60,284 bases of DNA from contig JAPLCQ010000124.1 in the NCBI GenBank assembly GCA_026392115.1, forward strand, positions 1-60,284, in the 5' to 3' direction. This DNA is from Armatimonadota bacterium. Lineage in GTDB: Bacteria > Armatimonadota > Chthonomonadetes > Chthonomonadales > CAJBBX01. The position numbers were made by a program, and so were the translations under genes. Within the stretch, counting starts at the first letter, position 1; each line of letters begins with the position of its first letter. This document shows positions 1-60,284 of the stretch, in pieces. The notes beneath the pieces were generated by a model that saw only the letters and a program-made list of their open reading frames with translations, had not been told where the DNA came from and made no database searches.

Positions 1-1965
1 CTCCATACGTACGCCTTCTTCATCGACAAGCAGTGCCCGTGGGTGACGCCCAAGCCCGACTCGCGCCTGGCAAGGTCGGCCACCTTCACGCTGGCCGAGC
101 CGCTCGCGGCGGCCGCCGCGCGGCTCCGGGTCGCCGAGAGCGTGGCGGGCGTCTCGCCCATCACCGGTTTCTTCGTGCGGAACTCCGCGCTCCTGCGGGT
201 TGACGACGAGCTGATCCAGTTCACCGCCGTCGACGCCCCCGGCGGCGCGCTGACCGGCCTGGTGCGCGGCGCCTGCGGCACGCGGCCGGCGGAGCATGCG
301 GCGGGCGCGAAGGTCGACCAGCTGAAGGAGTGCTTCGGGCTGCTCGTGCCCGATCCCGAGACCGATATGCTGGCCGAGGTGGCCGGCGCCACGGCCGCCA
401 TGTACAACGAGTGCGGCTTCGACATGATCTATCTGGACGCGCTGGACGGCGAGGACATCCTGGGCGGCGCGGACGCGGCCTGGCACTACGGCTCCACCTT
501 CGTCTATGAGCTGGCCCGGCGGCTCAAGCGGCCCGCGCTGATGGAGATGAGCACGTTCCACCACCACCTCTGGACCGTTCGATCCCGAATGGGCGCCTGG
601 GACCACCCCAACCGGAGCCACCAGGCCTTCATCGACCTGCATGTGAAGGGCAACGAGACCAATCAGCGGATGTACCTGCCGGGCCAGCTCGGGTGGTGGG
701 CGGTGAAGACCTGGCACGGCGCCGAAGGCGAGCCCACCTTCCGCGAGGACATGGAGTACCTCATGGCCAAGTGCGTGGGCTCCGGCGCCGGCTTCGCGCT
801 CATGGGCATCGACCCCAACACCCTTCGCAGCGTGCCCGCCCTGCCGCGCCTGGCCGAGGCGATCCGCGCATGGGAGCGGCCGCGCCTGGCCGGGGCCTTC
901 TCCGCCCCCGTGCGCGAGTGGCTGGCCCGCCCCGGCGCGCTCTTCACGCTGCTGCCCAAGCCCGGCGGCGCGCCCGACCTGGCGCCGGTGACGGCCCGGA
1001 AGCAACGCGTGGACCCCGGCGACGAGCGGACGCTCACCTGGAGCTTGCGGAACCCCTATGCGGCGCAGGCGCCCCGCATCCGCATCGAAGCCCTGACGGC
1101 GGCCCCGGACGGCGCGGGCGAGCCGGTCCTGGACCCCTCGCAGCCGGAGACCCTGACGCTTCGACAGGCCGCCCCGGGCATCGCGGCCGATCTGAAGCCC
1201 GGCGCGGGCCAGGCCGCATCCGGCGGTCCCGCGCGCTACGGCGTCCTCGCGGTCGGCAACGGCACGCAGAGCGCCCGAGGATCCTGGGCGCAGTTCGGGC
1301 GAGCCTTCGCCGCCCCGCTGAACCTCTCCGCGCGCCAGGGCGTGGGCCTCTGGGTGCGCGGTGACGGCCTGGGCGAGGTGCTGAACGTGCAGATGCGCAG
1401 CCCGGAGCACATCGTGGCAGGCATCGCGGAGCGCTACATCACCATCGACTTCACGGGATGGCGCCGCTTCCGGCTGGTGGAGCCCGAGGGCGTGCGCTGG
1501 GCAGACTATGCGTGGCCCTACGGCAATGCCTACTCGATCTACCGCGAGGGGGTGGCGTTCGGCGCCGTCTCCGAGGTCTCGCTCTGGGTGAACAACGTGC
1601 CGCCGGGCAAGACGACGGACCTGGGCGTCGGCGCGGTGGAGGCCGTCGCCCTGGCGGGCGGCGCCTTCGCCTCGCCCACGCTGCGGATCGGCGGGACCGC
1701 GATCACCTTCCCCGTGGAGCTCAAGACCGGGTGCTACCTGGAGTACGACGGCGCCGCCGCGGTGGTCTACGGACCCAGGGGCGAGGAGCTGCGGCGTGTG
1801 ACGCCCACCGGCGGCCCGGTGAAGGCGCCAGCCGGAGCCTCCGAGGTCTCATGCTCGTTCGGAAGCCTGGGCGACGGCGCCCGCGCCCGCGTGACGCTGC
1901 TGCTGCGGGGCACCGCCTTCGCCGCCGACGCCCGCACGCTCCCCGCCGAGTCGGCGATCAAGTAA
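1..1965 (+). CDS. Glycoside-hydrolase-like TIM-barrel protein, C-terminal part (5' end outside window)
   Basis: The reading frame is open from base 1, so the true start lies upstream; the GTG at 43 is only the first possible start inside the window. About 654 residues are visible. The middle part (MIYLDALDG, then ALMEMSTFHHHLW, then GFALMGIDPNT) looks like the strand ends of a TIM barrel in a large alpha-galactosidase or similar glycosidase. Two acidic residues in YLDALDGED are candidate catalytic positions. The C-terminal 350 residues look like beta-sandwich modules. It ends 9 bases before the GntR-type regulator at 1975, which may control it or a related sugar locus. The enzyme family is inferred from overall appearance and the substrate is unknown. 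Confidence 0.6.
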   Translation, partial: LHTYAFFIDKQCPWVTPKPDSRLARSATFTLAEPLAAAAARLRVAESVAGVSPITGFFVRNSALLRVDDELIQFTAVDAPGGALTGLVRGACGTRPAEHAAGAKVDQLKECFGLLVPDPETDMLAEVAGATAAMYNECGFDMIYLDALDGEDILGGADAAWHYGSTFVYELARRLKRPALMEMSTFHHHLWTVRSRMGAWDHPNRSHQAFIDLHVKGNETNQRMYLPGQLGWWAVKTWHGAEGEPTFREDMEYLMAKCVGSGAGFALMGIDPNTLRSVPALPRLAEAIRAWERPRLAGAFSAPVREWLARPGALFTLLPKPGGAPDLAPVTARKQRVDPGDERTLTWSLRNPYAAQAPRIRIEALTAAPDGAGEPVLDPSQPETLTLRQAAPGIAADLKPGAGQAASGGPARYGVLAVGNGTQSARGSWAQFGRAFAAPLNLSARQGVGLWVRGDGLGEVLNVQMRSPEHIVAGIAERYITIDFTGWRRFRLVEPEGVRWADYAWPYGNAYSIYREGVAFGAVSEVSLWVNNVPPGKTTDLGVGAVEAVALAGGAFASPTLRIGGTAITFPVELKTGCYLEYDGAAAVVYGPRGEELRRVTPTGGPVKAPAGASEVSCSFGSLGDGARARVTLLLRGTAFAADARTLPAESAIK

Positions 1966-1968
1966 AAT
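1963..1968 (+). promoter_or_regulatory. Possible -10 box for a leaderless GntR transcript
   Basis: TAAAAT is followed by exactly six bases and then the ATG at 1975. The hexamer includes the TAA stop of the upstream gene, which weakens the case. No -35 box and no ribosome binding site are visible. Confidence 0.35.
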
Positions 1969-1974
1969 AGCAGC

Positions 1975-3078
1975 ATGGCACACAGCAGACTGCCGCTCTA
2001 CGAGCAACTGACCAACCGCCTGCGCCACGAGATCGACTCGGGAAAGCTGGCGGAGTGCCAGTACCTGCCGTCGGAACGCGAGCTGACCACCGAGTACGAC
2101 GCCAGCCGCACGACCGTCCGCATGGCCTTGCAGTCGCTGCAGAAGGCCGGGTACATCTGCGCCGAAGACCGGCGCGGCCACCGCATCCTGGGCCGCCAGC
2201 CCGAAGGCCCGGCTCCGACGATCTGCCCCGTGGCGCTCATCATGCCCTGTCTCTACACGGGCCTCGGGCGACCCGTGGCCGCGGCCATCCACAGCGTGTT
2301 GAGCGAGGCCGGCCTCGATCTCATCGCCTACGACACCAGCGGCCCCACGCTGGCGGCCATGATCAGCCGCGAACGAGACGCCCTGGCCGCGGTGCATACG
2401 AAGCGCATACCGGGGCTCGTCTGGTGGCCCAACACGGCGGGTCCGGCCAGCGACGTGATGCACCACATGGTGGCGGACCAGGTGGCCATCGTGACCCTGG
2501 ACCATCCCATCCGCGGGCTGAGCACGGAGCATGTGAGCATCGACCATGTGGCGGCGGGCGCAGCGGCCGCCGAGCACCTGTTGGCCGCGGGGCGCCGCCG
2601 CATCGCGATGGTGGCGCCGCCCTTCCTCAACGCGCCCATGCTGCAGCGGCAGTCCGGCATCAGCATCGCCGTGGGCAGGCACGGCGCGCCCGGGGACATG
2701 CCCGACGTCCTGCACTGGAGCTCCGATGCCGGCGAGCGGGCCCTCCTCGCCAACCGCCTGGCGGGGCCCGAGCGGCCCTACACGGCCCTCATCTGCCTCT
2801 GCGACTGGCTGGCGGTGGAGGTGCTGCTCGCCCTGCGCGACATCGGGGCGGCCATCCCGGACGAGATCGCCGTCGTCGGGTTCGACGCATCGCACGAGTG
2901 CGAAATCGTTCGGCCCACCCTCACCACCGTCGTGCAGCCGCTCACGGCCATCGGCGCCGCCGCGGCGCACATGGTGGTCGATCGGCTGGAGCGGCGCATC
3001 ACCGGACCGTGCAGGAGCGTCACGCTGCCCAGCGAACTGAAGGTACAGGGCTCAAGCCGATCCCCCGACGGCGGCTGA
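1975..3078 (+). CDS. GntR-type winged-helix regulator with LacI-type sugar-binding domain
   Basis: A 367-residue transcription factor. Residues about 5-72 are a GntR winged helix: LYEQLTNRLRHEIDSGKL, LPSERELTTEYDASRTTVR, then LQKAGYI. Residues about 80-365 are a periplasmic-binding-protein-like fold of the LacI/GalR kind (VSIDHVAAGAAAAEHLLAAG, IAVVGFDASHE, LTTVVQPLTAIGAAAAHMVVDRL). This combination is typical of AraR-like regulators that bind DNA until a sugar displaces them. No Shine-Dalgarno site precedes the ATG; a TAAAAT hexamer ends six bases before it. The upstream glycosidase-like gene is a likely target or neighbour in function. The sugar cannot be read from sequence. Confidence 0.88.
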   Translation: MAHSRLPLYEQLTNRLRHEIDSGKLAECQYLPSERELTTEYDASRTTVRMALQSLQKAGYICAEDRRGHRILGRQPEGPAPTICPVALIMPCLYTGLGRPVAAAIHSVLSEAGLDLIAYDTSGPTLAAMISRERDALAAVHTKRIPGLVWWPNTAGPASDVMHHMVADQVAIVTLDHPIRGLSTEHVSIDHVAAGAAAAEHLLAAGRRRIAMVAPPFLNAPMLQRQSGISIAVGRHGAPGDMPDVLHWSSDAGERALLANRLAGPERPYTALICLCDWLAVEVLLALRDIGAAIPDEIAVVGFDASHECEIVRPTLTTVVQPLTAIGAAAAHMVVDRLERRITGPCRSVTLPSELKVQGSSRSPDGG

Positions 3079-3267
3079 GCCGCGAGCCGCCGCATCTGGA
3101 CCCTGCCTGCACCCTATCTGGTGCCGATGTGGTACTCTCAACGCCGACGGACCTCTCACTCTCACTGGTTGCTGCCACGGCAGCATTGGAGTCGGCGCAA
3201 CGGCGTGCGCTGGGACGGCGGGGCGGAGCGGTCCCGCGGTCTCGGAGGCGGACGGCGGCGGCAGGCT

Positions 3268-3314
3268 TGAGGGAAGCGCTTGCCCACCGCACCGGCGGGT
3301 ATGCGCTTCCCTCA
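3268..3314. terminator. Strong hairpin between convergent genes
   Basis: TGAGGGAAGCGC and its perfect reverse complement flank a 23-base middle that can itself pair (GCCCACCG with CGGGT). The 12-bp stem starts 10 bases past the stop of the minus-strand receiver gene and also follows the plus-strand regulator. There is no T-run on either side. I see no gene in 3079-3323. Confidence 0.6.
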
Positions 3315-3323
3315 TCGTATAGG

Positions 3324-4493
3324 CTACGCGGCGGGTACGCGAGCCAGCGAGAGGACCATCTCCACGCCGTCGGATCCGGCGTTCGCGACCCGTATGGCGC
3401 CCCCGAAGAGGGAGATGATCCGGTAGGCGACGGGGGGATCGAGGCCCAGGTCGTCATCGTCCTGCACGCCGTGGACGCCGGTCAGCACCTCGAACAGCGT
3501 CTCCAGCGACTTGTCGGGGAGCGTCGGGCCCTGCGTACGGACCGTCACCACCGCCTGCCCGTCCTCCGACTTGCGCCGCACCGTCAGGCGTGCGCCCAGG
3601 CTCGAGAGCTTGGCCGCGGTGGTCAGCAGGGCCTGCAGGGCGCGCCGCAGCAACTCGCCCTCGGCCTGAACGAAGCAATCGCAGTTGCTCTCGACATCCA
3701 GCGTCACCCGGCGCCTGGCGAACACGTCCGCGGCGACATCGATGGCCTGCTGGAGGGCCACGTCCACCGACACGGCCGCCAGCCGGAAGGACTCGCCTGC
3801 CAACTCGATCTCGCTGAGCAGCTCGGCATCGTTCAGGACGCTGAGCATCCGCTCGCGGGAGACGCCGAACATGCTGCGCAGCTCGCGCGTGTTCTCTTCG
3901 TCGGGCAGGTCCAACAGGGCCAGTTCGCCGACGCCCAGGATGCCGTTGAGCGGCGTCCGGAGCTCGTGGGCGATCAGCTGGAGGAACGCGCTCTTGGCGC
4001 TGTCCAGCAGCGAGAGCTTGCGGTTGGCCTCTGCCAGCTCCTGGGTGCGGACCCCGACCAGATCCTCGAGGTGGGCGTTCTGCGCCTCCAACTCGCCCTG
4101 CAGGCGCTTGATGGTGAGGTGGGTGGTGAGGCGGGCGTTCAGCTCCGAACCGTCATAGGGCTTGACGACGTAATCGACGCCGCCTGCCCGAAAGGCCCGC
4201 AGCTTCTCCTCGGGTTCGTCGTGCCCGCTGACGAAGATGACCGGCACCGCCCTCAGTGTCGCGTCGGCCTTGAGCTGTTCGCACACCTCGAAGCCGTTCA
4301 TGTTGGGCATGCCGATGTCCAGCAGCACGAGGTCCGGCGGCTCGGCGGCGGCCGCCGCCAAGGCCTGCCGACCCATGGTGAAGCAACGCACACGATAGCC
4401 TTTGTCCACCAGGAGACGCTCAACGAAGCGGATGTTCGAAGGCTGATCGTCCACGACCATGACGATCGGTGCATTGGAGGCTGAATCAGACAA
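3324..4493 (-). CDS. Response-regulator protein with degenerate histidine-kinase C-terminus
   Basis: A 389-residue protein with a receiver domain at about 8-125 (acidic pair D15-D16, phospho-acceptor D59, K111). A coiled-coil linker (about 128-165) leads to a HisKA-like helix pair whose histidine is retained (H176 in LIAHELRTPLNG). The following ATPase-like region lacks the N-box asparagine (LLTTAAKLS where LLxNAxKF is expected), and its G1 and G2 boxes are poor (RTQGPTLP, DLGLDPPVA). ATP binding is therefore doubtful. The start is TTG at 4493, 8 bases after GGGAG; an upstream ATG is out of frame. It is last in the minus-strand signalling cluster and is a close paralogue of the gene at 4590. 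Confidence 0.82.
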   Translation of the reverse strand: MSDSASNAPIVMVVDDQPSNIRFVERLLVDKGYRVRCFTMGRQALAAAAAEPPDLVLLDIGMPNMNGFEVCEQLKADATLRAVPVIFVSGHDEPEEKLRAFRAGGVDYVVKPYDGSELNARLTTHLTIKRLQGELEAQNAHLEDLVGVRTQELAEANRKLSLLDSAKSAFLQLIAHELRTPLNGILGVGELALLDLPDEENTRELRSMFGVSRERMLSVLNDAELLSEIELAGESFRLAAVSVDVALQQAIDVAADVFARRRVTLDVESNCDCFVQAEGELLRRALQALLTTAAKLSSLGARLTVRRKSEDGQAVVTVRTQGPTLPDKSLETLFEVLTGVHGVQDDDDLGLDPPVAYRIISLFGGAIRVANAGSDGVEMVLSLARVPAA

Positions 4494-4589
4494 AGCTCAT
4501 ACTCCCGCGCCAGTAATTGCTTCGGCGATCGGAACGGGTGGGCGGACCCGGCCCGGAGACAACAGGGTGGGCATTGTACCCGCGTCACA

Positions 4590-5786
4590 TTAGGAGACGG
4601 ACTCGGCCGCGACGGTGCGCTCCTGGCCGGGCGCCGGCCGAAGCCGGACCACGAAAAGAGCGCCGTCCGGATCCAGCGGCCGAACGGAGACGCTGGCGCC
4701 GAAGACCGTGAGGATGCGGTGCGCCACGGCGGGATCGAGCCAGAACCCCGAGGGTGCGGCATCGGCGCCCGCCGAACAGAGCATGGTGGTCATGGCCTCC
4801 TGCGCTTCGGGCTCCAGGCGCTTGCCGCGCCCCTCGACCTCCACGGCGACGCCGCCCGCCCTGTCGGAGCATCGAACCGTCACAGGGAGCTCCGCGGTCC
4901 CGAGATCGGCCGCGGTGCGGATCAGCGCCCGGAACGCCTGTCGGACCAGGTGCGCATCGCCCAGGATCACGGCCGATTCGGGCACGTCCAACTGAAGCTT
5001 GATCGTCGCCTCGGGCCTGTCCGCGCGGGCATCGGCGGCGGCCTCCCTCAGGGCCTGGCGCAGGCCCACCGGCACGAGCGTGGAGGAGCCCGACTTCAGG
5101 TCGATCTCCGCGATCAGCTCGGCGTTCTCGATGATGCCCATGAGCCGGCCGCAGGACTGCTGGTAGAGGCCCGTCAGCTCGGCGGTCTCCGATGCGGGCG
5201 GCTGCCCCTCGGTGAGCAGTTCGCCGATGCCGAGCACGCCGTGCAGGGGAGTGCGCAGTTCGCGGGTGATCATGCGGATGACGGCGCCCTTGGCCTCGTC
5301 CAGCAGGGCCAGGCGCTGGTTGGCCTCGGCCAGTTCCGCCGTGCGCTGGGCCACCATGGCGTCCAGCACGGCGTTGTGGGCCTCCAGCCGCGTCTGCCGC
5401 GCGCTGATGCTCAAGTGGGCGCGCACGCGTGAGCAGAGCTCGTCGGTCTGGACCGGCTTGGTGATGAAATCAACGCCGCCGCTCCGGACCGCGGTCACCT
5501 TGTCCTCGGTGCCCTCGAGCACGGTGATGAAGATGACCGGGATATGCGCCAGGTCCGGCCGGGCCTTGAACAGGCGGCAGACCTCGTAGCCGTCCATGTC
5601 CGGCATCGCCACGTCGAGCAGGATCAGGCTGGGCGGCTCCGCCTCGGCGGCGGCGAGCGCCCGCAAGCCGCTCAGGAATGCGCGCACGCGGTACCCGCGC
5701 CGCTGGAGAACGCCCTCCAGCAACCCGAGGTTCGCGGGCGTGTCATCCACCACCATGATGATGGGCGCCTCACCGGCTCTGTCCAT
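4590..5786 (-). CDS. Response-regulator protein with pseudokinase C-terminus (phospho-His replaced by Arg)
   Basis: A 398-residue paralogue of the gene at 3324. The receiver domain is intact (D14-D15, D58, K110). The HisKA-like segment reads MITRELRTPLHG, so the phospho-accepting histidine is Arg175; the codon is CGC, one transition from CAC. The ATPase-like region lacks the N-box asparagine (LIRTAADLG) and has no proper DxGxG box. It should not autophosphorylate by the usual mechanism. It may be a phosphate sink, or a receiver that uses the kinase-like part as a dimerisation or docking surface. It lies 47 bases after the hybrid kinase at 5834 and was probably transcribed with it. Confidence 0.82.
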   Translation of the reverse strand: MDRAGEAPIIMVVDDTPANLGLLEGVLQRRGYRVRAFLSGLRALAAAEAEPPSLILLDVAMPDMDGYEVCRLFKARPDLAHIPVIFITVLEGTEDKVTAVRSGGVDFITKPVQTDELCSRVRAHLSISARQTRLEAHNAVLDAMVAQRTAELAEANQRLALLDEAKGAVIRMITRELRTPLHGVLGIGELLTEGQPPASETAELTGLYQQSCGRLMGIIENAELIAEIDLKSGSSTLVPVGLRQALREAAADARADRPEATIKLQLDVPESAVILGDAHLVRQAFRALIRTAADLGTAELPVTVRCSDRAGGVAVEVEGRGKRLEPEAQEAMTTMLCSAGADAAPSGFWLDPAVAHRILTVFGASVSVRPLDPDGALFVVRLRPAPGQERTVAAESVS

Positions 5787-5833
5787 AGGGGCTCCTTTGA
5801 GCTTCGGAATCGCTTGAGCGGCGCACGGTTGGA

Positions 5834-8800
5834 TCAGGCTTCCAGGACGCGCAGAATGCCATCGTAGTCGTACCGCTCCACCATCGTACCCAGCATCGCC
5901 ATGTCGACCGCATGCTCCGGCCCCATTGAGCCCACCAGATCGGCCAGCCGCGCGGAATCGCCCGCCAGCGCGGCGGCCCGCAGTTCGGCGGCCAACTCGG
6001 CGGGGAGTATGGTGCGGAGCGCCTCGACGATATCGTCGCCCGCCGGGCCGGCGTCATCTTCGCCGCCGCCGGCGCGCAGGAACCGCACTCCGGCCTGCCG
6101 CTCCAGCCTCTCGTAGAGGTCGTTGAGCGCGATCGGCTTCACGAGCACGTCGGAGGCGCCCGCCTGCAGCAGGGCCTGGCGGTCGTCCTCGAACATCGCG
6201 GCCGTCAGCGCGAGGATCGTCACCTCGCCGCCGCCCTCTTCCGCACGAATCCGCGCGATCGCCTCGCGACCGTCCATGCGGGGCATGCGCATATCCATGA
6301 GTACGATGGGGCAGCGCGTCTCGATCCATCGGTCCACCGCCTCCTGCCCGTCGGCGGCCTCAATCGCCGAGAGGCCGATGCCGGCCAGGGCGTCGCGGAG
6401 CCAGTGGCGGTTGGCCGGCACGTCGTCGGCCACCAGAATGGTGGGCGCGGCCGCGCCGGGGGCCAGACCGACCACGGGACCCAGGAGGTTCACCGGCCGG
6501 TCGGGCGCCTCGGCCGGCTGCAGGGGCGTCCGCAGCGTGAAGGAGCTCCCCTTGCCGATCTCCGACTGCACGGATATCTCGCCGCCCATGAGGTGGGCGA
6601 AGTCGCGGCTGATGGCGAGGCCGAGGCCCGTACCGGTCTGCATCCGCCGACCCGCGGCCGCCTGCTCGAACTCCTTGAAGAGGACCGAGAGCTCCTCGAC
6701 GGCGATGCCCGGCCCAGTGTCCTCCACCGTTGCCGTCAGCCGGAAGACGTCGTCGTCGCCCGTCTCCGCTGCCACGCGGAGCGTCACGCCACCCCGCTGG
6801 GTGAACTTGACGGCGTTGCCCAGGAGGTTGACCAGCACCTGGCGGATCTTGCCCTCGTCGCCCAGGGCCCACGCGGGCAGCGTCTCGGCGCCCGCCACGG
6901 TGAAGTTTAGCGACTTGGCCTGCGCCCGGACGCGGAACATGGCGGCCACGTCCTCGACCACCGCGCCCAGGTGGAAGACCCGGTTGTCGAGCACGACGCG
7001 ACCGGCGTCGATGCGCGACATGACGAGCACGTCGTTTATCAGCGACAGCAGGTGCCTGCCGCTCCGGCTGATGACCTCGAGGTTGGCCCGTGCGCGGTCG
7101 GGTATGTCCGCGTCGGCGCCCATCAGCTGGGCGTAGCCGAGGATGGCGTTCAGCGGCGTGCGGATCTCGTGCGACAGGTTGGCGAGGAAGGTGCTCTTGG
7201 CCTTGTTTGCAGCTTCCGCCATGTCCCTGGCCGCGCGCAAGGCCTCCTCGGCGTGGATCAGGCCGGTCACGTCGGTCAGGATGCCGGAGACGCCCGCCCG
7301 GCCGCCGTCGGAGCCCGCCCGCTTGGATCGCGCGCGCAACCAGCGCTCGGAGCCGTCTCGCGCATACGTGCGAACGAGCGCCGATACGTCGCCGCCGGCG
7401 GCCGAACGCACGATGGCGTCGTGCGCCGCTTCGGTGTAGGCCGGGTCGATGGTGTCCCAGGCGATCCGGCCCAGCAACTCCTCCGGTCGGTACCCGAGGA
7501 CATCGAACACGGCCGGGCTCAGGTAGCTGAGCCGGCCCTCGGCATCCGTGGAGAAGATGATCTCCGGCATGCTCTCGACCAGCTCCTGGTACTTGGCGCG
7601 TGACCGGAGCAGCTCGCGCTCCGCCTCTTTGCGCGCGGTGCAGTCGCGCACGATAGCGCAGAAGCCCGTGGGCTGTCCGTCTCTCCCGACGCTCAGGTGC
7701 GTGCGTAGCTCCACCGGCACCATGACGCCGTCCGTGCGGATGTACTGCTTCTCGTAGACGTCCGAGTAGCCGCGCCGCATGACCTGCTCGACGATGAGTC
7801 GCTCTTCGCCTCCGAGCCAGGCAGGATCGCTGATAGCCTGGAAGGTGAGCCCCTTGAGCTCGTCCACCGTGCGGCCCACCATGCGGCAGAAGGCCGCGTT
7901 GGCGTGGAGGAAGTTCTCCTCCAGGTCGGACGTGGCAAAGCCATCCAGCATCCCGTCCACGAGGCGCCGGTACTGGGCGTCAGTCTCGCGCAGCGCCTCC
8001 TGGGCAGCGAAGCGCTCGGCAGCCTCGCGCTCGAGCTGGGCGGTACGCTCGACAACGCGGCGCTCCAAGCCGTCGTGGGCCTCGCGTAGCGCGCGTAGCG
8101 CATTCTGCCGCTCGGTGACATCGATGAACGTGATGACCACCTGGTCCACGTTGCCGTCGGCGTCGAGCCTTGGGCCGGCGTGGACCTCGACCCAGGTCGG
8201 GTCCTGCAAGCCGGGCTTCCGTATCCCCAGGATGACCCCGGAGACCGGTCCGCGGGTTCGGAGGACGGCCTTCATGGGTGATACGCCCGCCGAGTACGCG
8301 CCGCCTTCCGCGTCGATCATCTGCCAGCCTGCCGGCGGATTCTCCAAGCCCATGACCTGGGCGTGAGTAAGCCCGAGAATCTTGCCTGCCTGCTCATTGG
8401 CGTAGATGCCCTGCCGACGCGGGGTGCGGACCAGTACGCCGGCTTGCATGTGCTGCACCAGCAGCCTGAGCCGTTCTTCGCTGGCCCGCAGCTGCTCCTC
8501 GGCGAGCCGACGCCGGCGGCTGTCGGCTTGCGACGCAATGGCGTTGGCCACCAACGCGGAGTAGTCGAGGAGGAAGTGCACATCCTCGTCCCGGAAGGCG
8601 CCGACGGCGTCCGCCTTCACCACGAGGACGCCGATGACCCGATCCTCCATGCACATGGGCACGGCGCAGACCGACGCGGCGCCGGCGGCCAGGGACGCAT
8701 CCCGCCAGGGCTCGAATCCGGGGTCGTGGGCCACGTCGTTGAATACGACGGGCCGCCGCTCGCGGATGGCGGTGCCGGTGGGCCCCTTCCCGGCCTGGCT

Positions 8801-9808
8801 GTCGTCCCAGCGGATGACGCCGAGGTCCGGCGAGTGCCGTTCGATAGGAGCATAGGCGGCGCGAGCGACGAGGCCGGTCTCCTCGTTCGGTATCCCGATC
8901 CAGACGGCAACGTAGCCGCGCGTGGTCAGCAGGCACTCGCAGACGCGCTGCAGCAGGTCCTCCGCGCCGCCCGCGTCGGTGATGACATGGTGCAGCTGGT
9001 GCGTGGCCTTGGCCACGTCCGACAGGTGCCGAAGCCTGATCGCGTGTTCGTTGCGGTCGGTCAGGTCCACCGCATGGGCCACGCGCGTGGCGGGCCGCCC
9101 GCTCTCGTCCGACATGGTCGCCAGCTCCAGCAGAACCGGGAAGCGGGAGCCATCCTTACGGATATGGACGGTCTCCGCCACGCTGCGGCCGGCGTTGTCG
9201 GCTTCCGCGATGTGACCCGCCATATGCGCCATCTCGTCGGCCGGATAGAGGATCGTCAGTGGTTGGCCGATCAGCTCATGGGGCTCGTATCCCCGCTCCC
9301 GGGCGAAGGCGGCGTTGACGTCCGTCACACGGTTCGTGGCCACGTCGCCGCAACCGAGGGACATTCCCGACGCGTTGAAGAGCGCCGCCCACCGCTCGCC
9401 GGCGAGCCGTTGGCGCCTCTCCTCGGTGACATCCCAGAAGGTTGCGTAGACCGCCTCGGGCAGGCCGCCGGCCTCGCCGATGACCGGAACGGCATGGATG
9501 CGAATCCAGCGCCTCTCGCCCGTGGCGCCGTGCTGCAGCCCCATGGTGACGTTGCTGACGGTGGCGCCGGTGCGGAGGCAGACCATGGAGGGATGCTGGT
9601 CGCCTGGGAAGGCAGAGCCATCCTCGTGGATAGCGTCCCACTCGTGCGACGAGGAGTCGAGCCCCTGCAGCTCCCTCATGGTGCGGCCGAGTATGAGCTG
9701 CGCGGCATCGTTGGCCCAGGTGATGGAGCCGTCGCGCACCTGGAACAGCACGCCGTACGGCGCGGAGCCGAACAGCGCGACCTGCGCATCGAGAAGGTTC
9801 ATGAGCAT
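5834..9808 (-). CDS. Multi-PAS/GAF hybrid histidine kinase with C-terminal receiver
   Basis: About 1324 residues with no membrane segments, so likely a cytoplasmic sensor. In order: two PAS domains (about 1-240), a GAF domain (about 255-420), three further PAS/PAC units (about 440-830), HisKA (FLANLSHEIRTPLNAILG, His about 880), an ATPase domain with full N, G1 and G2 boxes (LVNLLGNAVKFT, VEDTGPGI, GTGLGLAI), and a receiver with Asp about 1172 in LMDMRMPRMDG. A short helical tail resembles a decayed HPt domain without an obvious histidine. I chose ATG 9808, which follows GAGGG. A longer frame would need a TTG at 9883 inside the upstream gene plus an Arg-rich leader. Signal unknown. Confidence 0.9.
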   Translation of the reverse strand: MLMNLLDAQVALFGSAPYGVLFQVRDGSITWANDAAQLILGRTMRELQGLDSSSHEWDAIHEDGSAFPGDQHPSMVCLRTGATVSNVTMGLQHGATGERRWIRIHAVPVIGEAGGLPEAVYATFWDVTEERRQRLAGERWAALFNASGMSLGCGDVATNRVTDVNAAFARERGYEPHELIGQPLTILYPADEMAHMAGHIAEADNAGRSVAETVHIRKDGSRFPVLLELATMSDESGRPATRVAHAVDLTDRNEHAIRLRHLSDVAKATHQLHHVITDAGGAEDLLQRVCECLLTTRGYVAVWIGIPNEETGLVARAAYAPIERHSPDLGVIRWDDSQAGKGPTGTAIRERRPVVFNDVAHDPGFEPWRDASLAAGAASVCAVPMCMEDRVIGVLVVKADAVGAFRDEDVHFLLDYSALVANAIASQADSRRRRLAEEQLRASEERLRLLVQHMQAGVLVRTPRRQGIYANEQAGKILGLTHAQVMGLENPPAGWQMIDAEGGAYSAGVSPMKAVLRTRGPVSGVILGIRKPGLQDPTWVEVHAGPRLDADGNVDQVVITFIDVTERQNALRALREAHDGLERRVVERTAQLEREAAERFAAQEALRETDAQYRRLVDGMLDGFATSDLEENFLHANAAFCRMVGRTVDELKGLTFQAISDPAWLGGEERLIVEQVMRRGYSDVYEKQYIRTDGVMVPVELRTHLSVGRDGQPTGFCAIVRDCTARKEAERELLRSRAKYQELVESMPEIIFSTDAEGRLSYLSPAVFDVLGYRPEELLGRIAWDTIDPAYTEAAHDAIVRSAAGGDVSALVRTYARDGSERWLRARSKRAGSDGGRAGVSGILTDVTGLIHAEEALRAARDMAEAANKAKSTFLANLSHEIRTPLNAILGYAQLMGADADIPDRARANLEVISRSGRHLLSLINDVLVMSRIDAGRVVLDNRVFHLGAVVEDVAAMFRVRAQAKSLNFTVAGAETLPAWALGDEGKIRQVLVNLLGNAVKFTQRGGVTLRVAAETGDDDVFRLTATVEDTGPGIAVEELSVLFKEFEQAAAGRRMQTGTGLGLAISRDFAHLMGGEISVQSEIGKGSSFTLRTPLQPAEAPDRPVNLLGPVVGLAPGAAAPTILVADDVPANRHWLRDALAGIGLSAIEAADGQEAVDRWIETRCPIVLMDMRMPRMDGREAIARIRAEEGGGEVTILALTAAMFEDDRQALLQAGASDVLVKPIALNDLYERLERQAGVRFLRAGGGEDDAGPAGDDIVEALRTILPAELAAELRAAALAGDSARLADLVGSMGPEHAVDMAMLGTMVERYDYDGILRVLEA

Positions 9809-9860
9809 GGCGGCGTTGCCCTCAGTCGGCGGTTGCGCGCGGCCGGCGCGGCGGCGTCCC

Positions 9861-12626
9861 TCATCGGCCCGCCGACGTCTCAAGGTTGTTCAGGAGGCGA
9901 GCCAGAGCCTCGCCGTCGTACTGGTCGGCCAACCCGCGCAGCGCGCCGATGGCGTGGCCAGCGGCTTCCAACTCGTCCAAACGCGAGTGGACCGCGCTGA
10001 AGTTGCCGTTCAGTGCGTCGCTCCTCAGCGCCGCGGCGGCGACCGCGGGTAGGCTCAGCTCCTCCGGCGGCGCGGCGGCCGGCGGTTCGTGCTCGGGTTG
10101 CGGTTCGTCGGCCCGGGTGAAGGCCACGTGTGCGGCGGCTCCGATCCCGACGAGGAGTCTGTCGATGTCGATGGGCTTCACGAGCACGTCATCGGCTCCC
10201 GCGGCCATGAGCCTGGACCGATCCTCCTCGAACATGGCGGCCGTCAGCGCGAGGATGGGCGTCCGCACGCCGGCCTCCGCCTCCGCCGCGCGGATGCGCC
10301 GAATGGCCTCGCACCCGTCCATGCCGGGCATACGCATGTCCATGAGCGTGATCGTGGGACGAAGGTGGAGCCAGAGGTCCACCCCCTCCGCGCCGTCCCT
10401 GGCCTCATGAACCCACATACCCAGCGGACGGAGCGCGTCGCAAACCAGGCGCCGGTTGTCCTCGCTGTCATCCACCATCAGCACGGTGGGCGGCTCCTGG
10501 CCGGGGGCGAGGCCGATGATGCGCGTCTTCGGCGAGTCGGATCGGTCCGGCGCCTCCGCCACGGCGAGCGGGACGCGCAGCTCAAACACGCTGCCCTGGC
10601 CCGGCGCGCTGATGACGGTGATGTCACCGCCCATGAGCCGGGCGATGTCGCGGCTGATCGCCAGCCCCAGCCCGGTGCCGGCCTGCGTGGCCCGGACGCC
10701 GGAGGCCTGCTCGAACGGCCGGAAGAGCCGCGCCTGGTCGGCGCCGCTGATGCCCGGGCCCGTGTCCTCCACGGAGACCACGAGCCACCCCATGTTGTCG
10801 TGATCGGCCTCCCAGCAGCTCCGCAACGTGACATGGCCGCGCTTGGTGAACTTCACCGCGTTCCCGAGCAGGTTCACAAGGACCTGCCGAACCTTGCCGT
10901 CGTCGCCCGCCACATGGGGCGGCGCCGACTCCGAGCCGATGCTGACGAACTGGAGCCCCTTGGCCAGCGCCCGCAGATGGAACATGGCCGCCACATCCTT
11001 GAGGAGGGTGCGGAGCCCGAACTCCCGCGACGCCACCGCCATGCGCCCGGCCTCGATGCGCGACATCTCCAGCACCGCGTTGATGAGCCCCAGGAGGTGC
11101 TCGCCGCTCCGGAGTATGACCTCGAGTTGCTGCCTGCAGCGGTCGGGCAGCTCCTCGTCCTGCGCCACCAGCTGGGCGAAGCCCATGATGGCGTTCATAG
11201 GGGTGCGGATCTCGTGCGACATATTGGCCAGGAAGACGGACTTGGCCTTGCTGGCGGCCGATGCCGCCTCGGCCGCGAGGCGCAGCGCTTCGGCTTCCCG
11301 GGCCTTCACCGTGATGTCGGTGACGCCGATGAGGATGAGGTTGCTCTCGTCCAGGGCCACGCGGCGGGCGTTCACCTGCACATGCACCTCGTGTCCGTCG
11401 GGCAGCGTCCAGCGGGCGTCGACGACCGAAGAGTCGTCGCCCGAGAGGAGGGGCTGCATCAGGGCCCGGCGCTGTTCGGCCACGGCCCATAGGTCCATGT
11501 CCGCCGGCGACCGACCGATCACGTCGTCTCGCGACCGTTGCATGATGTCGAGCAGGGCCTGGTTCACATCCATGAAACGGCCGCCGTCCAGGTGCGCCAG
11601 CCCGAGACCCAGCGGGCTGGCGGTGAAGATATGGTAGAAGAGCTCGCGCGACTGCCTCAGAGCCGCTTCGGCCTTGCGCCGCTCGGTGATGTCCCGCACG
11701 ATGGCCCAGGACCCCGTGGGTTCACCGTCCCCATCGACCAGCCGGTAGACCTGCAGCTCCACCGGTACGCGGCTCCCGTCGCGGCGGCGGTACTCCTTCT
11801 GGTAGGCCCCGTGGGAGCCGCCGCGGACGATGCATTCCACGACGGCGCGCTCCGTCTCGTGGTACTCCTCCGGCGTCAGGTCGTTGTAGTGCATGCCGCG
11901 CAGCCGCTCGGCGGGGTACCCCGTCAGGGAGACGAACGCGGCATTGAACTCCGTGAGGGCGCCGTCCAGGCGGGTCTCCACCAGGGCGTCCGTGATGCTG
12001 TGGTAGAGGTCGCTGAAGCGGCGCTGCGAGGCGCGAAGGGCCCCCTCGGCCTTTCGGCGGTCGGCGATCTCCTGTCGCAGTTCGGCCGTGCGTTCCAGGA
12101 CATGCGCCTCCATCTCCTGGTGCGCCTGCCGGAGGGCCCGCTCGGCCTCCAGTTGGTTGGTCACGTCGCGGGAGGTGACAACCACGCGGGGGGCGCCGGA
12201 GCGGTTGAGGAATGTGCGGAAGGAGGCGTCGAACCACCGATAGGCGCCGTCGGCATGCCTGGCGCGGAGCCGTATGCCGAACCCGGAGCGGCGCGGGAGG
12301 TGGCGCACCACCGCTTCCCGGTCCTCCGGGTGGACCATCTCCTCGGCCGCGGTGCCGATCAGGGCGGCCGGGTCGAGGCCCAGCGCGCGGCGGTAGCCCG
12401 GGCTCGCGTAGGTGAAGACTCCGCGCTCGTCGACCTCGGCGATCAGATCGCTGGCTTCCTCGACCAGGCAACGGAACCGGTCTTCCGCATCACGCAGGGC
12501 GTCGGCGGCGTCGTTGCCTACCGGCGCGGCGGAGGCGTCGCCGGAGCGCCGGGTCGCCGCGGGCGGCGCCGACGTCCCAGACAACATCCCTCCATCGGGC
12601 TGCGGGAGCCCTTCCTGCGCCGCCAT
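9861..12626 (-). CDS. PAS-domain hybrid histidine kinase with C-terminal receiver
   Basis: A 921-residue soluble hybrid kinase, first in the minus-strand signalling cluster. Three PAS/PAC units (about 45-165, 200-320, 325-440) precede HisKA (FLANMSHEIRTPMNAIMG, His about 471), an ATPase domain with intact N, G1 and G2 boxes (LVNLLGNAVKFT, VEDTGPGI, GTGLGLAI) and a receiver (VDDSEDN, Asp about 763 in LMDMRMPGMDG, VLVKPIDI). A short helical C-terminal tail follows, as in the next gene. ATG 12626 is preceded at a distance by GGAG. Both hybrid kinases are complete, while the two smaller proteins downstream are kinase-defective, which suggests phosphate moves from these two to the others. Confidence 0.9.
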   Translation of the reverse strand: MAAQEGLPQPDGGMLSGTSAPPAATRRSGDASAAPVGNDAADALRDAEDRFRCLVEEASDLIAEVDERGVFTYASPGYRRALGLDPAALIGTAAEEMVHPEDREAVVRHLPRRSGFGIRLRARHADGAYRWFDASFRTFLNRSGAPRVVVTSRDVTNQLEAERALRQAHQEMEAHVLERTAELRQEIADRRKAEGALRASQRRFSDLYHSITDALVETRLDGALTEFNAAFVSLTGYPAERLRGMHYNDLTPEEYHETERAVVECIVRGGSHGAYQKEYRRRDGSRVPVELQVYRLVDGDGEPTGSWAIVRDITERRKAEAALRQSRELFYHIFTASPLGLGLAHLDGGRFMDVNQALLDIMQRSRDDVIGRSPADMDLWAVAEQRRALMQPLLSGDDSSVVDARWTLPDGHEVHVQVNARRVALDESNLILIGVTDITVKAREAEALRLAAEAASAASKAKSVFLANMSHEIRTPMNAIMGFAQLVAQDEELPDRCRQQLEVILRSGEHLLGLINAVLEMSRIEAGRMAVASREFGLRTLLKDVAAMFHLRALAKGLQFVSIGSESAPPHVAGDDGKVRQVLVNLLGNAVKFTKRGHVTLRSCWEADHDNMGWLVVSVEDTGPGISGADQARLFRPFEQASGVRATQAGTGLGLAISRDIARLMGGDITVISAPGQGSVFELRVPLAVAEAPDRSDSPKTRIIGLAPGQEPPTVLMVDDSEDNRRLVCDALRPLGMWVHEARDGAEGVDLWLHLRPTITLMDMRMPGMDGCEAIRRIRAAEAEAGVRTPILALTAAMFEEDRSRLMAAGADDVLVKPIDIDRLLVGIGAAAHVAFTRADEPQPEHEPPAAAPPEELSLPAVAAAALRSDALNGNFSAVHSRLDELEAAGHAIGALRGLADQYDGEALARLLNNLETSAGR

Positions 12627-12709
12627 GGCCTGCTTCTCCGTGCTTCCGCCTGAACGGGGACCTCAGGCATATGGCTACCATCCTACCCCAGCCCGTATCC
12701 GCGGCGCGA

Positions 12710-13102
12710 CTACACGAGGCAATCCTCAAGCAGGGCGCGGGCGGCTTCGTCGTCGCTGGTTGAGAGCAGGACGCTGGCCCAACCGCCGTCGCGCCGTATG
12801 ATGCGCATGGCGTTGATATTGATCCTCGGCTCGCGGAACCGGGCGGCGACGCGGGCCAGGGCGCCGGGCTCGTCGGCGATGCGGATGACGAGCACGTCTT
12901 CGTCCACCGCGTGGTAGCCGCCCTCGGCAAGCGCCCGCAGCGCCTCGTCGAAGGGCTCCGCCTCCAGCAGGATGACGCCGTGCGCGTGGTCGTCGGTGCC
13001 GTCGATATTGATGATGTTCACGTCGCGCTGCGCCAGCCTCTCGGCGATGTCGGCCAACGTTCCGGGCTGATCCGGCGCTGTGATGATGGTGATCTGCTTC
13101 AT
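12710..13102 (-). CDS. Tandem ACT-domain protein
   Basis: A 130-residue protein made of two ACT folds: residues 1-60 (ITIITAPDQPGTLADIAERL, then VNIINIDGTDD) and about 68-130 (VLVIRIADEPGALARVAARF, then ININAMRIIRR). ACT domains usually bind amino acids and regulate amino-acid enzymes. Its ATG overlaps the stop of the histidine-decarboxylase-like gene by ATGA, so the two are translationally coupled. A role as an amino-acid sensing subunit for that enzyme is a reasonable inference. No catalytic domain is present. It is separated from the kinase cluster downstream by 83 bases. Confidence 0.85.
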   Translation of the reverse strand: MKQITIITAPDQPGTLADIAERLAQRDVNIINIDGTDDHAHGVILLEAEPFDEALRALAEGGYHAVDEDVLVIRIADEPGALARVAARFREPRININAMRIIRRDGGWASVLLSTSDDEAARALLEDCLV

Positions 13103-14286
13103 GGAGTTGCCTTCTCCTCGGCGCCCAGGGAGGCGGCGACGTCCGCCACGGCGGAGGCGACCATCTCCCGGGTCACGTGCGGCATGGTGATGATGTGCGC
13201 GATATCCCGGCTCGGAGCGATCTGCCAGCGGCCGATCACCTCGGCGCTGGGCCTCGGGAAGACCACCGTGACGGAGTTCCTATGCCGCCACGCCCGGATC
13301 CCGTAGGCGGCGAACCGCTCGATGGCGTAGTCCGCCATCCCGATGGAGCGCAGGACGCGTAGCCGAAGCCCCTCGTCGCCCCACCGGTTGATGGCCGACC
13401 AGAGCACCAACGGCGCCAGGGCGTTGCGGCTGCCGGCGATCGTCGTGTCGCGGCATCCCACGTATTCGACGCTCCGGGCCACGCGGTCCACGTGCCTCCT
13501 CTGGGCGACGGCCACGCCGCAGGGCATGGGCGATCCGATGAACTTGTGGCCCGAGACGGCGATGCTGTCGATGCCGGCGTCGAAGCCGAACTGCTGCGGG
13601 TCCTTGACGAACGGAAGGATCATCCCCGACAGCGCGGCGTCGGCGTGGATGTAGTGCCGCGTGATCGCCAGGTCCTTCAGCATGGCTCGAATCAGGGGCA
13701 GGCTGTCCACGGCTCCGTGCATCGTCGTGCCGATGTTGGCCAGGATGATGGGCGGGACGTCGCGGCGCATCTGCAGCGTCTCGTAGAGGTCGTCGTAGTC
13801 GATCTCGCCGTCATCGCGGCCGCGGATCATGATGCTCCTGGCGCCCAGCACCCGGACGATCTTGGCCGCCGAGTAGTGCGTGTGTTCGCTGTAGTAGACC
13901 ATGCCGTCGGGGTAGAGTTCGCGTGCCAGGTAGAGGCCGTAGAGGTTGCCCTCGGTGCCTCCAGCGGTGACGTAGCCCCAGGTCTCGCCCTCCGGCGCCC
14001 GCAGGCGGCGCTGGAAGAAGCCGATCACCTCTCGCTCGAACTCGAAGCTGTTCTCCCGGAAAAACGATTCGCCGAACGGGTCGCCCACGTTGTTCATGGA
14101 GAAGCGCAGGAACGGGGCGATCTCGGGGTAGTCGTAATCCTGTGAACAGGGATAGCCGATGAACGAGCCCGAGAGGTCCTCCATGCGGGTCAGGAACCCC
14201 TGCAATCGCGCCGCGGCCTCCGGCGGCAACTGCGGCATGGGCTCGGGGTCGACGCCCGCTGGCACGATGGGTGAACTGTCGCTCAT
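13099..14286 (-). CDS. hdc: PLP-dependent histidine decarboxylase-like enzyme
   Basis: A 395-residue group II pyridoxal-phosphate decarboxylase. The motif SGHKFIGSPMPCGV carries the PLP lysine (about residue 248). HADAALSGM holds the PLP-pairing aspartate, and TAGGTEGNLYGLYLAR and YYSEHTHYSAAKI are the cofactor-site segments of histidine decarboxylases. The length agrees with the roughly 380-residue bacterial PLP-type enzymes, which convert histidine to histamine and CO2. ATG 14286 has GGAG upstream; a frame extended to 14442 adds an Arg-rich leader and is unlikely. The overlapping ACT gene suggests feedback control. A related acyl or aromatic amino-acid substrate is possible; histidine is the best guess. 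Confidence 0.82.
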   Translation of the reverse strand: MSDSSPIVPAGVDPEPMPQLPPEAAARLQGFLTRMEDLSGSFIGYPCSQDYDYPEIAPFLRFSMNNVGDPFGESFFRENSFEFEREVIGFFQRRLRAPEGETWGYVTAGGTEGNLYGLYLARELYPDGMVYYSEHTHYSAAKIVRVLGARSIMIRGRDDGEIDYDDLYETLQMRRDVPPIILANIGTTMHGAVDSLPLIRAMLKDLAITRHYIHADAALSGMILPFVKDPQQFGFDAGIDSIAVSGHKFIGSPMPCGVAVAQRRHVDRVARSVEYVGCRDTTIAGSRNALAPLVLWSAINRWGDEGLRLRVLRSIGMADYAIERFAAYGIRAWRHRNSVTVVFPRPSAEVIGRWQIAPSRDIAHIITMPHVTREMVASAVADVAASLGAEEKATP

Positions 14287-14442
14287 TGCGCGCTCCGATC
14301 GACGGACGCCGTGCGGGCTCCCCCGCACGGCCGCGTCTCTTCCGGTCGCCGCCCCGCGTCGAGTGCGGCGCCGGCGGACAGGTACACTGCGGCACCGATC
14401 CGCATGGACCGGGCGCCTCGAACGTGAAAGGAATGGACCCAT

Positions 14443-16698
14443 ATGCGACGCGACATGCTCTTCGTCCTGCTTGCCGGCGTGATGATCGCCAAACTACCGG
14501 CGGCGACGCGGGCCGTGGAACTGCACGTCGCAGTCACCGGTCGCGACACGAACCCGGGTACGCCGCAGGCACCGCTGCGCACCATCCAACGCGCCGCCGA
14601 CCTGGCCCAGCCGGGGGATACCGTCACGGTCCACGCCGGCCTCTACCGCGAGCGCGTGAACCCGCCGCGCGGCGGCGCGTCGGAGACCCGCCGCATCGTC
14701 TACCGGGCGGCCCCCGGTGAGAAGGCGGAGATACGCGGTTCCGAGCCCGTTCGCGGCTGGCGGCGCGTGCAAGGCGACGTATGGAGCGCCACCGTGCCCA
14801 GCACCCTCTTCGGCGCGTTCAACCCCTATACCGACCCTATACGCGGCGACTGGTTCGATCCTCGCGGCCGCGAGCACCATACCGGCGCGGTCTACGTCAA
14901 CGGGAAGTGGCTCATCGAGGCGGCATCGCTGGATGACTTGAGTGCGCCGCCCGGGCGGACGCCGGCGTGGCTCCACCAGGGCGGCGATCCCTACCTGGTG
15001 AACGTGGCCTGGTTCCGTCCCTCCGGTGCGCCGGCCCGCGTCCCGGCGGCCGTCATGTCGGCCAAAGGCGGCACCCAAAACGCCCCGTGCGAGGAGGGCG
15101 GCGACTGCGTGGGCTTCATCGCGCACGGCGACTGGCTGCGCTACGACGCGGTCGATTTCGGCCCGAGGGCCACCGAGATCGAGATTCGTGCGGCGTCGGC
15201 CTCCGAGGGCGGCGTCATCGAGCTCCGCCGCGGCGCGCGCGACGGCGAACTGCTGGGCTCGTGCCATGTGCCCAACACGGGCGGCTGGCAGAGCTGGGCC
15301 TCCTACAGGGTCAAGGTGAAGCCGCTTTCGGGCCGGACGGCGCTCTGTTTCGTGTTCAAGTCGGCGCTCCGGGCCGCGCTGAACGCCCCGCTCTGGTTCG
15401 CCCGCGTCCAGGGCGGCTCCACCACCTTCTGGGCGCAGTTCCCCGGCGTCGACCCGAACAGGCAGCTGGTCGAGGTGAACGCGCGCCGGACGGTCTTCTA
15501 CCCGGACCAGCCCGGCCGCGACTTCATCACGGTCCGCGGCTTCATCATGCGACACGCGGCCACCAACTGGGCCCCGCCCACAGCCGAGCAGATCGGGCTC
15601 ATCGGCACGCACTGGAGCCGGGGCTGGGTCATCGAGGACAACGTCGTCAGCCACTCGGCCTGCTCCGGCATCGCTCTGGGCAAGCACGGCGACCGGTTCG
15701 ACAACCAGTCGGCCAACTCCGCCGAAGGCTACGTGGAGACCATCCGTCGCGGGCTCGCGGCGGGCTGGGCCAGGGGGAGCATAGGCGGGCACGTGGTGCG
15801 CCGCAACGAGGTCTCGTTCTGCGAGCAAGCGGGCATCGTGGGGAGCCTGGGCGCCGCTTTCAGCATCGTGGAGGCGAACACCATCCATGATATCCACATG
15901 CGGCGGCTCTTCTCGGGCGCCGAGATGGCGGGTATCAAGTTCCACGGAGCCATCGACACCACCATCCGCGGCAACCATATCTACCGCACCTGTCTGGGCC
16001 TCTGGCTCGACTGGATGGCGCAGGGCGCCCGCGTCACCGGCAACGCCTTCCACCACAACGGCACGGACCTCTTCACCGAGGTGGACCACGGCCCCTACAT
16101 GGTGGACAACAACCTCTTCCTCTCGCCGGCGGCCTTCATGACCTGCTCACGAGGCGGCGCCTTCGCGCACAACCTCTTCGCCGGCGCACTGAACATCTTC
16201 CCCTACGACGGCCGGATGACGCCCTACCACAAGGCGCACTCCACCGAGGTGGCGGGTTACCACGACAACCCGAGGGGCGACGACCGCTACTACAACAACG
16301 TATTCGTACAGACGCCCGACCTGAGCCAGTACGACGACGCCAAGCTCCCGGTCTGGATGGCGGGCAACGTCTACCTCTCCGGCGCCAAGCCGGGCCGCCA
16401 CGAAGCGAACCCCGCGACGCTGCCCGCCTACAGCCCGGCCCTGAGCGTGGAGGGCGGCGGCGACGCCTTCAGCCTGCGCCTGCGGCTCGATCCGTCCTGG
16501 CTCGCCACGCGCCGCACGCTGGTGCAGACCTCCATGCTGGGCAAGGCGACGGTACCCGACCTGCCCTTCGAGCGCCCCGACGGCTCGCCGCTGCGCCTCA
16601 CCACCGATGCCCTGGGCCACCCGCGCAACTCGGCCAACCCCGCGCCCGGCCCATTCGAGGCGCTATCGCTGCGCAGCGTTCCGCTCAAGGCGAGGTAG
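14443..16698 (+). CDS. Exported right-handed parallel beta-helix protein
   Basis: A 751-residue protein with a signal peptide (about 1-24, LLAGVMIAKLPAATRA). It begins with the common beta-helix entry motif: VTGRDTNPGTPQAPLRTIQ, AADLAQPGDTVTVHAGLYRE. Short repeats with stacked hydrophobic and Asn residues follow from about 370 (VIEDNVVSHSACSGIAL, VVRRNEVSFCEQAGIVG, TTIRGNHIYRTCLGLWLD), typical of pectate-lyase-like coils. An inserted jelly-roll-like part lies at about 215-320. Such proteins are usually secreted polysaccharide-active enzymes or surface proteins. The ATG follows AAAGGA by ten bases. No catalytic triad can be assigned. Confidence 0.83.
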   Translation: MRRDMLFVLLAGVMIAKLPAATRAVELHVAVTGRDTNPGTPQAPLRTIQRAADLAQPGDTVTVHAGLYRERVNPPRGGASETRRIVYRAAPGEKAEIRGSEPVRGWRRVQGDVWSATVPSTLFGAFNPYTDPIRGDWFDPRGREHHTGAVYVNGKWLIEAASLDDLSAPPGRTPAWLHQGGDPYLVNVAWFRPSGAPARVPAAVMSAKGGTQNAPCEEGGDCVGFIAHGDWLRYDAVDFGPRATEIEIRAASASEGGVIELRRGARDGELLGSCHVPNTGGWQSWASYRVKVKPLSGRTALCFVFKSALRAALNAPLWFARVQGGSTTFWAQFPGVDPNRQLVEVNARRTVFYPDQPGRDFITVRGFIMRHAATNWAPPTAEQIGLIGTHWSRGWVIEDNVVSHSACSGIALGKHGDRFDNQSANSAEGYVETIRRGLAAGWARGSIGGHVVRRNEVSFCEQAGIVGSLGAAFSIVEANTIHDIHMRRLFSGAEMAGIKFHGAIDTTIRGNHIYRTCLGLWLDWMAQGARVTGNAFHHNGTDLFTEVDHGPYMVDNNLFLSPAAFMTCSRGGAFAHNLFAGALNIFPYDGRMTPYHKAHSTEVAGYHDNPRGDDRYYNNVFVQTPDLSQYDDAKLPVWMAGNVYLSGAKPGRHEANPATLPAYSPALSVEGGGDAFSLRLRLDPSWLATRRTLVQTSMLGKATVPDLPFERPDGSPLRLTTDALGHPRNSANPAPGPFEALSLRSVPLKAR

Positions 16699-16716
16699 GG
16701 CAACGGGCGCAGGGAG

Positions 16717-16722
16717 TATAAT
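16717..16722 (+). promoter_or_regulatory. Consensus -10 box immediately before antitoxin gene
   Basis: A perfect TATAAT is followed by six bases and then the ATG at 16729, so transcription would begin at or next to the start codon. No -35 element is visible. AGGGAG lies before the TATAAT and would be outside a leaderless mRNA. Confidence 0.55.
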
Positions 16723-16728
16723 CGACGC

Positions 16729-16986
16729 ATGACCGCGTTGACTGTCGCACTGGATGAACGCACAGCGGCCGCCCTGCAGGCGCTGTCCGAAGGTTGTCAT
16801 GTGTCGCCCAGCGAGTTCGCAGCCCGCCTCTTGCGGCGGGCCGTGCGAGCCGGGCGGCCGAGCCCCACCTACGACCTCGATGCCATCCGGGAAAACTGCC
16901 GGGAGTTCGCCGCCGAGGATTCGGCGATTGCCGAATCAGATGCCGCGTACCGCGCGGACCTTTTGGTGGCCGAAGACTCGGCATGA
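16729..16986 (+). CDS. Ribbon-helix-helix antitoxin-like protein
   Basis: An 85-residue protein. Residues 1-42 (LTVALDERTAAALQALSEG, then VSPSEFAARLLRRAVRA) match a CopG/Arc ribbon-helix-helix DNA-binding fold. The acidic C-terminal half (YDLDAIRENCREFAAEDSAIAESDAAYRADL) is a likely toxin-binding tail. Its TGA overlaps the ATG of the MazF-like gene (ATGA). By analogy with MazEF it would neutralise the toxin and repress the operon. Confidence 0.8.
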   Translation: MTALTVALDERTAAALQALSEGCHVSPSEFAARLLRRAVRAGRPSPTYDLDAIRENCREFAAEDSAIAESDAAYRADLLVAEDSA

Positions 16987-17318
16987 AGCGCGGCGAGGTC
17001 TGGATGGTCGACTTCGGGCATCCTACCGGACCTGAGCAGGCTGGCCTGCGCCCGGCCGTCGTCATGCAGGATGACGCCCTCTCCCCTGCCCTGACGACGG
17101 TACTGGTGGCGCCGCTCACGACCAACCTGCGCCGGCTGCAGGCACAGCCGACGGTGCTCCTGAAGGCAGGCGAAGCGGAACTGCCTCGCGATTCGGTGGC
17201 GCTGTGCTTCCAACTTCAAGCGCGCGGTAAGACCCGCCTTGTCCGTCGCGTCGGTGTGCTCTCTGTAGAGGCCCTTGCCGCCGTTGAGGACGGTGTTCTG
17301 AACGCCATCGGCGCCTAA
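16983..17318 (+). CDS. mazF: MazF-type mRNA interferase toxin
   Basis: A 111-residue MazF/PemK family protein. The start MKRGEVWMVDFGHPTGPEQAGLRPAVVMQ is diagnostic: the RGEVW strand, the PTG-E loop and the RPAVV strand. Further conserved strands are VLVAPLTTN and LPRDSVALCFQLQARGKTRL. These toxins cleave RNA at short sequences. The start ATG 16983 overlaps the antitoxin stop; a longer frame from 16794 is only antitoxin sequence read out of frame. The antitoxin is of the RHH type rather than the AbrB type of E. coli MazE. The target sequence is unknown. Confidence 0.9.
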   Translation: MKRGEVWMVDFGHPTGPEQAGLRPAVVMQDDALSPALTTVLVAPLTTNLRRLQAQPTVLLKAGEAELPRDSVALCFQLQARGKTRLVRRVGVLSVEALAAVEDGVLNAIGA

Positions 17319-17513
17319 CCCCAAAACTCGTTGCGTGGTCGTGATGGTCTCAACGCCCGCAGCGTTTCTCTCACGGTGACGCCGCGGTTCGGCTTCGGCC
17401 ACTTCCGCCGCCTTGGCCGCGCCGTTGCCTCTTTCGTTCGGCCCGCCCGTGCGTAAGGTGGTGTATTCCGAGCGCGAGGCGCAGAATGGGCCTCGCCTGA
17501 GAGGCGCCTGCGC

Positions 17514-18983
17514 ATGCCCAGAAGACCGACCCGCGCCGCAACCGCGGCCATACTGCTGCTCCTCGTGTCGCCTGTGGTCGCCCAGGGACCCGGACCGGGC
17601 GGCGGGCCCGGAGGGCGTCAGGGCGGGCCGCCGCAACCGGGCATCTTCAGGACCGACGTGGCGGAACCCGAGGCGAGCGTGGTCCTCTGCCGGCCCACGG
17701 ATCGATCCGTGGGCCTGAGCGTTCTGCTGCGCGCCGGGGCACCCGTCCGTGTGGAGTACCGCACGGCGGGCGCATCGGCATGGAAGCGCGGCCCCGAGCG
17801 AGCGCTGCAGTCGGGTGAGCCCGCCCTGCTGGAGTTGGCCGGGCTGACGCCGGATTCGGCCTACGAGTACCGCGTGGTGCGCGGCGACGCGGGGCCGGCG
17901 TTGCCGCAGGCGGGGCTGGCCGGCTCGTTCCACACCTGCCGCAGGCGCGGTTCGTCGTTCACCTTCACGGTGACGGCCGACTCGCATCTGGACGGCGCCA
18001 GCGACTCGGAGACCTACCGGACCTGCCTGCGCAACGCCGCGGCGGACAAGCCGGACTTCCACGTCGACCTCGGCGATACGTTCATGACCGGCAAGCACGC
18101 CGACCGCGCATCCGCCGCCAGGCAGTACACGGCGCAGAGGACCTACCTGAGCGCGCTCTGCAGTTCGGCTCCGCTCTTCCTCGTGGTCGGCAACCACGAC
18201 GGAGAGGAGTAGGAGCGCGGCCCGCGCACCGGCGGCGGCGAACCCCCGCTACCGGTCTGGTCGGCGCTGCAACGCAAGCGGCTCTTCCCCAACCCGACGC
18301 CAAACGCCTTCTACACCGGCAACGCCTCGCCCCACACGCGAGCGGGCCTGCTGGAGAACTGGTACGCCTGGGAGTGGGGCGACGCGCTTTTCGTGGCGCT
18401 CGACCCCTACTGGACCTCACGCTCGGTGCGCGGCGGGTCCGAGCCGTGGAACATGACCCTGGGCAAGGAGCAGTATGACTGGCTCGCCAGGACGTTGCGC
18501 GGCTCCTCGGCGCGTTACAAGTTCGTCTTCATCCACCAGCTCACCGGGGGCATCGGCAACGGCGCCCGCGGAGGCCTGGAGGCGGCCGGGCTCTACGAGT
18601 GGGGCGGCCGCGAGTGGGACGGCTCCGACGGCTTCGCGGCGCGCCGACCGGGATGGGGCAAGCCCATCCATGCACTCCTGGTCGAGACGGGCGTCACCGT
18701 CCTCTTCCACGGGCACGACCACTTCTACGCCCGGCAGGAGTTGGACGGCGTGATCTACCAACTGGCTCCGCAGCCTTCGCAGCGCGGCGGTCCGGGCGAC
18801 CACGCCCAGGAGTACGGCTACTCGGCCGGCAGCTTCCTCGGCAGCTCGGGCCACCTGCGCGTGCACGTCTCGACAACCGAAGCGCGCGTCGAGTACATCC
18901 GCGCTCGCGACGGCGCCTCCGCCTCCACGCCGGCCGCATCCTACGCCTGCCGTCCACGCTCGACGGCATCCATCTCACGTTGA
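17514..18983 (+). pseudogene. Purple-acid-phosphatase-like protein interrupted by one in-frame TAG
   Basis: One frame of 489 sense codons broken only by TAG at 18210-18212. The first part (232 residues, 17514-18209) has a signal peptide, a fibronectin-like domain (about 55-140) and the first half of a calcineurin-type metallophosphatase (TADSHLD, DLGDTF, VVGNHDGEE). After the TAG the same frame continues with no further stop (FYTGN, YAWEWGDALFVALDPYW, FIHQLTGG, FHGHDHFYARQELDG), matching the paralogue at 19001 throughout. The TAG falls just after the metal-binding GNHD, so the truncated protein would lack the remaining metal ligands. A recent nonsense mutation, a sequencing error or readthrough are all possible. 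Confidence 0.85.
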
Positions 18984-19000
18984 CCAGGAGACCGATCCCG

Positions 19001-20560
19001 ATGATCCCATCCCGTGCCCGGGCCGCCGCCGCGGCCGCATCGGCGCTGGCGTTCGCCGCCGTCTGTTGGAGCATCGCGCCTTCCCCGGCCCAGGGCCGGC
19101 GGGGAGGCGGCGGAGGAGGAGGCAGGCGCAGCTTCGCGGCGGGGCCGTGCGCCCCGCTCTCGCAGGTGCTGGGCAGGCAGACCGACAGGACGGCGTGCCT
19201 CAGCCTGCTCTCGGCAACCGCCCTGGAGACCTATGTGGAGTACGGCGCCCGGGCCGGCAAACTCGACCGCAAGACACCGGTGGTGACCGCGCGGGCGGGC
19301 GAGCCGCTGGAGATCACGCTCGACGGGCTCCAGCCCAACGGCGCGTGTACCTACCGGGTCCGGTCCCGGAAGCCGGGCGACGCCGACTTCGCCGCTGGCC
19401 CGGAACAGACGTTCCACACGCAGCGGAAGCCCGGAGCCGAGTTCACATTCGCCGTGCAGGGCGACTCGCACCCGGAGCGCGAGGGTCGTATGTTCGATTC
19501 GACGCTCTACGCACGTGGGCTTCGTAACGTCGTAGAGCAGTCGCCCGATTTCCTCGTGGCCCTGGGCGACGACTTCAGCCTCGAGCGGCTCATCGAGCAG
19601 CAGAACCTGACCCAGTCGGCCGTCGACCAGGTCTACGCCCACCAGCGCGGCTACCTTGGACTGGTCGGCGCGGCGTCCGGCATCTTCCTGGTGAACGGCA
19701 ACCACGAACAGGCGGCCCTCCACTGGCTCAACGGAACCGAGACGAACCCAGCCGTGCCGGCCGCGCGGGCGCGATCGCGGTTCTTCGCGCTGCCAGCCCC
19801 GGACGCTTTCTACAGCGGCGACGCCGAGAAGGTGGAACGCATCGGCTACCTACGCGACTACTACGCGTGGACGTGGGGCGATGCGCTGTTCGCGGTCATA
19901 GACCCCTACTGGCACTCGCCGGTGGGTGTAGACGACGGTCGCCGGGGCGCCGAGACGGCCGTAGCCACGACGCCGGCGTTCGGCGGAGGCGGACGCAAGC
20001 GGGCGGGCGGGGGCAAGGGCGGCCGCGACCTATGGCAGGTGACCCTGGGCGACGCGCAGTACAAGTGGCTCTCGCAGACGCTGACGGAGAGCAAGGCCAG
20101 GTACAAGTTCGTCTTCTGCCACCATGTCATGGGCACGGGCCGGGGCGGCGTGGAGCAGGCCGGCTTCTACGAGTGGGGCGGCAAGGACCGAAACGGCGCC
20201 TGGCGCTTCGACGAGAAGCGGCCGGGCTGGGCGCAACCCATCCACGCGCTGATGGTGAAGACCGGCGTGACGATCCTCTTCCAGGGGCACGACCACCTCT
20301 TCGCCCGGCAGGAGTTGGACGGCGTGGTCTACCAGTCGACGCCCAGCCGCGCGGATCCCACCTACACGGCGTTCAACGAGGACGCCTACCTGACGGGCGC
20401 CACGCTGCCCAACTCGGGCCACCTGATGGTGCATGTGGGGCCCGCCGGCGTGCGCGTGGACTACCTGCGCGCCTACCTGGAGAAGGACGAGACCGGCGAG
20501 CGCAAGAACGGTCAGGTGGCTCGCAGCTACACCATTGCCGCCGGGGCCAAGCGCCCGTAG
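19001..20560 (+). CDS. Exported purple-acid-phosphatase-like metallophosphoesterase
   Basis: A 519-residue paralogue of the interrupted gene just upstream, starting 17 bases after it. The signal peptide (about 1-31) is followed by a Gly-rich stretch. A fibronectin-like domain comes next (about 60-150), then a metallophosphatase with QGDSHPE, ALGDDFS, NGNHEQ, CHHV and FQGHDHLFARQE. The third motif is GNHE instead of the usual GNHD. A Gly/Lys-rich insertion (about 325-345) separates the two halves. Such enzymes hydrolyse phosphate esters outside the cytoplasm. ATG 19001 has AGGAG 11 bases upstream; an open frame continues further upstream without coding character. Confidence 0.85.
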   Translation: MIPSRARAAAAAASALAFAAVCWSIAPSPAQGRRGGGGGGGRRSFAAGPCAPLSQVLGRQTDRTACLSLLSATALETYVEYGARAGKLDRKTPVVTARAGEPLEITLDGLQPNGACTYRVRSRKPGDADFAAGPEQTFHTQRKPGAEFTFAVQGDSHPEREGRMFDSTLYARGLRNVVEQSPDFLVALGDDFSLERLIEQQNLTQSAVDQVYAHQRGYLGLVGAASGIFLVNGNHEQAALHWLNGTETNPAVPAARARSRFFALPAPDAFYSGDAEKVERIGYLRDYYAWTWGDALFAVIDPYWHSPVGVDDGRRGAETAVATTPAFGGGGRKRAGGGKGGRDLWQVTLGDAQYKWLSQTLTESKARYKFVFCHHVMGTGRGGVEQAGFYEWGGKDRNGAWRFDEKRPGWAQPIHALMVKTGVTILFQGHDHLFARQELDGVVYQSTPSRADPTYTAFNEDAYLTGATLPNSGHLMVHVGPAGVRVDYLRAYLEKDETGERKNGQVARSYTIAAGAKRP

Positions 20561-20688
20561 CGTGTGGCGCGGCGCTTCTCGGCCCGGCGGTGCCTGCGAC
20601 GGGTTTGGGGCGGCAGGAACCTTGGCCGGCGGCGGCGAATGGGTCCGCAGAGGCGCGTTCGGGCAAACCGGGCCGCCGGGAGACGCCC

Positions 20689-23600
20689 ATGACCCGACTT
20701 GCCGCCGCCCTTGCCTTGCTTTTCGCGCTTGCCGGCCTGCCCGCCCTGCCCCAGCCGCTGCTGCACTACCGGTGCGACGAGGGGCAGGGCGCCCGCGTGG
20801 CGGACGGTACGGCCAACGCGCTGCACGGCGTTTCGGGCGCGGGCTGGGCCGCCTCCCCCTCCGGCGGGGCGCTCGCCATGAGCGGCGAGGCTGGTTCCAT
20901 CGTCATCGTGCAGATCCCGACGGACCTGCGCCTCGGCACGGGCTCCTGGAGCTTCGCCGCGTGGCTGAAACCTCGACGGTTCGACATCGACGACCGGCAG
21001 AACCAGCGGCGCATCTTCGCCTACGGCGCCTACCCCGACGCCTATATGGTCATCGACCTCCTCAGCACGGGCCACCTGAGCTGGTACTTCACCTACCGCA
21101 ACGCGGCGGGGCAGGACGTCTCCGCCGGAGGCTCCTCGGTCGCCGCCCTGAAGCTGGACCAGTGGTCCTTCGTGGCGCTGGTCTGCGACCGGGGTAAGAG
21201 GCAGGTCACGACCTATATCGACGGCATGGCCCAGGGCGCCGGGGCCCTTCCCGCGCAGTTCGACGGCGACTTCTCGTTGAACGGCGAGCTGACGCTGGGC
21301 AGTGACTGGCACAACTACGACGGCCTGATGGATGAGCCGGCGCTCACGCGGGCGGCGCTCACGCGGGCGCAGGTGAAGGCGGAGTTCGCGCGGCTGGCCC
21401 CGGTCTTCGGCGTGAAGCCATCGGCCGAGTCGGTCGCCGCGGAAAGGCGCGAAACACTCATGGAAACGCTTGCCAAAGCCCAGACAGCCTGGGAAGCCCG
21501 CGACTGGCGGGCGGTGCGGACGACGTGCGGGCAGGTTGCCGCCGCGAAGGAGGCCGCACCGGCCCTCAGCGGCGCCGCACACCTCGGCGCGGCCCAGAGC
21601 TTCGTGGCCCAGGGAGACCTGAAGGCGGCGCGGGCCGAGTACGCCCGCATCGTCGCTACGGCGCGTTACGAGCCCGTCCACCGGGCCGAGGCCGCCGAGC
21701 GTGTTCGCGAGTTGGCGCGCGCCATCAAAGGCCTGCCGGAACGCGACCCCGCCGCCACGCGGACCAGCGTTCCCGCCATAGCCGGCTTCGCCGCGCGGGT
21801 CGCAGTCTCGCCCAAAGGCTTGGACGCCAACGACGGCGTGCGCAAGCCCGTGGCCACGCTCAACCGCGCCCGCGACCTGGTGCGAGCCCTCCGCCGCAAG
21901 GGCGTAAAGGGGGCCATCGCGGTCGATATCGCACCCGGCGAGTACCCGGTGACCGCCCCGCTGGCCCTCACCAGGCAGGACAGCGGCACGGCGGCGGGCC
22001 CGGTGGTCTACCGCGCGATCACCCCCGGCAAGGCCGTCTTCTATGGCGGCAAGCGCATCACCGGGTTCGTGCCGGTGACCGACGAGGCCGTCCTCGCCCG
22101 CCTGCCCGAGGAGGGCCGGGGCCGCGTGATGATGTGCGACCTGAAGGCGCAGCGCATCACGGACACCGGCCGACTCGCCGTTCGCGGCTTCTCGCAGCCA
22201 CCCTCGCCGCCCACGCTGGAACTTTTCGTCGACCGGAAGCCGATGACCCTGGCACGCTGGCCCAACACCGGGTTCGTGCCCATCCGCCGTCTGGTCGAGC
22301 CCGGCTCGCGGGCCGCGGGCAGGCCTTCGGTCTTCGAGTATGTCGATGACCGCCACGCCCGCTGGACGCAGGCCGCCGACGCCTGGCTCTTCGGATACTT
22401 CCGCTACCTCTGGGCGGACGCCACCATCGCGGTCACGGGCATCGACGCCGCAGCCCACACGGTCACGTGCGGCGACGCCTACCAGTACGGCGAGCCGGGC
22501 ATGGACACGGGGCAGGGCATCCAGTACTACGCCTTCAACCTGCTGGAGGAGATCGACCAGCCCGGCGAGTGGTACCTCGACCGTGCGGCGGGCATCCTCT
22601 ACCTGTATCCGCCCACCGACCTTGCCAGGGCCACGGTGGAGTTGGGCATGCTCTCGACTCCCATGGTGACCGCCAAAGGCGTGCGCCATGTTCGCTTCGA
22701 GGGGCTGACCTTCGACCTGGGTCGCTACAACGGCCTGACGCTGGAGAACTGCTCCGATTGCCTGATCGCGGGCTGCACCGTCAGCCGCATGGCGGGCAAC
22801 GGGATCACGGTGAGCGGCGGCGCGCGCGTGGGGCTTCTCAGCTGCGACGTACACATGATCGGACGGCGCGCCACCGAGGTGGTCGGCGGCGACCGCGCCA
22901 CGCTGAAGCCGGGCAGGCACTTTGTGGAGAACTGCCGCATCCACGACTTCGGCCGCATCGACCGCACCTACACACCGGCCATCCAGCTCGAGGGCGTGGG
23001 CAACCGCGCGGCGCACAATCTGATGTACGACTGCCCCAGCAGCGTCATGCGGATCGAGGGCAACGACCACGTCATCGAGTTCAACGACGTCCGCCGCGCG
23101 GTGCTCGAGTCCGACGACCAGGGCGCCATGGAGCTCTTCGGCAACCCGACCTACCGGGGCGTCGTCTTCCGGCACAACCGGTTCACCGACTGCGGCAAGT
23201 CCGGCGGCGGCGCGCAGGTGCACGGCCAGGCCGCGATCCGGTTCGACGACGCCATCAGCGGCATGCTGGTCTACGGCAACGTCTTCATCCGGAGCGCCAA
23301 CGGCAACTTCGGAGCCATCCAGCTCAACAGCGGCAGGGACAACTGGATCGACAACAACCTCTTCATCGAGTGCACGCGGGGCGTCAGCGGCGGCTGGTAC
23401 CCGTTCAACAGCGTCTGGAAGCAGGTGGCCGAAAAGCAGCAGCCGGTCGTGCTCATCACCAGCGACCTCTACCTGAAGCGCTACCCCGAGATGGCCTGGA
23501 TGCTGGAGAATCCAGGCATCAACCACGTCTGGCGGAGCGTCTTCGTCGGCTGCGGGCCGACCTTCATGGGGAACCCCGCGCACCTGGACCTGATGATGAA

Positions 23601-23715
23601 CACCGAGGCGACCGCGAAAGCGAAGCCGGCCGCCCTGGGCTTCCGGCCCATCCCGGTGGCAGAGATCGGCCTCTACGCGGACAGGTTCCGGAGCGTCCGG
23701 GATGCGGCGAGGTAG
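20689..23715 (+). CDS. Exported LamG plus parallel beta-helix protein
   Basis: A 1008-residue protein with a signal peptide (about 1-22). Residues about 25-210 form a LamG/concanavalin-like sandwich (LLHYRCDEGQG, GSWSFAAWLKP, WSFVALVCDRGKRQVTTYIDG, ELTLGSDWHNYDGLMDEPAL). A helical TPR-like stretch follows (about 240-345). The rest is a right-handed beta-helix (VAVSPKGLDANDGVRKPVATL, LARWPNTGFVP, GEWYLDRAAGILYLYPPTD, VRHVRFEGLTFDLGRYNGL). GGGAG lies 7 bases before ATG 20689. The beta-helix part resembles the protein at 25618. A role in binding and cleaving polysaccharide is likely, substrate unknown. Confidence 0.85.
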   Translation: MTRLAAALALLFALAGLPALPQPLLHYRCDEGQGARVADGTANALHGVSGAGWAASPSGGALAMSGEAGSIVIVQIPTDLRLGTGSWSFAAWLKPRRFDIDDRQNQRRIFAYGAYPDAYMVIDLLSTGHLSWYFTYRNAAGQDVSAGGSSVAALKLDQWSFVALVCDRGKRQVTTYIDGMAQGAGALPAQFDGDFSLNGELTLGSDWHNYDGLMDEPALTRAALTRAQVKAEFARLAPVFGVKPSAESVAAERRETLMETLAKAQTAWEARDWRAVRTTCGQVAAAKEAAPALSGAAHLGAAQSFVAQGDLKAARAEYARIVATARYEPVHRAEAAERVRELARAIKGLPERDPAATRTSVPAIAGFAARVAVSPKGLDANDGVRKPVATLNRARDLVRALRRKGVKGAIAVDIAPGEYPVTAPLALTRQDSGTAAGPVVYRAITPGKAVFYGGKRITGFVPVTDEAVLARLPEEGRGRVMMCDLKAQRITDTGRLAVRGFSQPPSPPTLELFVDRKPMTLARWPNTGFVPIRRLVEPGSRAAGRPSVFEYVDDRHARWTQAADAWLFGYFRYLWADATIAVTGIDAAAHTVTCGDAYQYGEPGMDTGQGIQYYAFNLLEEIDQPGEWYLDRAAGILYLYPPTDLARATVELGMLSTPMVTAKGVRHVRFEGLTFDLGRYNGLTLENCSDCLIAGCTVSRMAGNGITVSGGARVGLLSCDVHMIGRRATEVVGGDRATLKPGRHFVENCRIHDFGRIDRTYTPAIQLEGVGNRAAHNLMYDCPSSVMRIEGNDHVIEFNDVRRAVLESDDQGAMELFGNPTYRGVVFRHNRFTDCGKSGGGAQVHGQAAIRFDDAISGMLVYGNVFIRSANGNFGAIQLNSGRDNWIDNNLFIECTRGVSGGWYPFNSVWKQVAEKQQPVVLITSDLYLKRYPEMAWMLENPGINHVWRSVFVGCGPTFMGNPAHLDLMMNTEATAKAKPAALGFRPIPVAEIGLYADRFRSVRDAAR

Positions 23716-23729
23716 CATCCGCTAAAAGG

Positions 23730-23735
23730 TATAGT
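23730..23735 (+). promoter_or_regulatory. Possible -10 box for a leaderless transcript
   Basis: TATAGT is followed by six bases and then ATG 23742, the same spacing as before the genes at 1975 and 16729. No -35 box is visible. Confidence 0.4.
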
Positions 23736-23741
23736 GCGCGA

Positions 23742-23948
23742 ATGGAACAAAGCGTAAGCCACGATCGGGCGGACGAGTCGCTGGACGCCAAGGCGGCATG
23801 GTTCGCCGAGATGTCAGTCCAGGATCGTCTCGACTGCTTCTGCGAGTTCATGGAGATGGCGCTGGCCGCAAACCCGCACCTGCTGGAGGCCCGAGATGCT
23901 CAACCGATACCAGGACGTGTTCAGGTGCTTGAACTCCCACGGGGTTAG
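23742..23948 (+). CDS. Small protein preceding a nucleotidyltransferase
   Basis: A 68-residue acidic protein with no recognised domain (MEQSVSHDRADESLDAKAAW, then VQDRLDCFCEFMEMAL). It reads as two amphipathic helices. Its last 53 bases overlap the start of the nucleotidyltransferase gene in another frame, so the pair is expressed together. The arrangement resembles small-partner/nucleotidyltransferase modules of toxin-antitoxin type; that role is inference. A -10-like box precedes the ATG and no clear ribosome binding site is present. Confidence 0.6.
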   Translation: MEQSVSHDRADESLDAKAAWFAEMSVQDRLDCFCEFMEMALAANPHLLEARDAQPIPGRVQVLELPRG

Positions 23949-24354
23949 GTACGTCGTCATTGGAGGAGTGGCGGTCATCATACACGGGGTGCCGAGAGCC
24001 ACTTTGGATCTCGATGTCCTGATTGACGCGACTGAAGACAATGCCGCCCGCCTCCTCGACGCCCTAGAGGAGGCGGGCCTCGGCACTTCGACACTCACGA
24101 CCGCGGCCCGGATACTCGAGCACGAGATCACGATCTTCCGCGACCGGGTCCGACTTGATGTCCAGACCAGCACGCCGGGACTGGAGTTCGACGCGGCCTG
24201 GACGAACCGTCGCGCAGTGGAGTTTGCAGGCGTAAGGATCGAGGTGGCATCGCTTCCCGACCTGATTGCATCCAAGCGCGCTGCGGGACGGCCCATCGAC
24301 CTACTGGATGCGGCCGCCCTGGAGGCGCTGGCGGCCCGAGCCGGAGACGCATAG
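23896..24354 (+). CDS. Nucleotidyltransferase-fold protein (AbiEii/MNT-like)
   Basis: A 152-residue protein with the polymerase-beta-type signature: GGVAVIIHGVPRATLDLDVL, a GG pair followed by a DxD. A third acidic candidate is in RVRLDVQTST. SLPDLIASKRAAGRPIDLLDA near the end is typical of the AbiEii/DUF6036-like group. Members transfer nucleotides to tRNA or protein, often as toxins. The gene overlaps its small upstream partner by 53 bases, and the next gene starts three bases after its stop. Whether it is a toxin here cannot be told from sequence. Confidence 0.78.
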   Translation: MLNRYQDVFRCLNSHGVRYVVIGGVAVIIHGVPRATLDLDVLIDATEDNAARLLDALEEAGLGTSTLTTAARILEHEITIFRDRVRLDVQTSTPGLEFDAAWTNRRAVEFAGVRIEVASLPDLIASKRAAGRPIDLLDAAALEALAARAGDA

Positions 24355-24357
24355 CCG

Positions 24358-25350
24358 TTGCCCGTCGGCCGATGGCGCGATGGCGTGCTCGTCGTATCGT
24401 TGGGAATGCTCGCCTGGCTGGGCTTCCTGTTCGCCGCTCGCCCGGATTTCGCCGCCGCTGAGACCATGGCGCCGCCGGCGGCTTGGTTGCTCATCGGCCT
24501 CGGAGTGACGGCCGCAGGCTTCCGGAACCGCCGCGCGTGCGCCTTCGTGGCTCTGCTGTGGCTGCTGTTCGGCGCAGTGACCGTGGAGGGGTTCCGGAGT
24601 GCCTTGCGGCCGGGCTTTCGGATCACCGGCCAGGAGCGGGCTGCTGCGGACGCCATCCGGGTGGTATCGCTCAACTGCGCCGGTGGCTCCGAGGCGGCGG
24701 CCCGCGAGGTCGAGCAGTACCGGCCAGACATCGTGCTGCTGCAAGAGACGCCGGTCCGCGCGGCCGTGGAGCGCCTGGCAAGGAGGCTCTTCGGGCGCGA
24801 AGGCGCATCCTGGTGCGGGCTCGACGCTTCGATCATCGCGCGCGGTCCCCTGCGTCCGGTGCAGCACCCTCGCCGTAGCTCCAACTTCGTGATGGCCGCC
24901 CTCCGCGTGCGGGGCGTACCGTTCGGCTTGGTCTCGTTGCGGCTTCAGCCCCCGGTGGCTCGTATGGACCTGTGGAACCAGGAGTGCCGGCGAGCACAGA
25001 CGGCATCGCGCCGAGGCCGCCGCAAGGAGTTGGCAGCGGTGATGGGTTTCGTCTGGTCGCACTCCGGCGAGGGCCCCGTCCTGGTAGGCGGCGACTTCAA
25101 CGCAGTGGCGGGCGACCCAGCGCTCGCGCCCATCACGGCGCCCATGCGCGACAGCTTCGATGAGGCCGGACGCGGGTGGTGCGACACCGCCATCAACGAC
25201 CTGCCCTTCGCGCGCATCGACCGCTTGTTCGTCGAGAGAGGCGTCGAGGTCCTGGCCTCCAGCGTCCGCCGAACGTCGAACTCCGACCACCGGATGCTGG
25301 TAGTCGATATCAGGGCGCGCGGAGGACACCAACGCCCTATCGCACCGTAG
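24358..25350 (+). CDS. Membrane-anchored endonuclease/exonuclease/phosphatase (EEP) family protein
   Basis: Up to 330 residues. Two or three N-terminal hydrophobic segments (LVVSLGMLAWLGFLFAA, AAWLLIGLGVTAAGF, AFVALLWLLFGAVTV) anchor an EEP catalytic domain with the family motifs VVSLNCAGG, PDIVLLQET, GGDFNAVAGD, ARIDRLFV and SDHRMLVVD. These are the metal-binding and catalytic residues of the DNase I/sphingomyelinase superfamily. The catalytic domain is probably outside the cytoplasm. The start is uncertain: TTG 24358, GTG 24385 or ATG 24406. The gene follows the nucleotidyltransferase with no real gap. Substrate unknown. Confidence 0.8.
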   Translation: MPVGRWRDGVLVVSLGMLAWLGFLFAARPDFAAAETMAPPAAWLLIGLGVTAAGFRNRRACAFVALLWLLFGAVTVEGFRSALRPGFRITGQERAAADAIRVVSLNCAGGSEAAAREVEQYRPDIVLLQETPVRAAVERLARRLFGREGASWCGLDASIIARGPLRPVQHPRRSSNFVMAALRVRGVPFGLVSLRLQPPVARMDLWNQECRRAQTASRRGRRKELAAVMGFVWSHSGEGPVLVGGDFNAVAGDPALAPITAPMRDSFDEAGRGWCDTAINDLPFARIDRLFVERGVEVLASSVRRTSNSDHRMLVVDIRARGGHQRPIAP

Positions 25351-25617
25351 TGCGAATGGACCGCGGTGGCCTCCCAAGCACCCGAGCGCTACTGTGCGCG
25401 CACTCGCCCCATGACGCGGACGGCGCGTGGCAGGACAGACCCAGTGCGGCGTTGGGCGAGCAGGCGCCCGCCACCGGGTGGATGGTGTAAGATGGTCCGT
25501 CGCATGGGCGTGCTGGTGACATCCGGCGTGCGGCGCACCCGGAATAACCGACCGTGTGACGACGTACAGGTATGACACGAGGATAATCAGCACCGACAGC
25601 CCCATGGAGGCATCGCT

Positions 25618-28320
25618 ATGAGCCGAGTAGACCCTAGCCGGGCCAGATCGCTGGCACCCATGGCGGCCCTCCTGCTCTGCCTCGGCTCCTCCGTCCACGC
25701 GGCGCCGGCTGTGGTCTTCGTCTCCACCAAGGGCAACGACGCCTGGAGCGGGCGCCTGGCCGCGCCGAACCGGGCGGGGACGGACGGTCCGTTCGCCACG
25801 CTGCCGCGCGCTCGCGACGAGGTGCGGAAGCTGCGCGCTTCCGGGCCGGTCACTGTGCAGGTGCGCGGCGGAATCTATCCCCTCGCGGCCACGCTGACGC
25901 TGACCGGCGCGGACTCCGGGTCCGCCTCGGCGCCGGTGGTTTGGCGGGCCTACCCCGGCGAGATGCCACTGGTGATCGGCGGCAGGACCATCGGCGGGTT
26001 CGCTCCCCACAAGGGCCGCATCCTCAAGGCCGACGTGGGCGCCCAGGACTTCCGCCAGCTGCTCTGCAACGGACGGCGCATGGACCTGGCGCGCTATCCC
26101 AACCGGGACGCCGACCACCCGGTCACCGGCGGCTGGGCCTATGTGGATGGAGCGCCGCTCCCGCTCTACGCCGACATCCCCGGCGAGCCGCAGAACGTGC
26201 TCAAGCTCCGCGAGGCCGACGTCCGCACCTGGGCGCACCCCGAAGAGGCCGAGGTCATGGTCTTCCCGCGCTACAACTGGTGGAACGACATCATCCGCAT
26301 AGCCTCCCTGGACAAAGAGAAGCGTACGCTGACGCTGGCAGCGAATGCCTCCTACGCGATCCGGCCCGGCGACCGCTACTTCGTGCAGAACCTGCCCGAG
26401 GAGCTGGACGCGCCCGGCGAGTGGCGCCTGGACAGGGCCACGCGGTCGCTCCTCTTCCTGCCGCCTGACGGGATCGATCCGGCGGCCATGACCGTCTACG
26501 CGCCCATGATCGACACGATCCTCGAGATGCGCGACGGCGCCTCCCACATTACGTTCCAGGGCTTCACGTTCGAGTGCTGCGAAGGCACGGCGATCCAGAT
26601 GCGGGACACCAGCGACTGCCGCATCGCCGGCTGCACCGTCCGCAACGTGGGCGGCTTCAACGGCTCCGGCGTGGCCATCGCCGGCGGCAAGCGGAACGGG
26701 GTGGTGGGCTGCGACATCCACGACGTGGGCCGCGATGCCGTCAGCCTCGACGGCGGCAACCGCGAGACGCTGGAGCCGGCGCGCAACTACGCGGACAACA
26801 ACTACATCCACCACACCGGCATCTACTATAAGCAGGGCGTGGGCGTCGGCCTGAACGGCGTGGGCAACCGCGTCTCGCACAACCTGATCCATGACTGCCC
26901 GCGCTTCGGCATCGGCTGGGGCGGCAGCGACCATGTGATGGAGTTCAACGAGATCCGCCACTGCGACCTGGAGACGGCCGACTGCGGGGCCATCTATTCG
27001 TGGCAGGTGGACTGGAGCAAGCGCGGCACCGAAATCCGTTACAACTACCTCCACGACATCATCGGGTTTGGCCAGGAGAACGGCAAATGGACGAGCCCGC
27101 ACATGAACTGGGGCGTCTACTTGGACGACGGAACGTGCGGCACGCGGGTCTACGGCAACATCGTGGCGCGGACCATCCTGGGCGGCGTCCATGTGCATGG
27201 CGGTCGCGACAACGTGGTTGAGAACAACATCCTCGTCGACGGCCGCGACAGCCAGATGCAGTACAGCGGCTACGTGGAGGGCGGCCACCCGGTGCCGATG
27301 ATGACGGAGACCTGGAGGAAGTACTCCGGCTCGCCCGCCTACCTGAAGTACCCCGGTTACGCGGAGCTGACGAAGAGCCTCGCCGATGCGTGGCAGATGG
27401 CCGGCAACCGTTTCGTGCGCAACATCGTCTCCTACCGCGAGCCCGGCGCCGCGCTGTTCGCCCACTACAGCCTGCCGTTCGACAAGACCGTTTCGGACTA
27501 CAACCTGATCTGGCACGGCAAGTCGCCGGTGTTGACCGGCGTGACCCGCGTGAAGAGGCTGATCGGCCCCAATCTGGTTCGCAACCCGGGGTTCGAGGAG
27601 GGTGCAGCGGGCGCGGAGCCCCCGGGGTGGCAGTGGCAGGTCAAGCCCAACGACTCGGCAGTGGCGCTCGACGCCAAGGCGCCCCTCACGGGCAAGATGT
27701 CGCTCCGCTTGACCGGCCGGGGCACCACCACGGACACCAGCGGCCAGACGCTCTGTGTGAACTACGTCAGCGGGGAGATGCCGGTGACGCCGGGCCGAAC
27801 CTATCGCCTATCGGCGAGCGTTCGCGCCGACCAGCCGACCGCCGGCGCGATCCAGCCGCAGGCCTACGACCATGGCAAGTTCTTCTGGGCCAAGTGGAAT
27901 GGGTTCACCGCCGGCCCGGAGTGGAAGCGCGTCGAGCTGATCTTCCGGTTCCCGGCCAAGGGCGACCCGGACTGGCACGAGGGCATGAAGAGCGTCCGCG
28001 TCCGCATCGACGTCTCGCAGGGCTCCGGAACCTTCTGGGTGGACGACGTGGAGCTGCGCGAGACCGAGGGCATGTCGGAATGGGAGGCATGGCAGGCCCA
28101 GGGCCTGGACAAGCACTCACGCATCGCCGACCCGCTCTTCGTGAACCGCGCCAAGGACGACTACCGCCTGAAGCCGGGCTCACCCGCCCACGCGCTGGGC
28201 TTCAAACCGATCCCGGTCGACAAGATCGGCCCATACAAGAGCCCGCTACGAGCCACCTGGCCCATCAAGGAAGCGATCGGCGCGCGAGAGCAGATGAAGC
28301 TCGACTGGTCACGGCACTGA
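25618..28320 (+). CDS. Exported parallel beta-helix protein with carbohydrate-binding-like domain
   Basis: A 900-residue protein with a signal peptide (about 1-30) and the beta-helix entry motif VFVSTKGNDAWSGRLAAPN. Coils run to about residue 630 (ITFQGFTFECCEGTAIQM, CRIAGCTVRNVGGFNGSGVA, NRVSHNLIHDCPRFGIGWGG). A jelly-roll resembling family 4/9 carbohydrate-binding modules follows (about 645-800: NLVRNPGFEEG, PVTPGRTYRLSASVRAD, FWVDDVELRE). The end (PGSPAHALGFKPIPVDKIG) matches the close of the protein at 20689. ATG 25618 follows GGAGG by 8 bases. I see no gene in the 267 bases before it. Probably a secreted glycan-active protein. Confidence 0.85.
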   Translation: MSRVDPSRARSLAPMAALLLCLGSSVHAAPAVVFVSTKGNDAWSGRLAAPNRAGTDGPFATLPRARDEVRKLRASGPVTVQVRGGIYPLAATLTLTGADSGSASAPVVWRAYPGEMPLVIGGRTIGGFAPHKGRILKADVGAQDFRQLLCNGRRMDLARYPNRDADHPVTGGWAYVDGAPLPLYADIPGEPQNVLKLREADVRTWAHPEEAEVMVFPRYNWWNDIIRIASLDKEKRTLTLAANASYAIRPGDRYFVQNLPEELDAPGEWRLDRATRSLLFLPPDGIDPAAMTVYAPMIDTILEMRDGASHITFQGFTFECCEGTAIQMRDTSDCRIAGCTVRNVGGFNGSGVAIAGGKRNGVVGCDIHDVGRDAVSLDGGNRETLEPARNYADNNYIHHTGIYYKQGVGVGLNGVGNRVSHNLIHDCPRFGIGWGGSDHVMEFNEIRHCDLETADCGAIYSWQVDWSKRGTEIRYNYLHDIIGFGQENGKWTSPHMNWGVYLDDGTCGTRVYGNIVARTILGGVHVHGGRDNVVENNILVDGRDSQMQYSGYVEGGHPVPMMTETWRKYSGSPAYLKYPGYAELTKSLADAWQMAGNRFVRNIVSYREPGAALFAHYSLPFDKTVSDYNLIWHGKSPVLTGVTRVKRLIGPNLVRNPGFEEGAAGAEPPGWQWQVKPNDSAVALDAKAPLTGKMSLRLTGRGTTTDTSGQTLCVNYVSGEMPVTPGRTYRLSASVRADQPTAGAIQPQAYDHGKFFWAKWNGFTAGPEWKRVELIFRFPAKGDPDWHEGMKSVRVRIDVSQGSGTFWVDDVELRETEGMSEWEAWQAQGLDKHSRIADPLFVNRAKDDYRLKPGSPAHALGFKPIPVDKIGPYKSPLRATWPIKEAIGAREQMKLDWSRH

Positions 28321-28321
28321 A

Positions 28322-28339
28322 GGGCGGGTCCCTCCGCCC
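28322..28339. terminator. Short hairpin between convergent genes
   Basis: GGGCGG, six bases, then CCGCCC fill the 19-base gap between two converging stop codons. There is no T-run, so it is only a probable bidirectional terminator. Confidence 0.45.
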
Positions 28340-31300
28340 CTACGGCCCCACCACGTTCACGGTCGTCTCGCCGTAGCCCGCGGCCAGCGATGCGCTGCCG
28401 GCGAATGAGGCCCGCATCGTGTGCGAACCGACCGAGAAGCCCGAGGTGTCGGCCACGGTGTATCGGGCCACGCCGTCGGCATCGGTGGTCGCCGTGCCTA
28501 CGGCCGTGCCGTCGATGCTGAAGCCGATCTGTAGGCCGGGCTGCCAGGCGTAGTCCCAGAGGCTGCGGACGTACGCGCTCAGGGCCATGGGCGTTCCGCG
28601 GCGCGTAGAGCGCACGTAGGGCCAGATGTAGGTCGGCGCTCCCGCCAGCGTCAGCGTGGCGGTCCCGAACGACGGCTTGTAGCCGACGTCGCCCGCCCAC
28701 TCGGCGCGCAGCGCGTAGGCGCCGGCCGCACCGATCGCCGGCGCCGGCCAGAGGAGCTGCGCCACCGACGTGCCGAAGGCGGGGTCCGATGTCGCCGCCG
28801 AGCCCACCGCCGTGCCGGCGATCTTGAACGTGATGGACTTGCCGCCCGGCGGCTGCCGGTTGTCGAGCATGTAGAGGTAGGCCTTCAAGACCACCGTGGC
28901 GCGCATGGCGCCGGATCGGTCGGGCACGTAGAGCTTGGTCTCCATGACGTTGGCCGTCAGGCTCGACGCGGCCGCGGAGCCGTTGTGCGCGGCGTCGGTC
29001 GCGAACTCGGCGGCCAGCGCCCGCGTCGTCGCGCCCGTCGTGATGCTCCAGTTCAGCACCGCGCCGCCGTCGGCGGCAGTCGCCGCCCAGCCGACGGTCG
29101 AGCCGTCGACCTTAAACTTGACGCTCTTCCCGCTGAGGAACTTGCGGCCCACAACACCCCACAGATAGGCCTTCAGCGCCACGGGCTCGCCGATCACGCC
29201 GGATCGGTCCGGCATCCACATCTCGGTGTCGTTCCTCGCGACCGTGAGCGTGGCGGAGGCGGCCGAGGGCGTGTAGGTCGCGTCGCCCGCGAAGGTGACC
29301 GTGATGGTTCGGTTCCCCGCCCCCGCGCCGGCCGGGATCGTGTAGGAGAGCGACGCCGCGCCCTGGCCGCCCGTGACGGCGTTCAGCGTGTCCGACCCGA
29401 TGGCGAAGGTGATGGTCCGCCCTTCGACGCCCGCGCCGCCGCTGGTGAGCGTGGCCGAGAGCGTGACGGTCTCGCCGATGCGCCCCGAGGCGTTGGGTGC
29501 GGCGAGGCTGGTGGAGCGGCTGCCGTAGGGGTACCGGGAGACCATGAGGGTTCCGTCGGTCCTGGCAAAGGCCATGAAGGCGCCGTCCGGCGAGAAGGCC
29601 ACGGCGGTGACGCCGCGGCCGGTCTCCTCATCATAGACGTTCACGACGCCTCCGTCGGAGGCGCGCTGCAGCGTGGCCGTTCGGTCCTGGCCGTAGCCGT
29701 AGCTGTCACCCAGGCCGCCACCGGCGCCGGAGGCGATGATGTTCCCGTCTCGCGAGAAGGCGACGCACGTGATTGCATCGTCATGTGCGTCGTGTGACCA
29801 GAGGACCGTACCGTCCGAGACGCGACGGAGCGTGGCGCCGCCATGGATGATCGAGGCGCCGTCGTTGGAGAACGACAGTGGCGCATAGACGGCCATGGCG
29901 CGGACCGACGCCCCGTCGGATACCCTCCAGATTCCCCCGTAGGCGGCCAGGAGCGAGCTGTCCGGCGAGAAGGAGACCCCGGCGACCGTCGTTTTCGGGT
30001 CGATGGTGTGGAGCAGGACCCCATCCGAGGCGCGCCACAGCCGCAGCGTACGGTCCGGGTAACCTCCGCCCGACGCGATGACGGCGCCGTCCGGCGAGAA
30101 GGCCACCGCGTGGACCGGACCGGTATGCCCGGCCAGCGTGCCTACGAGAGCGCCGTCGGAGGTCCGCCACAGCCTGACGAGGTTGTCGCCGCACGCGGCG
30201 GCGAGGGTGGCGCCGTCGGGCGAGTAGGCGACGCTCCGCACGGCGCTGACGGCGTCCAGCGTGCGGAGGAGCTCGCCGTCGGAGGCGCGCCAGAGCTTGA
30301 CGGTTCGGTCATAGCCCCCCGAGGCCAGCACGGACCCGTCGGGGGAGTAGGCCACGGAGCGAACGTAATCCCGGTGTCGACAGAGGTCCCGCCGCAGCGT
30401 GCATGAGGGCACATCCCAGATCTTGGCGCCGGCCTCGGTGCCGCCTGTGAGCAGGGCAGCGCCGTCGGGCGAGTAGGCTACGCACTGGGTGGAGTAGGGA
30501 TGGGCCGCGAACGAACCGGCAAGCGTCTGGTCGGCGGTCCGCCAGAGCCGCACTGCGGTGCTGCCGTCGGTGGACGCAAGTTGGCTCCCGTCGGGGGAGA
30601 ACGAGAGCGCCGTGACGGCGGACGACTGGGCGGGTATGGTCCCGACCTTCACCAGGTCCGACATGCGGCGGATGCCGATGGTGTTATCGGAGCCGGTCGT
30701 CGCGAGGAGCGAACCGTCGGGCGAGCATTCAAACCTCGCAAGCTCCGTCTTCGATAGCGCAAGCGAGCGTTCCACAGTCCCGTCGGAGGCCCGCAGGAAG
30801 ACGAGGGTTCCAGCGAGGTAGTTGAGAAGCAATGTCGAGCCGTCCGGCGTGTAGACCAGCCCGTAGGGCGTCGCGGCCAGGCCGGTAGCCGTCCGTTCGA
30901 GCGTCCAGTCGGATGTGCGCCAGAACCGCAGCGCCTTGTCGCCGCCGCCCGTGGCAAACGTCCTCCCATCCGGCGAGAACGCCACCGACGAGACGCCGTA
31001 GGGGTGGATGCTCATGCGCTGCACGGTGGCGCCGTCCGAGGCGCGAATGATGCGCACCTGACCGGGGGTCGCGTTCGAGGAGCCATAGGCCACGGCCATG
31101 AGCGAACCATCGGGAGCCACGGCGACCGAAGCCGGAAAGTCGGGCCGGTCCGCCACGGAGCCCAGAAGCGCGCCGTCGGAGGTCCGCCAGAGCTTCGCCG
31201 AATAGTCATAGCTCACCGTCGCCGCCGTCGAGCCGTTGCGCGCGTAGGTCGCGCGGTACACGGTCAGCCCGTGCCCGCCGGCGAGCCACACCACGTCGGG

Positions 31301-31378
31301 CCGGCCCTGCCCGCCCGCTCCCGTCGAAGCGACCGCCGCCGGCACCGCAAGAACGAGCAACTGAAGTGATTGCCTCAT
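28340..31378 (-). CDS. Exported double WD40 propeller with Ig-like tail
   Basis: A 1012-residue protein. The signal peptide (MRQSLQLLVLAVPAAVAS) precedes fourteen WD40-type repeats (SVAYSPDGSVLASGG, VKLWRASDGELL and variants) to about residue 620, enough for two seven-bladed propellers. Four Ig-like modules follow, each with a variant of PDRSG..xVALKAYL and GKSVKFKVDGSTVG; the last has YIWPYVRSTRRG. The protein ends NVVGP. The same tail type occurs in the genes at 41839, 43955, 54229 and 57606. ATG 31378 has GGGAGGG six bases upstream; a GTG at 31402 would add eight residues and spoil the signal peptide. Likely cell-surface or secreted; partner unknown. Confidence 0.88.
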   Translation of the reverse strand: MRQSLQLLVLAVPAAVASTGAGGQGRPDVVWLAGGHGLTVYRATYARNGSTAATVSYDYSAKLWRTSDGALLGSVADRPDFPASVAVAPDGSLMAVAYGSSNATPGQVRIIRASDGATVQRMSIHPYGVSSVAFSPDGRTFATGGGDKALRFWRTSDWTLERTATGLAATPYGLVYTPDGSTLLLNYLAGTLVFLRASDGTVERSLALSKTELARFECSPDGSLLATTGSDNTIGIRRMSDLVKVGTIPAQSSAVTALSFSPDGSQLASTDGSTAVRLWRTADQTLAGSFAAHPYSTQCVAYSPDGAALLTGGTEAGAKIWDVPSCTLRRDLCRHRDYVRSVAYSPDGSVLASGGYDRTVKLWRASDGELLRTLDAVSAVRSVAYSPDGATLAAACGDNLVRLWRTSDGALVGTLAGHTGPVHAVAFSPDGAVIASGGGYPDRTLRLWRASDGVLLHTIDPKTTVAGVSFSPDSSLLAAYGGIWRVSDGASVRAMAVYAPLSFSNDGASIIHGGATLRRVSDGTVLWSHDAHDDAITCVAFSRDGNIIASGAGGGLGDSYGYGQDRTATLQRASDGGVVNVYDEETGRGVTAVAFSPDGAFMAFARTDGTLMVSRYPYGSRSTSLAAPNASGRIGETVTLSATLTSGGAGVEGRTITFAIGSDTLNAVTGGQGAASLSYTIPAGAGAGNRTITVTFAGDATYTPSAASATLTVARNDTEMWMPDRSGVIGEPVALKAYLWGVVGRKFLSGKSVKFKVDGSTVGWAATAADGGAVLNWSITTGATTRALAAEFATDAAHNGSAAASSLTANVMETKLYVPDRSGAMRATVVLKAYLYMLDNRQPPGGKSITFKIAGTAVGSAATSDPAFGTSVAQLLWPAPAIGAAGAYALRAEWAGDVGYKPSFGTATLTLAGAPTYIWPYVRSTRRGTPMALSAYVRSLWDYAWQPGLQIGFSIDGTAVGTATTDADGVARYTVADTSGFSVGSHTMRASFAGSASLAAGYGETTVNVVGP

Positions 31379-31397
31379 GGTGACCCTCCCAGAGCCA

Positions 31398-31416
31398 GAC
31401 ACGTTATCAGCGTGTC
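31398..31416. repeat. Inverted repeat upstream of the WD40 gene
   Basis: GACACG and CGTGTC flank seven bases, 20 bases upstream of the WD40 gene start. Further GTGT/ACAC words follow at 31424-31451. It may be an operator; no regulator is identified. The region 31403-31521 holds no gene. Confidence 0.35.
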
Positions 31417-31521
31417 CAAAGCAAGTGTACAGCGTGTCCCGGCGGGTGTCAAGGCTCGGCGTGGCCCGGGGGCGTGGTACCCGCTCAGCGAATCGGTGCG
31501 GGTCGGGGGCGCATGGGCGCT

Positions 31522-31551
31522 GGGGCGGGCGGGCGTCGCCCTACCCGCCCC
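31522..31551 (-). terminator. GC-rich hairpin at the end of the SorC operon
   Basis: GGGGCGGG and CCCGCCCC can pair around an inner GGGC/GCCC stem. The hairpin takes in the stop codon of the last operon gene. No T-run follows, so termination is only likely. Confidence 0.4.
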
Positions 31552-32155
31552 GCAGCGCCTCGGAGGCTTCGATGGCGGCCCTCTGGGCCAGGATGTGGCA
31601 GCTCTGGTCCATTCCCTCCAGCGCCTCGACGCCCTGGAAGAGGTCGGCACAGGCGATGACGACGCCGTGGCGGGGGATGAGCGTGGCCGAGACGAGGTCC
31701 GGCAGGCCGCCGATGCCGGGGCGCAGGCCCTCCACCACCGCCAGCGCCAGCTCCGGCGTGTGCGAGGCGTATTCGCCGCATAGCTCCACCGTGCCCCAGC
31801 GGTCGGTCTGCTCGCTGGTGGGCGGGATGGGCCGCCGCATGTGCGCGAAGGTCATGATGTTCTCGGCGTGTGCGTGGACGACCGCCGAGACCCGCGGGAA
31901 GGCCTGGTAGACCGCCAGGTGCATGGCCCACTCGCGCGACATCTCGCCGTCGCCGCCCAGCAGCGCGCCCTGCTCGTCGGTGACCATGATCTGGTCGGGC
32001 CGCAGCCGCCACCAGTGACGCGACCCGGCGTACTTGGGCGTGCAGTAGATGCGCCCCTCGTGCCGCACGCTGAAGTTGCCGCCGGCCGCGTCGGTCATCC
32101 GCCGCTCGTAGACATGGAACGCCGTGTCGCACAGGGCCTGCTTGGGATCGAACAT
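31541..32155 (-). CDS. Class II aldolase/adducin family protein
   Basis: A 204-residue member of the fuculose-phosphate-aldolase-like fold. Visible motifs are GGNFSVRH (phosphate-side loop), SREWAMH with the candidate catalytic E75, VVHAHAEN with zinc ligands H94 and H96, and IPRHGVV with the third histidine. These enzymes usually split a sugar phosphate into dihydroxyacetone phosphate and an aldehyde using zinc. It is the last gene of the SorC operon, 3 bases after the E2 gene. That a second, unrelated aldolase lies in the same operon suggests each acts on a different intermediate. Confidence 0.85.
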   Translation of the reverse strand: MFDPKQALCDTAFHVYERRMTDAAGGNFSVRHEGRIYCTPKYAGSRHWWRLRPDQIMVTDEQGALLGGDGEMSREWAMHLAVYQAFPRVSAVVHAHAENIMTFAHMRRPIPPTSEQTDRWGTVELCGEYASHTPELALAVVEGLRPGIGGLPDLVSATLIPRHGVVIACADLFQGVEALEGMDQSCHILAQRAAIEASEALRGG

Positions 32156-32157
32156 CG

Positions 32158-33480
32158 CTACTCCTCGTCCTCCGCGCCGGGCGCCTCGATGCCCCTCACC
32201 ACGCTTTGGAGGAAGCGGGCCGCGGGTCCGCCGTCCACCAGCCGGTGGTCGAAGGTGAGGCTGAGCCAGAGCGCCTGGCGTATCCCGATGCAGTCACCCA
32301 CGACCCAGGGCGTCGGCTTGATGCGCCCCACGCCCAGGATGGCGCACTCGGGATGGTTGATGATGGGCGTGAAGGCGTCGATGCCGAACATACCCAGGTT
32401 GGTGAGCGTGAAGGTGCCGCCCTTCAGTTCGTCGGGCCCGGCCTGGCCCGAGCGAGCACGGGCGATGAGCGCCGCCGAGCCCTCGGCCACCTGCGCCAGC
32501 GTCATCCGCTCGGCGCCGCGCAGCACCGGAGCCAGCAGGCCCCGGTCCGTGTCGACCGCCAGCGCGATATCCACGCTCCGGCGCACCACGGCGCGGTCGC
32601 CCTGGTAGACGGCGTTCATGCGCGGCTGCTCGCCCAGCGCCCGGGCGATGATGCAGACCAGCAGGTCGTTGAAGCTCACCTTCAGGCCGGCCGCGATGAG
32701 GGCCTTGCGGCGCGCCACCAGGGCCGTGGCGTCGACCTCGGCGGTGAGGGTGACCGGCGCCGTCTCATGCGAGCCGCGCATCATCCGCTCGGCGATCTTG
32801 CCGCGCACGCCGGTGAGGGCGAAGGTCTCAACAATATCGTCCGTCGGCTCAGCGGCGCGGGCGTCCCTGCCCGTGTCGGCCGCACGGAGCACATCCTCCC
32901 GCGTGATCCTGCCCGCGGCGCCTGTGCCCTCCACGCCGGAGAGGGCGATCCCCTGCTCGCGGGCGATGCGCGCCGCAAGCGGCGTGGGCGCGGGACGGCG
33001 CCCGGCCTCTGCGGCGGCCTCCACGTCGCGGCCGACCACGGCCCCCTGCGGACCGGTGCCCCGCAGGAGGGTCCAGTCGACGCCCCTCTCGGTGGCCAGC
33101 GTGCGCGCCCAGGGGGAGGCCCTCGGGGTGAGGGGGTGAGTGGGTGAGGGGGTGAGGGGGTGAGGAGCGGCGGCGTCCGTGGGCGTCCGTGTTGGTCCGT
33201 GTGGGTCCGTGTTGGTCCGTGCCTCGGCGGGAAGGGTCTCGCCTTCGGCGGCGATCCAGGCGATGGTGGAGAGCGCCGCCACGTCTTCGCCGGCGGCGGC
33301 CGATACGCCGCGCAGGATGCCGGCGGCGGGGGCCTCGACGTCCAGCGTGGCCTTGTCGGTCTCCACGGCGAAGAGGGGCTCGCCGGCGGCCACGGCGTCG
33401 CCCTCGGCCTTGTACCAGTTGACCAGGGTCACCGTGTCGACGTTGGTGCCCAGCGGCGGGACGAGTACCTGGGTAGCCAT
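32158..33480 (-). CDS. E2 acyltransferase of a 2-oxoacid/acetoin dehydrogenase complex
   Basis: A 440-residue E2 protein. Lipoyl domain 1-78 with the lipoylated lysine K43 (VETDKATLDVEAP). A Pro/Thr-rich linker follows (about 84-122), encoded by non-triplet tandem repeats. Two peripheral-subunit-binding-like segments come next (about 125-158, ARTLATERGVDWTLLRG, and about 165-200, AARIAREQGIALSGVEGTG). The catalytic domain (about 215-440) has the active site in FDHRLVDGGPAARF. E2 transfers the acyl group from lipoyl to CoA. E1-beta lies just upstream. No E3 (dihydrolipoamide dehydrogenase) gene is in the window, so E3 must come from elsewhere. Confidence 0.9.
   Translation of the reverse strand: MATQVLVPPLGTNVDTVTLVNWYKAEGDAVAAGEPLFAVETDKATLDVEAPAAGILRGVSAAAGEDVAALSTIAWIAAEGETLPAEARTNTDPHGPTRTPTDAAAPHPLTPSPTHPLTPRASPWARTLATERGVDWTLLRGTGPQGAVVGRDVEAAAEAGRRPAPTPLAARIAREQGIALSGVEGTGAAGRITREDVLRAADTGRDARAAEPTDDIVETFALTGVRGKIAERMMRGSHETAPVTLTAEVDATALVARRKALIAAGLKVSFNDLLVCIIARALGEQPRMNAVYQGDRAVVRRSVDIALAVDTDRGLLAPVLRGAERMTLAQVAEGSAALIARARSGQAGPDELKGGTFTLTNLGMFGIDAFTPIINHPECAILGVGRIKPTPWVVGDCIGIRQALWLSLTFDHRLVDGGPAARFLQSVVRGIEAPGAEDEE
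33125..33220. repeat. 8-bp and 10-bp tandem repeats inside the E2 linker
   Basis: 33125-33164 is five units of GGGGTGAG (the third begins with T). 33171-33220 is five 10-bp units each ending GTCCGT. Both lie within the E2 coding region and encode the Pro/Thr-rich linker. Neither unit is a multiple of three. Confidence 0.85.
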
Positions 33481-33482
33481 GC

Positions 33483-34496
33483 CTAGAAGAGGCCCTTGAC
33501 CGCCGCCACGACGCGGTCGATGCTCGGAACGTAGAGCTCCTCAAGCCCCGGCGCGAAGGGGGGCGGGATGTCCGGCGCGGAGACCCGCACGGGCGGCGCG
33601 TCGAGATACCAGAAGGCCTCCTCGGCCACCATGGCGGCGATCTCGGCGCCCCAGCCGTGGGTGCGGTTGTCCTCTTCCACCACCACGAACCGGTGCGTCT
33701 TGCGGACCGACTCGAGGATCAGCTCCTTGTCCAGCGGCACCAGGGTGCGGGGGTCGATCACCTCGGCGTCGATGCCCTGCTCGGCCAGCCGGTCGGCGGC
33801 GCCCAGGGCGCGATAGACCGTGAGCAGCTTGCCGACGATGGTGACATCCTTGCCGGGGCGGCGGATGGCGCCCTTGCCGATGGGCACGATGTAGTCCTCG
33901 TCCGGCACCTCGCCGATGGGGCTCACGGCGCCCTTCTCGGCCCGGTTGCCCTTGCTCCCGTAGAGCAGCTTGTGCTCGAACATGAGGACCGGGTTGTCGT
34001 CGCGCACGGCGGCCTTGAGCAGGCCCTTGGCGTCGTAGGCCGTGCTGGGGGCCACGACCTTGAGGCCCGGCACATGGGTGAAGAAGACCTCCAGCGTCTG
34101 GGCGTGCTGGGCGCCGCGCCGCGTGGAGCCCACCGGAGCCCGCATGACGAGCGGGACCTTCACGGCGCCTCCGGCCATGTAGGTCATCTTGGCGGCCTGG
34201 TTCACGAGCTGGTCCATCATGCAGAATAGGAAGTCGCCGTACTGCACGTCGGCGATGGGCCGCATGCCGGTCATGGCCGCGCCGACCGCGATCCCAGCGA
34301 AGCCCGACTCGGAGATGGGCGTGTCGATGATCCGCTCCGGCCCGAACTCCTCCGAGAGGCCCAGCGTCACGGTGAAGGCGCCGCCCCAGCCGCCGGGGAC
34401 GCCGATATCCTCGCCGATGCAGAAGACGGTGGGGTCCCGGCGCATCTCTTCCCGAATGCCCTCGCGGAGGGCCTCCGCAATGCCCATCACCGCCAT
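33483..34496 (-). CDS. E1-beta subunit of a 2-oxoacid/acetoin dehydrogenase
   Basis: A 337-residue transketolase-like E1-beta subunit. It shows FCIGEDIGVPGGWGGAFTVT, the TPP-side segment RIIDTPISESGFAGIAVGAA, VQYGDFLFCMMDQLVNQAAK, and the C-terminal VVVEEDNRTHGWGAEIA. With E1-alpha it decarboxylates a 2-oxoacid, or cleaves acetoin, using thiamine diphosphate, and passes the acyl group to the E2 lipoyl arm. GGAGGG precedes ATG 34496, one base after the stop of E1-alpha. The complex here is of the AcoAB/PdhAB type; which substrate cannot be decided. Confidence 0.92.
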   Translation of the reverse strand: MAVMGIAEALREGIREEMRRDPTVFCIGEDIGVPGGWGGAFTVTLGLSEEFGPERIIDTPISESGFAGIAVGAAMTGMRPIADVQYGDFLFCMMDQLVNQAAKMTYMAGGAVKVPLVMRAPVGSTRRGAQHAQTLEVFFTHVPGLKVVAPSTAYDAKGLLKAAVRDDNPVLMFEHKLLYGSKGNRAEKGAVSPIGEVPDEDYIVPIGKGAIRRPGKDVTIVGKLLTVYRALGAADRLAEQGIDAEVIDPRTLVPLDKELILESVRKTHRFVVVEEDNRTHGWGAEIAAMVAEEAFWYLDAPPVRVSAPDIPPPFAPGLEELYVPSIDRVVAAVKGLF

Positions 34497-34497
34497 G

Positions 34498-35478
34498 TCA
34501 GTCGCCCTCCCAGTAGACGTAGCGCTCCAGTTCGTCCGGCGAGGGCGCCGGGCTCGCCTCAGCGAAGGCGATGGCGTCGTCGATCTCGGCGGCCACCGAG
34601 GCCTCGGCCTCGTCCAGCGCCGACTGAGGCAGCGAGTGGGGCTCGGCCAGCAGCCGCGCGCCGGTAACGGTGAGCGGGTCGCGGGACTTCCACTCGGCCT
34701 CTTCGTCGTCCGGGCGGTAGTCGCAGGCGTCGCTGCGGGAGTGGCCGCACTGCCGGTAGGTCAGCGTCTCCAGGAGCGTGGGGCCTTCGCCGGCTCGGGC
34801 GCGGGCCACGGCCGTGATGGCTGCGTCGCGGACGGCCTCCACATCGTTGCCGTCCACGGTGACGCCGGGCATTCCGTAGGCCGCGGCGCGGTCGGCGACA
34901 TGGGCCACGCGGAAGACCTTGTCGAAGTGTGTCGAGGCGCCGTAGAGGTTGTTCTCGCAGACGTAGATGACGGGCAGCTTCCAGATGGCGGCCATGTTCA
35001 GGGCCTCGTGCCAGTCGCCCTCGTTGGCGGCGCCCTCGCCGTGGAAGGCCACTGCCACCTGGTCGGTGCCGCGCATCTTGGCCGAGAGGCCCACGCCGGC
35101 GGCGATGGGGCAGCCCGCGCCCACGATGGCGACAGCCGGGAAGACGCCTTGACGCACGTCGCCCACGTGCATGGAGCCGCCCTTGCCGCGGCAGCAGCCG
35201 GTGGCCTTGGCCATCAGTTCGGCCATGATGATGCGCGGGCTCACGTCCTTGGCCAGCGCGTGGCCGTGGGGACGGTGGGTTCCCAGCACGAAGTCGTCCT
35301 GCCGAAGGGCGGAGCAGACGCCGGTGGCCGAGGCCTCCTGCCCGATGTAGAGGTGCAGCGTCGAGGGGATGCGCCCCTGCAGGAAGAGCGCGTTGCACCG
35401 CTCCTCGAACCTGCGGATGAGGAGCATCTTGCGGTAGAGCGCCAGCAGCCGGTCGGCGCCGAGGGGTTCGGGCATCAT
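34498..35478 (-). CDS. E1-alpha subunit of a 2-oxoacid/acetoin dehydrogenase
   Basis: A 326-residue E1-alpha subunit. Motifs are MLLIRRFEERCNALFLQGRI, the RGKGGSMH loop common to acetoin dehydrogenase alpha subunits, the TPP/metal motif GEGAANEGDWHEALN..CENN, and YRQCGHSRSDACDYR. The start is one of two adjacent ATGs at 35478 or 35475, overlapping the aldolase stop. An open frame continues upstream through the aldolase gene but is out of frame with it and not coding. The AcoA-like loop slightly favours acetoin-type chemistry over pyruvate. Confidence 0.92.
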   Translation of the reverse strand: MMPEPLGADRLLALYRKMLLIRRFEERCNALFLQGRIPSTLHLYIGQEASATGVCSALRQDDFVLGTHRPHGHALAKDVSPRIIMAELMAKATGCCRGKGGSMHVGDVRQGVFPAVAIVGAGCPIAAGVGLSAKMRGTDQVAVAFHGEGAANEGDWHEALNMAAIWKLPVIYVCENNLYGASTHFDKVFRVAHVADRAAAYGMPGVTVDGNDVEAVRDAAITAVARARAGEGPTLLETLTYRQCGHSRSDACDYRPDDEEAEWKSRDPLTVTGARLLAEPHSLPQSALDEAEASVAAEIDDAIAFAEASPAPSPDELERYVYWEGD

Positions 35479-36365
35479 TCCGCCTTTCCCGAGCTGCCGT
35501 AGAGCCGCATCAGCTCGCGCACCTTGGCCTGCAGCGCGGCTCGCGCTGCGGCGGTGAGGTCGCCGGACTTGCGCGATCCCAGCAGCTCGTGTACGTCGTC
35601 GGCGGGGTCCGCGGAGGCGACCGAGGCCTTCAGCGCCTGCGCGTAGACCCGCTTGAGGATGGTGCCCACGTTGAACTTCGCCACGCCGTTGGCCACCGCG
35701 TGGGGCACGCCGTCGGGCGGGAAGCTGGTGCCGCCATGCACCGCGAAGGGGATGCCCACGGCGGCGCGCAGGGCCTCCAGGCGTCCGCGGTCGATGGCCG
35801 CCCAGCCGTCGGTCTTCACATGCACATTGCCGATGGAGACGGCCAGGCAGTCGATGCCCGTGGCGGCCACGAAGGCGGCGGCCTCGGCGGGGTCGGTCAT
35901 CTCGCCGCCCTGCTCCGCGCCGGCGGCGGCGTCGGGCAGGTGGCCCAGCTCGGCCTCCAGCGTCACGCTGGCGGCATGGGCCAGGGCCGCCAGATCGGCG
36001 GTCACGGCCAGCGCCTCGGCGGACGCAAGGTCGTCGGTGGAGAGCAGGAGGCAGTTGAAGCCGCTCTCCAGCGCGATGTGCGCCTGCGCCAGGGTCTGGG
36101 CCTCGTTGAACATGACGGCCGCGGGCACGCCGGCGCGCTCGGCCGCCGCACGTGCGGCCGGTCCCAGCATGGCGACGCCGCGCCGCTCCAGCCACGCGGC
36201 ATCGACCATCATGCCGCCGAAGCCGACGATGACCGGCGACCGCTCGGCCTCAGCCGCATCCAGCACGGCCTCCAGCGAGTCGAGGTCCCACGACTCGAAG
36301 TAGCCGATGCCGTAGCCGCCCGCCAGGGCGGCCCGCAGCAGGTCGGGCATGGTGGCGAGGGGCAT
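35475..36365 (-). CDS. Divergent class II fructose-bisphosphate-aldolase-like protein
   Basis: A 296-residue protein of the FbaA/GatY/IolJ group. The fold is recognised from GYGIGYFESWDLDSLEAVLDAAE, LEAELGHL, AVSIGNVHVKT, AVHGGTSFP and VAKFNVGTILKRVYAQAL. The usual HLDHG segment, with a catalytic Asp and a zinc His, is replaced by MFNEAQ (residues 85-90). The later histidines in GNVH and AVHGG remain. Canonical zinc-dependent cleavage is therefore doubtful; it may act on an unusual substrate or by a modified mechanism. ATG 36365 overlaps the kinase stop (TGATG). Confidence 0.8.
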   Translation of the reverse strand: MPLATMPDLLRAALAGGYGIGYFESWDLDSLEAVLDAAEAERSPVIVGFGGMMVDAAWLERRGVAMLGPAARAAAERAGVPAAVMFNEAQTLAQAHIALESGFNCLLLSTDDLASAEALAVTADLAALAHAASVTLEAELGHLPDAAAGAEQGGEMTDPAEAAAFVAATGIDCLAVSIGNVHVKTDGWAAIDRGRLEALRAAVGIPFAVHGGTSFPPDGVPHAVANGVAKFNVGTILKRVYAQALKASVASADPADDVHELLGSRKSGDLTAAARAALQAKVRELMRLYGSSGKAE

Positions 36366-37348
36366 CAGGCGGCCCCTTCCGTGCAGGTGACGGCCAGGTC
36401 GTGCGATGCCATCAGGGCTTCAACGGCGGCCGTGCCGGTGACGCCGGCGGTGCATCCCAGCTTGGTGCAGGCCAGGGCGCCCACGGCGCTGGCGTAGCGG
36501 AGGCGCTGCGGCGTGTCCCAGCCCTGCAGCATGCCGTAGATGTAGCCCGCGCAGAAGGCGTCGCCGGAGCCGGAGCCGTCCACGAAGGTGATGGGGTAGA
36601 CGCCGGCGGTCCAGCGCTTGCCGCCTTCGGCGATGAGCGTGCCGCGGCTCCCCTGTGTGATGACCACGGACTTGCAGCCCAGGCTGAGGAACCTGGCGGC
36701 CTGCGCCTCGGGGTCCGTGAGGCCCGTGAGCGCCTCGGCCTCCTCGTCGTTGGGCGTGAAGACGTCGACGTGGGGCAGCACCGGCGCCAGGAGGCTCAGG
36801 TCCGGCGCGCCGCCCGAGGGCACCACCACATCGAGCATCACCTGCGTGCCGCGTGCGCGGGCCTCGGCGAAGACCTGCGCGGTGGCCTCCGGGTCCAGCG
36901 CGGGCAGCACGACGTAGCCACCCACGTATAGCACGGCGGCGTCTGCCAGGGCCGGGTGGCGCAGGTCGTCGGCCACGAAGCGCGTGTTGGCCCCGAAGGT
37001 GTGGAGGAAGCGCCGGTCCTCGCCGGCCACGGTGAGCACCACGGTCTTGGAGGTGCCTCCCTCGCCGGTGCGGATGGCGCCGGTATTGAGGCCGCGCTCG
37101 GTGAGCTTGTTCACGAGGAACTCGGCGAACACGTCCTCGCCCACCACGCCGCAGACCGTCACGTCGGCTCCCAGCCGCGCCAGGTCGGTGCCGGTATTGG
37201 CCGCGCACCCGCCGGTCTCCAGCAGGAAGTCCTCCGTGGCCAGCAGCGCGCCGGCGGCCGGCAGCTTCGGCAGCGGCGGCACGAAGATGTCGGCCACCAG
37301 GATTCCCGCGCAGGCGACCTTGCCGGTCGCGCCAGTCACATTAGCCAC
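36365..37348 (-). CDS. PfkB-family sugar kinase
   Basis: A 327-residue ribokinase-like kinase. The N-terminal signature is GGCAANTGTDLARLGADV; the C-terminal ATP and catalytic signature is VDGSGSGDAFCAGYIYG, with the catalytic Asp in SGDAF. It phosphorylates a sugar or sugar acid using ATP. The start GTG 37348 follows AAGGAG by six bases and overlaps the end of the SorC gene by eight. Placed before two aldolase-like genes, it probably makes the phosphorylated sugar they split. The substrate is unknown; the extra CTKLGCTAGVTG near the end is family-typical. Confidence 0.9.
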   Translation of the reverse strand: MANVTGATGKVACAGILVADIFVPPLPKLPAAGALLATEDFLLETGGCAANTGTDLARLGADVTVCGVVGEDVFAEFLVNKLTERGLNTGAIRTGEGGTSKTVVLTVAGEDRRFLHTFGANTRFVADDLRHPALADAAVLYVGGYVVLPALDPEATAQVFAEARARGTQVMLDVVVPSGGAPDLSLLAPVLPHVDVFTPNDEEAEALTGLTDPEAQAARFLSLGCKSVVITQGSRGTLIAEGGKRWTAGVYPITFVDGSGSGDAFCAGYIYGMLQGWDTPQRLRYASAVGALACTKLGCTAGVTGTAAVEALMASHDLAVTCTEGAA

Positions 37349-38312
37349 GGTTCGCTCCTTCGCGTTCGTCGTCGAGCCTCAGCGCTTCGCGCGCGTTGGC
37401 CACGCTTGTTGCCAGTACGTTCAGCATTCCGCTACGCAGCGCGCCCAGGATGGCGGGCGCCTTGTTGGGGTCTGCGGCCACCCCGATCACACAGGGGATG
37501 CGGTGCAGGTCTTCGGCGCCGATGGCCACCACGCGGTCGCCCATGCCGGCGGCCACCGGGCGGCCCTGCTGGTCGAAGAACGAGCCCAGGATATCGCCCA
37601 CGGCCCCGGCCTGGCGCATCCGGATCATGTCCATCTGCGAGAAGCAGCCCATGCGGACCACGGCGCTGTCGTTCTCGGCGTCGCCGATGCCCACCACGGC
37701 GACCTGCGCGTCGGACGCTCGGGCCAGGGCGCCGCGCACGTCGTCGTGGCCCAGGAAGGCCCGGCGCACGGCCGGCGTCTCGGCGTAGGCCGGCGCGAAC
37801 AGGCCCACGGCGGCTCCGCCGAAGCGCTCGGCCATGTCGCGGCTGATGTCGCCGGCGTCCACCCCGCGCGACACGGCCGGCGAGCCGCCGATGGCGGGCA
37901 CGAAGACGCATCCACGGGCGGGCGCCTGCCGGATCGAGGCCGCCACGGCCGCCACGTTGCGCCCCATGCCCACGGCCACCGTCATGCCCGCGTGGAGGTG
38001 GCGGAGCAGGTACTCGCCCACGCGCTGGACCACAAGCTCGCGCTGGAGCGCCTCATCCGAGTGGTCGGCTCCGAGCAGCACGTGCTTCACGCCGAATCGC
38101 GCGCAAATCTCGGCCTCCAGCCGCTCCGTAAGGACCGCCGGCGCGTGGACGGTGATCTCCACGATCCCGGTTTCGCGGGCGCGCTTCAGCAGTCGGCCGA
38201 CCTTCACGCGCGAAAGCCCGAGGCGCTCGGCCACATCGGCCTGCGTCACATCCTCGAGGTAGTAGAGCGCGGCGGCGCGCGCCATGAGTTCGATCTGCGT
38301 GTCGGTTTCCAT
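37341..38312 (-). CDS. SorC/DeoR-type sugar-responsive regulator
   Basis: A 323-residue regulator, first gene of the operon. The HTH is at about 15-55 (AALYYLEDVTQADVAERLGL, SRVKVGRLLKRARETGIV). The rest is a SorC sugar-binding domain (VAVGMGRNVAAVAASI, FVPAIGGSPA, VAVVGIGDAENDSAVVRMG, PCVIGVAADPNKAPAILGAL). Members bind phosphorylated sugars. ATG 38312 is used here; a TTG at 38327 would add five residues. A palindrome 12 bases upstream of the ATG is a likely site for its own binding. Confidence 0.9.
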   Translation of the reverse strand: METDTQIELMARAAALYYLEDVTQADVAERLGLSRVKVGRLLKRARETGIVEITVHAPAVLTERLEAEICARFGVKHVLLGADHSDEALQRELVVQRVGEYLLRHLHAGMTVAVGMGRNVAAVAASIRQAPARGCVFVPAIGGSPAVSRGVDAGDISRDMAERFGGAAVGLFAPAYAETPAVRRAFLGHDDVRGALARASDAQVAVVGIGDAENDSAVVRMGCFSQMDMIRMRQAGAVGDILGSFFDQQGRPVAAGMGDRVVAIGAEDLHRIPCVIGVAADPNKAPAILGALRSGMLNVLATSVANAREALRLDDEREGANRG

Positions 38313-38324
38313 GCCCTGCCTGCG

Positions 38325-38349
38325 CAAATGTTCAGTGCCTGATCATTTG
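38325..38349. promoter_or_regulatory. 25-bp palindromic operator upstream of the SorC gene
   Basis: CAAATGTTCAG, three bases, then CTGATCATTTG: two 11-base arms matching with one mismatch. It lies just downstream of the predicted -10 box, over the expected start of transcription, where a bound repressor would block the operon. Confidence 0.7.
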
Positions 38350-38359
38350 CTCACGACCC

Positions 38360-38389
38360 ATTATGGGCGATGAAGGGCAAGGGGGTCAA
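38360..38389 (-). promoter_or_regulatory. Sigma-70-type promoter of the SorC operon
   Basis: On the minus strand, TTGACC (38389-38384), 18 bases, then CATAAT (38365-38360). The start of transcription would be near 38353, next to the palindrome. Confidence 0.65.
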
Positions 38390-38407
38390 GGGGTCGGCGG
38401 GGGCGCG

Positions 38408-38617
38408 CTATCCGGGGTTCTGGTGACGCCAGAACTCCTGACGGGCCTTTTCGTCCCCGATCGCGGCGTTGATCTCACCGAGGACGGCCGAGGGCTCATG
38501 GCCCGCACGCTTGAGCCGCTCTATCAGCCTCTGTTCGCGCTGCCGCTGATACATGACATAGGAGACAATCAGCAGCGCGATGCCTCCGACGAGCAGCAGA
38601 AGGTCAGCCATGGGCAT
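38408..38617 (-). CDS. Small single-helix membrane protein
   Basis: A 69-residue protein with one transmembrane helix (LLLLVGGIALLIVSYVMY) and a charged, basic-to-acidic cytoplasmic tail (QRQREQRLIERLKRAG, then DEKARQEFWRHQNPG). No domain is recognised. The first ATG lies 3 bases from AGGAG; the third codon, ATG 38611, lies 9 bases from it and may be the real start, giving 67 residues. Confidence 0.6.
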   Translation of the reverse strand: MPMADLLLLVGGIALLIVSYVMYQRQREQRLIERLKRAGHEPSAVLGEINAAIGDEKARQEFWRHQNPG

Positions 38618-38691
38618 GCACTCCTATCGCGTCCGCGGGCGGCGAGTAGCCGCGTTGCGCGGAACGAGGCCATAGAACGCCCGCGGGTCCT

Positions 38692-38716
38692 GTCCGACGG
38701 GTCGGACTCGTCCGAC
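38692..38716. repeat. Three alternating GTCCGAC heptamers
   Basis: GTCCGAC, two bases, GTCGGAC, two bases, GTCCGAC. Heptamers alternate in orientation with a 9-bp period, about 95 bases upstream of the lipoprotein gene. Could be a regulator-binding array or a small hairpin. Confidence 0.6.
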
Positions 38717-38811
38717 TTGCCCGAAGCCCCTTCGCCCCAAGTGTTTCCGGCCCCGGCGCGCATCTATAGTATGATACGCGGCGCGGGCCGCGGTTTGGGG
38801 GGATACGTGAC

Positions 38812-39933
38812 ATGAGAAGGACGAGCACTGTGGCGGCCGCCCTGCCGGCCGTGGTCTGTCTGGGAGCGTTGATCGGGTGCCGCGCCACTTCGGCCGAGGA
38901 GGTTCGGCTGGACGCCAACCGGACGCTGGGCGCGGCTGTGACCTTCCGCAACCTCTCGGTGGCGCCGGTCTACGACAGCCGCGCGGTGGTTGCGGACACC
39001 TACACCACGCTGGACGAAGGCCTCAAGGCCAGGACCGTCACCGTGAAGGAGAGCCCCCAGGGCGGCGACGTCAACCGGCTCTACGTCAGCAACCTGGGAA
39101 AGAAGCCGGTCTATATCATCGGCGGCGAGGTGATCCTGGGCGGGCAGCAGGACCGCTGCATCGGCAAAGACCTGCTGCTCAAGCCCGGCGCGAAGGCGGT
39201 GCCGATCACGGTCTTCTGCGTCGAGCATGGCCGCTGGTCGGGCACCGCCTCGTTCACGGGCAGCGCGAAGACGCTTGCATCCCAGACGATCCGCCTGAGC
39301 GCGCAGGATGGCGCCGTGGTGGCCGCCGTGCCGGAACCGACACGGACGCGGCCCGGCGGGCTGATCAACCGGAACCAGGCGTCGGGCGAGGCGGCGGGCT
39401 CGTACGAGCGGATCAGCCGGAGGCAGACGGATGTCTGGGCCGCTGTGGCGCAGAAGAACGCCCGGTTCAAGGCCGCACCGGCGTCGGGCACCTATCGCGA
39501 AGTGCTACAGGGCACGGGCGGTAACTCGGGCGCCAGCGTCGACCCCTACGTCAAGGCGCTCTCCGGCGCCCTCCCGGCGGACAAGCGGCTGGTCGGCGTC
39601 GTGACGGCGGTGGACGGCAAGGTGGTCGCGGCCGACGTCTTCGGCGAGCCGGCCCTCTTCCGCAAGCTCTGGCCCAAGCTGCTCCGGAGCTACGCCTCCG
39701 ACGCGGCCGAGGCGTCGAACGGCAAGCCGGCGCCGGCCCGCCCGGTCACTCCGGCATCTGCCCGCGCGTTCCTGGCTGAGGCCGCATCCGGCGCCGGCAA
39801 GGCGGTGGACCGCGCGGCCGACACCACCATCACGCGGCTCGAGGGCCGCAAGGCCGTGCTGTACCGCTCCGGCGCGTCGGCCGGAGGAGCCATGGCGGGC
39901 AAGGCGGTACACGAAAACTACCTGGCCAAGTAG
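38812..39933 (+). CDS. ARPP-1-like lipoprotein
   Basis: A 373-residue protein. The signal sequence ends in a lipobox (GALIGC, Cys about 23). The body resembles the ARPP-1 domain: NLSVAPVYDSRA, YVSNLGKKPVYIIGGEVILG, GQQDRCIGKDLLLKPGAK, VFCVEHGRW. The C-terminus holds RLVGVVTAVDGKVVAADVFG. The function of this family is not established; the name comes from its association with ADP-ribosylglycohydrolase, rhodanese and phosphatase-type proteins. The ATG follows a G-run by about 8 bases. TATAGT/TATGAT at 38765-38775 may be the -10. No neighbour obviously shares its job. Confidence 0.72.
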   Translation: MRRTSTVAAALPAVVCLGALIGCRATSAEEVRLDANRTLGAAVTFRNLSVAPVYDSRAVVADTYTTLDEGLKARTVTVKESPQGGDVNRLYVSNLGKKPVYIIGGEVILGGQQDRCIGKDLLLKPGAKAVPITVFCVEHGRWSGTASFTGSAKTLASQTIRLSAQDGAVVAAVPEPTRTRPGGLINRNQASGEAAGSYERISRRQTDVWAAVAQKNARFKAAPASGTYREVLQGTGGNSGASVDPYVKALSGALPADKRLVGVVTAVDGKVVAADVFGEPALFRKLWPKLLRSYASDAAEASNGKPAPARPVTPASARAFLAEAASGAGKAVDRAADTTITRLEGRKAVLYRSGASAGGAMAGKAVHENYLAK

Positions 39934-40030
39934 CGGAGGGCGGCCGGCGTAGCCGGGCGAAGCGGGCGTTGGTACAATAGGGCATCGTTGCTCTGCATTC
40001 CCACGGATCATGCGTTCCGGAGCGGACCGG

Positions 40031-40732
40031 ATGGCCTACATCAAGCGCATACTCTGCCTGGCCAGTTCGCGCCGGCCGCCGGCCGGGCGCTGCATCGCCG
40101 GCGTGGAGTGTGATGACGACGGTCTGGGCGCCTGGGTGCGGCCGGTGAGCCCCCGGCGCTCACGCGAGGTCTCAGAGGAGGAGCGTGCCTACCGCGACGG
40201 GTCGGAGCCCCGGGTGTTCGACCTGATCGATGTGCCGCTTCTCTCCCGTGCGCCGTCCGGCCACCAGACCGAGAACCACGTCCTCGACCCGTCGCGCCAC
40301 TGGGAGCGCGTGGGGCGTGCGCCATGGGAGCGTGCCCTGGCTGTCGTGGCTCCGGTCGACGCGCCGCTCTGGGCGTCCGGCGGTTCCACGGTGGGCGGGC
40401 TCAATGACCGCGTGCCCGACGATGCCGCCGCCGTCGAGGGCCGCTCGCTGATGCTGGTTCGGCCGGCGCACCTGACGTTGGAGGCGACCGAGGAGGCTGG
40501 TGCGCCGGGCACGGTGCGGCGCCGGGTGCGTGCCGCCTTCGAATGGGCCGAGATCACGTACCGGATCACCGTCACCGACCCGGTGGCGGAGGAGCGCTGT
40601 CTGGTGGCGCCTGAAGGCATCCTCGTGCTGCGCGACGCCCTCGTCTGCGTTTCGCTCAGCGAGGGCTACAAGGGCTTCGCCTACAAACTGGCTGCCTCGG
40701 TGCTGACGCCGGGGCGGGCGGGAGGGGCATGA
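40031..40732 (+). CDS. Dual OB-domain (DuOB-like) protein
   Basis: A 233-residue protein. MAYIKRILCLASSRRPPAGRC, then GAWVRPVS, DLIDVPLL, HQTENHVLD, YRITVTDP and CVSLSEGYKGFAYKLAASVL fit the dual OB-fold proteins that sit beside DUF488 genes. OB folds usually bind nucleic acid or nucleotides. ATG 40031 has GGAG about 10 bases upstream and is preferred over ATG 40010. Its end overlaps the first DUF488 gene by four bases. A TACAAT at 39973-39978 may be the -10. The activity is unknown; the family name is from memory and unverified. Confidence 0.65.
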   Translation: MAYIKRILCLASSRRPPAGRCIAGVECDDDGLGAWVRPVSPRRSREVSEEERAYRDGSEPRVFDLIDVPLLSRAPSGHQTENHVLDPSRHWERVGRAPWERALAVVAPVDAPLWASGGSTVGGLNDRVPDDAAAVEGRSLMLVRPAHLTLEATEEAGAPGTVRRRVRAAFEWAEITYRITVTDPVAEERCLVAPEGILVLRDALVCVSLSEGYKGFAYKLAASVLTPGRAGGA

Positions 40733-41343
40733 GCGGCACACTCTACACCATCGGCCACTCCAACCACGCGATCGATGGCCTTCTGGGACTGCTTCGCCGC
40801 CACGGCGTGAATGCGGTGGCCGACGTCCGCTCGCATCCCTACAGCCGCCTATACCCCCAGTTCGGCAGGGAGCTGCTGGCGGCGCGGCTGACCGAGGCCG
40901 GCATCGCCTATGCCTATCTCGGCAAGGAGCTGGGCGCCCGGCCCGACGACCCCGGATGCTACGTGGGTGGCAAGGTCGACTTCGGCCTGCTGGCCGCCAC
41001 TCCGGCCTTCCTGCGCGGGCTCGACGGCGTGGAGGCCGGCATGCGCACACGGACGGTGGCCCTGCTCTGCGCCGAGAAAGACCCGCTGACGTGCCACCGG
41101 ACCCTCCTTGTGGCCCGGCATCTGCGCGAACGGGGCGTCGCCGTGAGCCACATCCTGGCCGACGGCACGTTGGAGACGCATGAGGCGGCGCTGGCCCGGC
41201 TCCTTCGCGAGTACAAGCTGGCCGAGCGCGACCTGTTCCATGAGCCGGAGGAGGTCATCGCCGAGGCCTACGCCCTGCGCGGAGCAAAGATCGCCTACGA
41301 GGAGCGGCCGGCCGCCGGAGCCGACCGGGGAGAGATCGAGTGA
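40729..41343 (+). CDS. DUF488 family protein (first copy)
   Basis: A 204-residue DUF488 protein. Motifs are LYTIGHSNH, VADVRSHPYSRLYPQFGR, AYLGKELGARP and LLCAEKDPLTCHRTLLVARHL. The conserved Arg/His/Cys residues suggest a nucleotide- or phosphate-binding pocket, but no reaction is established for the family. The overlap with the upstream dual-OB gene (ATGA) and with the next DUF488 gene (GTGA) indicates one operon and probably one complex. Confidence 0.85.
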   Translation: MSGTLYTIGHSNHAIDGLLGLLRRHGVNAVADVRSHPYSRLYPQFGRELLAARLTEAGIAYAYLGKELGARPDDPGCYVGGKVDFGLLAATPAFLRGLDGVEAGMRTRTVALLCAEKDPLTCHRTLLVARHLRERGVAVSHILADGTLETHEAALARLLREYKLAERDLFHEPEEVIAEAYALRGAKIAYEERPAAGADRGEIE

Positions 41344-41774
41344 CCTTGTACACGATCGGTTTCACGGAGACCACGGCGGAATCGTTCTTCGCACGGCTCG
41401 CGGCTGCCGGGGTCACGAAGGTCATCGATGTGCGCCTGAACAACGTGTCGCAACTGGCCGGCTTCGCCAAGAGGCAGGACCTGCCCTACTTCCTCAGGGC
41501 GCTGGCAGGCATCGGTTACGAGCATCGCCCGGAGTTCGCGCCGACGCAGGAGATACTGGACGCCTTCAAGAAGCAGCGCGGCGACTGGTCGGCGTACGAG
41601 GGCGCATTCACAGCGCTCCTCCGCGACCGCGGCGCCGAATCCGTTGTTGAGCCCTCCGACCTGGACGGGGCCTGCCTGCTCTGCAGCGAACGGGAGCCCG
41701 TCCACTGCCACCGACGGCTGGTCGCCGAGCACCTGGCGGCGCTCATGCCGGGCCTGTCGGTCGTCCACCTGTAG
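41340..41774 (+). CDS. DUF488 family protein (second, short copy)
   Basis: A 144-residue DUF488 protein of the shorter type: LYTIGFTETTAESFFARLA, VIDVRLNNVSQLAGFAKRQDL, YEHRPEFAPTQ, LLCSEREPVHCHRRLVAEHL. It starts at GTG 41340, overlapping the first copy by four bases. The two copies have the same core motifs but different loops, so they likely act on different ligands or form a heteromer. Confidence 0.85.
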   Translation: MTLYTIGFTETTAESFFARLAAAGVTKVIDVRLNNVSQLAGFAKRQDLPYFLRALAGIGYEHRPEFAPTQEILDAFKKQRGDWSAYEGAFTALLRDRGAESVVEPSDLDGACLLCSEREPVHCHRRLVAEHLAALMPGLSVVHL

Positions 41775-41792
41775 CGGCAGAGGAGCAGCAGG

Positions 41793-41835
41793 AACGGGGC
41801 CGTCCGACCGGTCAGGCAGGTCGGACGGCCCCGTT
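41793..41835. terminator. Perfect 17-bp hairpin between convergent genes
   Basis: A perfect 17-bp inverted repeat (core GGGGCCGTCCGACC) with a nine-base loop fills the gap between the DUF488 stop and the RCC1 stop. It lacks a long T-run but is placed as a bidirectional terminator. Confidence 0.7.
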
Positions 41836-41838
41836 GCC

Positions 41839-42712
41839 CTACGGCACGACGTTGAACGCGGTGTTCGCCGTCACCGGGAGGTACCAGGCGTCTCCCGCAA
41901 ACTCGGCCGAGGCGGAGTGCGCGCTGGCGGGTTCGCTGGCGGGGATGGCCCAGGCTGCGTTGGCCCAGCCGTTGGCGGCCGTTGCGGCGGCGCCGATGGG
42001 GGTGCCGTTGACGCTGAAGGTGATTGACTTGCCGGGTTGGATCAGGTAGTCCGGCAGGCTGCGGACGTAGGCCTGGAGCGGGTGGCTCGTGCCGCGCTTG
42101 CCGCTGCGGACGTAGGGCCAGACGTAGAGGTCGCCGGCCGTCACGGTCAGCTTGCCGGTGTTGGCCGAGGCCATGAACCCGCCGTCGCCCGCCCACTCGC
42201 CGCGGATCACTCGCGTCCCGGCGCCGGCGCCTTCGGGTACGGTGTAGCCGATCGGGAGGCAGCCTGTGGCGTTGGTGTTGCCGGAACCCAGGGCTGTACC
42301 GTCGAGCCTGATGGTCATCAGCTTGCCCGAGGGCGCCAGCGTGTTGTTGGTGAGGAACAGGTAGGCCTTAAGGACTGTGTAGCCCTTGACCTGTGCGGTG
42401 CGGTCCACCACGTAGACCTTGGTCGCCACGGTCTGCGCCGTGAGTGTGGCGGTCGTCGATGAAGCAAGGTATCCGGCATCACCGGCGAACTCCACCGTAA
42501 TGGTCCTGACCGCGGACCCGGGCCCAATGACCCAATCGTGGGCGGCTTGCCCGTTCGCGTCGGTTGCCGTTGAGCCGACGGCGACGCCGTCAATCTGGAA
42601 GTCCAGGGCCCGACCCGCAAGCCAAGCATTGTCGCTGAGGCGCTTGAGGTAGCCCTTCAGCGTTGCGGTAGTGGTGATGATCCCAGAGCGGTCCGGCGCG
42701 TATATGGAGGTG
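41839..42712. repeat. Direct repeat (copy 1) of the Ig-like tail sequence
   Basis: Closely matches 43955-44825 at DNA level over about 870 bases, for example around the LYxWPYVRSGKRGTS segment. The propeller parts of the same genes are far less alike, so the tails have been duplicated or homogenised. Confidence 0.75.
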
Positions 42713-43854
42713 CTGGTCCGCGGGGGTAACAGCGCGATGCCGTGGTTGGATCCGGCCCTGATCGCCACCACGCCGGCCAGGCCGAAGACCTTAACCGGTA
42801 TGCTGCTGTTCGCTCCCGTGTTGTCGCCCAGCTCTCCCTGTTCGTTCAGTCCCCACGACCACGCGGTTCCGTCGGATCTCAGCGCAAGGCTGTATGGCCC
42901 ACCGGCGGCGACGGCAACGCACCCGGTCAGGCTGGAGACCTGGACCGGTGTGAGGCTATCCGTCGTCGAGCCGTCGCCGAGTTGCCCGCCGTAGTTCGCT
43001 CCCCACGCCCAGGCGGTGCCGTCGGACTTGCACGCAAGACTGTGCGCCGCACCTCCCGCGATGCTGGTCACGTCCGTAAGGCCGGAGACCTGAACCGGGC
43101 TCAGGCTGGTCGTAGTGGTTCCGTCTCCGATCTGACCGGAGCCGTTCTCACCCCATGCCCATACCGTGCCGTCGGACTTCAGGGCCAGGCTGTGCACGCC
43201 CCCTCCGGCGATGGCCACGATGCCGGTGATGCCGGGGACCTGAACGGGGACCAACCGTGCCGTTGTGGCGCCGTCGCCGACCTGGCCGGACCAGTTCGCT
43301 CCCCATGCCCATACCGTGCCGTCGGACCTGAGCGCCAGGCTGTGGTAGCCCCCGCCCGAAATCGCGATGACGCTTGTGAGGCCAGAGACTGGTACCGATG
43401 TCCATCGGTTCGTGGTCGTGCCGTCGCCGACGGGTCCGTTGCCGTTGGCGCCCCAGGCACGGATCGTGCCGTCTGCAAGCAGCGCCAGGTTGTGCAGTGC
43501 GCCGGCCGCGACCGCAGTGGAGCCTGAGATGCCGGACACCTGCACCGGCGTGGAGCGCGTCGTGGTGGTCCCGTCGCCGACGGTGCCCCATGTGTTCTCG
43601 CCCCAGGCCCAAACAGTGCCGTCCGACCTGAGCAACATCGAGTGGTACTGCCCGCCCGCCGCACCAACGACGGCTGCCACACCGGCGATCCGCACCGGAG
43701 CGTAGCGGTTGAACGTAGTGCCGTCGCCTAGTTGGCGATGGCTGTTGGCGCCCCAATCCCAGGCGTTGTCGTCAGCGGACGCCTGCCCGCCCACCATCCC
43801 CGTGCCCGAGCACAGTATCGCAAAGAGGCCGACCCGCCACACCGAGGTCTGCAA
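41839..43854 (-). CDS. Exported RCC1-repeat propeller with Ig-like tail (copy 1)
   Basis: A 671-residue protein. The signal peptide (about 1-27) precedes seven RCC1 repeats (about 30-395, variants of VWAWGENTWGTVGDGTTT), enough for one seven-bladed propeller. Three Ig-like modules follow: SIYAPDRSGIITTTATLKGYL, TKVYVVDRTAQVKGYTVLKAYL, and LYVWPYVRSGKRGTSHPLQ. It ends TAFNVVP. AAGGAG lies 6 bases before the ATG. It is a tandem paralogue of the gene at 43955, most alike in the tail. In bacteria such propellers commonly bind other proteins or glycans at the surface; the ligand is unknown. Confidence 0.88.
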   Translation of the reverse strand: MQTSVWRVGLFAILCSGTGMVGGQASADDNAWDWGANSHRQLGDGTTFNRYAPVRIAGVAAVVGAAGGQYHSMLLRSDGTVWAWGENTWGTVGDGTTTTRSTPVQVSGISGSTAVAAGALHNLALLADGTIRAWGANGNGPVGDGTTTNRWTSVPVSGLTSVIAISGGGYHSLALRSDGTVWAWGANWSGQVGDGATTARLVPVQVPGITGIVAIAGGGVHSLALKSDGTVWAWGENGSGQIGDGTTTTSLSPVQVSGLTDVTSIAGGAAHSLACKSDGTAWAWGANYGGQLGDGSTTDSLTPVQVSSLTGCVAVAAGGPYSLALRSDGTAWSWGLNEQGELGDNTGANSSIPVKVFGLAGVVAIRAGSNHGIALLPPRTSTSIYAPDRSGIITTTATLKGYLKRLSDNAWLAGRALDFQIDGVAVGSTATDANGQAAHDWVIGPGSAVRTITVEFAGDAGYLASSTTATLTAQTVATKVYVVDRTAQVKGYTVLKAYLFLTNNTLAPSGKLMTIRLDGTALGSGNTNATGCLPIGYTVPEGAGAGTRVIRGEWAGDGGFMASANTGKLTVTAGDLYVWPYVRSGKRGTSHPLQAYVRSLPDYLIQPGKSITFSVNGTPIGAAATAANGWANAAWAIPASEPASAHSASAEFAGDAWYLPVTANTAFNVVP

Positions 43855-43954
43855 TGGAAGACTCCTTCATTCCTGTCTATAGAACTCTACGAACTAGCGG
43901 GAAGAAAGTCTCCATCACAAGCGTGATGCGGCGGGCCGGCGTCGCTCTGCCCCG

Positions 43955-44825
43955 TTACGGCACCACGTTGAACGCGGTGTTCGCCGTCACCGGCAGGTAC
44001 CAGGCATCGCCGGCGAACTCAGCCGTGGCTGTGTGGGCGCCGGTAGGCTCACCGGCGGGGATGGTCCATGTGGTCGAAGCCCAGCCGTTGGCGGCCGTGG
44101 CGACCGTGCCGATGGGGGTGCCGTTGACGCTGAAGGTGATGGGCTTGCCGGGTTGGATCACGTAGTCGGGCAGGCTGCGGACGTAGGCCTGGAGCGGGTG
44201 GCTGGTGCCGCGCTTGCCGCTGCGGACGTAGGGCCAGATATAGAGGTCGCCCTTGGTCACCGTCAGCTTGCCGGTGTTGGCGGAAGCCGTGTAGCCGCCG
44301 TCGCCCGCCCACTCGCTCCGGATCACGCGCGTCCCGGCGCCGGCGCCCTCGGGCGCCGTATAGCCGAGTTGCACATATCCCGCGGGCCTCGTGGTGTCCG
44401 TTCCGAGAGTCGAGCCGTCCAGCTTGACCGTCATGAGCTTGCCGCCGACGGGCGTGTTGTTGAGGAGGTAGAGGTACGCCTTCAGCACCACGTAGGACTT
44501 CACCTTCGCGGTGCGGTCCACCACGTAGACCTTCGTCGCCACGGTCTGGGCGGTCAGGGCCGCGGTGGCGGACGAAGGCTTGTAGTCGATCTCGCCGGCG
44601 AACTGGACCTTGATCGTGCGGCTTGCGGATCCGGCACTGATGAGCCAGCTGAGGGCGGCTTGCCCGTTGGCATCGGTCGCGGCGAATCCGACGGAGACGC
44701 CGTCGACCAGGAAGTCGAGCGACCTGCCCGCCAGCCAGGCGTTGTCCGGCAGGCGCTTCAGGTAGCCCTTCAGGGCGACCGTCGTGGTGATGATGCCCGT
44801 GCGGTCGGGCGCATAGATGGACGTA
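43955..44825. repeat. Direct repeat (copy 2) of the Ig-like tail sequence
   Basis: Partner of the copy at 41839-42712. Confidence 0.75.
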
Positions 44826-46000
44826 CTGACCGGTGCGGGCATGGCGGCCAGCGTGTGGTTGGCGCCGCATCCGATGGTCCTGACACCCGTCAGCGCGGGT
44901 ACAGGGACCGGCGTGGTTCGCTCGGTAACGGCGCCGTCGCCGAGTTGGCCCCAGCCGTTGTTGCCCCAGGCCCATATGGAGCCTCCGGGCAGGAAGGCGA
45001 ACCCGTGCTGGGCTCCGCAGGCGATGCCGGTGACGCCCGTGAGGCCCGGCACCTGAACGGGCGTCGGGCAGTTCGCGGTGGAGCCGTTGCCCAGCGCCGA
45101 CTTGTCACCCCAGCCCCAAGCCCATACGGCGCCGTCGGACACCAGCGCCACGCTGTGCCCGTACCCGCAGGCGATGGCCGTGGCGCCGGCCATGCCGGAT
45201 ACATGAACCGGGCTTGTGCGCCGAGTGGTTGTTCCGTCGCCGCACTGGCCGTAGGTGTTCTGCCCCCACGACCAGGCCGTTCCGTCCAGCTTGAGCGCCA
45301 GGCTGTGGTACCAGCCGGCCGCGATCTTCGATGCGCCGGCGAGGCCCTGCACCTGCACGGCGACGGCGCTGTCGGTCGTGGTGCCGTCGCCCAGCGCGCC
45401 GTTGCTGTTGGAGCCCCATGCCCATACGGTGCCGTCCGACTTGAGGGCCAGGCTGTGCCCGAAGCCGCAGGCGATCGCCGTGACGCCCGTCAGGCCCACC
45501 ACCTTGACCGGTGACCAGCGCTCGGTGAGGGTGCCGTCGCCCAGTTGGCCGCTGCCGTTGTCGCCCCAGGCCCAGACGGTGCCGTCGGACTTCAGAGCGA
45601 GGGTGTGAACGTAGCCGCAGGCGATGGCGGTGACCCCGGAAACGCCCGACACCAGCATGGGTGCAATGTGGTCGTCGGTGGTCCCGTCGCCGAGCTGCCC
45701 CATCCAGTTGCCGCCGATGGCCCAGACGGAGCCGTTGTTCTTGAGCAGAACATTGTGGGCGCCGCCGCCCGCCACGGCCACGACATCGGCCATGCCGGGC
45801 ATGGCCACAGGTGTGTGCCTGTCGTTGGTCGTGCCGTCTCCGAGCTGCCCGCGGCCGTTCCATCCGCAGCCGAGCGCCTCGCCGTCGGCGGTCGAGCGCG
45901 CGCTCAAGGTTCCGAGGCAGAGGCAGAACAGGGCCGCGAGCAGGCCGATGGCGATGCGAGGCCGGTCACGCGAGACCAGCGGTGTTGCGCTCAGCTTCAT
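43955..46000 (-). CDS. Exported RCC1-repeat propeller with Ig-like tail (copy 2)
   Basis: A 681-residue paralogue of the gene at 41839. The signal peptide ends near residue 37. Seven RCC1 repeats (ALGCGWNGRGQLGDGTT, VWAWGDNGSGQLGDGT and others) lie at about 45-400, followed by the same three Ig-like modules and TAFNVVP at the end. The repeats carry several cysteines (AIACGYGHS) missing in copy 1. GGAGGG lies 4-5 bases before ATG 46000; an ATG at 46012 has no ribosome binding site. The 100 bases between the two copies contain no gene. Confidence 0.88.
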   Translation of the reverse strand: MKLSATPLVSRDRPRIAIGLLAALFCLCLGTLSARSTADGEALGCGWNGRGQLGDGTTNDRHTPVAMPGMADVVAVAGGGAHNVLLKNNGSVWAIGGNWMGQLGDGTTDDHIAPMLVSGVSGVTAIACGYVHTLALKSDGTVWAWGDNGSGQLGDGTLTERWSPVKVVGLTGVTAIACGFGHSLALKSDGTVWAWGSNSNGALGDGTTTDSAVAVQVQGLAGASKIAAGWYHSLALKLDGTAWSWGQNTYGQCGDGTTTRRTSPVHVSGMAGATAIACGYGHSVALVSDGAVWAWGWGDKSALGNGSTANCPTPVQVPGLTGVTGIACGAQHGFAFLPGGSIWAWGNNGWGQLGDGAVTERTTPVPVPALTGVRTIGCGANHTLAAMPAPVSTSIYAPDRTGIITTTVALKGYLKRLPDNAWLAGRSLDFLVDGVSVGFAATDANGQAALSWLISAGSASRTIKVQFAGEIDYKPSSATAALTAQTVATKVYVVDRTAKVKSYVVLKAYLYLLNNTPVGGKLMTVKLDGSTLGTDTTRPAGYVQLGYTAPEGAGAGTRVIRSEWAGDGGYTASANTGKLTVTKGDLYIWPYVRSGKRGTSHPLQAYVRSLPDYVIQPGKPITFSVNGTPIGTVATAANGWASTTWTIPAGEPTGAHTATAEFAGDAWYLPVTANTAFNVVP

Positions 46001-46108
46001 AGGGCCCTCCATGTGGCGGATGCCGCCGCCGCACTGTTTCGCGGCGCGGGCATGGCTTCCTGCCGAGGAGGGCCCGTGCCGGGACGGGACGGCGGCGCCT
46101 GAGTACCG

Positions 46109-46447
46109 TCAGAAGTCGAACAGGTCGCCCAGGAATCCCTTCTTCTTGCGCGGTCGGCCGTAGTGATCATCGTCGTGGTGGTCGTGGTCGTCATGGTCAT
46201 CGCTGCGCCTGTAGCCGGGCTGTAGGCGGGGATCCAGGCGGGGATCGGCCATCTGGCCCATGGGCGGCGCCATGCGCGGGTCGGCCACCGGCGGGGTCCG
46301 GGCCACGCCCGTCGCGGAGCGCTCGATGATCTTGTCCAGCTCGCCCCGGTCAAGCCAGATGCCGCGGCACTGGGGGCAGTAGTCGATTTCGACGCCCTGG
46401 CGGTCAGCCATGACGAGGGCGATACCCGTGCAAACAGGGCAGTTCAT
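46109..46447 (-). CDS. Zinc-ribbon (TFIIB-type) protein with His/Asp-rich tail
   Basis: A 112-residue protein. The N-terminus is a zf-TFIIB zinc ribbon: CPVC, then YCPQCRGIWLDRGELDKII. After a Pro/Met-rich linker comes a metal-binding-looking stretch, SDDHDDHDHHDDDH (about 82-95), and a basic end, RPRKKKGFLGDLFDF. GGAG lies 9 bases before the ATG. It sits 100 bases after the small membrane protein and downstream of the CDF exporter, so a role in zinc handling is plausible. The molecular function of this small zinc-ribbon family is unknown. Confidence 0.8.
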   Translation of the reverse strand: MNCPVCTGIALVMADRQGVEIDYCPQCRGIWLDRGELDKIIERSATGVARTPPVADPRMAPPMGQMADPRLDPRLQPGYRRSDDHDDHDHHDDDHYGRPRKKKGFLGDLFDF

Positions 46448-46547
46448 ATCATCTTCTCCTCAGGGCCCGCGCCATCGTGCGCGGAGGCTCTCACACTCGG
46501 TTGATGGGTCGTTCCAGGCGCACGGCGCGGGTTGGAGCGGGACGCGG

Positions 46548-46703
46548 CTACTCCCCGCCGCCCTCCCCGCCCAGCATCTGCATGACAACTACTACGACGA
46601 TGACCACGACAATCACGCCCACGATCTTGGCCCACAGCGGGACTCCGCTGATCGAGTTCCACAGCTTGGTCCCGGTCTCAAGAGCCTTATTGAACTCGGC
46701 CAC
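46548..46703 (-). CDS. Small single-helix membrane protein beside CDF transporter
   Basis: A 51-residue protein, VAEFNKALETGTKLWNSISG followed by a strong transmembrane helix (AKIVGVIVVVIVVVVVMQML) and a Gly/Glu end. GTG 46703 has AAGGAG 8 bases upstream, which decides the start over longer frames. It overlaps the end of the CDF gene by 17 bases and so is likely translated with it. No domain is recognised. Confidence 0.65.
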   Translation of the reverse strand: MAEFNKALETGTKLWNSISGVPLWAKIVGVIVVVIVVVVVMQMLGGEGGGE

Positions 46704-47679
46704 GCACCTCTCCTTGCCCACCCGGGCATCCGACGGCAACGGTTGACGGCTCCATGTGTACGACGACGTCGGCAAACGGCACCGATTCCTCGATCCGCCG
46801 CTTCACCGCATCCGCCACGTCATGTCCCTGGCGCACCGTGACGTCGGCATCGACATGAACTACCACATCCACGAACGTCCGGTTTCCGCTCTCGCGCACC
46901 CGCAGCCGCTCACAGCCCATGACGCCCGGCGTAGAGCAGGCCGTGGCCTCGATGGCCGTGGCCACCCCCTCCGGTGCGCGGTCCAGCAGCACGTCGATCG
47001 TACGCTTGCCGAGGCGCCAGCAGACCCCGATGACGATGACCGCCACGCCCAGCGCCGCCAGCGCATCGGCCTTGGCGAGGGCATCGGAGCGGCCGATCAG
47101 CTCGCCCACCTTCACAGCCACCAGGCCGACCAGCACCACGCACGAACTCCAGACGTCCGTGCTGAAGTGGAGCGCATCGGCCTCCAGCGCCTGGCTGTTG
47201 TGCTTCTTCGCCACGCGCATAAGCGCCCGTGACCGCGAGATGTCGATGATGATGGAGCCCACGATGACCACGAACGACCAGACCGTGGCCTCCACTTCGA
47301 CGGATTTGAAGAAGAGGCGCTGCACCGCTTCGCTGACGATCCAGAAGCAGGTGATGAAGAGCAGCATGGTCTCAAAGAGGGCCGAGACGTTCTCGACTTT
47401 GCCATGCCCGTACCGGTGGTCCGAATCGGCCGGTCGGTCGGCGATGCGGACGGCCAGGTAGGTCACGGCGGCCGCCACCAGGTCGAGCCCGGAGTGGAGA
47501 GCCTCGGAGAGCAGGCCCAGGCTGCCCGTCAGGATGCCCACCGCCAGCTTGGAGCCTGTCAGCACGACTGCGGCCAGCACGGAGCTGAGCGCGACGCCCT
47601 GCTTCTCGGCGGACGCCGAGGCCGTGGCGTCGAGGGGCAGGCGCTCCTGTGCGGACGAAACGACCGTCATCTGGTCCAT
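46687..47679 (-). CDS. Cation diffusion facilitator (metal exporter)
   Basis: A 330-residue CDF transporter. Six predicted helices fill residues about 30-215. The metal-site motifs are HSGLD in helix 2 and HFSTD in helix 5, both of the HxxxD type. The short HRYGHGKVE loop and the cytoplasmic domain (about 220-320, with VDVVVHVDADVTVRQGHDVAD) are normal for the family. It exports divalent metal (zinc, iron, cobalt or manganese) in exchange for protons; HxxxD sites often go with zinc, but I am not sure. ATG 47679 follows AAGGA by 7 bases. Confidence 0.9.
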   Translation of the reverse strand: MDQMTVVSSAQERLPLDATASASAEKQGVALSSVLAAVVLTGSKLAVGILTGSLGLLSEALHSGLDLVAAAVTYLAVRIADRPADSDHRYGHGKVENVSALFETMLLFITCFWIVSEAVQRLFFKSVEVEATVWSFVVIVGSIIIDISRSRALMRVAKKHNSQALEADALHFSTDVWSSCVVLVGLVAVKVGELIGRSDALAKADALAALGVAVIVIGVCWRLGKRTIDVLLDRAPEGVATAIEATACSTPGVMGCERLRVRESGNRTFVDVVVHVDADVTVRQGHDVADAVKRRIEESVPFADVVVHMEPSTVAVGCPGGQGEVRGRVQ

Positions 47680-47834
47680 TGCCAAATCCTTGCAGCAGCG
47701 GGCGCGCTTGCGGACAGCCCCCGGCGGCGAACGCCGAAGGGTCTGCCGTGCGCCCTTGGGAATGGACCCATTATGGCGACCGCCGAGGCGCCTGCGTATC
47801 CGCGATATGGGGGATTTGAGCGGGCTCGATGGCG

Positions 47835-48500
47835 TTACGGTAGGTCCGCCAGGCCGCTCCGGACCGCCCAGACGGCGGCCTGGATTCGGTCGGAAACGCC
47901 GAGCTTCGCGACGATGTGCTCGACGTGCGTTTTCACCGTGGACTCCGCCACGAAGAGCATGGCGGCGATCTCCCGGTTGCTCAGCCCGTCGGCCAGCAGG
48001 CGCACCACCTCCGTCTCGCGCTCCGAGAGCGGCGTCGCCAGGTCCGCCATGGCCGGCGCATCACGCCCGGAGGCGCGGATCGAGCGGAGAAGGTCCCGCG
48101 AACTGATGAGCATCTCGCCGCGCATCACCTGCCGCAGCGACTGCAGCAGCTCCGAGCGGTCGACGCCCTTCAGCAGGTATCCCGAAGCCCCGCCGGCGAT
48201 GGCGCGAGCCATGAAGGTAGGGTTATCGTACGTGGTGAGCATCACCACCGCCATGTCCGGAAACTCCTTCCGCAGGGCCTGCAGCGCGTCCAGACCGTCG
48301 CCGCCCGCCATGCGGATATCGACGAGCGCCAGCCGCGGGCGCGCGGCTCGGGCAGCCTCCACGGCATCGAATCCGGACGAGGCCTCGGCCACCACGGCGA
48401 ACTCGGTGCGCCGGAGCATGCTCTTCACGCCGCCGCGCCAGATCTCGTGGTCGTCCACCAGCATGACGGTCACCGTCGGCTCGGGGTGCGGATCGCTCAT
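47835..48500 (-). CDS. NarL/LuxR-type response regulator
   Basis: A 221-residue regulator. The receiver domain (about 9-130) has D16-D17, phospho-acceptor D61 (LALVDIRM) and the LLKGVDR lysine. The LuxR-type HTH (about 150-215) shows LSERETEVVRLLADGLSNRE, then TVKTHVEHIVAKLGVSDRI. It overlaps the sensor kinase gene by four bases, so the two form a two-component pair. It should bind DNA as a dimer after phosphorylation; targets unknown. Confidence 0.93.
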   Translation of the reverse strand: MSDPHPEPTVTVMLVDDHEIWRGGVKSMLRRTEFAVVAEASSGFDAVEAARAARPRLALVDIRMAGGDGLDALQALRKEFPDMAVVMLTTYDNPTFMARAIAGGASGYLLKGVDRSELLQSLRQVMRGEMLISSRDLLRSIRASGRDAPAMADLATPLSERETEVVRLLADGLSNREIAAMLFVAESTVKTHVEHIVAKLGVSDRIQAAVWAVRSGLADLP

Positions 48501-49750
48501 GGTGTCGCCTCCTGGCCCGAGGCCGGCAACGCGGGCACCGTGGCCCGCACGATGGTCCCCTCACCGGCGGCGCTGCGAAGCTCCAGGGCGCCGCCGGCCA
48601 GCTCCACGCGCTCCGCCATGCTGTGGAGGCCGAGGTGCGCGTAGTCGGTTTGGGCCGCGGGGTGCTCGAAGCCGCGCCCGGTATCGGTCACGGTGACGCA
48701 GAGCCTGGCGTCGCCCGGTCGCGCTCCGGGCGAGTACTCCAGCCCCACCTGGACCTCGGAGGCGCCGGCGTGCTTGCGGACGTTGCTCAGGGCCTCCTGG
48801 ACCACGCGGTAGACCGTCGTCTCGATGGCCGTGTCGAACCTGCGGCCGCCCGAGCCGTCGGTGAACCGGGCGCTCTCCCACCCGGCGCGCTCCCTCTCCT
48901 CGGAAAGGAGCTGCTCCAGGGCGCCGGCCAGGCCCAGGTCGTCCAGCGCCAGCGACCGTAGCCCGCTGACGACCCTGCGCGTCTCCACTACGGCATCCCT
49001 CAGGAAGCGCGTGGCCAGGTCGAGCTCCTCCTGCGCCTCATCCTCGGCGCCCTCGGCGTGGGCGGTCCGGAACGCCTCCAGGTGCGCGTGCGACGCCATG
49101 ACGTACTGCGTCAAGCCGTCGTGCAGGTCGTAGGCCACGGCCCGGCGCTCGTCCTCCTGCGCCGCGATGAGGGCGCGGATGAGCGACCTCTGCCGCGTGA
49201 TCTGGTGCAGCTCGTGGATGGCGACCGCCGCGTTCTCGGCCAGGGCGCGGAGCGAGGTGTCGGCGTCGGTCGGGAAGGGCCCTTCGCCGGTCGCCTTGAC
49301 CACGCAGAGGGCGCCCAGCACCGTTCGGCGGCGGCGGATCGGCGCCAGGAGCCGGTCCGCGCGCGGCGCGGGATCGGCGGCGGCGCGTCCGCTCCTGCCG
49401 AGGGTGATGATTCGTTGCGCCTCGGCGAGCATCTCCTCGCCGGAGTGCGGGGCCGACGAGCCGTCGGGCGGTGCGCCCACGGTGACGGTCTGTTGCAGGC
49501 CCGCGCCGTCGGGGTGGGCCACCGCGATGGCGGCGTAACGGGTTCGCGTGAGCCGGCAGGCTCCGTGCGCGATATGCTGCAGCGCCTCGATGCCGGTGCG
49601 GCTGGAGAGGACGTGCAAGGCCACCCGCCGCACCAGCGTCAACATCAGCGCGCGGCGTTCCGCGGTCAACTGCACTCGCTGGAGTTCATCGGCCGAGGAG
49701 CCGGGCTCGGGCTCGGGTGGCGGATCGCTGAAGTCGGCCTCAACAGGCAT
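48497..49750 (-). CDS. GAF-domain sensor histidine kinase (NarX/DegS type)
   Basis: About 417 residues. A GAF domain (about 35-185) precedes a HisKA_3 dimerisation domain with the phospho-His in AYDLHDGLTQYVMAS and an ATPase domain (VVQEALSNVRKHAGAS, VTVTDTGRGF, HLGLHSMAERVE). There are no membrane helices, so it senses a cytoplasmic signal. ATG 49750 has GGAG 7 bases upstream; ATG 49780 is an alternative. Pairs with the NarL-type regulator at 47835. TAAGAT at 49821-49816 on the minus strand could be its -10 box. Confidence 0.9.
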   Translation of the reverse strand: MPVEADFSDPPPEPEPGSSADELQRVQLTAERRALMLTLVRRVALHVLSSRTGIEALQHIAHGACRLTRTRYAAIAVAHPDGAGLQQTVTVGAPPDGSSAPHSGEEMLAEAQRIITLGRSGRAAADPAPRADRLLAPIRRRRTVLGALCVVKATGEGPFPTDADTSLRALAENAAVAIHELHQITRQRSLIRALIAAQEDERRAVAYDLHDGLTQYVMASHAHLEAFRTAHAEGAEDEAQEELDLATRFLRDAVVETRRVVSGLRSLALDDLGLAGALEQLLSEERERAGWESARFTDGSGGRRFDTAIETTVYRVVQEALSNVRKHAGASEVQVGLEYSPGARPGDARLCVTVTDTGRGFEHPAAQTDYAHLGLHSMAERVELAGGALELRSAAGEGTIVRATVPALPASGQEATP

Positions 49751-49915
49751 CGGCGCACTCCAATCTGGCCGGGATGGCATGGTCCCCTGCGACGGCACTG
49801 GCCGCCTGCACGATCATCTTACCCAGCGGACAGGCGGGCCGCTCATCGGATTCTTGTTCGGCCCAGGAGCCACCGGTCAACCTGCACGCACAACCGGGCA
49901 GACCCGCCGCCACGG

Positions 49916-49946
49916 TTGACACGGGGCGGGCCGCTCGGGGTACAAT
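49916..49946 (+). promoter_or_regulatory. Sigma-70-type promoter of the prepilin-like gene
   Basis: TTGACA (49916-49921), 19 bases, then TACAAT (49941-49946). The -35 is perfect, the spacing is slightly long. Transcription would begin near 49953, about 95 bases before the ATG. The rest of 49751-50048 holds no gene that I can support. Confidence 0.6.
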
Positions 49947-50048
49947 AATACTTGAGTGATTCGATCGACCATGTCGACTTCATGATCAGCCCCACTCCGA
50001 GCCGTGACATCGAGCGGGCATCGGGCTACCGCAAGAGAGGATTTTGCC

Positions 50049-50846
50049 ATGAGACAATCCAATCGTGTTCGGGCGTTCACACTGATAGAGCTACTCGTCG
50101 TCATCGCGATCATCGCTGTCCTAGCTGCGATCCTGTTCCCGGTCTTCGCACAGGCGCGGGAGAAGGCACGGCAGGCCGTCTGTGGAAGCAACCTGCACCA
50201 GGTAGGCCTCGCGTCGTTGATGTACTCGCAGGACTACGACGAGTATGTGGTGCCCTACCGCACCGGGGCGTTTCCAGCATCGGGTACTCGAACGGAATGG
50301 ATCCGCTACTGGTGGACCGGCCTGGCGCCCAACAGCCAGCGTGTGGCCACCGAGGGCCTTCTTTTCCCCTATATGAAGGGCATTGACATCGTGGCCTGCC
50401 CAACCTTCCGCCCGTCCGGTGTCGCAGTTGGTACGTATACCGGGTACGCCTACAACTACAAGTACCTGTCGGACGGCGTGCCGAACCGTTGGCAGGACCG
50501 CTTCTATGATCAGATCACCTCGGTCAGCTTGGCCAGGGTCACAGAGCCGAGCCGGACCGTCCTGCTCGCAGATGCGGCCTCGCTCAACACCGCCGGCGCA
50601 GCCATTACGACCACGGACTTCCTCGATCCGCCGACGTTCCACCGTCCGAGGTTCCATGGCAGGCACAGCGGAATGGGCAACGTGCTCTGGGTGGACGGCC
50701 ATGTGAAGGCGCGGCGGCCGCTCTTCAGGGCGACGTGTGAACGGTACAACGCCGTCCAGTTGGCCCTGCTCAGGGACAATCAGATCGGCGACCTCGACGA
50801 TGACGGCGACATGACGACCGATGAGCTGTTCGTCGCATCGAAGTGA
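50049..50846 (+). CDS. Prepilin-type N-terminal cleavage/methylation domain protein
   Basis: A 265-residue type II pseudopilin-like protein. The N-terminus [20 protein letters not shown] is a class III signal: prepilin peptidase would cut after A9, before F10, with E14 as the fifth residue. The hydrophobic helix is followed by [15 protein letters not shown] and SQDYDEY, typical of Armatimonadota, and the C-terminal [14 protein letters not shown] (DUF1559-like H-x-DG end). Such proteins are exported by type II or type IV pilus machinery; their job is mostly unknown. AGAGAGG lies 8 bases before ATG 50049. It overlaps the PepSY gene by four bases. Confidence 0.88.
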
Positions 50847-51991
50847 AGAAGCAACTGCGGTTGGCGCTGGGCAAGGCCCACCTCTGGCTGGGTCTCGCCC
50901 TGGGTCTCTACTTCCTGCTAATGGGAGTGACGGGCAGCCTGCTGGTGTTCGGCCGTGAAGTGGACCAGTGGCATGAGGCTGACGTGCATCGGGTCAGGCC
51001 CGGACGCACGCAGGTGCCGGTGGCGCGGATTCTGGCTGCCTATCGCAAGAGGTATCCGCACGCCAAGGTCGGGTACGTCAGCTATCCTCGGACGCCGGAC
51101 AGCACGTTCAACATCCGGCAGAGCATGACGGGGTGGCAGCAAAGGTACACCTACTTCAACCCGTACACCGGACAGATCGTCGGTGAGCGCACCAGGGCCG
51201 GCACGTTCTACGGTTTCCTATGCTATCTGCACTTCTATCTGGCCATGGGGCAGGTCGGCTGGACCGTCAATGGGTACGGCGCCATCCTGCTGACCCTCCT
51301 CATGGTGTCAGGCGGGTGGATCTGGTGGCCCAAGGCGCGCACCCAGTGGCGTGTCCGTCTCGGCTTACGCAGGAACCGGGGCACCAAGGTGCTGGTGCAT
51401 GATCTGCACAACGTACTGGGCATCTACCCGCTGGCGTTCCTGCTCATGTTTGCGGTGACGGCCATAGTCTTCGCCTTCAAGGAGCCGAGCGAGAAGCTCG
51501 TCTTCGCGCTCACGGGGGTCACCCAGGATAGGCCCGTCAAGGTTGCGTCGGTCGGGAAGCCCCTGCCGCTCGACTTGCTGGTGGCATCGGCGGACCGAGC
51601 TGTGGATGGCCGGGTCCAGCGGGTTAACCTGCCCAAGAAGGTCGGCGATCCGGTGGTGGTGCGCAAAGAGTGGGACACCTGGAACCAGACCCGAGATCGC
51701 GCCGAGGTCTCCGTCGATCCAAGCACCGGCAAGATCCTGCGCGTCGATGACTCGCGTAGGTGGCCGATCGGCAGGAAGGTGATCCAGTGGGCCGTCCCTA
51801 TACACTTCGGCCTGATCGGAGGGTTGGCGACCCGCATCATCTGGGTGGCGCTTGGTCTGGCGCCGGTGGTCCTTGCGTTAACCGGCGCATTGCAGTGGTG
51901 GTACAAGCGAAGCGCCAGGGCAGCGGCCAGGAGCTCCCGGGCTCAAGCCGCGACGGCGACCGCCGCTGAGGCGCAGATCCAGTCGTCGTAA
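50843..51991 (+). CDS. PepSY-associated membrane protein (PiuB-like)
   Basis: A 382-residue membrane protein with four main helices (about 12-37, 130-158, 193-217 and 340-362). Conserved segments are [62 protein letters not shown] and [12 protein letters not shown], as in PepSY_TM/PiuB proteins linked to iron or siderophore reduction and to export. PepSY-like stretches lie between the helices. GTG 50843 overlaps the prepilin-like gene stop (GTGA), so the two are coupled. Whether it takes part in iron uptake here cannot be shown. Confidence 0.85.
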
Positions 51992-52117
51992 GCCGCGCCG
52001 TCGGGCGCTGATGGGCGGTACCTGTGGCGGGAAGCCGATCGGCCCGCGTCCCGCCGCAGGAATCCGGGCATGCGATCTGGAACGTACCGGCGTCACCACA
52101 CCGCAAGGAGACGCCGC

Positions 52118-53137
52118 ATGACCGACCGCGAGAACTGGCTTCGGACCGTGGAGTTCGGCGGGCCGGATTGGATTCCCTGCAGCGTCTCGCTGGCGCCGCT
52201 GGCCTGGCACACGCACCGCGAGCGGCTGGAGGACGTGGTCCTCTCGCACCCGCGCCTCTTCCCCGGCTTCCGGGCCGGATCGGTGGACTTCGACGGCTTC
52301 GGCAACGTCTACCGCCAGGGCGAGCGCTTCACGGACAACTGGCGGTGCGTCTGGCACAACGAGGTGGGCGGGCTGGAGGGGCAGGTCGTCGAGCACCCCC
52401 TGGCCGACTGGGACGCGCTGGAGAGCTATAGCCCGCCCGATCCCATCACCCAGAGCGAGCGGGGAGGCCGCGACTGGCCCGCCGCCCGCGTGCACATGCA
52501 GGCCGCCAAGGACGCCGGCCATCTGGTCATGGGTGACGGCGAGAGGCTCTTCGACCGCCTCTACTTCCTCCGCGGGTTCGACAACCTGATGGTGGACATC
52601 GCCACGGACGACCCGCGCCTCGCGCGCCTCGTCGACATGCTGCTGGACTACGAGACGCGCCTCATCACGCCCGCGCTGGAGTTCGGCGTCGACGCGGTGG
52701 CCTTCCATACGGATATCGGCGCCCAACGATCGCTGATGATCAGCCCCGAGAAGTTCCGCAAGCACATCAAGCCCCTCTTCGCCCAGCTCTTCGGCCTCTG
52801 CCGCGCCGCCGGGGCCCACGTCTACCTCTCCTCCGACGGTTGCGTTCTGCCCATCGTGGACGACCTGATCGAGTGCGGCGTCTCGGTGCACGACCCGCAG
52901 TACCGCGCCAACGGGCTGGAGGGCATCGAGCGGGCCTACAAGGGCAGGCTCTGCGCCAACGTGGACCTGGACCGTCAGATGTTCGCCTTCTGCACCCCGC
53001 GGGAGATCACGGAGCACGTGCGCGGCGTGGTGAGCCGGATGTACCTGCCCGACGGCGGCCTCATGGTCTCCGGCTCGGTTTGGGACGCCAATACGCCCAT
53101 CGAGAACATCGAGGCCCTCTGCTCGGCCATCGAGTAG
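52118..53137 (+). CDS. Uroporphyrinogen-decarboxylase-like (UroD family) protein
   Basis: A 339-residue TIM-barrel protein of the UroD/corrinoid methyltransferase group: MTDRENWLRTVEFGGPDWIP, FDRLYFLRGFDNLMVDIATD, AVAFHTDIGAQRSLMISPEK, HVYLSSDGCVLPIVDDLIEC and LCANVDLDRQMFAFCTPREI. In this phylum many UroD-like proteins are not heme enzymes but probable methyltransferases or lyases for sugars or methylated compounds. AAGGAG lies 8 bases before ATG 52118. Neighbouring a ThuA-like gene, it may belong to sugar metabolism; the reaction is unknown. Confidence 0.85.
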   Translation: MTDRENWLRTVEFGGPDWIPCSVSLAPLAWHTHRERLEDVVLSHPRLFPGFRAGSVDFDGFGNVYRQGERFTDNWRCVWHNEVGGLEGQVVEHPLADWDALESYSPPDPITQSERGGRDWPAARVHMQAAKDAGHLVMGDGERLFDRLYFLRGFDNLMVDIATDDPRLARLVDMLLDYETRLITPALEFGVDAVAFHTDIGAQRSLMISPEKFRKHIKPLFAQLFGLCRAAGAHVYLSSDGCVLPIVDDLIECGVSVHDPQYRANGLEGIERAYKGRLCANVDLDRQMFAFCTPREITEHVRGVVSRMYLPDGGLMVSGSVWDANTPIENIEALCSAIE

Positions 53138-53157
53138 TGCTGCCTGGGAGGCCGCGA

Positions 53158-53922
53158 ATGGTAGCGGCAGCTCTGATCCTGGCCGCGACGACGCTCCTCT
53201 GCTGCGCCGCGGCTCCGCCGGAGCGGCCCCGAGCCCTCATCGTGGCCGACGAGATCCCCGCCATGCGCGTGGTCGGCGACCTGTTGCGCGGCGACGCCGG
53301 GCTGGAGCCGCAGATCGTGACGCAGGCCGAGACGCCCGCCGACCTGGCGCCCTACGCCTGCGTGGCGGTCTACATCCACGGCAGGCTGGAGACGCGCGCC
53401 GAGGAGGCCTTCATCCGCTACGCCGACGGCGGCGGCAAGCTCATCGTCCTGCACCACAGCATCAGCTCCGCCAAGCGGGCCAACACCAATCCCCATTGGT
53501 TCCACTTCCTGGGCGTGGAGGTTCCGTCGCAGCCCTTCGAGCAGGGCGGCTACCGTTGGATCGAGGGCGTGACCATGGACATCCGCGCCCTGGCCCCGAA
53601 GCACCCGATCCTGCGCGGCGTGAAGTGGGAGCAGGCCGACGGCGGGCAGGGCTTCAGGCTGGAGGAGACCGAGGTCTACCTGAACCACGCGCTGGGCCAG
53701 GGGCGCCTGCCCTCCGGCGAGCCGTGCGGCAAGCGGACGCTGCTGCTGGGCCTCACCTACACCGCCGACGATGGCCGCACCTACCGGCAGGAAACCGCGG
53801 GCTGGACCATGCCGACCGGCAAGGGCCACGTGGTCTACCTGATGCCCGGCCACACCGACCGCGAGTTCCGCCACCCCGCCTACGCCCGTATTCTGGCCAA
53901 CGCCGCCCGCTGGAAGCCCTGA
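53158..53922 (+). CDS. Exported ThuA-domain protein
   Basis: A 254-residue protein with a signal peptide (about 1-20). The ThuA glutamine-amidotransferase-like fold is seen in RALIVADEIPAMRVVGDLLR, LAPYACVAVYIHGRL, GGKLIVLHHSIS and KGHVVYLMPGHTDREFRHPA. ThuA family proteins are linked to trehalose or keto-sugar metabolism; the enzymatic activity is not firmly established. GGGAGG lies 7 bases before the ATG, and the gene begins 20 bases after the UroD-like gene, so the two are likely one operon. Confidence 0.82.
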   Translation: MVAAALILAATTLLCCAAAPPERPRALIVADEIPAMRVVGDLLRGDAGLEPQIVTQAETPADLAPYACVAVYIHGRLETRAEEAFIRYADGGGKLIVLHHSISSAKRANTNPHWFHFLGVEVPSQPFEQGGYRWIEGVTMDIRALAPKHPILRGVKWEQADGGQGFRLEETEVYLNHALGQGRLPSGEPCGKRTLLLGLTYTADDGRTYRQETAGWTMPTGKGHVVYLMPGHTDREFRHPAYARILANAARWKP

Positions 53923-54044
53923 GCCGCCAGGCCGACAGGAAAGGCCGGGCCTCCGCCGCCCGCCGCCGACCCTCGGTGGCTCGGGCCTCCGTGCCCGAGT
54001 CTGCCGTTGACGGTCGCCCTGAACGAAGCGAAACACCGCGGCTC

Positions 54045-54074
54045 TTGCATCGACAGCGGAGCCTGTGTCATAGT
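54045..54074 (+). promoter_or_regulatory. Possible promoter of the first SBBP gene
   Basis: TTGCAT (54045-54050), 18 bases, then CATAGT (54069-54074). It would give a leader of about 150 bases containing two hairpins. The 306-base gap 53923-54228 has no gene; it holds this promoter and leader. Confidence 0.45.
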
Positions 54075-54147
54075 CAAGATGATATGTCGCGCTGTTCACG
54101 CTGATGATCCTGACGCCAAGTGCATCGATGTGTGCCTGACCTGAGAA

Positions 54148-54168
54148 CCAGGGGCGCAAGCGCCCTGG
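54148..54168 (+). promoter_or_regulatory. Leader hairpin upstream of the first SBBP gene
   Basis: CCAGG..GCGC and GCGC..CCTGG form an almost perfect stem in the long leader, 8 bases before the element shared with the second SBBP gene. Confidence 0.4.
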
Positions 54169-54175
54169 AGACCGT

Positions 54176-54206
54176 GAGCGTTTCCCCCGGCAACGGGGTT
54201 CGCTAT
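54176..54206 (+). promoter_or_regulatory. Shared leader element, copy 1
   Basis: A 31-base element (core CCCCG-GCAA-CGGGG stem-loop, then TTCGC) ends 22 bases before ATG 54229. It recurs at 57555-57585 with three differences. Probably a cis-acting RNA or processing element; its class is unknown. Confidence 0.5.
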
Positions 54207-54228
54207 ATCATAATAGAGGGAGCCACCT

Positions 54229-56997
54229 ATGCTTCGCATCTCGATTCCGCTGTTGCTCCGCGCGTTCGCGCGCCCTCTGGCCCTCCTGGCCTGCACCACG
54301 GCGGCAACGGTCGTGACCGCGTCTCCGGCAGCGCCGGCCCGGCGCGTCGCCACGGCCGACGTGTCGCTTACGTTCGAGAGGAACACCGGCCGCTGGCCCA
54401 GCGATGTGCAATTCGTCGCGCGTGGCGGAGGCGGGACGCTCTTCCTGACCCGCCGCGAGGCGGTCCTCTCGCTCCGCAAGGGCGGCAAGGCCTCGGCGCT
54501 TCGGCTGAAGCTGCAGGGCTCCCATGGCGATGCGGTGGCGTCGGGGCTGGAGAAGCAGCCCGGCATCGTCAACTACTTCGTCGGCAACAACCCGGCGAAC
54601 TGGCGCACGAAGATCCCGACCTACTCCCGCGTGAAGCTGGCGGGCGTCTACCCCGGCGTCGACCTGGTCTATTACGGGGCGGGCCAGTCCCGCACGCTGG
54701 AGTACGACTTCGTCGTGAAGCCCGGCGCGGACCCGAAGCAGATCCGCATGGCGGTCTCCGGCGCGAAGTCGCTCCGCACCGTCGGCGGCGGGCTCATCGC
54801 CTCCACGGCCTGCGGCGACGTGACCCTGAACCGTCCCTACGCCTACCAGACCATCGACGGCGTCCGCCGACAGGTTGCGTGCTCGTTCACCGTTGAGCGC
54901 AACACCGTCGCCTTCCAGGTCGCCCGCTACGACGCGGGCCGCCCGCTGGTGGTGGACCCGACGCTGGCCTACAGCACCTACCTGGGCGGCGCCGGCGCCG
55001 AAGTCTCCACGGGCATCGCCGTCGATGCCGCAGGATGCGCGTACGTAACCGGAACCACCGGAAGTACCGACTACCCGACCGTGGCGGGATCGTATGCCGT
55101 GGCCGGCTCGGGCGACCAGGACGCCTTCGTCACCAAGCTGAATGCCGCCGGCTCCGCCCTGATCTACAGCACCTACCTGGGCGGCTCAAACCGGGAGGAC
55201 GACCCGCGCATCGCCGTAGACGCCGCCGGGTGCGCGTATGTCGCGGGATCGACGGCCAGCTCCAACTTCCCCGTGACCGCAGGCGCCTACCAGACAGCCT
55301 ACAGCGCCGCCGATCTCTTCATCACCAAGCTGAACTCCGCGGGCACGGCGCCGGTCTACAGCACCTACCTGGGCGGCTCCGGGACCGACACCGCCTCGGG
55401 GATAGCAGTGGACACCTCCGGCGCTGTGTTCGTGGTAGGGCACACGAGCGGGGCTTTCCCGACTACGGCCGGCGCCTTCGACACCACGTTCGACGCCACG
55501 CAGCTCGACGGTTTTGCGGCCAAACTGAACGCAAGCGGCGCCGGCCTCTCCTACTGCACGGCCCTGGGCGGCAGCGGAGAGGAGACCATCGGCGATGTGG
55601 CGATCGACACGGCCGGCTGCGCCTACGTCGTGGGCAAGACCACCTCGGCCAACTACCCCACAACGGCCGGCGCCTATGACACCAGCTACAACGGCAACAC
55701 CGACGGGATGATCACCAAGGTCTCGGCGGACGGCACGGCTCTGGTCTACAGCAGTTACCTCGGCTCCACCTCCCCCGATCTGGCCGAGGGCGTGGCGGTC
55801 GGGGCCGACGGCGTGGCCGTTGTCAGCGGCTACACGGCGTCCCGGTCCTTCCCAACGACGGCGGGCGCCTACCAGACCGCGTTCGGCGGCGGCAAGGCCG
55901 ATGCCTTCCTCTGCCGTGTCGCCGCCAACGGAACCAGCCTGCTTCAATCCACCTACGTCGGATCAACGGGCAACGAGGCCTACACTTCGGTGGCTCTGGC
56001 TGATGACGGCGCCGTGATCCTCGCCACTACCGTGGACGGCGCATTCCCGGTGACCGGCGATGCCTTTCAGTCCAGCTACGCGGGCGCGTACGACGTTGCC
56101 CTGGCCAGCCTGACGCCCACGCTGTCGGCCCTGAACTACTCCACATATCTGGGCGGACCGGGAGCGGAGCAGGAGCCGCGCGTCGCCTTCCGCAACGGCG
56201 CGGCGTACGTCGCGGGACCGACTGCGACAGGCTTTCCGGTGACCGCCGGCTCCTTCCAGACCACTGCAAGCGGCACGAGCGACGCCTTCGTCCTGAAGGT
56301 GAGCTTCAAGACCTCGGTGGCCAGCGTTCTCACCGTGAATTTGGCTTCCGGCGCCCCGGGAGCCTCCCTCTCCCTGACGGCCAAGTTGGCCGACGGCGGC
56401 GGAGCGGGGGTCTCGGGCAAGTCGGTCGCCTACACCCTCGACGCGACGGGGATCGGATCGGCCACTACGGCCGCCACGGGCATCGCCACGCTGGCCTACA
56501 CGATCACGGACACGCTCTCGGCCGGCGCGCATACGCTGGGCGGGGCCTTTGCCGGCGACGCGGCCTACGACGCCAGCTCCGGATCGAACACTCTCACGAT
56601 AACCCAGGCCACCACCGGCCTCAGCACCGTTGACCGCACCGGTCTGGTCACAACGGTCGTGGCGCTGAAGGCCTACCTGAAGCGCACCACGGACAATGCG
56701 TGGCTCGGCGGCAAGTCCGTTGCCTTCACGGTGGCGGGGACCGGCGTCGGCTCGGCAAACACCGACGCGTCCGGCCAGGCCGTGCTGAACTACACCATCG
56801 CCACGTCGGCGGGCGCCCACGCCATCGGCGTCTCGTTCGCCGCGGAGACGCTCTATAAGGCATCGTCCGCCGCGGCGACCCTGACGGCCACCACGACCAA
56901 CTGGTCGACCGCACGGCGAAGGTCAAGACCTACACCGTCCTCAAGTCCTACCTCTTCACCCCGGCCAACGCCATCATCCCGGGCAAGCCCATGGTGA
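54229..56997 (+). CDS. Exported SBBP-repeat propeller protein with Ig-like tail (frameshifted)
   Basis: The open frame has 922 codons. The signal peptide (about 1-35) leads to the N-terminal domain common to SBBP proteins (about 40-245: FERNTGRWPSDVQFVARGG, VNYFVGNNPANW, VYPGVDLVYYG, LEYDFVVKPGAD). Seven SBBP repeats follow (YSTYLGGSGTDTASGIAVD and variants), enough for a seven-bladed propeller, then two Ig-like modules (about 700-890). After residue 891 (ACC AAC) the frame is lost, and the last 31 codons are Arg/Ser-rich out-of-frame sequence. The proper tail continues one frame over to 57470. GAGGG lies 9-13 bases before the ATG. Confidence 0.85.
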   Translation: MLRISIPLLLRAFARPLALLACTTAATVVTASPAAPARRVATADVSLTFERNTGRWPSDVQFVARGGGGTLFLTRREAVLSLRKGGKASALRLKLQGSHGDAVASGLEKQPGIVNYFVGNNPANWRTKIPTYSRVKLAGVYPGVDLVYYGAGQSRTLEYDFVVKPGADPKQIRMAVSGAKSLRTVGGGLIASTACGDVTLNRPYAYQTIDGVRRQVACSFTVERNTVAFQVARYDAGRPLVVDPTLAYSTYLGGAGAEVSTGIAVDAAGCAYVTGTTGSTDYPTVAGSYAVAGSGDQDAFVTKLNAAGSALIYSTYLGGSNREDDPRIAVDAAGCAYVAGSTASSNFPVTAGAYQTAYSAADLFITKLNSAGTAPVYSTYLGGSGTDTASGIAVDTSGAVFVVGHTSGAFPTTAGAFDTTFDATQLDGFAAKLNASGAGLSYCTALGGSGEETIGDVAIDTAGCAYVVGKTTSANYPTTAGAYDTSYNGNTDGMITKVSADGTALVYSSYLGSTSPDLAEGVAVGADGVAVVSGYTASRSFPTTAGAYQTAFGGGKADAFLCRVAANGTSLLQSTYVGSTGNEAYTSVALADDGAVILATTVDGAFPVTGDAFQSSYAGAYDVALASLTPTLSALNYSTYLGGPGAEQEPRVAFRNGAAYVAGPTATGFPVTAGSFQTTASGTSDAFVLKVSFKTSVASVLTVNLASGAPGASLSLTAKLADGGGAGVSGKSVAYTLDATGIGSATTAATGIATLAYTITDTLSAGAHTLGGAFAGDAAYDASSGSNTLTITQATTGLSTVDRTGLVTTVVALKAYLKRTTDNAWLGGKSVAFTVAGTGVGSANTDASGQAVLNYTIATSAGAHAIGVSFAAETLYKASSAAATLTATTTNWSTARRRSRPTPSSSPTSSPRPTPSSRASPW
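56374..56901. repeat. Ig-like segment, direct repeat copy 1
   Basis: A 528-base segment almost identical to 59757-60284, with a dozen or so visible substitutions. Codes for the first two Ig-like modules. Copy 1 ends exactly at the frameshift point. Confidence 0.85.
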
Positions 56998-57470
56998 TCA
57001 AGCTCGACGGCACGCAGTTGGCCTCGGGGAACACGAACAGCTCCGGTTACCTGCAGGTGGGCTACACCGTGGCCGAGGGCGCCGGCGCGGGCATCCGCAC
57101 CATCCGGGGCGAGTTCGCCGGCGACGGCGGCTACATGGCGTCCGCCAGCAGCGGGAAGCTGACCGTCACGGCGGGCGACCTCTACATCTGGCCCTACGTC
57201 CGCAGCGGCAAGAAGGGGACCAACCACCTCCTCAAGGCCTACGTGCGGAGCCTGCCGGACTATGTGATCCAGCCCGGCAAGTCGATCACGTTCAAGGTGA
57301 ACGGCTCCGTCATCAGCTCAGGCGCCGTCGCCGCCGACGGCTGGGCCTCGGCCACCTGGGCGATCCCGGCCGGCGAAGCCACCGGGGCGCACACCGCCGC
57401 CGCCGAGTTCGCCGGCGACGCATGGTACAAGGCCGTGACGGCCACGACCAGCTTCAACGTGGTTCCGTAG
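56903..57470 (+). pseudogene. C-terminal Ig-like fragment of the frameshifted SBBP gene
   Basis: In the frame displaced from the upstream gene it reads VDRTAKVKTYTVLKSYLF, then MVIKLDGTQLASGNTNSSGY, LYIWPYVRSGKKGTNHLLK and ends TTSFNVVP, the same tail as in the RCC1 proteins. A GTG or ATG inside (for example ATG 56991) could be used to make a separate 159-residue piece, but it would have no signal peptide. Most likely the end of one broken gene 54229-57470. Confidence 0.8.
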
Positions 57471-57481
57471 ACCCGCGGGCC

Positions 57482-57510
57482 CGGGGCCGTTGCGGCGTCG
57501 CGCGGCCCCG
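57482..57510. terminator. GC-rich hairpin after the first SBBP gene
   Basis: CGGGGCCG and CGGCCCCG pair over 8 bases around a loop that can pair further. It lies 11 bases after the stop at 57470. No T-run. Confidence 0.5.
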
Positions 57511-57554
57511 AGCACACAACGGAGAACCCATGACCCTGTAAGCCCGACCCACAA

Positions 57555-57585
57555 GAGCGTTACCCCCGTCAACGGGGTTCGCCAT
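57555..57585 (+). promoter_or_regulatory. Shared leader element, copy 2
   Basis: Matches 54176-54206 at 28 of 31 positions, with the stem conserved and loop TCAA. Ends 20 bases before ATG 57606. Confidence 0.5.
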
Positions 57586-57605
57586 ACCACACAAGGGAGA
57601 AACGC

Positions 57606-60284
57606 ATGTCCTACCCACTGTTCCAGCAGCCGCTCCACGCGTTGGTTCGCCCTCTGGCCCTCCTGGCCTGCACCGCCGCGGCAACGGCCTCGGTCGCGTC
57701 TCCGGCAACGCCCGCCCGGCGCGTCGCCACGCCCAATCTGCCGCTCACGTTCGAGAAGAACACGGGCCACTACCCGAGGGAGGTGCAGTTCGTCGCCCGC
57801 GGCGGCGGCGGGACGCTCTTCCTGACCCGGCGCGAGGCCGTCCTCTCGCTCCGCACGGGCGACAAGGCCGCGGCGCTCCGCCTGAAGCTGCAGGGCTCAA
57901 GTGCGAAGACCGTTGCGTCGGGCCTGGACAAGCGGCCCGGCATCGTCAACTACTTCATCGGGAAGGACCCCGCGCAGTGGCGGACCAACGTGCCCACCTA
58001 CTCCCGCGTGAAGCTGACGGGCGTCTACCCCGGCATCGACCTGGTCACCTACGGCGCGGGCAAGTCCCGCACGCTGGAATACGACTTCGTCGTGAAGCCC
58101 GGCGCGGACCCGACGCAGATTCGCATGGCGGTCTCCGGCGCGAAGTCGCTCCGCACCGTCGGCGGCAGGCTCGTCGCCTCCACGGCCTGCGGCGACGTGA
58201 CCCTGAACCGCCCTTACGCCTACCAGACCATCGGCGGCGTGCGCCGACAGGTGGCCTGCGCGTTCACACTTGAGCGCAACACCGTGGCCTTCCAGGTCGC
58301 CCGCTACGACGCGGGCCGCCCGCTGGTGGTGGACCCGACGCTGGAGTACAGCACCTACCTGGGCGCTAGCGACCAGGACTACGGCACCGCAGTCGCCATC
58401 GACGGCGCCGGCGCGGCGTACGTCACGGGCCGGTCGAGTTCCACCACCTTCCCCACCACCGCGGGCGCATTCAATCGGGCCCGCACCGGCAACTACGATG
58501 CGTTCGTCACCAAGATGGCAGCCGACGGGAAGAGCCTGGCCTATAGCACCTATATCGGCGGCACGAGCAAAGACCAGGCCAACGCCATCGCCGTTGACGC
58601 CGCGGGCTCGGCCTTCATCACGGGCTCTACCTTCTCATCGGATTACCCGACGACCGCGGGCGCCTACAACACCGCGCCTGTAGACTGGACCGATGTCTGT
58701 ATCACGAAGCTCAGCCCGAGCGGCTCGTCACTGGTCTACAGCAGCTATCTTGGAGGCGCCGGCGACGAGACCGCGTACGGCATCGCGATCGACGGCGCCG
58801 GCGCGGCGTATGTGACGGGCTCGACACTGTCCGCCGATTTCCCCACTACCGCGGGCGCCTTCTGGACGGAGCACAACGACGACGAAGAGGCCTTCGTGAG
58901 CAAGCTCAGCGCCGATGGGGGCAGTCTGGTCTACAGCACATTCCTCGGCGGCGAAAGCTATGGTGTCGGCTCCGCCATCGCCGTGGACGGTACGGGCGCT
59001 GCCTGCGTGGCCGGCCAGACCGGCGCCAGCGACTTCCCGACCACCGTGGACGCCTACGACAGATCGCTGGACGGCCCCAGCGATGCGTTTGTCACCAAGC
59101 TGAACGCCGATGGCAGTGCGCTGGTGTTCAGCACGCTGTTGGGCGGCTCCGATGACGACTACGCGAGCGGCGTAGCCCTGGACGGCGGCGGCGCGGCCAT
59201 CGTCGTGGGCTCCACCTACTCGGTTGACCTCCCTGCCGGCGGCTATGACACGTCGCTCGGCGGGTTGGGTGACGGGTTCGTCGCGAAGCTGGCCGCTGGT
59301 GGCTCCAGTCTGGTCTTCGCCACGTACCTGGGCGGGGCCGACTACGACGACATCTGCGCCGTGGCCGTTGACGGCGCAGGCGCAATCTACGTGGCGGGTT
59401 ACACCTCCTCGACCGATTACCCGACCACGGCCGACGCCTACGCCACCAAGAAGCTCGACTACGAAGACGCCTTCGTGACGAAGCTGAACGCCACGGGCGC
59501 GGCCCTGACCTACAGCACCTACCTCGGCGGCAGTGGAACCGACCGCGGTTACGGCATCGCGGTCAACGCGCCCGGCACTGCGGCGGTCGTCACCGGGTAC
59601 ACCACCGACATCGGCTATCCGACTACGAGTGGCGCGTTCGGTACGACCTTCTCCGGTCGATCTGACGCCTTCGTCACCAAGATAGCGGCGACCACCGTGC
59701 AGCCGACCACCCTGACCGTGAACGCAGCGTCCGGCGCTCCGGGCGCGTCGGTCTCGCTGACGGCCAAGTTGGCCGACGGCGGCGGAGCGGGGGTCTCGGG
59801 CAAGTCGGTCGCCTACACCCTCGACGCGACGGGGATCGGATCGGCCACTACGGCCGCCACGGGCATCTCCACGCTGGCCTACACGATCACGGACACGCTC
59901 TCGGCCGGCGCGCACACGCTGGGCGGGGCCTTTGCCGGCGACGCGGCCTACGACCCCAGCTCCGGATCGAACACTCTCACGGTAACCCAGGCCGCCACCG
60001 GCCTCAGCACCGTTGACCGCACCGGTCTGGTCACAACGGTCGTGGCGCTGAAGGCCTACCTGAAGCGGACCACCGACAACGCATGGCTCGGCGGCAGGTC
60101 CGTCGCCTTCACGGTGGCCGGGACCGGCGTCGGCTCGGCCAATACCGACGCGTCCGGCCAGGCCGTGCTGAACTACACCATCGCCACGTCGGCGGGCGCC
60201 CACGCCATCGGCGTCTCGTTCGCCGCGGAGACGCTCTATAAGGCATCGTCCGCCGCGGCGACCCTGACGGCCACCACGACCAAC
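57606..60284 (+). CDS. Exported SBBP-repeat propeller protein with Ig-like tail (3' end outside window)
   Basis: The frame is open from ATG 57606 to the window end (893 codons seen). The signal peptide (about 1-35: PLALLACTAAATASVASPA) precedes the SBBP-type N-terminal domain (FEKNTGHYPREVQFVARGG, VNYFIGKDPAQW, VYPGIDLVTYG). Seven SBBP repeats follow (AYSTYIGGTSKDQANAIAVD, VYSSYLGGAGDETAYGIAID and others), then two Ig-like modules identical in type to those of the gene at 54229. The window ends at ACC AAC, the very codons after which copy 1 loses its frame. GGGAG lies 7 bases before the ATG. Surface or secreted, ligand unknown. Confidence 0.88.
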   Translation, partial: MSYPLFQQPLHALVRPLALLACTAAATASVASPATPARRVATPNLPLTFEKNTGHYPREVQFVARGGGGTLFLTRREAVLSLRTGDKAAALRLKLQGSSAKTVASGLDKRPGIVNYFIGKDPAQWRTNVPTYSRVKLTGVYPGIDLVTYGAGKSRTLEYDFVVKPGADPTQIRMAVSGAKSLRTVGGRLVASTACGDVTLNRPYAYQTIGGVRRQVACAFTLERNTVAFQVARYDAGRPLVVDPTLEYSTYLGASDQDYGTAVAIDGAGAAYVTGRSSSTTFPTTAGAFNRARTGNYDAFVTKMAADGKSLAYSTYIGGTSKDQANAIAVDAAGSAFITGSTFSSDYPTTAGAYNTAPVDWTDVCITKLSPSGSSLVYSSYLGGAGDETAYGIAIDGAGAAYVTGSTLSADFPTTAGAFWTEHNDDEEAFVSKLSADGGSLVYSTFLGGESYGVGSAIAVDGTGAACVAGQTGASDFPTTVDAYDRSLDGPSDAFVTKLNADGSALVFSTLLGGSDDDYASGVALDGGGAAIVVGSTYSVDLPAGGYDTSLGGLGDGFVAKLAAGGSSLVFATYLGGADYDDICAVAVDGAGAIYVAGYTSSTDYPTTADAYATKKLDYEDAFVTKLNATGAALTYSTYLGGSGTDRGYGIAVNAPGTAAVVTGYTTDIGYPTTSGAFGTTFSGRSDAFVTKIAATTVQPTTLTVNAASGAPGASVSLTAKLADGGGAGVSGKSVAYTLDATGIGSATTAATGISTLAYTITDTLSAGAHTLGGAFAGDAAYDPSSGSNTLTVTQAATGLSTVDRTGLVTTVVALKAYLKRTTDNAWLGGRSVAFTVAGTGVGSANTDASGQAVLNYTIATSAGAHAIGVSFAAETLYKASSAAATLTATTTN
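59757..60284. repeat. Ig-like segment, direct repeat copy 2
   Basis: Partner of 56374-56901, offset 3383 bases. The similarity may extend beyond the window. Confidence 0.85.

Follow-up and report, generated by a model that had tools for sequence, protein, structure and literature searches.

The three overlapping genes at positions 40031 to 41774 of contig JAPLCQ010000124.1 from an Armatimonadota bacterium are, judged by their profile matches, a chromosomal copy of PDC-M45, a candidate phage-defence system of PADLOC. The stretch analysed (60,284 nucleotides) is referred to as the window. When compared with PADLOC-DB 2.0.0, the proteins of genes A, B and C matched PDLC04653 (M45A, 254 bits), PDLC04657 (M45B, 263 bits) and PDLC04658 (M45C, 207 bits), each over nearly its full length, and the genes are adjacent and on one strand. 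A preliminary description of the window had put the trio forward as a candidate uncharacterised system. It is indeed a conserved three-gene unit, but not an unlisted one, and the interpretation is only partly supported because the system has already been listed as a candidate. The PDC systems originate from a guilt-by-embedding preprint and are mostly unvalidated (PMC12988326).

With a probability of roughly 0.45, we favour the reading that the cassette is an anti-phage system in which a pair of cysteine-phosphatase-like enzymes, guided by single-stranded DNA (ssDNA) or by a DNA end, would act on phage DNA.

Organisation of the cassette

The genes and the associated sequence features are as follows.

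40031-40732, plus strand: gene A, DuOB protein (PDC-M45A), 233 aa, ATG start; matches PF22557 and PDLC04653
40729-40732, plus strand: A/B overlap, 4 nt, ATGA, from the sequence
40729-41343, plus strand: gene B, DUF488 protein (PDC-M45B), 204 aa, ATG start; matches PF04343 and PDLC04657
41340-41343, plus strand: B/C overlap, 4 nt, GTGA, from the sequence
41340-41774, plus strand: gene C, DUF488-N3a protein (PDC-M45C), 144 aa, GTG start; matches PF04343, PF22751 and PDLC04658
41793-41835, no strand assigned: perfect hairpin of 17 bp in the gap where gene C and a convergent RCC1-repeat gene face each other with their 3' ends, from the sequence; folding -42.6 kcal/mol, z -4.96

The reading frames confirm the reported overlap of four bases at each of the two junctions. 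Two such overlaps alone are ordinary, and it is because the arrangement recurs across Armatimonadota genomes that it goes beyond chance. Gene A is preceded by a GGAG (40019-40022), with another in-frame ATG further upstream at 40010, and the hairpin downstream of gene C is likely a bidirectional terminator.

Two neighbours were considered as further parts of the cassette and rejected. The ARPP-1 gene at 38812-39933 lies directly upstream of the cassette in three genomes of the same genus only and is found on other contigs elsewhere. Its product carries a lipoprotein-like signal and is probably exported, because the N-terminus is signal-like and contains a cysteine; a second ARPP-1 gene is located elsewhere in the genome (C155). 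The downstream RCC1-repeat genes are convergent with the cassette and separated from it by the strong hairpin. Their products, encoded side by side on the minus strand (41839-43854 and 43955-46012), are RCC1-repeat proteins, the first of which showed bacterial Ig-like domains when scanned and the second of which is similar.

The composition analysis gave no GC shift in the cassette region, and Pfam gave no defence gene among the close neighbours of the cassette. In addition, the window contains no homologue of the BrxC, PglX, PglZ, BrxL, DrmD, RecQ, UvrA and UvrB queries. The closest public relatives of the window contig are Chthonomonas-type MAGs, and two close relatives were obtained from the contig scan.

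Family assignment of the three proteins

The gene A protein exceeds the Pfam cut-off for DuOB by far (PF22557, 193.9 bits, cut-off 27), and both B (71.9 bits) and C (77.0 bits) lie well above that of DUF488 (PF04343, cut-off 22.2), a family of the rhodanese-phosphatase superfamily. In contrast, only C (35.7 bits) passes the cut-off of 27 for PF22751, the active DUF488-N3/DUF488-N3a model, which B (18.7 bits) does not reach; B and C are members of different DUF488 subfamilies, as is seen from their separate PADLOC models. Neither NCBIfam, with no match for the three proteins, nor a sequence search of the PDB, in which no relative of any of the three was convincing, added to this. The Pfam families DuOB and DUF488-N3/N3a reportedly stem from Burroughs and Aravind (2023), who are said to have predicted that part of the RapZ-C/DUF488/DUF4326 clade processes DNA ends. 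The statement that no enzyme activity is known for the three agrees with the literature searched, in which no activity of any DUF488 protein was found.

Conservation of the three-gene unit

DuOB is patchily distributed, being present in 32 of 201 Armatimonadota genomes, the phylum to which the sampling of chromosomal cassettes was almost wholly confined. In these genomes B and C stand beside DuOB on the same strand for 28 of the 32 DuOB genes, so that the trio is not rarely associated; the gene order is BCA in 22 of the complete cassettes and ABC in 6. The four exceptions are a genome in which C is fused to a shortened B (G134), one in which the cassette is divided among contigs (G030), one whose DUF488 genes are broken and lie on a different contig (G118) and one with DuOB alone (G141). 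At the genome level, A and C co-occur strongly (both 31, A only 1, C only 5, neither 164; Fisher p 4e-30, for genomes that are non-independent through kinship). At least two of the five C-positive genomes lacking a Pfam DuOB match have a divergent A adjoining C (G029, G132). B-like and C-like DUF488 genes occur without A too. The pairwise distance matrices of A, B and C correlate as well (r 0.64-0.74, 0 of 2000 permutations), a correlation to which shared descent contributes.

Natural gene fusions add to this picture, namely a B-C fusion of 377 aa (L130) and a DuOB-RecQ fusion (G006). Going by these fusions, the strict coupling that had been taken to suggest a complex probably does reflect one.

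Two other fusions were set aside. An apparent fusion of B to a 1529-aa protein (G053) has an extension resembling a spurious antisense frame. The in-frame joining of DuOB to dihydrodipicolinate reductase (DapB), seen in one Armatimonadota genus, g18 (L041:3214-4836, L042, L043, L045), is real but uninformative as a functional clue, being limited to a single genus. In one further genome (G166, L054:8613-10565) B and C are separated by the gene of a 650-aa protein without a Pfam or PADLOC match, and a RecQ gene directly follows A.

Predicted folds and catalytic motifs

The AF2 model of the gene A protein (pLDDT 93.9) shows a tandem OB arrangement which matches tandem-OB proteins across residues 1-228. 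Its nearest folds are RPA, the baculovirus ssDNA-binding protein LEF-3, the Oxytricha telomere end-binding protein and HIN domains (Z 4-6.3; Foldseek E about 1e-4), nearly all of them DNA-binding and most of them ssDNA-binding. Gene A is therefore predicted from its model to encode a binder of ssDNA or other nucleic acid, in agreement with the earlier suggestion that the OB folds point to nucleic acid binding. A shares the predicted tandem OB arrangement with RPA-like ssDNA-binding proteins, but it has no convincing sequence similarity to them and is set apart by the nearly invariant Cys21 and Glu81, which are conserved DuOB residues.

Both DUF488 proteins have an intact cysteine motif, CAEKDPLTCHR in B and CSEREPVHCHR in C. 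Invariant residues are D32, R34, C114, E116, P119 and C122-H123-R124 in B (19/19 rows) and C115, E117 and C123-H124-R125 in C (25/25 rows); the Asp and Arg of the DxR motif and the Cys, Glu, His and Arg of CxExxPxxCHR are kept in all rows of both. The motifs described as phosphate-site-like are thus invariant, and since they are kept in every row, B and C both look like active enzymes.

In the model of C (pLDDT 86), Cys115 ends a strand that is followed by a loop and a helix, the arrangement seen in phosphatases of the PTP fold. The model matches SsoPTP with Z 7.2 (110 residues, rmsd 3.3), PRLs and DUSPs, with Foldseek E above 1e-3, and methylase folds of the CobF, CbiL and diphthine-synthase type tie with SsoPTP at Z 6-7.6. 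The model of C resembles the Cys-dependent PTP-fold phosphatases, at a modest Z. Two points speak against the favoured reading, namely that the fold matches of A and C are modest (Z 6-8) and that the C-to-R spacing is longer than the CX5R of classical PTPs.

Defence contexts of relatives

Several relatives of the cassette lie within or close to known defence genes (L134, L135, G013, L035, L037). On two contigs of the viral collection the cassette is embedded in a BREX operon, in the order brxC-pglX-A-B-C-pglZ-brxL (L134 and L135, with brxC seen in L134 only). A DISARM-like locus (G013) has a DrmD-like helicase, then B joined in frame to a DrmMI/IIG-like methylase, and after these C and A; in G082 the genes upstream of ABC include a DrmMI-like methylase and a helicase that is DpdE/DrmD-like. 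On plasmids, ABC adjoins CBASS genes in Agrobacterium, lies within a type III-B CRISPR region in Allochromatium and has a SNF2 protein downstream in Rhodovastum. Additionally, 5 of 31 RecQ genes across the 32 DuOB-bearing genomes lie less than 4 kb from the cassette, against about 0.05 expected by our estimate; RecQ directly adjoins the cassette in G166, G125, G135 and G175 and is near it in G030.

The suggested closeness to defence or DNA-repair genes thus holds for the relatives (BREX, DISARM-like, CBASS, CRISPR, RecQ, UvrA/UvrB, AlkZ), but not for the window copy. The latter differs from the BREX and DISARM relatives, which lie inside or beside these systems, in having none of the BREX and DISARM genes searched for, and it adjoins no other defence system.

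The queried A proteins had no match in 50,697 phage records. Gene 42 of Gordonia phage Eviarto (L085:4977-5429) encodes a DUF488 protein near an immunity repressor and an integrase; this protein is closest to another candidate, PDC-M19A.

Proposed function

In the anti-phage reading, A, as an RPA-like tandem-OB module, would hold ssDNA or a DNA end that is exposed by a helicase or by the replicating phage, and would bring to it B and C, which in this reading are Cys-dependent enzymes with a rhodanese/PTP-phosphatase fold. The two may then act on a terminal phosphate or sugar-phosphate via a phospho-cysteine, and the ends of the invader would thereby become unfit for priming, ligation or repair. 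This reading is supported by the conservation of the unit, the invariant motifs, the predicted folds, the RecQ partners and the gene fusions, by the placement of relatives with BREX, DISARM-like, CBASS and CRISPR systems and in prophages, and by the absence of the queried A proteins from the phage records. Against it stand the lack of defence neighbours in the window and several contexts of lone C and B genes, which also fit a role in repair.

Homologues of C that are 52-54% identical to the window protein occur without A and B in formaldehyde-resistance islands (frmR, fghA, formaldehyde dehydrogenase), where they adjoin UvrA or UvrB, on IncC, IncHI2, IncP and Comamonas plasmids. Those tested form a single clade within the tree of cassette-borne C proteins. 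Solo C was present in 12 of 5,426 complete E. coli genomes and was plasmid-borne in all 12, and the literature searched yielded no paper linking DUF488 to formaldehyde or UvrA. Examples of these solo M45C-like genes in formaldehyde islands, on conjugative and other plasmids, are L081:7001-7432, L082:7001-7432, L090 and L091. Similarly, M45B stands without its two partners in one genome (G126, L073:8164-11727), where its neighbours are an AlkZ-like DNA glycosylase and a 568-aa protein with no family match. These two associations, of solo C with UvrA/UvrB and of B with the glycosylase, hint at DNA as the substrate.

They also suggest a stress DNA-repair module, by which the host would clean up adducts or DNA ends that are damaged or blocked, e.g. 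after aldehyde or alkyl damage, and which mobile elements would spread under selection by toxicants rather than by phages. The RecQ partners, the DuOB-RecQ fusion and the window cassette with its lack of defence neighbours would agree with this. We nevertheless consider it rather unlikely, as full cassettes are found inside BREX, beside DISARM-like genes and in prophages, and as the distribution is patchy (32/201 genomes).

A further form of the cassette consists of A and C followed by a DUF4326 protein, D, while B is missing; the D examined combines mSLOG and DUF4326 and is not covered by the PADLOC M45 models. This A-C-D form is carried by plasmids of Acinetobacter, Citrobacter, Klebsiella, Salmonella, Moraxella and Leclercia and by 22 contigs of the viral collection, one group adjoining terminase and portal genes in prophages; no near-identical match was obtained in complete E. 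coli genomes. B and D never occur together in one cassette. In the tree of C proteins the A-C-D rows are nested among the ABC rows, and the well-supported branches require at least two changes of label.

The substitution of mSLOG-DUF4326 for B could indicate that B and C, or mSLOG-DUF4326, process a soluble nucleotide or ADP-ribose derivative made during infection, either as effector or as degrader of a signal, with A as the sensor. We regard this as unlikely, since the fold of A matches ssDNA proteins that bind a polymer and since the helicase partners and the helicase fusion point to DNA.

It is very improbable that B and C are rhodanese-like transferases of sulfur or another group which mark DNA presented by A as ssDNA. 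DUF488 is near rhodanese and PTP proteins by fold, and cassettes are found with the DNA methylases that belong to BREX and to DISARM-like systems, but the conserved unit has no sulfur-donor, SAM-dependent or nuclease partner and the trio often stands alone.

On small plasmids, some of only 4,167 bp, the cassette is a main cargo, as might befit a toxin-antitoxin or plasmid-maintenance module, yet such a role is the least probable of all, given that there is no small antitoxin-like protein, that the catalytic motifs of both enzymes are intact with no paired inhibitor, and that many plasmids tolerate C alone.

The 4,167-bp plasmid (L095) belongs to the same replicon cluster as plasmid pA172 (L087). 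In pA172 an ISEcp1-blaCMY-31-blc-sugE segment lies inside the DuOB gene of the A-C-D cassette, and in the smaller plasmid the cassette is free of this segment.

Conclusion

We tentatively, and with considerable doubt, suggest that PDC-M45 belongs, as one of its forms, to a broader modular immune family that processes DNA ends. Such a family would have a constant core of A and C, an exchangeable second rhodanese-phosphatase enzyme (DUF488-B or mSLOG-DUF4326) and RecQ-type helicases or BREX and DISARM operons as hosts, and its C enzyme would also be used alone, together with UvrA/UvrB, against formaldehyde damage; a single phosphatase chemistry would then act in immunity as well as in the repair of DNA adducts. 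Most worth following are the exchange of B for D, the embedding in BREX, the fusions of DuOB to RecQ and of B to C, and the association of solo C with UvrA/UvrB. Two of these, the exchange for mSLOG-DUF4326 and the solo C genes in formaldehyde islands, provide handles on the substrate, and the system is simple to test with the cassettes that small plasmids carry naturally. For DUF488, a widespread enzyme family, neither a solved structure by sequence search nor a published activity in the literature searched was found. If the anti-phage reading is true, the cassette would be an immune system built on cysteine-phosphatase chemistry at DNA ends.
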